In this document: piece after piece, positions 1 through 32,047 of the stretch
How the letters are laid out: every line of letters begins with the position of its first letter
Position numbering within the stretch: the stretch's first letter is position 1
DNA from: Acidovorax sp.
GTDB taxonomy: Bacteria > Pseudomonadota > Gammaproteobacteria > Burkholderiales > Burkholderiaceae_C
Assembly (NCBI GenBank): GCA_018780365.1
Contig: JADMJR010000140.1
Coordinates: 1-32,047, forward strand
DNA length: 32,047 nucleotides
Reading direction: 5' to 3'
The notes under the pieces: generated by a model
Databases searched by the model: none
The model's input: only the letters and a program-made list of their open reading frames with translations
Told to the model about the DNA's origin: nothing
Position numbers and translations under genes: made by a program

Positions 1-1292
1 TGCTGGCCGACCTGGAAAAGCTGGGCTTTGGCATCGTGGCCTTTGCCTGCACCACCTGCAACGGGATGAGTGGCGCACTGGACCCCGCAATCCGGCAGGA
101 AATCGTCGACCGCGACCTGTACGCCACCGCCGTGCTCTCAGGCAACCGCAATTTCGACGGGCGCATCCACCCCTATGCCAAGCAGGCGTTTTTGGCCTCG
201 CCCCCGCTGGTGGTGGCCTATGCGATGGCGGGCACGGTGCGTTTTGACATTGAAAAAGACGTGCTGGCGGTGGTGCACGGGAGGGAAGTTCGCCTCAAAG
301 ACCTGTGGCCCAGTGACGCAGAAATCGACGCCGTAGTGAAGACTGCCGTGAAGCCCTCGCAGTACCGCGCCGTGTACGAGCCCATGTTCGCCATCCGGCC
401 GGGCGATGGCCAGCGCGTGTCGCCGCAGTACGAGTGGCGCCCGCAGTCCACCTACATCCGCCGCCCGCCCTACTGGGACACCGAGGGCATCGGCGCACTC
501 GCCGCCCACCCGCGCACGTTGAAAGGCATGCGTCCGCTGGCCATCCTGCCCGACAACATCACCACCGACCACCTGTCGCCATCGAACGCCATCCTGCCGG
601 ACAGCGCAGCGGGCGAATACCTGACCCACATGGGCGTGCCCGAGGAGGACTTCAACTCCTACGCCACGCACCGGGGTGACCACCTCACCGCCATGCGCGC
701 CACGTTTGCCAACCCGCAGCTCGTCAACGAAATGGCCGTGGTGGATGGCCAGGTGAAAAAAGGCTCGCTCGCCCGCGTGGAGCCCGAAGGCCAGGTCATG
801 CGCATGTGGGAGGCGATGGAAACCTATCTGAACCGCCGCCAGCCGCTCATCATCATTGCCGGTGCCGACTACGGCCAGGGGTCCAGCCGCGACTGGGCCG
901 CCAAGGGGGTGCGGCTGGCGGGGGTGGAGGTGGTGGTGGCCGAGGGGTTTGAGCGCATTCACCGCACCAATCTGATTGGCATGGGGGTGCTGCCTCTGGA
1001 GTTTGAGGCGGGGATCAACCGCACCACGCTGGGACTGGATGGGACGGAGATTTATGGCGTGGAGGGTGATCTGAAGCCTGGGGCCACGGTGACGCTCGTT
1101 GTTCAACACAAGCTGGGTGAGCTGGTGAAGGTGCCTGTGCGCTGTCGGCTGGACACGGCGGAGGAAGTGTCGGTGTACGAGGCGGGTGGGGTGCTGCAGC
1201 GCTTTGCGCAGGATTTTTTGGCGGCGCGGGCGGCGGTCGCCCCCTCTCCCCAACCCCTCTCCCGCGAGGGGAGAGGGGCTCTTGCACGATGA
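1..1292 (+). CDS. acnD: AcnD, Fe/S-dependent 2-methylcitrate dehydratase (5' partial)
   Basis: The reading frame is already open at base 3, so only the C-terminal half (about 430 codons) is present. AcnD dehydrates 2-methylcitrate to 2-methylaconitate in the cytosolic methylcitrate cycle for propionate; PrpF then isomerises the product. An early FACTTCNGMSG segment supplies two cysteines of the [4Fe-4S] cluster. The swivel domain carries DHLSPSNAI and GADYGQGSSRDWAAKG, the aconitase substrate loop. This, with prpF next door, favours AcnD over a housekeeping aconitase. The last 15-20 residues (SPQPLSREGRG region) are encoded by a palindromic repeat at 1238-1278, so the natural C-terminus has probably been extended by repeat insertion. 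The stop is at 1290-1292. Confidence 0.93.
   Translation, partial: LADLEKLGFGIVAFACTTCNGMSGALDPAIRQEIVDRDLYATAVLSGNRNFDGRIHPYAKQAFLASPPLVVAYAMAGTVRFDIEKDVLAVVHGREVRLKDLWPSDAEIDAVVKTAVKPSQYRAVYEPMFAIRPGDGQRVSPQYEWRPQSTYIRRPPYWDTEGIGALAAHPRTLKGMRPLAILPDNITTDHLSPSNAILPDSAAGEYLTHMGVPEEDFNSYATHRGDHLTAMRATFANPQLVNEMAVVDGQVKKGSLARVEPEGQVMRMWEAMETYLNRRQPLIIIAGADYGQGSSRDWAAKGVRLAGVEVVVAEGFERIHRTNLIGMGVLPLEFEAGINRTTLGLDGTEIYGVEGDLKPGATVTLVVQHKLGELVKVPVRCRLDTAEEVSVYEAGGVLQRFAQDFLAARAAVAPSPQPLSREGRGALAR
1238..1278 (-). repeat. GC-rich palindromic repeat, copy A (inverted)
   Basis: The strongest arm pair is CCCCTCTCCC (1254-1263), loop GCGA, then GGGGAGAGGGG (1268-1278), a 10-bp perfect stem. The reverse complement aligns over its length with copies B and C, with a few substitutions and one gap. 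It lies inside the 3' end of acnD and is translated there. Its position resembles a REP-type sequence, but I cannot name the family. Confidence 0.8.
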
Positions 1293-1315
1293 CAATCGCT
1301 GCTACTTATCTTGCT

Positions 1316-1357
1316 CCCCTCACCCCTTGCGGGAGAGGGGCCGGGGGAGAGGGGGCC
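1316..1357 (+). repeat. GC-rich palindromic repeat, copy B
   Basis: This 42-bp unit matches copy C at 1708-1749 in 40 of 42 positions, and the last 30 bases are identical (1328-1357 and 1720-1749). It ends 6 bp before the DUF559 start codon, so its G-rich tail may also act as the ribosome binding region. B and C are direct repeats bracketing the DUF559 gene. Confidence 0.85.
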
Positions 1358-1363
1358 CCACCC

Positions 1364-1822
1364 ATGGACCAACGCCAGTTCACCAAAACCCTGCGCCAGA
1401 ACATGACCGATGCCGAGCAACTGCTCTGGAAGCAACTGCGCGCCCACCGCATGGACGGCCAGAAGTTCCGCCGCCAACAACCGATCGGCCCCTACATCGT
1501 GGACTTTGTGCATTTCGGCCTGCGGCTGATCGTGGAAGCGGATGGCGGGCAACACGTGGATTCGGAGCACGACGCGATCCGCGATGCCTGGCTGCGCAGC
1601 CAGGGATTCACCGTGCTGCGGTTTTGGAACAACGACATCCTTCAGAGCACCGAAGCAGTGCTCGAATCCATCTACACAGCCATGCGCGGAACCGCCCCTT
1701 CCCCACCCCCCTCTCCCCCTGCGGGAGAGGGGCCGGGGGAGAGGGGGCCTCACCACGACCACAACCCGTTCACCAAGCCCATCGTTCCTCTCCCGCTCAC
1801 AGAGAGGGACGCCATGCCATGA
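1364..1822 (+). CDS. DUF559 (Vsr-like endonuclease fold) protein
   Basis: A 152-aa protein of the DUF559 family, which is related in fold to very-short-patch-repair endonucleases; its biological role is not settled. It shows an N-terminal helical region with WKQLR, then Q-IGPYIVDF (Asp47), then IVEADGGQH (Glu58, Asp60, Gln63, His64), the acidic/His motif expected of a nuclease centre, and a GFTVLRFWNNDI strand. The ATG at 1364 is preferred to the one at 1289 because homology starts there and the upstream codons are repeat. The family part ends near residue 108. The remaining 44 residues are translated repeat (PSPPPSPPAGEGPGERG). The stop overlaps the prpF start by 4 bp (ATGA). It interrupts acnD-prpF, which are usually adjacent. 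Confidence 0.8.
   Translation: MDQRQFTKTLRQNMTDAEQLLWKQLRAHRMDGQKFRRQQPIGPYIVDFVHFGLRLIVEADGGQHVDSEHDAIRDAWLRSQGFTVLRFWNNDILQSTEAVLESIYTAMRGTAPSPPPSPPAGEGPGERGPHHDHNPFTKPIVPLPLTERDAMP
1708..1749 (+). repeat. GC-rich palindromic repeat, copy C
   Basis: Direct repeat of copy B with 40 of 42 identical bases. It is translated as the Pro/Gly/Glu-rich tail of the DUF559 protein. A shorter related palindrome (CCTCTCCC ... GAGAGGGA, about 1786-1809) follows, and its GAGAGGGA end is well placed to be the prpF ribosome binding site. Confidence 0.85.
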
Positions 1823-3009
1823 CGCACCATCGACCACAACTCAGAATCCCCGCCACCTACCTGCGTGGCGGCACCAGCAAAGGCGTGTTCTTTCAGCTAG
1901 AAGACCTGCCCGAACCGGCCCGACTACCCGGCGCCGCGCGCGACGCCCTGCTGCTGCGTGTGCTGGGCAGCCCGGACCCGTATGGCAAGCAGATCGACGG
2001 CATGGGCAATGCCTCGTCCAGCACCAGCAAGGCCGTGATCCTCTCCCGCAGCACGCGGCCGGGGCATGACGTGGACTACCTGTTTGGCCAGGTGTCCATC
2101 GACAAGCCCTTCGTGGACTGGAGCGGCAACTGCGGCAACCTCTCAGCCGCCGTGGGGCCATGCGCCATCCACATGGGGCTGATCGATGCCGCGCGCATTC
2201 CACTGGACGGCCACCTCACCGTGCGCATCTGGCAAGCCAACATTGGCAAGACCATCGTGGCGCATGTGCCGATTGCCAACCGGCAGGTGCAGGAGACCGG
2301 CGACTTCGAGCTGGACGGCGTGATCTTTGCGGCCGCCGAGGTGGCGCTGGAGTTCATCGACCCGGCCGATGAAGGAGACGCGGGTGGATCGATGTTCCCG
2401 ACCGGCAACGTGGTGGATACGCTGGAGGTTCCCGGCGTAGGCAGTTTTGCCGCCACGCTGATCAATGCGGGCATCCCCACCATCTTCCTGAATGCCCGGG
2501 ACATCGGCTGCGCAGGCACCGAACTGCAAGGCGACCTCAACGAGGACCAGGTGGCACTTGCACGCTTTGAAGCCATCCGCGCCCACGGAGCCCTGCGCAT
2601 GGGCCTGATCCAGAACCTGGGCGAAGCCGTCACCCGCCAGCACACCCCCAAGATCGCCTTTGTGGCACCACCGGCTGGCTACACCGCCTCTAGCGGCAAA
2701 CGCATCGGGGCGCAAGACATCGACCTGCTGGTGCGCGCGCTCTCCATGGGCAAGCTGCACCACGCGATGATGGGCACGGCGGCCGTGGCCATTGGCACAG
2801 CAGCGGCTGTACCGGGCACGCTGGTCAACCTGGCGGCGGGCGGCGGCTTGCGCAATGCCGTGCGTTTTGGCCACCCCTCGGGCACCCTGCGCGTGGGGGC
2901 CGAGGCCACACACACCAACGGCCAGTGGACCGTGACCAAAGCGCTCATGAGCCGCAGCGCCCGCATCCTGATGGAGGGCTCGGTCCGCGTGCTCGGCGGT
3001 ATTTTTTGA
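1819..3009 (+). CDS. prpF: PrpF, 2-methylaconitate cis-trans isomerase
   Basis: A 396-aa protein, the usual PrpF length, opening with the typical PATYLRGGTSKGVFF. PrpF isomerises the 2-methylaconitate made by AcnD so that the housekeeping aconitase AcnB can hydrate it to 2-methylisocitrate. Further family-like segments are DPYGKQIDGMGNASSSTSK, DWSGNCGNLSAAVGP and NAGIPTIFL. The start at 1819 is chosen because homology begins there; the frame is open further upstream but only through repeat and DUF559 sequence. GAGAGGGA at about 1802-1809 can serve as its ribosome binding site. Its start overlaps the DUF559 stop, suggesting translational coupling in the prp operon. Confidence 0.95.
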   Translation: MTHHRPQLRIPATYLRGGTSKGVFFQLEDLPEPARLPGAARDALLLRVLGSPDPYGKQIDGMGNASSSTSKAVILSRSTRPGHDVDYLFGQVSIDKPFVDWSGNCGNLSAAVGPCAIHMGLIDAARIPLDGHLTVRIWQANIGKTIVAHVPIANRQVQETGDFELDGVIFAAAEVALEFIDPADEGDAGGSMFPTGNVVDTLEVPGVGSFAATLINAGIPTIFLNARDIGCAGTELQGDLNEDQVALARFEAIRAHGALRMGLIQNLGEAVTRQHTPKIAFVAPPAGYTASSGKRIGAQDIDLLVRALSMGKLHHAMMGTAAVAIGTAAAVPGTLVNLAAGGGLRNAVRFGHPSGTLRVGAEATHTNGQWTVTKALMSRSARILMEGSVRVLGGIF

Positions 3010-3067
3010 GGTTTTTTTGCCTCTTGCGCGCATCCACATTGCCCCAATAGCTATCAAAACAATAGCA
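3003..3067 (+). repeat. Comamonadaceae-type intergenic repeat with 17-bp hairpin, copy 1
   Basis: The core at 3050-3066 is GCTAT-CAAAACA-ATAGC, a 5-bp stem with an AT-rich 7-base loop. TTGCGCGC at 3024-3031 lies 26 bp upstream of the hairpin, exactly as in copy 3 at 19827-19892. T-rich runs precede it. It starts at the prpF stop codon and could help end transcription. Confidence 0.75.
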
Positions 3068-3087
3068 AATCAAATCCATTGCCATTC

Positions 3088-3948
3088 ATGAACACCAAAC
3101 AACAACTCAAAGCCCTGGCCCAGGCCCGCCGGGGCGTCATCGTGCCCGGCGCGTTCAACGCACTTTCCGCCCGCGTGGTGGCCGACCTGGGCTTTGAAGC
3201 CATCTACATCACTGGCGCGGGCGTGACCAACATGTGGTTCGGCCTGCCCGACCAGGCCTTCATGGGCCTCACCGACATCGCCGACCACACGGCCCGCATC
3301 CGCGATGCGGTGGAGCTGCCGCTCATCGTCGATGCCGACACGGGCTTTGGCAACGCCCTCAACACCTACCACGCGGTGCGCACACTGGAGCGCGCCGGCG
3401 CCGACTGCATCCAGCTCGAAGACCAGGTCAGTCCCAAGCGCTGTGGGCACTTCAACGGCAAGGAGGTGATCAGCACCGACGAGATGCTGGGCAAGATCAA
3501 GGCCGCCGTGGACGCGCGCCGCAATACAGACACCCTCATCCTGGCTCGCACGGATGCCTGCGCCACCCAGGGCTTTGAAGCGGCCGTGGAGCGTGCGCAG
3601 CGCTTTCAGGAGGCGGGCGCCGACATCCTGTTTGTGGAGGCCGTCACCACAGTGGACGAGATCCGCGCCCTGCCCCAGCGGCTGGCAGCGCCCCAGCTCA
3701 TGAACATGGTGATTGGTGGCAAGACGCCCATCACCAGCGCCGAAGAACTCGCCGGGCTGGGCTATGGCCTGGTGCTGTATGCCAACGCGGCGCTGCAGGG
3801 CGCGGTGGCCGGCATGCAAAAGGCACTGACCGTGCTGCGCGAGCAGCAGCGCATCGACGAAGACCCGGCCCTGGTGGCCCCCTTTGCCGAACGCCAGCGT
3901 CTGGTGCGCAAAACCGAGTGGGATGCGCTCGAAACCAAATACACCTGA
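3088..3948 (+). CDS. Isocitrate lyase/PEP mutase family protein
   Basis: A 286-aa TIM-barrel enzyme of the isocitrate lyase/phosphoenolpyruvate mutase superfamily, cytosolic, cleaving or making C-C or P-C bonds next to an enolate. It has VDADTGFGN (82-89, metal-binding aspartates), QLEDQ (109-113) and the lyase loop KRCGH (117-121) with its catalytic cysteine. These favour a lyase over a PEP mutase or hydrolase. Methylisocitrate lyase PrpB is a close relative and would fit the prp genes just upstream, but the residues after KRCGH (FNGK) differ from what I recall for PrpB. Dimethylmalate or oxaloacetate lyase activity is equally possible. An ATG at 3079 is the alternative start; neither has a clear ribosome binding site. 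Confidence 0.85.
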   Translation: MNTKQQLKALAQARRGVIVPGAFNALSARVVADLGFEAIYITGAGVTNMWFGLPDQAFMGLTDIADHTARIRDAVELPLIVDADTGFGNALNTYHAVRTLERAGADCIQLEDQVSPKRCGHFNGKEVISTDEMLGKIKAAVDARRNTDTLILARTDACATQGFEAAVERAQRFQEAGADILFVEAVTTVDEIRALPQRLAAPQLMNMVIGGKTPITSAEELAGLGYGLVLYANAALQGAVAGMQKALTVLREQQRIDEDPALVAPFAERQRLVRKTEWDALETKYT

Positions 3949-4038
3949 AGGAGCCTTGTGTGTTTATGCACACAGCGCCGCACAAAGGCAGTGGGCGCGG
4001 CACAATGAGCGCTCCATGCACTCTGCGCGCGCTGCCCC

Positions 4039-5412
4039 ATGCACAGCATTCCTTCCCTGAACGTGGTGGACCTGATGCTCGACGCCGTCTGCGTCGTCAA
4101 CGTGGACAGTTCGATCGTTTTTGTCAGCCCGGCGTTTGAACGCATCTTTGGCTACCGCCCCGAAGAAGTCGTCGGCCGGCGCATGCTCGACATGGTGCAT
4201 CCTGAAGACCTGGCCCTCACCCAGCGCCAGGCCCGAAGCGTCACCGAAGGCAATCTGCAACTGCATTTTGAAAACCGCTATGTGCGCAAGGACGGCGCCA
4301 TTGCCCATATCCGCTGGACGGCACGCTGGCTGCCCGACCAGCAGGTGCGGCTGGCGGTGGCACACGACATCACCGAGCGCCGGTTTTCCGAATCCATGCA
4401 GGCCGTGATCTATGCGATCTCCGAAGCCGCCCACACCACACAGAACCTGCAGGCGCTGTTCCAGCACATCCACCAGATCATCGGACGGCTGCTGCCCGCC
4501 ACCAACTTTTCGGTCGCGCTGTACGACGCCAACGCCGACTCGCTGAGTTTTCCGTACCACGTCAACGAACACCTGCCCGCCCCCACCCCCATGGCGCTGG
4601 CACAGGACGCGTTGTGCGCCGAGGTGATCAACAACGGCTACACCTTGCTGCTGACCCCCGAAACCCGCCCGGAGCATCTGCCCCCCGCCCCCCAGCAACA
4701 GCCGCCGCTGTACTGGCTGGGTGTGCCACTGCAAACGCAAAAAGGCGCGATTGGCGCACTGGTGCTGCAAAGCTACACCGAGCAGGGCCGCTACACCGAC
4801 AAGGACAAGGACCTGCTGCAGTTCGTCTCCACCCAGGTGGCAGCCGCCATTGAACGCAAGCAGATGCACGAGCGCCTGGAGCACATGGCGCAGTACGACC
4901 CGCTCACGCACCTGCCCAACCGCCAGCTGTTTCTCGACCGCCTCAAGACCGCGCTGACCCGCGCCCGGCGTGACCAGCGCCTGTTGTCGCTGCTGTTCAT
5001 CGACCTGGACCGTTTCAAGGAAGTCAACGACACACTGGGCCATGCCATGGGCGACCTGCTGCTGCAGCGCGTGGCGCAGCGCCTGCTCGAATGTGTGCGC
5101 GGCTCCGACACCGTGGCCCGGCTGGGCGGCGACGAGTTCGTGGTGCTGCTCGAAAGTGGCCTGGCCCGCGACCACGCCACAGCCGTGGCCGACAAAATCC
5201 TGGCCGCCTTCGGCCTGCCGTTTGACCTGGAAGGCCTGCGCCTGAACATCCAGCCCAGCATTGGCATCGCCATCTACCCCGAGCACGGGGGCGAGGAACA
5301 CCACCTGCTGGGCCACGCCGATGAAGCCATGTACCTGTCCAAGAAAAATGGCGGCAACCAGGTGCGGGTGGCGCGCTCGCTGCAGCCGGCAGCGGACTGC
5401 GTTGCCAAGTAA
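4039..5412 (+). CDS. PAS-GAF-GGDEF diguanylate cyclase
   Basis: A 457-aa signalling protein with no membrane segment visible. A PAS domain spans about 6-115 (FVSPAFERIFGYRPEEVVGR, ending in the HDITERR linker). A GAF-like domain covers about 122-272. The GGDEF domain runs from YDPLTHLPNR (286-295) to the end. The catalytic motif is intact (RLGGDEF, GGDEF at 363-367), as is IDLDRFKEVND for metal and substrate. RGSD (354-357) sits five residues before GGDEF and matches the RxxD inhibitory site. It should make c-di-GMP in response to a PAS/GAF cue and be product-inhibited. No EAL domain is present. The ligand cannot be read from the sequence. Confidence 0.92.
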   Translation: MHSIPSLNVVDLMLDAVCVVNVDSSIVFVSPAFERIFGYRPEEVVGRRMLDMVHPEDLALTQRQARSVTEGNLQLHFENRYVRKDGAIAHIRWTARWLPDQQVRLAVAHDITERRFSESMQAVIYAISEAAHTTQNLQALFQHIHQIIGRLLPATNFSVALYDANADSLSFPYHVNEHLPAPTPMALAQDALCAEVINNGYTLLLTPETRPEHLPPAPQQQPPLYWLGVPLQTQKGAIGALVLQSYTEQGRYTDKDKDLLQFVSTQVAAAIERKQMHERLEHMAQYDPLTHLPNRQLFLDRLKTALTRARRDQRLLSLLFIDLDRFKEVNDTLGHAMGDLLLQRVAQRLLECVRGSDTVARLGGDEFVVLLESGLARDHATAVADKILAAFGLPFDLEGLRLNIQPSIGIAIYPEHGGEEHHLLGHADEAMYLSKKNGGNQVRVARSLQPAADCVAK

Positions 5413-5647
5413 AAAAAGAACACCGGCGCCCATTGGCACCAGCGAGGCCCCTCAAGCCCCGGCGCCGGCCCTGGCACCGGTACCAGACAACCCAGCCAAC
5501 ACCCCCCCCCAACACACCCATTCCCCGCAGGGATACAGCTGCGGTGCGCAAAGCGTCTGTGGGGGCCGTAGCGGCACAATGCCCCTGCCAATTGTTCAAC
5601 CCCCACACCAGGTTCCGCTGACGCCTCCTGGCGCCACGGCCGCCCCC

Positions 5648-6115
5648 ATGCTCTACAACGCCCTTCAACTCGTCCATGTCCTGTCCATCATTGTGTGGAT
5701 CGGTGGCATGGTGTTTGCCCATTTCTTCCTGCGCCCTGCGGCACTGTCGCTGGAGCCCCCACAGCGCGTGCGGCTGATGCACGATGTACTGCAGCGGTTT
5801 TTTGCCGCCGTGGGTGTGGCCGTGGTGGTGGTGCTGGGCAGCGGGCTGTGGATGATCGGCCGGGTGGCCAAGCAGACCGTGCAGGCCGGCGGCAGTTTTG
5901 CCATGCCGCTGGACTGGACCCTCATGGCCACACTGGGCCTGGTGATGATGGCGCTCTTCGGCCACATCCGTTTTGCGCTGTTCCGGCGCCTGCAGCGCGC
6001 GGTGGCGGCATCGGACTGGGCCGCAGGCGGCAAGGCGCTGGGCAGCATTCGCACCCTGGTGGGCGTCAACCTGGCGCTGGGCGTGGTCATCGTCGTGGTC
6101 ACGCTGCTGATCTAG
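5648..6115 (+). CDS. CopD-like four-helix membrane protein
   Basis: A 155-aa inner-membrane protein with four hydrophobic helices at roughly 8-28, 53-74, 85-108 and 131-154. The opening LQLVHVLSIIVWIGGMVFAHFF, with a His in helix 1 and the IVWIGG motif, is typical of small CopD/DUF2269-like proteins. In that group conserved His residues in the helices may bind haem or copper; here His10, His25 and the histidine of FGHIRF are candidates. The function is unknown and the CopD label rests on the N-terminal pattern only. The next gene, an ABC exporter, is about 150 bp away and need not be in the same operon. Confidence 0.75.
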   Translation: MLYNALQLVHVLSIIVWIGGMVFAHFFLRPAALSLEPPQRVRLMHDVLQRFFAAVGVAVVVVLGSGLWMIGRVAKQTVQAGGSFAMPLDWTLMATLGLVMMALFGHIRFALFRRLQRAVAASDWAAGGKALGSIRTLVGVNLALGVVIVVVTLLI

Positions 6116-6264
6116 TCTTCCGTGGCTGGCCAGCGCCCTGCACGGCGCTTGCGGGCCCTACCCCATTTTTGAAGTGCTGGGGCGCAACCCTCGCGCCACC
6201 GCGTGCATTGCGCGGCCCACACCCCCAAGCCTCTGCGGCACGTACCATGGCGGCCCAAGGAGTC

Positions 6265-8127
6265 ATGACTTTGTTCCGTTTCTTCGAAAGCCGCCTTCCC
6301 CCCTACCCCCCCGCCGAACCCCACCTGCCCCCCAAGGACTTCATGGCCTTTGTGTGGGACGGCACCCGTGGCCTGCGCGGCTACGTGGTTGCGATGGCGG
6401 CACTTTCCGCCGCCATCGCCGTGTTCGAGGCCCTGCTGTTTGCCGTGCTCGGCCATGTGGTGGACTGGATCTCCACCATGGCGCCGGGTGCGCTGTGGGC
6501 CGAACGCAAGGGCTCCCTCCTGGGCATCGTTGCGCTGCTGCTGGGCTCGGTGGTGCTGGTGGCATGGCAGACCAGCCTCAAGCACCAGGTGCTGGCCATC
6601 AACTTCCCGCTGCGCCTGCGCTGGAACTTCCACCGCCTGATGCTGGGCCAGAGCATGGCGTTCTACGCCGACGAATTCGCAGGCCGCATCACCACCAAGA
6701 TCATGCAGACCGCACTGGCGGTGCGCGACATGATCTTCACGACCACCGATGTGGTGATCGGCATGGGCATCTATCTCGCCACCATCCTGGTGCTGCTGGC
6801 GGGGTTCGACGCGCGGCTGATCCTGCCGTTTGCGGTGTGGATCGTGGCCTATGGCCTGGCCTGCTGGTACTTCGTGCCGCGCCTGGGCAAGGTGGGCAAG
6901 GCGCAGGCCGATGCGCGCTCGGTGATGACCGGGCGCATCACCGATGCCTACACCAACATCGCCACCGTGAAGCTGTTTTCACACACCCGGCGCGAGTCGG
7001 AGTTCGCACGCGCGGCCATGGACGCCTTCAAGCTCACCGGCTATGCACAGATGCGGCTGGTGAGCCTGTTCGAGATCGTGAACCAGGTGCTGGTGGTGGG
7101 CATGATCCTGGGCGCCTGCGGCACGGCGCTGTGGCTCTGGACGCTGGGCGAGGTGGGCGCGGGCGCCGTGGCCGCCGTGATTGCCATGACGCTGCGGGTT
7201 TCTGGCCACGCCCACTGGGTGATGTGGGAGATGACCACGCTGTTTGAAAGTGTGGGCACCATCCAGGACGGCATCAACACCCTGACCAAACCACGCACCG
7301 TGGTCGATGCGCCCGACGCCAGGCCCCTGCAGGTCACGCAGGGCGAGGTGCGCTTCGACAACGTGAGTTTTGCCTATGAGAACCAGGGCGCTGCCTCCGG
7401 CATGGGCCGCCCCGTGATCGACCAGCTGCAGCTCACCATCCGGCCCGGCGAAAAGATCGGGCTCATCGGCCGCTCGGGTGCGGGCAAGTCCACGCTGGTG
7501 AACCTGTTGCTGCGTTTTCATGACGTGCGCGCGGGCCAGGTGCTGATCGACGGGCAGGACATCGCCCATGTCACGCAGGACAGCCTGCGCCGCTCCATCG
7601 GCATGGTCACGCAGGACACGTCGCTGCTGCACCGCTCCATGCGCGACAACATCCTGTACGGCCGCCCGGACGCAAGCGAGGAAGACATGCACGCCGCCGC
7701 GCGCCGCGCCGAGGCCTCCGAGTTCATCGACCACCTGAGCGACCTGCACGGCCGCACCGGCTACGACGCCCAGGTGGGCGAACGTGGCGTGAAGCTCTCG
7801 GGCGGCCAGCGCCAGCGGGTGGCGATTGCCCGTGTGATGCTCAAGGACGCCCCCATCCTGCTGCTGGATGAGGCCACCAGCGCGCTCGACTCCGAGGTCG
7901 AAGCCGCCATCCAGCAGAGCCTGGACACCCTGATGGAGGGCAAGACGGTGATCGCCATCGCGCACCGGCTGTCCACCATCGCCGCCATGGACCGGCTCAT
8001 CGTGCTGGACGCCGGCCGCATCGTGGAGGAAGGCACCCACGCGCAGCTGCTGGCGCAAGGCGGCGTGTATGCACGGCTGTGGGGACACCAGAGCGGCGGT
8101 TTTCTGGGCGAATCCGACGAGGACTGA
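6265..8127 (+). CDS. ABC exporter, fused permease and ATPase
   Basis: A 620-aa half-transporter of the MsbA/HlyB-like exporter class. The N-terminal part has several transmembrane helices (about 30-330) with the usual FYADEFAGRITTK coupling segment. The nucleotide-binding domain is complete: Walker A GRSGAGKS at 402-409, signature LSGGQ near 511-515, Walker B ILLLDEAT at 531-538, and the switch histidine in AHRLST at 567. It should work as a homodimer. The substrate cannot be inferred: no lipid A, peptide or siderophore genes lie nearby. The ATG at 6265 follows AAGGAG, though only 2 bp away; the ATG at 6247 is an alternative adding six residues. Confidence 0.93.
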   Translation: MTLFRFFESRLPPYPPAEPHLPPKDFMAFVWDGTRGLRGYVVAMAALSAAIAVFEALLFAVLGHVVDWISTMAPGALWAERKGSLLGIVALLLGSVVLVAWQTSLKHQVLAINFPLRLRWNFHRLMLGQSMAFYADEFAGRITTKIMQTALAVRDMIFTTTDVVIGMGIYLATILVLLAGFDARLILPFAVWIVAYGLACWYFVPRLGKVGKAQADARSVMTGRITDAYTNIATVKLFSHTRRESEFARAAMDAFKLTGYAQMRLVSLFEIVNQVLVVGMILGACGTALWLWTLGEVGAGAVAAVIAMTLRVSGHAHWVMWEMTTLFESVGTIQDGINTLTKPRTVVDAPDARPLQVTQGEVRFDNVSFAYENQGAASGMGRPVIDQLQLTIRPGEKIGLIGRSGAGKSTLVNLLLRFHDVRAGQVLIDGQDIAHVTQDSLRRSIGMVTQDTSLLHRSMRDNILYGRPDASEEDMHAAARRAEASEFIDHLSDLHGRTGYDAQVGERGVKLSGGQRQRVAIARVMLKDAPILLLDEATSALDSEVEAAIQQSLDTLMEGKTVIAIAHRLSTIAAMDRLIVLDAGRIVEEGTHAQLLAQGGVYARLWGHQSGGFLGESDED

Positions 8128-8218
8128 ACCCGCGTGCCGGGCGCCCACGCGGCCGGCCGCCCCCCCGCCTGGCCTGCCAACAATGCGCAGGCTCCGCTGC
8201 TGCGGGGCCGATCATGAG

Positions 8219-8234
8219 TGATAATGCATTCTCA
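8219..8234. promoter_or_regulatory. Fur-family operator-like dyad
   Basis: TGATAATGCATTCTCA is a 16-bp dyad whose halves match at 7 of 8 positions. It resembles Fur-family boxes (TGATAAT inverted). It lies 36 bp before the chosen regulator start at 8271 and covers codons 2-7 of the alternative ORF start at 8214, which argues that 8214 is not used. Confidence 0.6.
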
Positions 8235-8270
8235 ATAGCACCCTCACTCGGTTCAGCCCCAACAGCCTCC

Positions 8271-8669
8271 ATGGAACGATTCACCCGGCAACGCACTGCG
8301 ATCCACGCGGCCATCGCCTGCGCAGAGCGTCCGCTGTCGCCCCAAGAGGTGCTGGAAACCGCCCGTGCTGCGGTCGATGGCCTGGGCATGGCCACGGTCT
8401 ACCGCAACCTCAAGGCGCTGCTGGAGGACGGCTCCATCCAGGCCGTTCAACTGCCCGGCGAGAGCCCGCGCTACGAAACCGCCGGGCAGTCGCACCACCA
8501 CCACTTCCAATGCACGCGGTGCACACGCGTCTTCGACGTGCACGCATGCCCCGGTGACCTGCAAGGGCTGGCCCCGAACGGCTTCACGGTGGAAGGCCAT
8601 GAGCTGACGCTGTACGGGCGCTGCGCAGACTGCACACCAAAGGCAAGTGCGAGGAGTGCGCCCCGGTGA
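8271..8669 (+). CDS. Fur-family transcriptional regulator (possibly zinc-responsive)
   Basis: A 132-aa Fur-family repressor. The winged-helix part (1-68) includes the recognition segment ATVYRNLKALLEDG. The dimerisation and metal part has SHHHHFQC (His75-78), two CxxC pairs (Cys81/84 and Cys118/121) and HELTLYGRC. The paired CxxC is the structural zinc site of Fur/Zur/PerR proteins. The metal sensed is not certain, but the next two genes encode a His-rich exported protein and an AztD-like zinc chaperone, so a Zur-type role is the best guess. A Fur-like dyad just upstream suggests autoregulation. The start at 8271 is chosen over 8214 for length and because 8214 overlaps the dyad. The stop overlaps the next start by 4 bp. 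Confidence 0.9.
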   Translation: MERFTRQRTAIHAAIACAERPLSPQEVLETARAAVDGLGMATVYRNLKALLEDGSIQAVQLPGESPRYETAGQSHHHHFQCTRCTRVFDVHACPGDLQGLAPNGFTVEGHELTLYGRCADCTPKASARSAPR

Positions 8670-9082
8670 AATCGCTGTCTGTGCGGTGGCGCTCCGAGCC
8701 CTCGGCGCGCCAATGGCTCGCCGCCATCGTGCTGCTGAGCGTTTTGTGCGCCCACGCCTTGGGTTTCATGCACGGTATTGCGCATGCGTTTCATGCAGAC
8801 ACGGCACAGTCTGCGCCCGCTCGCCTCGCACCAGAGGGCACCCACGGCGCGGATGCGGTGCCCGATTCGGGCTGGCTGCAAGCGCTGTTCGCCAGCCACG
8901 AAGACGCGGGCGACTGCCGGTTGTTCGACGCACTGGGCCAGCAGCATGGGCCCGCGCTGTGCACGCCAGCGCTCTCGCACGCCCTGGCCCCCTGCACCAA
9001 CCTTCAGCGGCGCCTTGCGGGCGCCTGCGTGGCACGCTGGGCCGCGCTGTTCGAGGCCCGCGGCCCGCCCGTTTTTCACTGA
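8666..9082 (+). CDS. Small exported or membrane-anchored His-rich protein (DUF2946-like)
   Basis: A 138-aa protein starting at GTG (8666), overlapping the regulator stop (GTGA); GAGGAG at 8651-8656 is a well-placed ribosome binding site. A hydrophobic segment at about 17-32 (WLAAIVLLSVLCAHAL) looks like a signal peptide or anchor. It is followed by HGIAHAFHAD, a cluster of histidines suited to metal binding, and then by DCRLFDALGQ. Small proteins of this layout occur beside copper and zinc genes, and DUF2946 is my best family guess, not a firm one. Translational coupling to the Fur-family regulator and position before the AztD-like gene imply a metal role. Confidence 0.75.
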   Translation: MKSLSVRWRSEPSARQWLAAIVLLSVLCAHALGFMHGIAHAFHADTAQSAPARLAPEGTHGADAVPDSGWLQALFASHEDAGDCRLFDALGQQHGPALCTPALSHALAPCTNLQRRLAGACVARWAALFEARGPPVFH

Positions 9083-9098
9083 CCCCTTCGTTTGCAGG

Positions 9099-9152
9099 CC
9101 CGCATGTACACACATGTACATGTATTCGTACACGTCCATGTGCGCGTGCGGG
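9099..9152. promoter_or_regulatory. Imperfect inverted repeat before the aztD-like gene
   Basis: A left arm (9099-9116, CCCGCATGTACACACATG) and right arm (9137-9152, CATGTGCGCGTGCGGG) pair with a few mismatches around an AT-richer middle that repeats ACATGTAC-like motifs. It lies between the small His-rich gene and the chaperone gene. It could be an operator, an RNA leader or a weak terminator; no T-tract follows. Confidence 0.45.
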
Positions 9153-9182
9153 TCATCTCGATATCTTCAGTGAGAAAAATCC

Positions 9183-10445
9183 ATGAAAACCTCATCCCTC
9201 CAGGGCGGCTTGGCGCTGTCCCTCGTTTTGGCATTGGCCGCTTGCGGCGGCGGCAGTGACAGCAGCAGCGAAGCACCACACGACAACACCCGCATCGACA
9301 CCGCAGGCCGCCTGGCCATTGCCGAGGATGCAGCCACCGCGCTGCGCGTCTATGACCTGGACAGCAGCACCGTGGTGTCAAACTTCGCCCTCGCCAACCC
9401 CCCCTCTGCGGTGTATGCCAGCCCCGGGCGGCGATATGCGCTGGCCTTCCAGCGGGCGCAGGACACGGTCCAGATCGCCGATGCCGGCATCTGGCAGGAA
9501 GACCATGGCAACCACCTGCACGACTACAAGGCCACCCCCAAGCTGCTGAGCGTGCGCATCAACGGCCCGCAGCCCACCCACTACGACGACCGCGCAGGCC
9601 AGGCCAGCATCTTCATGGATGGCCGCGCGCCATCGGCCGTGGCCTCGGCCACCGTCTTCCAGGACGCCGACCTGGGCGCTGGCCGCGTGGGCGCGAGCAT
9701 CAACTTTGCGCAGCCCATGCACGGTTTTGCCGAACCCAACGGCAACTTCCTGGTCGCTACCTACCGGGCGCCCGATGCCACCGGCCCCACCCAGGCAGAA
9801 ATCTACAGCCGCCAGGGCACGCAATACACCCTGGTCCGGCGCCTGGATGCGCAGTGCCCCGGCATGCACGGCAGCTTCACCAGCGGGGGCACCACCGTGA
9901 GTGGCTGCTCCGACGGCGTGCTGGCCGTGTCGCCGCAGGCCACGGGCGCGGCGGCAGCCACCAAGATCGCCACCCCCACGGGCGTGGGCACCATCACCGG
10001 CCACCCCAAGTTCGCGCGCTTCATCGGTATCGGAAACGCCGGAACCCCATCCACCACCCGCTTCTACGACATCGACGCAGCGGCCGGCAAGGCCACCCCC
10101 GTGGCCATCACCGGCTGGACCGAGGGCCGCCTGCGCCGCGCGCACGGGTTTGACCGTGCGGGGCGCTACTTCTTTGTGCTGGATGACACCGGGACGCTCC
10201 ACGCCCTGGAGCAAGGCGCGTCGGGCTGGGTGGTCAAGAAGTCCATCGCGGGGGCGATCCCTGCGATGCCCACGGCGGCGCCGTTTCCGGCGTTCGCCGC
10301 CAACGAGGCACGCGACGAGATCTACCTCTCCGACCCTGGCGCCCGCCAACTGGTGATCATCCAGACCACCACGCTGGAAGTGGCACGCCGCACCAACCTC
10401 GACTTCCGCCCCACCCACCTCGCCTGGCTGGGGCTGGCCCGATAA
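9183..10445 (+). CDS. AztD-like zinc chaperone lipoprotein (beta-propeller)
   Basis: A 420-aa lipoprotein with lipobox LAAC (Cys21) and a Gly/Ser linker. The mature part resembles AztD, the periplasmic beta-propeller that hands zinc to an AztC-type receptor. Visible AztD-like features are EDHGNHLHDY (His108, 111, 113), PTHYDD (His133), MHGF (His180) and CPGMHGS (Cys225, His229), with Cys242 placed to form the family's disulfide with Cys225. AztD normally travels with the ABC genes aztABC, and none are in this window. Its group instead contains a Fur-family regulator and a His-rich exported protein, so zinc handling in the periplasm or outer envelope is likely. The gene converges with the Sel1 gene. 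The family call is from motif recall. Confidence 0.8.
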   Translation: MKTSSLQGGLALSLVLALAACGGGSDSSSEAPHDNTRIDTAGRLAIAEDAATALRVYDLDSSTVVSNFALANPPSAVYASPGRRYALAFQRAQDTVQIADAGIWQEDHGNHLHDYKATPKLLSVRINGPQPTHYDDRAGQASIFMDGRAPSAVASATVFQDADLGAGRVGASINFAQPMHGFAEPNGNFLVATYRAPDATGPTQAEIYSRQGTQYTLVRRLDAQCPGMHGSFTSGGTTVSGCSDGVLAVSPQATGAAAATKIATPTGVGTITGHPKFARFIGIGNAGTPSTTRFYDIDAAAGKATPVAITGWTEGRLRRAHGFDRAGRYFFVLDDTGTLHALEQGASGWVVKKSIAGAIPAMPTAAPFPAFAANEARDEIYLSDPGARQLVIIQTTTLEVARRTNLDFRPTHLAWLGLAR

Positions 10446-10463
10446 GGTGCCCGTGCGCCCCCG

Positions 10464-10482
10464 GGCCTGGCGCCTCCAGGCC
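10464..10482. terminator. Hairpin between convergent genes
   Basis: GGCCTGG-CGCCT-CCAGGCC is a perfect 7-bp stem with a 5-base loop, lying between the AztD-like stop and the Sel1 stop. There is no T-run, so intrinsic termination is only probable. Confidence 0.5.
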
Positions 10483-12491
10483 TAGCGCTCGCGCCCGGCC
10501 TTGAACAGCAGGCCCAGGCACACCGCCATGCCCAGCATCGGGATGGCGGCCAGCAACGCCACCACAGCCCGGGCCAAAGGCGACCAGTCAAAGTCGCGCG
10601 CCGTGCGCCAGGCGCCAAAGGCCGCCACCAGGCCCAGGCCCACCATGCCCATGCGAAAACTCGCACCAGGCTTGAAGAAGGCAATCAGCAGCACCACGTT
10701 GGCCACGCCCACCACCAGGGCGACATGGCCCAGGTGCAGCGAGAAGCCGGAGCGGGCGAGCACGCCCTGGCCGTCGCCGTTTTCATCCTCATCATCCTGG
10801 GCGTTGCGCCCAGAGCTGGGCGCCGGGCCCGGGGCGGTGTTGGCAGAAGACCTGGGGGCCTGCGGCGCCGCACCACCCGCCCGGCCCCAGTCCGATGCCG
10901 AAAGCCCGGCGGGTGCAGCGGCAGTAGCGGCCGATGCCGCCACGGCCCCCGCCGCTGCCCATGTCTTGCCACCCGCAGCGGCAGGGGCGTTCAGCCCGCG
11001 CTGCTGCAGCACCGCGCGCAGGCGCCCCGGCTCGCGCAAGGCGGCCACCAGGGCACGCACGGGGCCCTGTTCATTGGGGGCAATGCGCAGGTCGTCCACC
11101 CGGGTGGTGGTGCCACGCGTGTTGGCCAGCATGAACAGCGCCTTGGCCACCTGCACATCCTTGGGGCCGCCACGGCCCTCTTCGATGAACACGCCCAGGT
11201 TGTAGGTGGCGTCGGCATGGCCTGCCTCGGCGGCCTGGGCATACCAGGCGCGGGCCTGGGCCAGGTTCACGGGGCCGCCATCGCGGCCATGTTGGTCGGC
11301 GGTGCCCAGGTAGTAGGCGGCGTGCGGGTCGTCCTCGCGGGCGTACCAGCCCGCCAGATCGCGCTTGGTCGAGCCCGTCCACACCACCGGTGCCGCAGCG
11401 CCGGGCGCAGCCCCCCTGGGCGCCAGGCTCAGGCCGCCGGGCGATTCGGCCTCTTCCTGGGCCTGCTGTTTTTTCTGCGCCTGCTGCCGCTGCTCCTGCG
11501 CAGCGGTGTTCCATTTTTCGGCCGCTTGCGGGTCCACCGGCCCACCCCAGCCCCGCTCGTGCATCAGGGCCAGCAGGCGCTTGGCGGGTTCGTGGTCCCA
11601 GGTGGCGGCCAGGTTGCACCAGTGGCGGGCGGCTTCAAAATTGGGCTCCTCCCAGCCAATCACCGACTCCAGCGCGTGCTGGTGGGCCGCCACTTCATGG
11701 CCCTGGGCAGCGATGGCTTGCACCCCATCGGTGGCTTCGATGCGCTTGCGGGTGTACAGCGCCAGTTGCTCGCAGCGGGCAAAAGCGTCGTCCACGGCCT
11801 TGCGCTCGCTGTCCACCGTCTGCAGCAGCGGCTCGCCAGGGGCCGCCCTCAGGCGCGCCATCAGGGCCTGGATGCGGGTTTTCGCCTCGTCCGGGAAACG
11901 CTGGTAGAAGGCCTGGGCGTCCTGCCGGGTCAGTGCGTCGTGTGCGCCCAAGAGCTGCAGCGCAGCCGCCAGGTCAAAGTGCCTGCGCTGGCCCATTACG
12001 CCAAACCGCAACGCCCGGCCCAGGGCATAGATGGCGTGATGGTTGTCCCGCACAGCCCAGCGCCGGTACTCGGCCCAGGCCGTGGCGTCGTCGCCCGCCT
12101 TGCGCGCACGCACGGCGCGGTCCACCTGCAGATCGGGCTCCTCGGGCACATCGCCATTGGCCAGGTAGTGCACGCCGCTTTGGGGGTCGTACAGGTTCAG
12201 GCCCAGCCGGTGTGCCTGCTCCCAGGCATGGTCAAACGGCATGCCCCAGTCGGACACGCGGGTGTTGATGCCAACGCCGAACGTGGGGTCGGTGTGGTCC
12301 TCGTGGCCCAGCCAGATGTCCCACGCGTTGGGGAACTGCTCTGCGATGGCCTTGGCCCACACCACAAACTTGGGGTTCAGCGGCCCCTTGGGGCCATCGG
12401 CCGCGCGCTCGAACTGCGCCTCGGCCTCCGCCTTGGTGGTGGGCCACGGCCAATCGGCGGGTTTGTCCCAGAGCTGCAGCGTGTAACTCAT
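10482..12491 (-). CDS. Sel1-repeat (TPR-like) protein with C-terminal membrane helices
   Basis: A 669-aa protein. The first 120 residues (MSYTLQLWDKPADWPWP...) form a domain I do not recognise. The middle has Sel1-like repeats, clearest in YYLGTADQHGRDGGPVNLAQ and ARAWYAQAAEAGHADATYNL, which build alpha-solenoids for protein contacts. A Gln/Lys/Glu-rich stretch and an Ala/Pro-rich low-complexity linker precede three hydrophobic helices near the C-terminus (about 588-606, 614-627, 640-663). The ATG at 12491 is chosen because GGGAGGGA lies just upstream; longer in-frame starts lack one. The layout suggests a cytosolic scaffold tethered to the inner membrane by its C-terminus. The partner is unknown. 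Confidence 0.8.
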   Translation of the reverse strand: MSYTLQLWDKPADWPWPTTKAEAEAQFERAADGPKGPLNPKFVVWAKAIAEQFPNAWDIWLGHEDHTDPTFGVGINTRVSDWGMPFDHAWEQAHRLGLNLYDPQSGVHYLANGDVPEEPDLQVDRAVRARKAGDDATAWAEYRRWAVRDNHHAIYALGRALRFGVMGQRRHFDLAAALQLLGAHDALTRQDAQAFYQRFPDEAKTRIQALMARLRAAPGEPLLQTVDSERKAVDDAFARCEQLALYTRKRIEATDGVQAIAAQGHEVAAHQHALESVIGWEEPNFEAARHWCNLAATWDHEPAKRLLALMHERGWGGPVDPQAAEKWNTAAQEQRQQAQKKQQAQEEAESPGGLSLAPRGAAPGAAAPVVWTGSTKRDLAGWYAREDDPHAAYYLGTADQHGRDGGPVNLAQARAWYAQAAEAGHADATYNLGVFIEEGRGGPKDVQVAKALFMLANTRGTTTRVDDLRIAPNEQGPVRALVAALREPGRLRAVLQQRGLNAPAAAGGKTWAAAGAVAASAATAAAPAGLSASDWGRAGGAAPQAPRSSANTAPGPAPSSGRNAQDDEDENGDGQGVLARSGFSLHLGHVALVVGVANVVLLIAFFKPGASFRMGMVGLGLVAAFGAWRTARDFDWSPLARAVVALLAAIPMLGMAVCLGLLFKAGRER

Positions 12492-12729
12492 TCCGTCCCT
12501 CCCAAGCCCGCTGGTGCGGTGTTGTGTTGCGATGTGGTCGGCGGATTCTAGGAGCGTGGCACCGGCAGCCCCCGGGGTGTTGTGCGCTGGTGCGCCAAAG
12601 CGACACGGCAGCCCCCACGCCGCATGCTTTTGGCCCGGTGCACGGGACAATGCGCGAAGGCCCATGCGGGCCCAGGTGGCAATCCATCGTCAGAGTTTTC
12701 AATAAAACAGGCCCTACCGCTCGTCCCTC

Positions 12730-12757
12730 TTGCGCAAGCAGCTATTTTATTTATAGC
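12730..12757 (+). repeat. 17-bp hairpin repeat, copy 2
   Basis: GCTAT-TTTATTT-ATAGC at 12741-12757, preceded by TTGCGC at 12730-12735. It is a shorter form of the repeat at 3003-3067, lacking about 15 bp between TTGCGC and the hairpin. It sits 24 bp before the HTH gene, so it may lie in that gene's leader or promoter. Confidence 0.7.
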
Positions 12758-12781
12758 AAACCTCTTCTTACCCGCTTCTCC

Positions 12782-13114
12782 ATGACACCCACCCCAGCGA
12801 TTGCACTCGACATGCCCGTCCCCACGGGCGACCAGCTCAAGGCCGCGCGCACCGCTGCCGGGCTGAGCCAGGCCCAGGCGGCTGAACTCATGGGTTACCC
12901 GCTGCAGACCGGCAGCCGGGGCGGTGTGCAGTCGCGCACCTGGCAGGCACTGGAGAGCACCAGCGACGAGCGCAACATGCAGGGGCCGGTGTACGCGATG
13001 TTTTTGCTGTTGACCGGCCAGCACCCGGCGTTCCACTTGGAGCGCAACCAGCGGCCAGACAGCGCGCACGGCCCAGAAACGGCAGGCGGCAAGGAAACGG
13101 CTTCCCCCGAATAG
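12782..13114 (+). CDS. Small HTH (XRE-like) DNA-binding protein
   Basis: A 110-aa protein. Residues 15-45 (GDQLKAARTAAGLSQAQAAELMG) match the first helices and turn of an XRE/Cro-type helix-turn-helix. The following SRGGVQSRTWQALESTSDERNMQGP replaces the usual third and fourth helices with a longer loop, a form seen in small phage-like regulators. The C-terminal tail (TGQHPAFHLERNQRP onward) is polar and probably disordered. No partner toxin or operator is obvious. A MITE-like element begins 30 bp past its stop. The start is the first ATG that leaves a compact HTH protein, with no strong ribosome binding site. Confidence 0.65.
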   Translation: MTPTPAIALDMPVPTGDQLKAARTAAGLSQAQAAELMGYPLQTGSRGGVQSRTWQALESTSDERNMQGPVYAMFLLLTGQHPAFHLERNQRPDSAHGPETAGGKETASPE

Positions 13115-13144
13115 TCGCCCCGCCGCGCACTGCCCGTGACCTGA

Positions 13145-13414
13145 GAACCTGTTCAAGATCTTTTCGGGGATCGCATTGGAGTGCCATCGTGATGAAGTGG
13201 ATGCTTCGGGTGCGCCGCATGGGCTCGTGCCCATGCAAGCAGCCGGGGCTTCCAATCACCCGATTTCACTTCAACCCTGCGGGCAAGTGCCTTGCCGGGC
13301 GGTCTGCGGCGTTGCGGCGCTTGCCGATAGCACGAGCTATCGGCTGTGCACCGCGCCTAGCATCCCATCCCGGCAAGGTACTTGTGCGACCTCGAAAAGA
13401 TCTTGAACAGGTTC
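13145..13414. mobile_element. MITE-like element with 23-bp inverted ends
   Basis: Perfect inverted repeats lie at 13144-13166 and 13393-13415 (AGAACCTGTTCAAGATC... and its complement). If the element proper is GAACCTG...CAGGTTC, both sides are flanked by TGA (13142-13144 and 13415-13417), a possible 3-bp target duplication. The inside is nested palindromes: GCATGGG/CCCATGC, an AAGTGCCTTGCCGGG arm paired with CCCGGCAAGGTACTT (one mismatch), and CGATAGC-ACGA-GCTATCG. No ORF of note is inside. The ends and the TNA-type duplication resemble IS5-superfamily (IS1031-like) elements, which would have to supply the transposase. Assignment to that family is inference. Confidence 0.75.
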
Positions 13415-13429
13415 TGAGAGACTGGCGCG

Positions 13430-13563
13430 GCCCAAGCCAGTGCCCCCGCAACAAGGGGGCCGCCAAGCCGCGTATGCGGCGCTTCGCTTGCGTGCGCTGG
13501 GGGCGCCCCCTCCCGCGAAGCGAGAGAGGGGGGAAGGCGCGAAGCGACTCAGGGGGTGCCCCC
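13430..13563 (-). repeat. CCCCCTGAGTCGC element, copy 1, with GC-rich palindromes
   Basis: The core complement is at 13536-13556; read leftward it begins CCCCCTGAGTCGCTTCGCG, 12 bases after the stop of the leftward Bug gene. A GC-rich stem follows (CCCCTC ... GGGAGGGGG). The rest (13430-13530) holds further short palindromes such as GCCGC-GTAT-GCGGC. No gene is seen in 13115-13568; it is filled by this repeat and the MITE. Confidence 0.7.
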
Positions 13564-13568
13564 CTTCT

Positions 13569-14561
13569 TCAATCCACCTTGATGTTCGCCGCCTTGATCA
13601 CCTGGGCCCACTTCTCCACCTCGGCCTTCTGGAAGGCGGCGATCTGGGCCGTGCTCATGTCGGCCGGTTCCATGCCAAAGCCCTTCAGGCGGTTCTGCAT
13701 GTCGGGCTGCGCCAGGATCTTGCGGATCTCGTCATGCAGGCGGCTGACCACGGGCACCGGCGTGTTGGCCGGCACAAAAATGGCCTGCCAGGACTGCACC
13801 TGAAAATCCTTGAGTTCTGGCACCCCGGACTCTGCCACGGTGGGCACGTCGGGCATGGAGGCCAGGCGCTGTGGCGAGGTGACGGCAATGGCACGCAGCT
13901 TGCCGCTCTGGATGTGCGGCGCGGCCACCACGGTGGTGTCGAACATCATGTCCACCTGCCCGCCGATCACGTCCTGGATGGCCGGGCCGCTGCCCTTGTA
14001 AGGCACATGGGTGAACTTGACGCCCGACTTGTAGCCCAGCAGCTCCACCGCCAGGTGCTGCGAGCTGCCCGTGCCGGCCGATGCCGACGACAGACCGCCC
14101 TGCTTGCCCTTGGCGGCCGCCAGCACGTCCTTGAGCGTTTTGTACGGGCTGTTCGCGGCAACCACCAGCACCACCGGGTTGGTACCGATCAGCGTGACGG
14201 GGCTGAAGGACTTGATGGGGTCGTAGCCCAGCTTGGGGTAGAGGCTGATGTTGATGGCATGCGAGCTGACGGTTCCGCCCAGCAGGGTGTAGCCGTCGGG
14301 GGCCGAACGTGCTGCGGCCTCCGAGCCAATGCTGCCCGCCGCACCGCCCTTGTTCTCCACCACCACGGTGGTGCCCAGGGCCGTGCCCAGTTGCTGGCCG
14401 ATCAGGCGCGCCAGCGTGTCGGTGGTGCCACCGGCCGCAAACGGCACCATGTAGCTGATGGTCTTGCCCGTGGGCCAGGCGCCCTGGGCCAGGGCCGGCA
14501 GGCCAAGAAGGGTGCCTGCTGCGGCCAGCACGGCGGAGTGGATGAGGGTTCTGCGTTGCAT
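13569..14561 (-). CDS. Bug-family (TctC-like) solute-binding protein
   Basis: A 330-aa periplasmic receptor of the tripartite-tricarboxylate transporter type. The signal peptide cleaves after ALA25 (AxA), and an RR pair near the start is Tat-compatible. The mature part shows the Bug pattern: ISYMVPFAAGGTTDTLAR near the start, VVVENKGGAAGSIG, APDGYTLL, HVPYKGSGPAIQDVIGGQVDMMFD and the AANIKVD end. Such proteins bind carboxylated ligands. The upstream lactonase gene suggests an aldonate or aldarate-type ligand, but that is inference. No TctA/TctB membrane subunits are in the window, as is common for Bug genes. GGAG lies 9 bases before the start. Confidence 0.9.
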   Translation of the reverse strand: MQRRTLIHSAVLAAAGTLLGLPALAQGAWPTGKTISYMVPFAAGGTTDTLARLIGQQLGTALGTTVVVENKGGAAGSIGSEAAARSAPDGYTLLGGTVSSHAINISLYPKLGYDPIKSFSPVTLIGTNPVVLVVAANSPYKTLKDVLAAAKGKQGGLSSASAGTGSSQHLAVELLGYKSGVKFTHVPYKGSGPAIQDVIGGQVDMMFDTTVVAAPHIQSGKLRAIAVTSPQRLASMPDVPTVAESGVPELKDFQVQSWQAIFVPANTPVPVVSRLHDEIRKILAQPDMQNRLKGFGMEPADMSTAQIAAFQKAEVEKWAQVIKAANIKVD

Positions 14562-14672
14562 GGTGTTTGTCTCCAGAAGGGTCGGTATCAGAATGGGTAT
14601 CAGGGTCAGGATGCGAGAGGGGAAAACGGGGGCGTGGCTGGGGGTTGCAGGGCGGGAGCCGTCGGCATGCGC

Positions 14673-15770
14673 TCAGGGCAGCTCAACGATCTCGACCCAG
14701 TTGGGGTTCTTGCCCACCGGCACGCGGGTGGGCGTGCCCGGCAGGCCGGTGGCCGGGTCGATGGGGTGCAGCGCGACATGGTGCGACTCCTGCCCCGCCG
14801 CAATCAAAAAGCGGCCCGAGGCGTCCACCGCAAAACCACGCGGTGATTTTTCGGTGGGCACCTGGCCCAGGGGCTGGAGCTGGCCGGTGGCGGCATCCAC
14901 GCGGAAGCTGCTCAGCGTGCTGGAGGTGCGCTCCGATGCATACAGCGTGCGCCCGTCGGGCGACAAATGCAGGTCGGCCGCCCAGGGCTTGCCGGTAAAG
15001 CCCGCAGGCAAGGCCGTGGTGCGCTGCACCGAGCGCAGCGCGCCGCGCTCCTTGTCGTAAGCCATCACATGCACCGAGGCATCCAGCTCATTGAGCAGGT
15101 ACATCGTGCGCTGGGCCTTGTCCCACACAAAATGGCGCGGGCCCGATTTTTCGGGCGTGATGGTGGTCAGCGCGGGCTCATGGGCTGTCAGGCGCCCGGT
15201 GTCGGCATCAAAGCGCCAGGCCGAGAGGTTGTCGCCGCCCAGGCTGGTGGCAAACACGTGGCGGTTGGCGGCATCGGCATGGATGGCGTGCGCGTTGGGC
15301 GCCGTGGGGATGAGCTGCTGCACAGCGCCCACCGCCCCATCCTTGCCAATGCTGTTGACCGTGATCTTGTGGCCCGGGTAGGACGCCGCAAACAGCCAGC
15401 GCCCCGTGGCATCGGTATCGATATTGGCCATGCTGTCGGCCAGTGGGGCCTCGCCCAGCTTGCGCAGCTTGCCGCTGGTGGGGTCGATCGCCAGGCTCAC
15501 CACCCGAAACGGCTGCGAACGCAGTGCCACGTACAGCACCTTCTTGTCCGGGCTCACCGCCATGGGCATCGCCATGCCGCCCAGCGCCGTGGTGTCCACC
15601 GGCTTGAGCGCGGCGGCGCTTCGGTCCAGCTCGAACACCGACACATCCTGGCTGTCTGCGTTGGAGACATAGACCCAGGTGACCGCCCAGGCGCCGGGCG
15701 TGGCCAGGCAGGTAGCGGCAGCCAGTGCCAGTTGCGCCGCCCGGGTGCGGATGCGAAGTACAGCGGTCAT
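14673..15770 (-). CDS. Exported lactonase-family beta-propeller
   Basis: A 365-aa protein of the 6-phosphogluconolactonase-like seven-bladed propeller family (not the classic NagB-fold lactonase). A signal peptide ends at AWA29, so it acts in the periplasm. Recurrent blade motifs include YVSNADSQDVSVFELD, MAVSPDKKVLYVALR, HAIHADAANRHVFATSLGGD, HLSPDGRTLYASERTSSTLSSFRVD and the terminal NPNWVEI. Members open sugar-acid lactones. With kdgD and Bug receptors adjacent, aldarolactone hydrolysis outside the cytoplasm is a reasonable hypothesis. The start at 15770 is chosen for AGGAG six bases upstream; the ATG at 15776 overlaps that spacing. It probably forms an operon with the Bug gene downstream (111-bp gap). 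Confidence 0.85.
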   Translation of the reverse strand: MTAVLRIRTRAAQLALAAATCLATPGAWAVTWVYVSNADSQDVSVFELDRSAAALKPVDTTALGGMAMPMAVSPDKKVLYVALRSQPFRVVSLAIDPTSGKLRKLGEAPLADSMANIDTDATGRWLFAASYPGHKITVNSIGKDGAVGAVQQLIPTAPNAHAIHADAANRHVFATSLGGDNLSAWRFDADTGRLTAHEPALTTITPEKSGPRHFVWDKAQRTMYLLNELDASVHVMAYDKERGALRSVQRTTALPAGFTGKPWAADLHLSPDGRTLYASERTSSTLSSFRVDAATGQLQPLGQVPTEKSPRGFAVDASGRFLIAAGQESHHVALHPIDPATGLPGTPTRVPVGKNPNWVEIVELP

Positions 15771-15898
15771 TGCCATCTCCTGAAGTGATCGGCGCGGTGG
15801 TCGCAGCCACCGCTTGCCATGTGGGTGTTCATCCGCCAGCCACTGACCGGGACTCGGTGTGGTCGGAGGAGTGTCTTGGGTTTTGCCATACGTCATAT

Positions 15899-15911
15899 GT
15901 TGTCGTACAAC
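15899..15911 (-). promoter_or_regulatory. GntR-like operator, site 1
   Basis: GTTGT-CGT-ACAAC is a perfect 5-3-5 palindrome. Read toward the lactonase gene it is GTTGTACGACAAC, matching site 2 in 11 of 13 bases. Short dyads of this GTTGT/ACAAC type are typical of FCD-class GntR repressors of sugar-acid genes; no such regulator is in the window. Confidence 0.5.
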
Positions 15912-16081
15912 AAGAACTGCATTGTCGCTATAACTTCCAACTCTTCATGCAGGGATTACCCCAATTTTGCAGACTGCCGCTCGCGGGACTTTGCCGGCGA
16001 TTCCATAGGGAAATTCGCGTAAAAATGCTGGTAGAAACCCTGATTTTTCGCCTAAAAATATCCCAATCCCCACCATTCCTA

Positions 16082-16113
16082 TTGCCATTTTGCAATCTTA
16101 GTTGTACGATGAC
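16082..16113 (+). promoter_or_regulatory. Promoter and operator site 2 of the Bug-kdgD operon
   Basis: TTGCCA (16082-16087), a 17-bp spacer and TACGAT (16105-16110) make a good sigma-70 promoter. GTTGTACGATGAC (16101-16113) covers the -10 box and repeats site 1, so repression by blocking the polymerase is likely. Confidence 0.55.
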
Positions 16114-16140
16114 TAACAACTTAATTCACGGAGACATTCC

Positions 16141-17112
16141 ATGACCCTGCGCCGTAGAGCCGCCTTTCTGGCGTGTATCGCCACCCTTGCTGCGGCCTCT
16201 GCCACCGCACAGACCGCCGAATGGCCTGCCAAGACCCTGCGGATCGTGGTGCCCTACCCTCCAGGCGGCAGCTCGGACATCATTGCGCGCTCCATCAGCC
16301 AAGTGCTGTCCGAATCGCTCAAGCAGACGGTGATCGTCGAGAACAAGCCCGGCGCCAACGGCAACCTGGGTGCCGACTTTGTGACCAAGGCCGAACCCGA
16401 TGGCTACACCCTGCTGCTGTGCGACGTGGGTGCGCTGGCCATCAGCCCCTCGGTTTACACCAAGCTGTCGTTCGACCCCTCCAAGGACCTGCGTGGCGTG
16501 ACCATGCTGGCGTACTCGCCCCACCTGTTGGTGGTGCACCCTTCGGTGCCCGTCAACAACTTCAAGGAGTTGGTGGCGTATTCGAAAAAGAACGACCTGA
16601 ACTTTGCCGTGACGGCCACCGGCAGCGCGCCGCACGTAGCGGGCGTGGCGCTGGAGCGCGCCAGCGGTGCAAAGTGGCAATACATCCCCTACAAGGGGGG
16701 CGTTACCGCCATTCAAGACACCGTGGCTGGCCAAACCCAGATCCTGATGAACGGCATGCTCGCCACCCTGCCCCAGGTGCAGAACGGCAAGCTCAAGGTG
16801 CTGGGCGTTTCCAAAGCCACGCGCATGCCGCTGATTGGCGATGTGCCCACCCTCGCCGAACAAGGCGTGGCTGGTTTCGAATCGGGCACATGGCAAGGCA
16901 TTCTGGTGCCACGCGGCACCCCGGATGCCATCGTGCAAAAGCTCAACAAGGCACTCATCACGGCCATCCGCGCCCCCGAGATCCGCTCGCGCCTGGCCGG
17001 ACAGGGTGCTGAAGTGGTGACCATGACCCCCGCCGAGCAAGACCAGTTCTTCACCAAGGAACGCGCCCGCTGGGCCACCGTGGTGAAGGCCGCCAACATC
17101 AAGCTCGACTGA
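16141..17112 (+). CDS. Bug-family (TctC-like) solute-binding protein
   Basis: A 323-aa periplasmic receptor with a signal peptide cut after ATA23 (N-region RRR). Bug motifs: [18 protein letters not shown] near the start, [49 protein letters not shown], and C-terminal AANIKLD. It lies 58 bp before kdgD in the same direction, so glucarate, galactarate or a related acid is the likely ligand. It is clearly distinct in sequence from the Bug protein at 13569-14561, so the pair is not a recent duplication. GGAGA seven bases upstream fits the chosen ATG. Transport subunits must be encoded elsewhere. Confidence 0.92.
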
Positions 17113-17170
17113 TTTCCCACTTCGAAGCTCCAAGGCTTTCAAGGTTTTTCTCACCAGACCCACCATCACC

Positions 17171-18082
17171 ATGAACCCGCAAGAACTCAAATCCATCATG
17201 GGCTCCGGCCTGCTGTCCTTCCCCATCACGGACTTCGACGAGCAGGGTGAATTCCGCCCCAAGACCTACATCGAGCGCCTGGAGTGGCTGGCCCCCTACG
17301 GCGCCAGCGCCCTGTTCGCCGCCGGCGGCACGGGCGAGTATTTCTCGCTGTCCGGCCCCGAGTACGGTCAGGTCATCAAGACCGCCGTGGATACCTGCCG
17401 CGGCAAGGTGCCGATCATTGCCGGTGCCGGTGGCCCCACCCGCACGGCCATCGCCCATGCCCAGGAGGCCGAGCGCCTGGGCGCCCACGGAATCCTGCTG
17501 CTGCCCCACTACCTGACCGAAGCGGGTCAAGAGGGTTTGATCGAGCATGTGGCGGCGGTTTGCAAGAGCGTGAAGTTTGGGGTGATCGTCTACAACCGCG
17601 ACCGCACCAAGCTGACGGCCGATTCCCTGGCCATCCTGGCCGATCGCTGCCCGAACCTGGTGGGCTTCAAGGATGGCGTGGGCAATATCGAGACCATGTC
17701 TTCCATCTTCATGAAGATGGGCGATCGCTTCTCGTACCTGGGCGGCCTGCCCACGGCCGAGGTGTATGCAGCGGCCTACAAGGCGCTGGGCACGCCGGTG
17801 TACTCGTCGGCGGTGTTCAATTTCATCCCCAAGACGGCGATGGAGTTCTACAAGGCCGTGGCCAGCGACGACATCGCCACGCAGCACAAGTTGCTCAAGG
17901 AGTTCTTCATGCCTTACCTGGCGATTCGCAACCGGGTGGAAGGCTATGGGGTGAGCATCATCAAGGCGGGGGCCAAGCTGGTGGGCCATGACGGCGGGCC
18001 GGTGCGCGCGCCGCTCACGGACCTCAAGCCCCATGAGATGGAAGAACTCAAGGCGCTCATCGACAAGCTCGGCCCGCAGTAA
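17171..18082 (+). CDS. kdgD: KdgD, 5-dehydro-4-deoxyglucarate dehydratase
   Basis: A 303-aa cytosolic enzyme of the DapA/NAL Schiff-base TIM-barrel family. It converts 5-keto-4-deoxyglucarate to alpha-ketoglutarate semialdehyde with loss of water and CO2, the step after glucarate or galactarate dehydratase. The subgroup is marked by the start [13 protein letters not shown], the [10 protein letters not shown] loop (52-61), YNRDRTKL with catalytic Tyr141, and GFKDGVGN with Schiff-base Lys167. The length is normal. The semialdehyde dehydrogenase and aldarate dehydratase are not in the window. It is probably cotranscribed with the upstream Bug gene, although its ribosome binding site is weak. Confidence 0.95.
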
Positions 18083-18125
18083 GCCGCGCATTTCTCCGCT
18101 CCCCCCCTTCTTCCCGGGGGAAAAC

Positions 18126-18159
18126 CACCACGCGCCTGGCCGTGCACGGGCGCGTGGTG
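18126..18159 (+). terminator. Hairpin after kdgD
   Basis: CACCACGCGCC (18126-18136) and GGCGCGTGGTG (18149-18159) form a perfect 11-bp GC-rich stem with a 12-base loop, 44 bp past the kdgD stop. Only a short TTG follows, so termination is likely but not classical. Confidence 0.65.
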
Positions 18160-18219
18160 TTGCCTTGGCACGCCCTTCCTTCTCGTCAACGATCACACAC
18201 AACAACGGAGACAGACAAG

Positions 18220-18681
18220 ATGTTCAGGAAACTCGTTCTCGCCACGGCCGCCGTGGTGGCCGCAGCAGCCCTCGCTGGCTGCGCAACCCACACGTCCGCT
18301 GCGCCCTCGGCCTCGGCCGAACAGGCCGTGGCCGCCGCCGCCGAGCGCCTGCGCCTGGCCATGATCGACCCCACCCCGGCAGCGCTGGCCCCGCTGGTGG
18401 CCGATGAGCTGAGCTACGGCCACTCCGGCGGCCGCGTGGACACCAGGGACAGCTTCATCGGCGACCTGGTGGCGGGCAAGTCCGACTTCGTGACCATTGC
18501 CATCACCGACCAGACCATCAAGGTCGTGGGCCACACCGCCCTCGTGCGCCACACCCTCACGGCCGACACCAACGACTCGGGCAAGCCCGGCAAGGTGCAG
18601 ATCAAGATCCTGGGGGTGTGGCAACAGCAAGGCGGCCAGTGGAAGCTGCTGGCCCGCCAGGCCGTTCGCGTAAACACTTGA
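18220..18681 (+). CDS. NTF2-like (DUF4440/SnoaL type) lipoprotein
   Basis: A 153-aa protein with lipobox LAGC (Cys21). The mature part has the small alpha+beta cone pattern of the NTF2-like superfamily: AAERLRLAMIDPTPAALAPLVADELSYGHSGGRVDT, then FVTIAITDQTIKVVGHTALVRHTL, then ILGVWQQQGGQWKLLARQAVRV. DUF4440 proteins typically end with a W-x-L strand like this one. Exported members are often found with sugar-acid or aromatic catabolism genes, but no reaction can be assigned. CGGAG about 9 bases upstream supports the ATG at 18220. A hairpin separates it from kdgD, so it may have its own promoter. Confidence 0.8.
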   Translation: MFRKLVLATAAVVAAAALAGCATHTSAAPSASAEQAVAAAAERLRLAMIDPTPAALAPLVADELSYGHSGGRVDTRDSFIGDLVAGKSDFVTIAITDQTIKVVGHTALVRHTLTADTNDSGKPGKVQIKILGVWQQQGGQWKLLARQAVRVNT

Positions 18682-18683
18682 TG

Positions 18684-18745
18684 CCCCCTGAGTCGCTTCG
18701 CGCCATCCCCCTCAGGGGGACGCCGCCCCTGCGGCGGGGCGGCCC
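18684..18745 (+). repeat. CCCCCTGAGTCGC element, copy 2
   Basis: It begins three bases after the lipoprotein stop with CCCCCTGAGTCGCTTCGCG, then a CCCCCTCAGGGGG hairpin and GC-rich GCCGCCCC/GGGGCGGC arms. Orientation relative to the upstream gene is the same as in copies 1 and 3. It may act as a terminator. Confidence 0.75.
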
Positions 18746-18850
18746 TTGCACGGCGGCGCTGGCGGGGCCGCGCCCGTCTCCGTAGCCCAGCGATACGCGA
18801 CACTGCGACTCAAGTCCGCCTTCTCAACATTCCAGGTTGCCCTCCATCCA

Positions 18851-19819
18851 ATGACCACCAACGCCCCGCCCCGCATCCTGCAAATCGGCCGCCTGCCCTT
18901 GCCCGCCCTCGAAACCGAACTGGCCGCGCGCTACAGCGTGGCCTGCCTGGCGGACCAGGCCGACCCGCAGGGTTTTCTGGCGGCGCACGGTGCGGAGTTT
19001 TCGGGCGTGGTCACCACGGCGTCCATCGGGCTCCAGGGCAAGGTGATTGCAGCCCTGCCCCACCTGCAGGTCATCAGCAGTTTTGGCGTGGGTTTTGACG
19101 CGCTCGACATCGGCGCCGCCACCGCCCGGGGCGTGCAGGTGGGCTACACGCCCGGCGTGCTCAACGACTGCGTGGCCGACATGGCGTTTGCGCTGATGCT
19201 GGACGTGTCGCGCGGCATTGCCGCCAGCGACCGCTTTGTGCGCCAGGGCCAATGGCCCAAGGCACGGTTTGCGCTGGGCACGCGGGTGTCGGGCAAACGC
19301 CTGGGCATCGTGGGCATGGGCCGCATCGGCCAGGCCGTGGCCGAGCGCGCCAGCGGCTTTCGCATGGAGGTGGGCTACCACAACCGCCGGCCCACGCCCG
19401 ACGCCACGCTGCCCTATTTCGAGTCGCTGGTGGCGCTGGCCCACTGGGCCGACTACCTCGTGCTGACCGTGGCCGGCGGCCCCGCCACACGCCACATGGT
19501 GGACCGCCCGGTGCTTGACGCACTGGGCCCCCAGGGTTTTCTGATCAATGTGGCGCGTGGCAGCGTGGTGGACGAAACCGCACTGACCGCAGCCCTGGCG
19601 GAGCGCCGCATCGCCGGTGCCGGGCTGGATGTTTTTGAAGACGAGCCCCATGTGCCCGCAGCGCTGATGGCGCTGGACAACGTGGTGCTCACCCCCCACA
19701 CCGCCAGCGCCACCCACGAAACCCGCCGCGCCATGGCCGACCTGGTGCTGGAGAATTTGCACGCCTTCTACACCTCTGGCGCCGTGCGGGTGCCGGTGCC
19801 AGGCACGGTGGCTGGCTGA
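18851..19819 (+). CDS. D-2-hydroxyacid dehydrogenase (GhrB/hydroxypyruvate reductase type)
   Basis: A 322-aa NAD(P)-dependent dehydrogenase of the D-isomer-specific family. The Rossmann motif is GMGRIG (155-160). The catalytic set is complete: Arg236 in NVARGSVVDE, Glu265 in FEDEPHVP and His283 in TPHTAS. SSFGVGFDALD is the usual substrate-loop segment. The family reduces glyoxylate, hydroxypyruvate or similar 2-keto acids. Arg178-Arg180 in the NRR after the second strand favours NADP(H). It may serve sugar-acid breakdown with kdgD, but a repeat element separates it from the lipoprotein gene. The start follows the first codon of homology and lacks a clear ribosome binding site. Confidence 0.9.
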   Translation: MTTNAPPRILQIGRLPLPALETELAARYSVACLADQADPQGFLAAHGAEFSGVVTTASIGLQGKVIAALPHLQVISSFGVGFDALDIGAATARGVQVGYTPGVLNDCVADMAFALMLDVSRGIAASDRFVRQGQWPKARFALGTRVSGKRLGIVGMGRIGQAVAERASGFRMEVGYHNRRPTPDATLPYFESLVALAHWADYLVLTVAGGPATRHMVDRPVLDALGPQGFLINVARGSVVDETALTAALAERRIAGAGLDVFEDEPHVPAALMALDNVVLTPHTASATHETRRAMADLVLENLHAFYTSGAVRVPVPGTVAG

Positions 19820-19826
19820 TCGTTGG

Positions 19827-19892
19827 TTTTTCAAGCTTTTTAGGCCGTTTGCGCGCGTCCATCATGCCTTTTTAGCTACCAAATAAATAGCA
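19827..19892 (+). repeat. Intergenic repeat with 17-bp hairpin, copy 3
   Basis: GCTAC-CAAATAA-ATAGC at 19875-19891. TTGCGCGC at 19849-19856 is 26 bp before it, identical to copy 1. The unit starts just after the dehydrogenase stop, again with T-rich runs. Confidence 0.75.
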
Positions 19893-19920
19893 TCAAGCTC
19901 CACACCCGGGCGCCCCTGCC

Positions 19921-20787
19921 TCACACCCGCCCCGCAAACACCTCCGGCCCCAGGCGGGGCTTGCGCGCCTTGCGCTCGAACAGCCACATGCCATACAGCG
20001 GCAGTGCCTCGGCCAGTTGCAGCGGCACCACCTGCTCTGCCGCAGCCCCCAGCAGCACGGGGTGCGGCAGCACGGCCAGCAGGTCGGAGCCCACCACCAG
20101 GTTCAGCAGGCTGGCAAAGTCCGGGCAGCGCACGGCCATGCGGGGTGCGGGCATACGCCGCACGCGGTGCGCCTCGGTCAGCACGTCCACCGGGCCACTC
20201 ACACTGGGGCCCACGCAGGCCCAGGCGGCGCCCTGCAGCTCTGCCAGCGACCGGGCACGCGCCAGAGGGTGGTGGCGGCGCGCATAGATTTGCGGCTGCA
20301 GTTCGTACAAGCGCCACTGCACCACATCCGGGTGGGCAAACTGGCGCGGCCGGGGCGCAATCACGGCGTCGAAACTGCCATGCAGCAGGCCCGTCAGCAG
20401 GCTCCCCTCGTCGGTGGTGGTCATCTCCAGTGAACGCTGGGGCTGCGGCAGGCACCAGGCCTCGTACAGCAGCGGCCCACAGACCAGCGCGGCGGACGCC
20501 GTGAGCCCCACGCGCAACCGATTGCGGTCCACAGCGGCCCGGCGGGCCTGCGGCAAAGCGTCGATGCGCTGGGCCAGCGGCGCGCCTTCGGCCACCACAC
20601 GCCGGGCCAGGTCGGTGGGCACATAACGGCGCCCGTCCCGCACCAGCAGGGGCGTGTCGAACTGTGCCTGCAGCGCCTTCATGCCCTGGCTGATGGCGGG
20701 CTGCGACACCCCACAGGCCTGCGCCGCGCGCGCAAACGAGCCCTGGTCGATGACGGATTGGAGGTAGTGCAGGTAGCGCAGATACAT
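19921..20787 (-). CDS. LysR-family regulator
   Basis: A 288-aa LysR-type activator/repressor. The N-terminal winged HTH (1-60) shows the standard GSFARAAQACGVSQPAISQGMKALQ. The effector domain follows, with LRVGLTASAALVCG as the first strand. It is divergent from the SnoaL-like gene at 20881, the usual geometry for a LysR gene and its target. The start codon lies inside a perfect inverted repeat at 20782-20804, so binding there would hit its own translation start. The inducer is unknown. Confidence 0.9.
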   Translation of the reverse strand: MYLRYLHYLQSVIDQGSFARAAQACGVSQPAISQGMKALQAQFDTPLLVRDGRRYVPTDLARRVVAEGAPLAQRIDALPQARRAAVDRNRLRVGLTASAALVCGPLLYEAWCLPQPQRSLEMTTTDEGSLLTGLLHGSFDAVIAPRPRQFAHPDVVQWRLYELQPQIYARRHHPLARARSLAELQGAAWACVGPSVSGPVDVLTEAHRVRRMPAPRMAVRCPDFASLLNLVVGSDLLAVLPHPVLLGAAAEQVVPLQLAEALPLYGMWLFERKARKPRLGPEVFAGRV

Positions 20788-20804
20788 AAGCAGCTTTTAT
20801 GTAT
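20782..20804. promoter_or_regulatory. LysR-type dyad over the LysR start codon
   Basis: ATACATAA-N7-TTATGTAT is a perfect 8-bp inverted repeat containing a T-N11-A-compatible core. The CAT at 20785-20787 is the regulator's start codon in complement. It lies 77 bp before the divergent SnoaL-like gene. Confidence 0.6.
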
Positions 20805-20880
20805 GAGGCGCCATTGTCTCTTGTCGCAGCCGCCGGGCGGGGCGAAGCTCTGGGCTTCTTTCTTCACCACGCTCCTGCCC

Positions 20881-21285
20881 ATGACCACGCCACTCGACAC
20901 CGTCCGCACCTACCTCGCCCACCTGCACGCCAGCAACACCGAGGGCCTGATCGCCTGCTTTGAAGACGACGGCGTGGTGCATTCGCCTTTTCTGGGCACC
21001 ATGCGCGCCAGCGACTTCTTCCGAAAACTGGCCCAGGCATCCAGCGGCAGCGTGATCACCGTGCTGGATCTGTTTGCCTCCACCGAGCCGCAGGGCAGCG
21101 GCAGCCAGCGCGTGGCCGCGTACTTCCGCTACGACTGGACCTTGAACGACGGGCGCGAGGTAACCTTCACCTGCGTGGACGTGTTCACGTTCGACCCAGG
21201 CAGCCCGCGCATCCGGGACATGAACATCGTCTACGACACCCATCCGCTGCGCGAAGAGGTGGGCGACAAGTACGCACCGGACTGA
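20881..21285 (+). CDS. SnoaL/NTF2-like protein
   Basis: A 134-aa cytosolic protein of the NTF2-like superfamily, SnoaL or ketosteroid-isomerase-like branch: TVRTYLAHLHASNTEGLIACFEDDGVVHSPFLGTMRASDFF, then strands AAYFRYDWTLNDGREVTFTCVDVFTF and IRDMNIVYDTH. Such proteins are isomerases, cyclases or stress proteins, and no catalytic residue can be named with safety. The divergent LysR gene is the likely regulator. It converges with metR; six GTCAC units lie between them. Confidence 0.8.
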   Translation: MTTPLDTVRTYLAHLHASNTEGLIACFEDDGVVHSPFLGTMRASDFFRKLAQASSGSVITVLDLFASTEPQGSGSQRVAAYFRYDWTLNDGREVTFTCVDVFTFDPGSPRIRDMNIVYDTHPLREEVGDKYAPD

Positions 21286-21299
21286 CGTCACCCGCCTGC

Positions 21300-21329
21300 G
21301 TCACGTCACGTCACGTCACGTCACGTCAC
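21300..21329. repeat. Six tandem GTCAC units
   Basis: Perfect 5-bp tandem repeat between the SnoaL-like stop and the metR stop; the metR stop codon falls in the last unit. Since it lies past both coding ends, changes in copy number should not alter either protein. Confidence 0.9.
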
Positions 21330-22264
21330 AGCAGCGTCACGCCCTTGAGCGTCACGAAACTGGTCTCCCGGATCACGCTCACGAAGTCCTGCAGGTACGG
21401 CTTGGCCGACACCTGCGGCAGGCAGGCGGCGTGCAGCTCGCCCATCAGCCCCGGAGCGCCAGGCGCCGCGGCAATAGGCCGGGCCGTGACATAGCCCCGG
21501 TCCAGATAGCCCTGCACCGCCCACAGCGGCAGCGCCGCCACCCCGCGCCCGCTGGCCACCAGCTGCAGCATGGCGACGGTCAGCTCGGTCGTGCGCCGGG
21601 GCGGGCGCACGCCAGCGGGCTCCAGCACCTGGCGGATCAGGTCCAGCATTTCATCGGGCACCGGGTAGGTGATGACGGTCTGGTCGGCAAAGTCCTGCGC
21701 CACCAGGTGTGGCTTGGCCACCAGCGGGTGTGTGTTGGCCAGCAGCGCGCGGATCTCAAAGCCAAACAGCGGGTGGTAGTCCACGCCCGCCTCGTCGGCA
21801 TCCACCTCCGACACGATGGCCACATCGGCCCGGCCCTGGTGCAGCAGGCCCACCGGGTCCGCATGAAAGCCGCTCACGATGTCCAGCTCCACCTCGGGCC
21901 AGCGGATGCGAAAAGCGTCCATGGCAGGCATCAGCCAGTCAAAACAGGTGTGGCATTCCACGGCAATGCGCAGCTGGCCCCCCTGCCCCAGCACCAGCCG
22001 GGCCACATCGCGCTCGGCCGCCTCCACCTGGGGCAGCACGAGGTCGGCCAGGGCCAGCAGGCGCTCACCCACGGCGCTGAACTGCGGCGGCACCGACTTG
22101 CGCTCAAACAGCGGCGTGCCGTGGCGGTCTTCCAGCAGCTTGATCTGGTGCGACAGCGCCGACTGGGTGAGGTTGAGCAACTGCGCAGCCCGCACCAGGC
22201 TGCCGCTGTCGCGCAGGGCGACCAGCGTGCGCAGGTGGCGGATTTCGAGGATGGATTGAATCAT
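21326..22264 (-). CDS. metR: MetR, LysR-family regulator of methionine synthesis
   Basis: A 312-aa LysR-type regulator divergent from metE, the classical metR-metE arrangement. The HTH is RHLRTLVALRDSGSLVRAAQLLNLTQSALSHQIKLLE. The effector domain opens with QLRIAVECHTCFDWLMPAM, and ECHTCF is a MetR hallmark. MetR activates metE with homocysteine as co-effector. The ATG at 22264 is preferred to a TTG two codons upstream. The gap to metE is AT-rich and holds a TCAAGTTGA dyad (22274-22282). Confidence 0.93.
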   Translation of the reverse strand: MIQSILEIRHLRTLVALRDSGSLVRAAQLLNLTQSALSHQIKLLEDRHGTPLFERKSVPPQFSAVGERLLALADLVLPQVEAAERDVARLVLGQGGQLRIAVECHTCFDWLMPAMDAFRIRWPEVELDIVSGFHADPVGLLHQGRADVAIVSEVDADEAGVDYHPLFGFEIRALLANTHPLVAKPHLVAQDFADQTVITYPVPDEMLDLIRQVLEPAGVRPPRRTTELTVAMLQLVASGRGVAALPLWAVQGYLDRGYVTARPIAAAPGAPGLMGELHAACLPQVSAKPYLQDFVSVIRETSFVTLKGVTLL

Positions 22265-22273
22265 TAACAATTT

Positions 22274-22308
22274 TCAAGTTGATTCGCAAAAACTTTCGTT
22301 TGAATAAT
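22274..22308 (+). promoter_or_regulatory. metE promoter with a small dyad
   Basis: TTGATT (22279-22284), an 18-bp spacer and AATAAT (22303-22308) form a reasonable sigma-70 promoter toward metE. TCAAGTTGA (22274-22282) overlaps the -35 box and is a candidate MetR site, though it differs from the TGAA-N5-TTCA consensus. Confidence 0.5.
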
Positions 22309-22372
22309 AAACCAGCCCGCGCGACCATTGGTGCCTTCAATGTTTTGCTCTGTTCAGAAGAAGGAAATCGCC

Positions 22373-24763
22373 ATGTCGCTCGCCCAGCCCTTCCAGCCCT
22401 CACCCACCCGCCCCGTGCTCACCCATACCCTGGGTTTTCCGCGCATGGGGGCGCAGCGCGAGCTGAAGTTCGCCCTGGAATCCTTCTGGCGCGGCGCCTT
22501 GAGCGCGGCAGACCTGCAAGACACCGCCGCCCAGCTGCGCCAGATCCACTGGCAGGCGCAGGCCGATGCGGGCCTGGGTTTTGTCACCGTGGGCGACTTT
22601 GCGCTGTATGACCATGTGGCCAACCACATCCAGTTGCTGGGCTGCGAGCCTGCGCGCTTCGCGTTCGATGGCGCCACGCCCGAGCTGGCGCGCTACTTCG
22701 CCATGGCACGTGGTGTGTCGGCCCAGGCCCCACACGACCACCCCGGCTGCAGCGCAGGCTGCACCACACAACACGCCACCGCAGGCCAGCCCGCGCTGGA
22801 GATGACCAAGTGGTTCGACACCAACTACCACTACCTGGTGCCCGAGTTCAGCGCCCACACCCAGTTCCACCTGGCCAGCGAGCGCCTGTTTGGCGAAGTG
22901 GCCGAGGCGCAGGCCCTGGGCCACAAGGTCAAGGCCGTGCTGCTCGGGCCGCTGAGCTTTTTGTGGCTGGGCAAGGCCAAAGAGCCTGGGTTTGACCGCT
23001 TCAGCCTGCTGGCGCAACTGCTGCCCGTGTACGAAGCGGTGCTGGCGCGCCTGAAGGCCCAGGGCGTGGAATGGGTGCAGATCGACGAGCCCATCCTGGG
23101 GCTGGACCTGCCCGATGCATGGCGCCATGCGTTCGAGCCCAGCTACTGGCAACTGGCCCGCAGCGCCCCCAAGCTGCTGCTGGCCACCTACTTCTCGCCC
23201 CTGGCCGAGAACCTGCGCCTGGCCTGCCAGCTGCCCGTGGCCGGGCTGCATGTGGATGCCGTGCGCGCCCCCGACGAGCTGGTGGGCGTGGCCGACTGGC
23301 TGCCCTCGCACAAGGTGCTGTCGGTGGGCATTGTGGACGGCCGCAACATCTGGCGCACCGACCTCGATGCGGCCCTGGCGCGCCTGGCGCCCGTGGCGGC
23401 CAAACACCAGGGCGCGCTGTGGCTGGCGCCGTCGTGCTCGCTGCTGCATGTGCCCTTCAGCCTGTTGGGCGAGAACAAACTCGACGCAGAAGTGCGCTCC
23501 TGGCTGGCCTTTGCGGTCGAAAAACTCGATGAGCTGAACCTGTTGGCCACCGCCCTGGGCCAGGGCGAAGCGGCCGCAGCCGGCGCCCTGCAAGCCGCCC
23601 GCACCGCGATTGCGGCGCGCCGCAGCAGCCCCCGTGTGCACCGTGCCACCGTGGCCGCGCGCCTGGCCGCTGCCGCGCCCGAGGCCGACCAGCGCCACAG
23701 CGCCTTCGCCGTGCGCCAGCAAGCCCAGCGCGCGCGTTTGAAGCTGCCACTGCTGCCCACCACCACCATCGGCTCGTTCCCCCAAACGGCCGAGATCCGC
23801 GCCGCCCGCGCAGCCTTCAAGCGCGGCGCGCTCAATGCCGCCCACTATGAAGAAAAGATGCAGGCAGAGATCGAACTCGCGGTGCGCAAGCAGGAAGACC
23901 TTGGCATCGATGTGCTGGTGCACGGCGAGGCCGAGCGCAACGACATGGTCGAATATTTTGGCGAGCAGCTCGATGGTTTTGCATTCACCACCAACGGCTG
24001 GGTGCAAAGCTACGGCTCGCGCTGCGTGAAGCCACCCGTCATTTACGGCGACGTGGCCCGCCCCGCGCCCATGACGGTGGCCTGGACACAGTACGCACAG
24101 AGCCTGACGGCCAAGCCCATGAAAGGCATGCTCACCGGCCCCATCACCATCCTGCAGTGGAGCTTTGTGCGCGACGACCAGCCCCGCGCCACCACCGCCG
24201 ACCAGATCGCCTGGGCCATCCGCGACGAGGTATGCGACCTGGAAGCCGCCGGCATCGCCATCATCCAGATCGACGAGCCTGCCATCCGCGAAGGCCTGCC
24301 GCTGCGCCGCGCGGGCTGGAAGCCCTACCTGCAACGCGCCACGCGCGCCTTCCGCATCAGCGCGAGCGGGGTGCAGAATGCCACGCAGATCCACACCCAC
24401 ATGTGCTACAGCGAGTTCAACGACATCCTGCCCGAGATCGCGGCCATGGACGCCGACGTGATCACCATCGAAACCAGCCGCTCGGACATGGAGCTGTTGC
24501 AGGGCTTTGGCAGCTTCAAGTACCCCAACGAAATTGGTCCGGGCGTGTACGACATCCACTCACCCCGCGTACCCAGCGTGCAGGAAATGACCACGTTGCT
24601 GCACAAGGCGGCCGAGGTGGTGCCGGTGGAAAACCTCTGGGTGAACCCCGACTGCGGCCTCAAGACCCGGGGCTGGCCCGAGACCGAGGCCGCGCTGCGC
24701 CACATGGTGCAGGCGGCGCAGGCAGTGCGCGAGCGGCTGGTGGAGGAAGCGGCCCTGGCCTGA
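22373..24763 (+). CDS. metE: MetE, cobalamin-independent methionine synthase
   Basis: A 796-aa cytosolic enzyme that moves the methyl group of methyltetrahydropteroyl-triglutamate to homocysteine. The N-terminal half carries [18 protein letters not shown], and the C-terminal catalytic half [24 protein letters not shown] and HMCYSEFND. Zinc ligands are His676, Cys678, Glu700 and Cys761 by alignment with E. coli. E. coli MetE has 753 residues. Part of the excess is an insert after MARG holding [14 protein letters not shown] (121-134), a cluster of His and Cys not found in the E. coli enzyme as I recall it. GAAGGAAA precedes the ATG. Regulation is likely by divergent MetR. Confidence 0.96.
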
Positions 24764-24806
24764 GTTTTGCCGGATTTGCACGCAACTGGCACAACGACCC
24801 GCCAGT

Positions 24807-24883
24807 GCACCCGTGGAACTGGCTTTGCCAGGCCACCGGGTGCGTCCCCCTTCCAGGGGGAAGGAGCGGAGCGACTCAGGGGG
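24807..24883. terminator. Convergent terminator hairpin and CCCCCTGAGTCGC element, copy 3
   Basis: GCACCCGTGG-AA-CTGGC-TTT-GCCAG-G-CCACCGGGTGC (24807-24843) is a long two-part stem between the metE and panE stops. Read from panE, the third copy of the CCCCCTGAGTCGC element (24863-24883, two differences from copy 1) starts right at the stop, followed by a CCCCCTGGAAGGGGG hairpin. Confidence 0.75.
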
Positions 24884-25825
24884 TCACTTACGTTCGGCCA
24901 ACTTGACCAGCACCTGCAGCGCATGGTTCAGCGGCGTCGGCACCCCCAGGGCGGCGCCGCGCTTGACCACGTAGCCGTTCAAATGGTCAATCTCGGTGGG
25001 TTTGCCCCGGGCCAGGTCCTGCGCGGTGGACGAATACTGCCCTGGCATGGTGCTGGCAATGCCGCGCACCGTCGCCTGCACATCGCCCGGAATCGTCACA
25101 CCGTCAGCAGCCGCCACCGCCAGGCACTCGGCCACGATGTCGGCAATCACCTGCGTCACGCCGGGCACCTGCACCAGCGGGCCGTAGGGCTGCTGCGACA
25201 GGGCCGACAGCGCGTTATAGGCGCTGTTGAGCACCAGCTTGGCCCAGAGCGCACCGCGCACGTTGTCTGACACCTGGGTGGGAATGCCCGCCGCTGTGAG
25301 CTGCCGGGCCACCTCGTCGCTGCGCGGCGATGGTGCAATCACCAGCTCGCCCCGGCCGTGGTGCACCACATGCCCCGGGCCGCCCATGGCAGTGGCCACG
25401 TAGACCACGGCGGCAGCCACCGGGGTACTGGCGTCCAGCACGGCGCGCACCCGCTCGTCGTTGTCCACGCCGTTCTGCAGCGTCAGCACCAGCGTGCCGG
25501 AGGCCAGGTGCGGGCGCATCTGGCGCGCCGCGTCTTCCGAGTCGGACGACTTCACGCAGAACAGCACCACGTCTGCGCCGTGCACGGCACTGGCCTCGGT
25601 GCTGGCCGCCAGGGGCACCTGCACATCCAGCACGGCAGTCTGCAGCCGCAGGCCGTGCTGTTGCACCGCCTCCACATGCGCCTGCCGCCCGATGAGCGTG
25701 ACGGCATGGCCCGCCCGGGCCAGCAAGGCGCCAAAGTAGCAGCCCACGGCGCCCGCGCCCATCACGGCAAAGCGCAAAGGCGGGGTGACGAAATGGGCGG
25801 CAGGAAGCGAGGAGGATTCGGTCAT
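24884..25825 (-). CDS. panE: 2-dehydropantoate 2-reductase
   Basis: A 313-aa NADPH-dependent reductase of the ketopantoate reductase family, the second step of pantothenate synthesis. The Rossmann motif is MGAGAVGCYFGALLARAGH. LWAKLVLNSAYNALSAL holds the catalytic lysine, and KPTEIDHLNGYVV the conserved acid. The family has many paralogues of unclear substrate, and no panB or panC is nearby, so the symbol is tentative. It converges on metE and its stop abuts a repeat element. The start at 25825 is chosen over upstream in-frame codons because homology begins shortly after it. Confidence 0.85.
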   Translation of the reverse strand: MTESSSLPAAHFVTPPLRFAVMGAGAVGCYFGALLARAGHAVTLIGRQAHVEAVQQHGLRLQTAVLDVQVPLAASTEASAVHGADVVLFCVKSSDSEDAARQMRPHLASGTLVLTLQNGVDNDERVRAVLDASTPVAAAVVYVATAMGGPGHVVHHGRGELVIAPSPRSDEVARQLTAAGIPTQVSDNVRGALWAKLVLNSAYNALSALSQQPYGPLVQVPGVTQVIADIVAECLAVAAADGVTIPGDVQATVRGIASTMPGQYSSTAQDLARGKPTEIDHLNGYVVKRGAALGVPTPLNHALQVLVKLAERK

Positions 25826-25926
25826 GGAGCGTTTGCAGATGAGTGCAGCAGGAAGAAGAACAACAACGGTGAACACATGGTATCGCCCGAAAACCATGCG
25901 GCGGCGGGAGAGACCGGCCGTGTTCA

Positions 25927-25964
25927 TTGCAACCCAAACCCGATTGGCGCAAAATGCGCCAATC
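25927..25964 (+). promoter_or_regulatory. Promoter with 23-bp palindromic operator (ParD-like gene)
   Basis: GATTGGCGCA-AAA-TGCGCCAATC (25942-25964) is a perfect 10-bp inverted repeat. A promoter TTGCAA (25927-25932), 17-bp spacer, CAAAAT (25950-25955) places the palindrome over the -10 box, with AGGAGA just downstream. This is what autorepression by the antitoxin would need. Confidence 0.65.
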
Positions 25965-25975
25965 AGGAGATCGCC

Positions 25976-26317
25976 ATGTCCGCCACCCCTTTTTCGTCCG
26001 TCAAACTCCCCGCGCACTTGGTGGAGCAAGCCCGCCAGGCCGCCCAACCGATGCGCCGCTCGGTGGCCAGTCAGATCGAATACTGGGCCACGCTGGGCCA
26101 GATCGTGGAACACACCGGGCTGAGCGTGCAAGAGGCGCGCAGCGCCATCGAACAGTACGAAGCTGCCGCCGCGCGCACCGCTACGGCAGCTGCCCCCACG
26201 TCGGTCGATGCGCTCACTGCCCGGCTGTTGGCCGCGCAAACACGCGGCACCTTGGCGCAGCGGGTGCGTGAGGTGGTGCTGGAGAACCAGGCCAAGGCCA
26301 CCAGCCCTATCGATTGA
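25976..26317 (+). CDS. ParD-like antitoxin, orphan
   Basis: A 113-aa protein matching the ParD-like antitoxin family: SVKLPAHLVEQARQAAQPMRRSVASQIEYWATLGQIVEHTGLS. The first strand (SVKLPAHL) and two helices resemble a ribbon-helix-helix DNA-binding unit, and the long helical C-terminus would wrap a toxin. No toxin gene follows: 26318-26482 has no ORF that I can support, and the next gene is on the other strand. The perfect palindrome over its promoter suggests self-repression. It may have lost its toxin or have another role. AGGAGA seven bases upstream fits the start. Confidence 0.8.
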   Translation: MSATPFSSVKLPAHLVEQARQAAQPMRRSVASQIEYWATLGQIVEHTGLSVQEARSAIEQYEAAAARTATAAAPTSVDALTARLLAAQTRGTLAQRVREVVLENQAKATSPID

Positions 26318-26482
26318 CACGCCTGGTTGCAATCGCATATTCCAGGACCGCATGACCGCTGGTCCACCACTTCGAGACCCGTTGGTTCAGTGCTTTGGAA
26401 CCCGCTTGACCTGCCGCCTATACCCCCATCCGCCGCAATACTGAGGCAGGGGTGCCGACCACCGCAGTCCCTGTGACTCACA

Positions 26483-27172
26483 TCACGCGCGCTGCGAATC
26501 CAGTTGCTCGCTGCTCTTCGCCACCTCCTGCGCCTTCGCATAACTTTCGATCAGCAACTGGTACGGCGGGAAGACCGCGCTATAGGCCTCTGCCCATTGC
26601 AGCGCATCCTCTCGGTTCCAGGTCTTCTGCACCTCCGAGCACACAGCAGCAGTGTCCATCGGCACCACCCCGGCCTGCACGATGCGCGCCAGCGTGATCT
26701 CTTGCGCCATTTTCGAGTAGGTGCCCGAAGCGTCGATCACTGCGAACACCTGGTAGCCATCGTGCACGGCCGCGATACTCGGAAAGGCCATGCAAACGCT
26801 GGTAATAGTCCCAGCAATGATGAGCTGCTTGCGCCCAGTGGCTTTGACGGCGGCGACGAACTCCGGGTTGTCCCAGGCGTTGATCTCGCCCTTGCGCGCC
26901 ACGTACTGCGCATGCGGGGCGTACTTGTGGATCTCGGGGATCAGGGGGCCGTTCGGCCCCTGAGGCACAGAGGCTGTGGTGATGACCGGGATCTTCGCGA
27001 GGCTGGCGATTTTGGCCAGCGTCGCAGCATTGCTGCGCACTTCCGTGAAGGGCATGTCCTTGATGGTTTGGAACAGGCCGCTCTGGTGGTCGATCAGCAG
27101 CATCGCTGCGTTGTCGGGGTCGATGAGGGGCCGGGCGCCGTTGAAGTTGGCGATGGTGTTGGGGGTGCTCAT
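26483..27172 (-). CDS. YcaC-type isochorismatase-family hydrolase
   Basis: A 229-aa cysteine hydrolase. The catalytic set is Asp28 (LLIDHQSG), Lys94 in ARKGEINAWDN and Cys127 (TSVCMAF). Family members cleave isochorismate, nicotinamide or other amides; YcaC itself has no firm substrate. It is the third gene of a leftward pirin-ycaC-hydrolase operon, 10 bp after the second, with GAGGAG at a good distance. It resembles its neighbour along the whole length, so the two likely arose by an old duplication. Confidence 0.88.
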   Translation of the reverse strand: MSTPNTIANFNGARPLIDPDNAAMLLIDHQSGLFQTIKDMPFTEVRSNAATLAKIASLAKIPVITTASVPQGPNGPLIPEIHKYAPHAQYVARKGEINAWDNPEFVAAVKATGRKQLIIAGTITSVCMAFPSIAAVHDGYQVFAVIDASGTYSKMAQEITLARIVQAGVVPMDTAAVCSEVQKTWNREDALQWAEAYSAVFPPYQLLIESYAKAQEVAKSSEQLDSQRA

Positions 27173-27182
27173 GGTCGTCTCC

Positions 27183-27809
27183 TCATTTACCCTGGGTCAG
27201 CAGGGTGTGGCTGGTGATCAGGTTGCGGTAGTCGGGAATGTGGTTGGAGAACAGGGTGCCCAGGCCCTCCACGTCGTTGCGCCAGTCACGGTGCAACTCG
27301 CAGGCCGCGCCGAACCAGCTCATCAACTGCACGCCAGCCTGCGACATGCGGTTCCATGCCGCATTGCGGGAGATCTCGTTGAAGGTGCCCGAGGCATCGG
27401 TGATCACGAAAACGTCGAATCCTTCTTCGATGGCCGACAGCGCCGGGAAGGCCACGCACACCTCGGTCACCACGCCGGCGATGATGAGCTGCTTCTTGCC
27501 GGTGGCTTTCACGGCCTTGACGAAGTCCTCGTTGTCCCAGGCGTTGATGTTGCCGGGTCGGGCGATGTAAGGGGCATCAGGAAACTGGCTCTTGAGCTCC
27601 GGCACCAAGGGGCCATTGGGGCCGTTCTCGAAGCTGGTGGTCAGGATCGTCGGCAGCTTGAAGTAGCTGGCGATATCGGCCAACGCCAGAACGTTGTTTT
27701 TGAACTTGTCCGGGTCGATGTCGCGCACCAGGGACAGCAGGCCGGTCTGGTGGTCTACCAGCAGCACGGCGGCGTCGTTCTTGTCCAGACGGACGTAGGA
27801 CTTGGTCAT
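27183..27809 (-). CDS. ycaC: YcaC, isochorismatase-family hydrolase
   Basis: A 208-aa protein, the same length as E. coli YcaC and very close to it as I recall (VRLDKNDAAVLLVDHQ near the start, then RPGNINAWDNEDFVKAVKA). Asp19 and Cys118 (TEVCVAF) are present. At the site where the family has a lysine, this protein has Arg84-Pro85 while the neighbouring hydrolase has Arg93-Lys94. Such closeness to a gammaproteobacterial protein, if confirmed, suggests lateral transfer of the group. AAGGAG precedes the ATG. It follows pirin by about 140 bp. Confidence 0.88.
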   Translation of the reverse strand: MTKSYVRLDKNDAAVLLVDHQTGLLSLVRDIDPDKFKNNVLALADIASYFKLPTILTTSFENGPNGPLVPELKSQFPDAPYIARPGNINAWDNEDFVKAVKATGKKQLIIAGVVTEVCVAFPALSAIEEGFDVFVITDASGTFNEISRNAAWNRMSQAGVQLMSWFGAACELHRDWRNDVEGLGTLFSNHIPDYRNLITSHTLLTQGK

Positions 27810-27951
27810 GGTGAATCTCCTTGAGGTTGCAAAAGGCCCGGGATGGGCGGATAGGACGCAGCCGTGCCCTACCGGGGGCGGCATGCCCCCGGATGGATCC
27901 AAGCTGTGTCGAAAGAAAAGCGGCCCCCCCGTTCTGGGAGGCCTGCGGCAC

Positions 27952-28815
27952 TCAGGCGGTCATCTGCCCAAAGCGGCCGCTGTTGAAGTCGGCCATGGCC
28001 TGGCGGATCTCGGCCTCGCTGTTCATCACGAACGGGCCATGGCCCACCACGGGCTCGTTGATCGGCTCGCCCGACAGCCACAGCACGGTCGCTTCGCTGT
28101 TGGCCTCGATCTCTACGCCGCTGCCACCGCGGTCGAGGTGCACCAGTTGCCCTTCACGCGCGATGGCCCCGTTCACCAGCACCGTGCCGTGCAGCACGAC
28201 CAGCGCCAGCGTATGGCCTTCCTTGGCATCAAACCGACCCACGCTGTCCTGGCCGAGGCGGATGTCCCAAACGTCCATCGCCGTGAAGGTGCGTGCCGGG
28301 CCGCGATGTCCATCGAACTCGCCAGCGATCACCCGCACCCGACCCGCGCCTTCAGGCAGTTCCACCGATGGAATCTGCGTATCCAGCAGCGTCTGGTAGC
28401 CCGGCGCGGTCATCTTGTCCTTCGCGGGCAGGTTGACCCAGAGCTGCACCATCTCGATGGTGCCGCCGCGTTCGGTGAAGGCGCGCGAGTGGAATTCCTC
28501 GTGCAGGATGCCGCCACCAGCGGTCATCCACTGCACGTCGCCGGGGCCGATCAGTCCGCCCGCGCCGGTGGAATCTTTGTGCTCCAGCTCGCCTTGATAG
28601 ACGATGGTCACGGTCTCAAAACCGCGGTGCGGGTGCTGGCCGACGCCGCGCGGCCGTGCGGCGGGCTCAAAGCGCGTCGGCGCCGCGTGGTCGAGCAGCA
28701 GGAACGGGCTCAGGTGCTTGCCCAGGCCGTCGTAGCCGAACAGCGAGCGCACCGGAAAACCGTTGCCCACCCAGTGCGTGCGGGGCGCACTGTAGACACC
28801 GAGGACTTTCTTCAT
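27952..28815 (-). CDS. Pirin-family protein
   Basis: A 287-aa bicupin. The N-terminal metal site is complete, with His61 and His63 (QHPHRGFETVT), His105 and Glu107 (ILHEEFH). Bacterial pirins include quercetin 2,3-dioxygenases and redox-linked regulators of metabolism. The ATG at 28815 is chosen over 28821 because GGGAG sits six bases before it. It is the first gene of the leftward operon and divergent from a LysR gene 132 bp away, which is the probable regulator; pirin genes are frequently LysR-controlled in this group. Confidence 0.92.
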   Translation of the reverse strand: MKKVLGVYSAPRTHWVGNGFPVRSLFGYDGLGKHLSPFLLLDHAAPTRFEPAARPRGVGQHPHRGFETVTIVYQGELEHKDSTGAGGLIGPGDVQWMTAGGGILHEEFHSRAFTERGGTIEMVQLWVNLPAKDKMTAPGYQTLLDTQIPSVELPEGAGRVRVIAGEFDGHRGPARTFTAMDVWDIRLGQDSVGRFDAKEGHTLALVVLHGTVLVNGAIAREGQLVHLDRGGSGVEIEANSEATVLWLSGEPINEPVVGHGPFVMNSEAEIRQAMADFNSGRFGQMTA

Positions 28816-28947
28816 GCTCATCTCCCTGTGTCGCCGAGACGAAGGTCTTGGCCGATGGATAGAGAATATAAGGAGAACGATGAATGTGGTAGTTGGTAAT
28901 ATTTGCCATCAGAGTCCTATTTGAAGAACGATAAAAGGGGGTGTGCA

Positions 28948-29850
28948 ATGAAAGACCTGAACGATCTTTACTACTACGTGCAGGTGGTGGACCACGGCGG
29001 CTTCGCGCCTGCGGGCCGCGCGCTGGGTATGCCCAAATCCAAGCTAAGCCGGCGCATCGCGCTGCTTGAAGAGCGCCTGGGCACGCGCCTGATCCAGCGC
29101 TCCACGCGGCGCTTTGCCGTTACCGAGACTGGCCAGACCTACTACGGCCACTGCAAGGCGATGCTGGTGGAGGCCGAGGCCGCCGACGAGGCCATCGCGC
29201 TGACCCACGCCGAGCCGCGCGGCATCGCGCGCATGACCTGCCCAGTGGCGCTGCTCGATGCGCGCATCGCCGACATGCTGGCGGCCTTCATGGCCGCGCA
29301 CCCGCGCGTGGAGATCCACCTGGAAGAAACCAACCGCCGCGTGGACGTGGTCGGCGAAGGCATCGACGTGGCCATCCGCGTGCGTCCGCCGCCGCTGGAA
29401 GACAGCGACCTGGTGATGCGCGTGCTCGCCGAGCGCGGGCAATGCCTGGTGGCCTGCCCGCAGCTGTTGGCAAGCGGCATCCCCCAGTTGCCTGCCGACC
29501 TGGCGGGCCTGCCGAGCATGGACCTGGGCCTGCCGCAGCACGAGCATGTGTGGAATCTGATCGGCCCGGACGGTGCGCAGGCGGCCATCCGCCACCAGCC
29601 ACGCCTGATCACGCGCGGCATGCTGGCACTGCGCGCGGCGGCCGTGGCGGGGGTGGGCGTGGTGCAACTGCCTTCGATGATGGTGCGCGAGCAGATCGCG
29701 CGCGGTGAACTGGTGCACGTGATCCCGGGCTGGGCGCCACGGCGAGAAATCATTCATGCAGTGTTCGCCTCGCGGCGCGGCTTGCTTCCGGCAGTGCGGG
29801 CGCTGGTGGATTTCCTGGCGGAACGGTTCCAGGCGCTGGACGAGGACTGA
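28948..29850 (+). CDS. LysR-family regulator (pirin/ycaC group)
   Basis: A 300-aa LysR-type protein of the CrgA/DsdC-like branch. The HTH is YYYVQVVDHGGFAPAGRALGMPKSKLSRRIALLE. The effector domain contains GIARMTCPVALLDARIADMLAAFMAAHP and GIDVAIRV. AAGGGGG stands upstream of the ATG at 28948. The AT-rich 132-bp gap to pirin holds GAATATAAG and GGTAATATTTGCC; neither is a convincing operator. Activation of the divergent pirin operon is the expected role. Confidence 0.92.
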   Translation: MKDLNDLYYYVQVVDHGGFAPAGRALGMPKSKLSRRIALLEERLGTRLIQRSTRRFAVTETGQTYYGHCKAMLVEAEAADEAIALTHAEPRGIARMTCPVALLDARIADMLAAFMAAHPRVEIHLEETNRRVDVVGEGIDVAIRVRPPPLEDSDLVMRVLAERGQCLVACPQLLASGIPQLPADLAGLPSMDLGLPQHEHVWNLIGPDGAQAAIRHQPRLITRGMLALRAAAVAGVGVVQLPSMMVREQIARGELVHVIPGWAPRREIIHAVFASRRGLLPAVRALVDFLAERFQALDED

Positions 29851-29950
29851 ACGGCTGCCAGCACCTCGGTGGGGTGCACACGCTGAGGGCGACGATCAAT
29901 GACCCGAGATGGGAGATGAGGTCTAAATGTGGCTCTATCGCTTATCTGCA

Positions 29951-29978
29951 ATGCGTTGTAAGCTATATTTTTAATAGC
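29951..29978 (+). repeat. 17-bp hairpin repeat, copy 4
   Basis: GCTAT-ATTTTTA-ATAGC at 29962-29978, preceded by TGCGTTGTAA. Same 5-7-5 geometry as copies 1-3, in the gap between the LysR gene and marR. Confidence 0.65.
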
Positions 29979-30046
29979 AATTGACAACCATCACGGTTCG
30001 TCGTTTTACCCGCCAAGAACCCCTGAAGCCATCGTGGGTGTTTACT

Positions 30047-30077
30047 AATTGCCAAGACAATCATTGTCTAGTCAATT
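30047..30077. promoter_or_regulatory. 31-bp MarR operator dyad
   Basis: AATTGCCAAGACAAT, C, ATTGTCTAGTCAATT: arms of 15 bp matching at 13 positions, with a perfect AGACAAT-C-ATTGTCT core (30055-30069). It ends 13 bp before the marR start, where a repressor of its own operon would bind. TTGCCA at 30049-30054 may be a -35 box. Confidence 0.75.
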
Positions 30078-30090
30078 AAATTAACCCTCC

Positions 30091-30603
30091 ATGACTTCCA
30101 GCACCTCACAGCCATCGCAGCCCGGCCCAGGCTTCTACAGCCCCACCCAGCTTCAGCCCGAAGACAGCGTGGGCTACTTGATGCGCAAGGTGATGTCGTC
30201 CATCCGCACCCAGGCCGACGCCCAGTTGGCCTCCCACGATCTGACTTATGCGCAGTGGCTGCCGCTGTTCAAGCTCTCGCTGCGCGATACCTGCACGGTG
30301 GCCAGTTTGGCGCGCGACTTGGAGACCGACCCCGCCTCCATGACCCGCTCGCTGGACCGCATGGAAGCCAAGGGCCTGGTGCTGCGCGAACGCTCGACCG
30401 TCGACCGCCGCGTGGTGCAGCTCAAGCTCACCTCGGAAGGCCAGCGCATTGCGGCACTGGTGCCCCCCGTACTGGCCGACGTGCTCAACGGCCACATGAG
30501 CGACTTCACACATGACGAATGGCAACTGCTGCTGAGCATGCTGCGCCGCATGTTGGCGAACGGTGAAGCGCTGCGCCAGCAGCGCGGCACAGACACCGAC
30601 TGA
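30091..30603 (+). CDS. MarR-family regulator (EmrR-like)
   Basis: A 170-aa MarR-type winged-helix repressor. The fold is visible as YLMRKVMSSIRTQADAQLASHDLTYAQWLPLF, CTVASLARDLETDPASMTRSLDRMEAKGLVLRERSTVDRRVVQLKLT and a C-terminal helix for dimerisation. DRR in the wing is conserved. It stands 74 bp before a NodT-type efflux lipoprotein gene, the marR-outer membrane-emrA-emrB arrangement of drug efflux operons in betaproteobacteria. A 31-bp dyad directly upstream is its probable operator; a phenolic or drug-like ligand would relieve repression. Confidence 0.92.
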   Translation: MTSSTSQPSQPGPGFYSPTQLQPEDSVGYLMRKVMSSIRTQADAQLASHDLTYAQWLPLFKLSLRDTCTVASLARDLETDPASMTRSLDRMEAKGLVLRERSTVDRRVVQLKLTSEGQRIAALVPPVLADVLNGHMSDFTHDEWQLLLSMLRRMLANGEALRQQRGTDTD

Positions 30604-30677
30604 ACCAGCACCACGAACCCAGCACCACGCACCGTTTTCCTCCACACAACACCCCAAAAACCTTTCTGGAGAACTCC

Positions 30678-32047
30678 GTGAACACCCCATCACCCCTCCC
30701 CTCCACCCGCACGGCCTTGGCGGCGCACGTCGCTGTGTCAGCGCTGGCCTTGGCCGCAGCCATCCTTTTGGTCGGCTGCGCCAACCCCGGCCCCAGCCAC
30801 ACGCCGCTGGCACAAACCACGCCCTCGGCCTTGGGCCTGAATGCCTCAGCCACAGAAACTGCCGCGCCGTCCCAGTGGTGGAAGGCGCTGGGCGACGAGC
30901 AGCTCAACACCCTCATCGACACCGCGCTCAAAGGCAACCCCAGCCTGGCCGTGAGCCGCGCGCGCCTGGAGCAGGCCGTGGCCCTGAGCCAGGTGCGCGA
31001 AGCCGCCAACGGCCCCCAAGCCACCCTGGGCGTGGACGCCACCCGCCAGCGCTACACCGCCAACGGCCTGGTGCCCGCGCCGGTCGCAGGCAACACCTAC
31101 AACAGCGGCACCGTGCAGGCCTCGCTGAGCTGGTCGCCCGACTTCTTCGGCCAGCACGCCGCCGAGCTGCAGGCCGCCCTGGGCCAGGCCCGCGCCGCCC
31201 AGGCCGATGCGGCAGCAGCCGCCAACACCCTGGCCGCCCAGGTGGGCCGCAGCTATGTGGCGCTGGCCCGGCTGGTGGCCCAGCGCGATGTAGCTGCGCG
31301 CGCGCTGGCGCAGCGGCAAGAACAACGCAAGCTCACCCAAGAGCGCACCGCCGCAGGCCTGGACAGCCAGGTTGAGCTGACCCAGGCCCAGGGCGCCGTG
31401 CCCGATGCCCGCACACAAATCGAAGCGCTCGAAGAGCAGATCACCCTGGGCCGCCGCCAACTGGCCGTGCTGACCGGCCAGGCGCCCGACGCCCTGCCCC
31501 AGCTCACACCCCGCCTTGCAGCCCTGCAACCCACCGCCGTGCCCGAGGTGCTGGGCGCCGACCTGCTGGGCCGCCGCCCCGATGTGGTGGCTGCGCGCTG
31601 GCGCGTGGAAGCTGCGACGCAAGGCGTGAACAGCGCACGCAGCGAGTTCTATCCCAACATCAACATCGGTGCCTTCATCGGCCTGAACTCGCTGGGGTTG
31701 GACCGGCTGTTCAACGGCAGCTCGCGCCAGATGGGCGTGACGCCCGCGCTGCGCCTGCCGATCTTTGACGGTGGCCGCCTGCGCGCCCAGCTGGGCGGCC
31801 GCGCGGCCGAGCTGGACGCCGCCATCGCCCAATACAACGGCGCCGTGCTCGATGCGGTGAAGGAAGCGGGCGACGCGATGGCCTCCATCCAGTCGCTCAC
31901 CCGCCAGCAAACGCTGCAGGACGAGGCCGTGGCCAGCGCCGAAAAAGCCTACCGCTTTGCGCAGGAGCGCTACCGCGCGGGCCTGGGCAACTACCTGGTG
32001 GTGCTGAGCACCGAAAGCCAGGTGCTGGCCCAGCGCCGCCTGGCCGT
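30678..32047 (+). CDS. NodT-family RND/EmrAB-type outer-membrane efflux lipoprotein (3' partial)
   Basis: About 456 residues are visible; the gene runs past the right edge. It starts at GTG (30678) with GGAG six bases before it. The lipobox LVGC gives lipidated Cys34. The body is TolC-like: QWWKALGDEQLNTLIDTALKGNPSLAVSRARLEQA, YVALARLVAQRDVA and LLGRRPDVVAARWRVEAATQGVNSARSEFYPNINI (the RRPDV motif of the NodT group), then AYRFAQERYRAGLGNYLVVL. The trimer forms a channel through the outer membrane. Probably the second gene of a MarR-controlled efflux operon, with adaptor and pump downstream. Confidence 0.93.
   Translation, partial: MNTPSPLPSTRTALAAHVAVSALALAAAILLVGCANPGPSHTPLAQTTPSALGLNASATETAAPSQWWKALGDEQLNTLIDTALKGNPSLAVSRARLEQAVALSQVREAANGPQATLGVDATRQRYTANGLVPAPVAGNTYNSGTVQASLSWSPDFFGQHAAELQAALGQARAAQADAAAAANTLAAQVGRSYVALARLVAQRDVAARALAQRQEQRKLTQERTAAGLDSQVELTQAQGAVPDARTQIEALEEQITLGRRQLAVLTGQAPDALPQLTPRLAALQPTAVPEVLGADLLGRRPDVVAARWRVEAATQGVNSARSEFYPNINIGAFIGLNSLGLDRLFNGSSRQMGVTPALRLPIFDGGRLRAQLGGRAAELDAAIAQYNGAVLDAVKEAGDAMASIQSLTRQQTLQDEAVASAEKAYRFAQERYRAGLGNYLVVLSTESQVLAQRRLA

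Follow-up and report, generated by a model that had tools for sequence, protein, structure and literature searches.

Why should a gene of the DUF559 family lie between acnD and prpF in an Acidovorax genome, bracketed by copies of a palindromic repeat, and what could it have to do with those repeats? The window discussed here is the whole stretch of DNA that was analysed, 32,047 nucleotides from a genome of about 4.6 Mb that is about 85% complete. DUF559 is, to our knowledge, a widespread family with no agreed function. The first-pass annotation of the window had likened the arrangement to REP sequences with their RAYT transposases, and had raised the idea of a nuclease that spreads its flanking palindromes. 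We lean towards a reading in which a selfish palindrome system resembling a REPtron has DUF559 as its dedicated nuclease, which would cut the units and help to spread them.

Organization of the locus

The features of the locus are as follows.

36..1292, forward strand: 3' part of acnD, from the open reading frame list; its start may precede the window
1241..1278, reverse strand: repeat copy 1, a BoxC/PIT-type unit (tail 1241-1251, linker 1252-1253, hairpin 1254-1278)
1316..1355, forward strand: repeat copy 2 (hairpin 1316-1340 with one mismatch, linker 1341-1342, purine tail 1343-1355)
1364..1822, forward strand: DUF559 (YcjD-related) predicted nuclease gene, 152 codons (ATG 1364, stop 1820-1822)
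1367..1684, forward strand: PF04480 domain, by profile match, with residues invariant in 63 aligned relatives
1695..1747, forward strand: repeat copy 3 (degenerate gene-facing tail 1695-1705, hairpin 1708-1732, linker, second tail 1735-1747)
1819..3009, forward strand: prpF, its start overlapping the DUF559 stop (ATGA)

The palindrome copies lie where the first-pass annotation had placed them: the direct pair (1316-1357 and 1708-1749) is identical at 40 of 42 positions, and copy 1 (1241-1278) runs the opposite way, with 87% complementarity over 31 nt. Its description of one GC-rich palindrome was right in that the copies are real, and had to be amended as to their form, each being a hairpin with a linker and a purine tail rather than a bare palindrome. 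In the window, CCCCTCTCCC and GGGAGAGGGG form the hairpin arms on either side of the loop (copy 2 has one mismatch), and a linker of two bases leads to a third arm, which reads GGGGGAGAGGGGG or its complement. The nearest units to the left and right of the gene run in the same direction; the inverted copy lies further out, on the left.

The repeats also contribute to the genes around them. Comparison with relatives' junctions without the element indicated that the final codons and stop of acnD come from copy 1. The tail of copy 2 faces the DUF559 gene and ends eight bases 5' of its ATG, the position expected of a ribosome-binding site. The 45 codons after the domain traverse copy 3, which encodes part of the protein's C-terminus, and the repeat-derived tails that the first-pass annotation mentioned on other DUF559 proteins are real as well. 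The DUF559 stop TGA (1820-1822) overlaps the prpF ATG (1819-1821). Folded as DNA, single copies from the window were not distinct from shuffles (z -0.05 to -1.9). An Rfam scan of positions 1100-1950 returned solely microRNA models below cut-off, which were rejected as composition matches far under their thresholds.

The DUF559 protein

The gene had been called DUF559 from the letters alone, and the profile search agrees: the protein matches PF04480 with E 6.5e-41 and 139 bits (cut-off 20.6) and is a family member. Against the NCBIfam equivalog model for YcjD (NF007294) it reached 104 of the 218 bits required (E 4.8e-30), where E. coli YcjD scores 264.8; it is a relative of YcjD and not an equivalog. 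Thirteen residues, counted from the window DUF559 ATG, are invariant in 63 aligned relatives (R11, E18, W22, Q38, D47, E58, D60, G61, Q63, H64, D70, R73 and R86); acidic and histidine residues are among them, and the protein is a predicted nuclease. The nearest solved relatives by profile are 3hrl, an endonuclease-like protein (E 2.5e-41), and 3r3p, a mobile-intron protein (E 6e-4) which we take to be I-Bth0305I, a Vsr-like homing endonuclease. Matches to cholera and heat-labile toxin B chains and one toxin B subunit (E 0.22-0.57) were taken as chance. At E up to 1, none of the PADLOC defence models matched the window protein, and YcjD reached only 0.02-0.03.

Statements about the fold depend on sequence matches to solved chains and on a report in which YcjD is a PD-(D/E)XK member whose profile finds Vsr (PMC1189080). 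What links DUF559 to Vsr and I-Bth0305I is sequence kinship and, for the homing enzyme, mobility; what sets it apart is that its flanks are palindromes recurring genome-wide. No intron was noticed, in passing, around the gene.

It has also been reported that the Caulobacter DUF559 protein VsrA is required for the SOS response in cells without cytosine methylase, and a mismatch repair role has been proposed for it (PMC12907096); such a role in DNA-damage signalling fits a DNA-cutting enzyme. Together with the Vsr kinship, this would suit a Vsr-like enzyme that nicks DNA to repair mismatches and thereby preserves the complementarity of the repeat arms, the flanking copies marking its origin or regulating it. 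That role would leave unexplained both the inward-facing tails and the gene-less doublets of equal layout described below, and we consider it quite improbable beside the selfish palindrome system.

The repeat is BoxC/PIT/TM

The palindrome has been described before, under the names BoxC, PIT and TM. BoxC/PIT repeats were found in E. coli in the 1990s; 23 copies are known in E. coli K-12, including five close inverted pairs, and the repeat occurs in more than 260 genomes (PMC4666352). Triplex formation was described in vitro for an isolated E. coli strand, not for duplex DNA or in vivo (PMC4666352). Enterobacter sp. 638 holds 100 copies of CCCTCTCCCXX(X)GGGAGAGGG (PMC2869309). Compared with the E. 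coli list in PMC4666352, the window copies fit the same layout of pyrimidine arm, loop, purine arm, linker and second purine arm. Inverted pairing is likewise shared, since by the Table 1 positions in that source the tails point inward in four of the five listed E. coli pairs.

The difference lies in the genetic context. In PMC4666352 the repeat has no linked gene or mobile element, and is described as unlinked to transposons, phages, plasmids or any class of neighbouring gene, whereas here it is tied to DUF559/YcjD. Among PMC papers searched by title and the start of the abstract, a scope outside which subscription papers and preprints fall, none connected DUF559 or ycjD with the repeat.

Framing of DUF559 genes by the unit

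The surroundings of DUF559 genes were surveyed at 141 loci: 31 from the family and genus, the best 80 of 549 confirmed relatives in other taxa (the nearest relatives and not a random draw, several of them on short metagenome-bin contigs whose phylum labels may be wrong), and 30 from the class, drawn from 73 full-domain genomes (best E <= 1e-25). The 31 are full-domain loci from 33 hits above 110 bits; the two omitted are extra copies in one genome (G181), of which L151 is flanked by a unit on a single side, at a distance of about 70-115 nt, and L152 by none within 300 nt. A whole-unit detector that tolerates up to five substitutions was applied to 300 nt on either side, with 750 positions in the 80 contigs as controls. 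In the set of 141, which includes the best 80 of 549 other-taxon loci, the unit flanks both sides at 102 loci (controls 1/750) and at least one side at 130 (controls 32/750, of which 31 one-sided), and 11 loci have no unit within 300 nt on either side. Both tails face inward at 75 of the 102 double-sided loci, the other 27 being one-directional (12 and 8) or outward (7), again with the best 80 of 549 included. All 31 family and genus loci, the seven of the genus among them, have a unit within 300 nt on one or both sides. DUF559 genes and the unit are thus paired, with a characteristic orientation and a shared layout, and the association extends genome-wide, as the counts given later indicate. 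The enrichment near DUF559 genes, on which the first-pass annotation had staked its idea, is huge, the opposite of the outcome it had named as contrary.

The same picture was obtained without the detector. When the left flank was scored against the reverse-complemented right flank, with a threshold of 13.5 (the 99th percentile of 3140 control positions), 29/31 family and genus loci, 58/80 other-taxon loci (best 80 of 549) and 20/30 class loci exceeded it. Plain hairpins of at least 8 pairs stand on both sides of 25/31 family and genus loci and 53/80 other-taxon loci (best 80 of 549), compared with 16/1091 controls. Among 14 weak PF04480 hits, none exceeded the inverted-repeat threshold and none had such a hairpin pair (three had a one-sided hairpin).

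The missing framing around these weak hits also bears on whether the units are terminators or mRNA stabilisers placed by selection around a small gene. One tail does sit at a ribosome-binding position, and a termination role is presumed in PMC2869309; earlier tests cited in PMC4666352 had nevertheless detected neither promoter nor terminator activity, and we find this account hardly credible. The hosts of the best 80 of 549 other-taxon loci include alpha-, beta-, gamma- and deltaproteobacteria, to which metagenome bins add Planctomycetota, Omnitrophota, Melainabacteria, Aminicenantes and Doudnabacteria. By eye, plasmid-borne DUF559 genes in Deinococcus and Synechocystis isolates look framed, and a plasmid-borne copy in Pseudomonas aeruginosa showed no framing. 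Since GC content is below 45% at 17 of the 141 loci (best 80 of 549 included), the framing does not come from composition alone.

Moreover, flank and protein vary together. In the 141 loci, again including the best 80 of 549, a left flank's best partner is its own right flank at 36 (about 1 expected), and flank similarity follows protein similarity with host kinship not removed (Mantel rho 0.31, p 0.001). For the other-taxon loci (best 80 of 549), likewise with host kinship not removed, rho is 0.28 (p 0.001).

At four low-GC loci (L129, L102, L091 and L113) the whole element lies in frame within open reading frames, read by inspection as apparent PriA, IspE and carboxypeptidase, and the tails point outward on every side with a called unit. 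Rickettsia palindromic elements are palindromic inserts in rickettsial protein genes, and the in-frame position at these four loci is a likeness to them. We know of no nuclease gene inside the rickettsial elements. REPs, too, can lie inside genes (PMC3733652).

The acnD-prpF junction in the genus

Forty-seven genomes of the genus were searched, 36 of which have a prpF match. The first-pass annotation took acnD and prpF to be normally adjacent, and in 24 of the 36 the junction is indeed free of palindromes (motif-to-motif distance 62-137 nt in 23 and 306 nt in one). A DUF559 gene lies at the junction in 7/36, palindromes without the gene in 2/36, and a long junction without DUF559 in 3/36 (G210 and G227 read, G208 judged by length only). 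The order acnD-DUF559-prpF, which might have been ancestral, is therefore a minority arrangement in the genus (7/36, plus the 2 relics) and does not count against the proposal. An apparent occurrence of genus copies in both orientations relative to prpF was rejected as an artefact of contig orientation. The same site is occupied in Chitinimonas, Thiocapsa and Alcanivorax, where the PrpF start was read by eye; this recurrence may reflect repeated targeting or operon transfer.

Repeat number across genomes

The window genome contains 42 pattern matches (21 per strand), compared with 0 for a backwards-pattern control. The seven genus genomes with DUF559 have 23-57 matches each; of the 40 without it, 27 have none and two have at least 23 (p 5e-6), and these two are exactly those with gene-less palindromes at acnD-prpF.

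Across 369 genomes of the class, 39 of which have weaker PF04480 hits and were counted as DUF559-negative, any match was found in 58/73 DUF559 genomes vs 65/296 others, and at least five repeats in 43/73 vs 31/296 (p 3e-17). Raw counts include the gene-flanking units, for which two or three were subtracted per DUF559 match; with three subtracted, at least five remain in 36/73 vs 31/296 (p 2e-12). In 37 families with both states, DUF559 genomes have more repeats in 26, fewer in 7 and equal numbers in 4 (p 5e-4); after flank subtraction this contrast is weaker, with 19 higher, 12 lower and 6 tied (p 0.015). Counter-cases occur in both directions: the 31 of 296 genomes without full-domain DUF559 that have at least five repeats reach up to 78, and 15/73 DUF559 genomes have no pattern match, although in loci from two of these (L205 and L197) the layout is present in other letters, on both sides or on one.

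Within the family, at least five matches to repeat types A or B were found in 16/25 DUF559 genomes vs 14/175 others. Type A was assigned by eye to eight of the 25 and type B to another eight; the remaining nine, including the B-like G097, were omitted. Each genome's own type is in excess in 8/8 (A) and 8/8 (B), counts that include flanking units. This comparison points the same way as nuclease-repeat matching, and leans on flanking copies. Both A matches in G017, two of three B matches in G134 and the single B match in G148 leave little or nothing beyond the flanks.

Repeat number tracks RAYT transposases much less than DUF559. If the palindromes were ordinary REPs moved by a Y1 transposase, with DUF559 as cargo, the Y1_Tnp hits in 44/47 genus genomes would be in keeping, as would a weak association in the class, where at least five repeats occur in 58/240 genomes with Y1_Tnp, the RAYT domain, vs 16/129 without (p 0.007). 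The window genome (about 85% complete), however, gave no hit to Y1_Tnp (PF01797) despite its many repeats; 25 of the 27 repeat-free genus genomes do carry the domain; and among class genomes lacking DUF559, at least five repeats are present in 24/186 with Y1 and 7/110 without. REPs bear a GTAG or CGTC tag at the hairpin foot (PMC3733652), and within 8 nt of the foot GTAG was found in 1/215 and CGTC in 2/215 flanking units of the 141 loci (best 80 of 549 included), with 1/35 and 0/35, respectively, among the units of the window genome. Transport by RAYT is thus very improbable. Some REP families have no dedicated transposase, and untagged palindromes of unknown origin exist (PMC3733652).

Gene-less doublets and E. 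coli ycjD

Copies elsewhere in the window genome mostly occur as inverted pairs spaced about 80 bp apart, as read at 17 loci. Such a doublet, of about 105 bp, comprises a hairpin, a purine arm, a spacer of roughly 20-30 nt, a pyrimidine arm and a second hairpin. Two doublets, folded as DNA, each formed one long hairpin (-48.8 and -44.1 kcal/mol; z -7.8 and -6.9). In sister genomes (L042 and L163) the DUF559 gene occupies the place of the doublet spacer.

This position would also be expected under homing, where another agent spreads the palindromes and DUF559, a parasite resembling a homing endonuclease, recognises them and ends up inside doublets. The mobile-intron protein as second nearest solved relative and the in-frame inserts in apparent priA, ispE and carboxypeptidase genes at the four low-GC loci are consistent with it. 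Yet the repeats are far rarer in genomes lacking DUF559, in flank-corrected counts too, and no alternative agent was identified among the Y1 transposases, the sole class looked for. We therefore judge homing into pre-existing repeats unlikely, and retain the dedicated nuclease as the reading to be carried further.

E. coli provides a view of doublet turnover. Three K-12 doublet regions are at least 80% covered in 3521, 3728 and 3506 of 5426 genomes, where rows just above 80% may still miss part of a doublet. At hrpB-mrcB, about 100 nt are absent as a block in three strains, and a single hairpin is present in one; lldD-trmL shows a ragged loss, and alx-sstT a strain in which only one doublet half is missing. 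Inspection of these three sites by eye revealed neither a target duplication nor a fixed junction.

The E. coli DUF559 gene is ycjD, which adjoins sapF (PF04480 1e-48). Two queries spanning it are at least 80% covered in 3361 and 3334 of 5426 genomes, and 2065 have no place covering 80% of the query. An E. coli control genome of unnamed strain gave no PF04480 match, though YcjD matches at 1e-48. In three ycjD-lacking strains that were opened, efflux genes occupy the site, as reported for the eef operon (PMC12817139). In strain KE47 a unit follows the DUF559 domain with its tail towards ycjD; part of this unit is lost in MG1655, and a second one further downstream is published copy 9. No unit was found upstream of ycjD, only downstream; the E. 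coli form is therefore read as one-sided, and perhaps represents a decaying form of the element. One E. coli unit, in L244, ends CCGTC. Among the O157:H7 rows, one strain retains the doublet and other strains lack ycjD. Repeat-hit places average 4.5 in 37 ycjD-positive and 3.4 in 22 ycjD-negative genomes among 60 listed of 5385 records, figures that were set aside as evidence because lineage and the repeat unit adjoining ycjD confound them.

A REPtron-like system with a nuclease

A REPtron is a REP or REPIN with its RAYT (TnpA-REP) transposase (PMC8266576, PMC3733652). The parallel drawn in the first-pass annotation is strongly supported as architecture and genomic association: a gene lies between inverted palindromes, single units and inverted pairs are dispersed, and enzyme and repeat match. 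Inverted, genome-recurring repeats bracket the gene at 75 of 102 double-sided loci (best 80 of 549 included); in the window the two units closest to the gene form a direct pair, and the third copy, further out, is inverted. In contrast to the Y1 HUH transposase of REPtrons, the enzyme here is of the PD-(D/E)XK, Vsr-related type, and the repeat has a purine third arm and practically never a GTAG tag. Since the gene is no Y1 transposase and the GTAG/CGTC tag is all but missing, the system is REPtron-like by architecture and not a member.

The full element would be hairpin, purine tail, DUF559 gene, purine tail and hairpin, with tails towards the gene. Its gene-less offspring would be the doublets of about 105 bp, in which a short spacer replaces the gene and the whole folds as one long, REPIN-like hairpin. 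The protein may first recognise the hairpin of the Y9-loop-R9-linker-R9 unit in extruded or single-stranded form; we infer this because the unit is conserved around the gene in distant hosts and covaries with the protein. It would then nick or cut DNA at hairpin structures, as its PD-(D/E)XK/Vsr kinship suggests. We know of no PD-(D/E)XK nuclease that joins strands by itself; host repair or replication restart might copy the unit into the broken target in a homing-like manner. Doublets would finally be gained or lost as a block, a pattern that is clear at one E. coli site and ragged or partial at two others. The association itself could arise from a nuclease that spreads the repeats, homes into them or services them.

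A bolder proposition, to us nearly as likely as not, is that this constitutes a mobile-element class of its own in several phyla: a lone PD-(D/E)XK nuclease with a triplex-type palindrome, moved by cutting and host-repair copying without transposase, recombinase or reverse transcriptase. BoxC/PIT would then be its gene-less offspring and ycjD a nuclease remnant. The link offers a hypothesis both for BoxC/PIT repeats, which have had no linked gene, function or spread mechanism, and for DUF559. The coexistence of repeats and ycjD in E. coli K-12 makes it testable, and, if true, it would represent a second, unrelated solution to the problem solved by REP and RAYT.

Insertion contexts of DUF559 elements and related sites

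In four loci from low-GC bacteria (L129, L102, L091, and L113), the DUF559 gene together with its palindromes was found to lie in frame within apparent priA, ispE, and carboxypeptidase-like genes, and a single long open frame remains in each case. Very long inverted repeats, which span the DUF559 gene and reach far past the hairpin, were detected in L095 (Legionella anisa), L075, and L122, with local alignment scores of 123, 69, and 64, respectively. These three loci possibly represent recent elements.

The acnD-prpF junctions of two genus genomes, G210 (L155) and G227 (L160), are filled by a different ORF of approximately 200 aa (sequence in G210 starting MKGPRLIFVAKPPPEVAAAMW) instead of DUF559, which is a second insert type for this site. 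The junction of a third, G208, has the same length (697 nt) and was judged by length only. At the alx-sstT site of E. coli EC21Z-151 (L241), the place that the BoxC doublet, an inverted pair of repeat units, has in K-12 is taken by an unrelated insert, which is GC-rich and several hundred nt long.

Another genus genome, G243, contains 37 matches to the Y1 (RAYT) transposase domain, mostly with the same score, and only 2 palindrome matches; these Y1 matches are a recent IS200-type expansion. Four chromosome-like records (NZ_CP141089.1, NZ_OL790696.1, NZ_CP119142.1, and NZ_CP119140.1; E. coli, 4.8-4.9 Mb, and N. gonorrhoeae, 2.17 Mb) are classed as plasmids in the plasmid collection.

Sequence at the hairpin foot

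Among the E. coli loci L222, L234, L235, L244-L247, and L223, the bases immediately 5' of the hairpin are NGTC, often CGGTC, in type-A units and TTTTCT in several of the type-B units. The foot tends to TYACT in units of the Acidovorax genome itself (L134-L150). The sequence at the foot, which differs by lineage, could serve as a site of cleavage or recognition.
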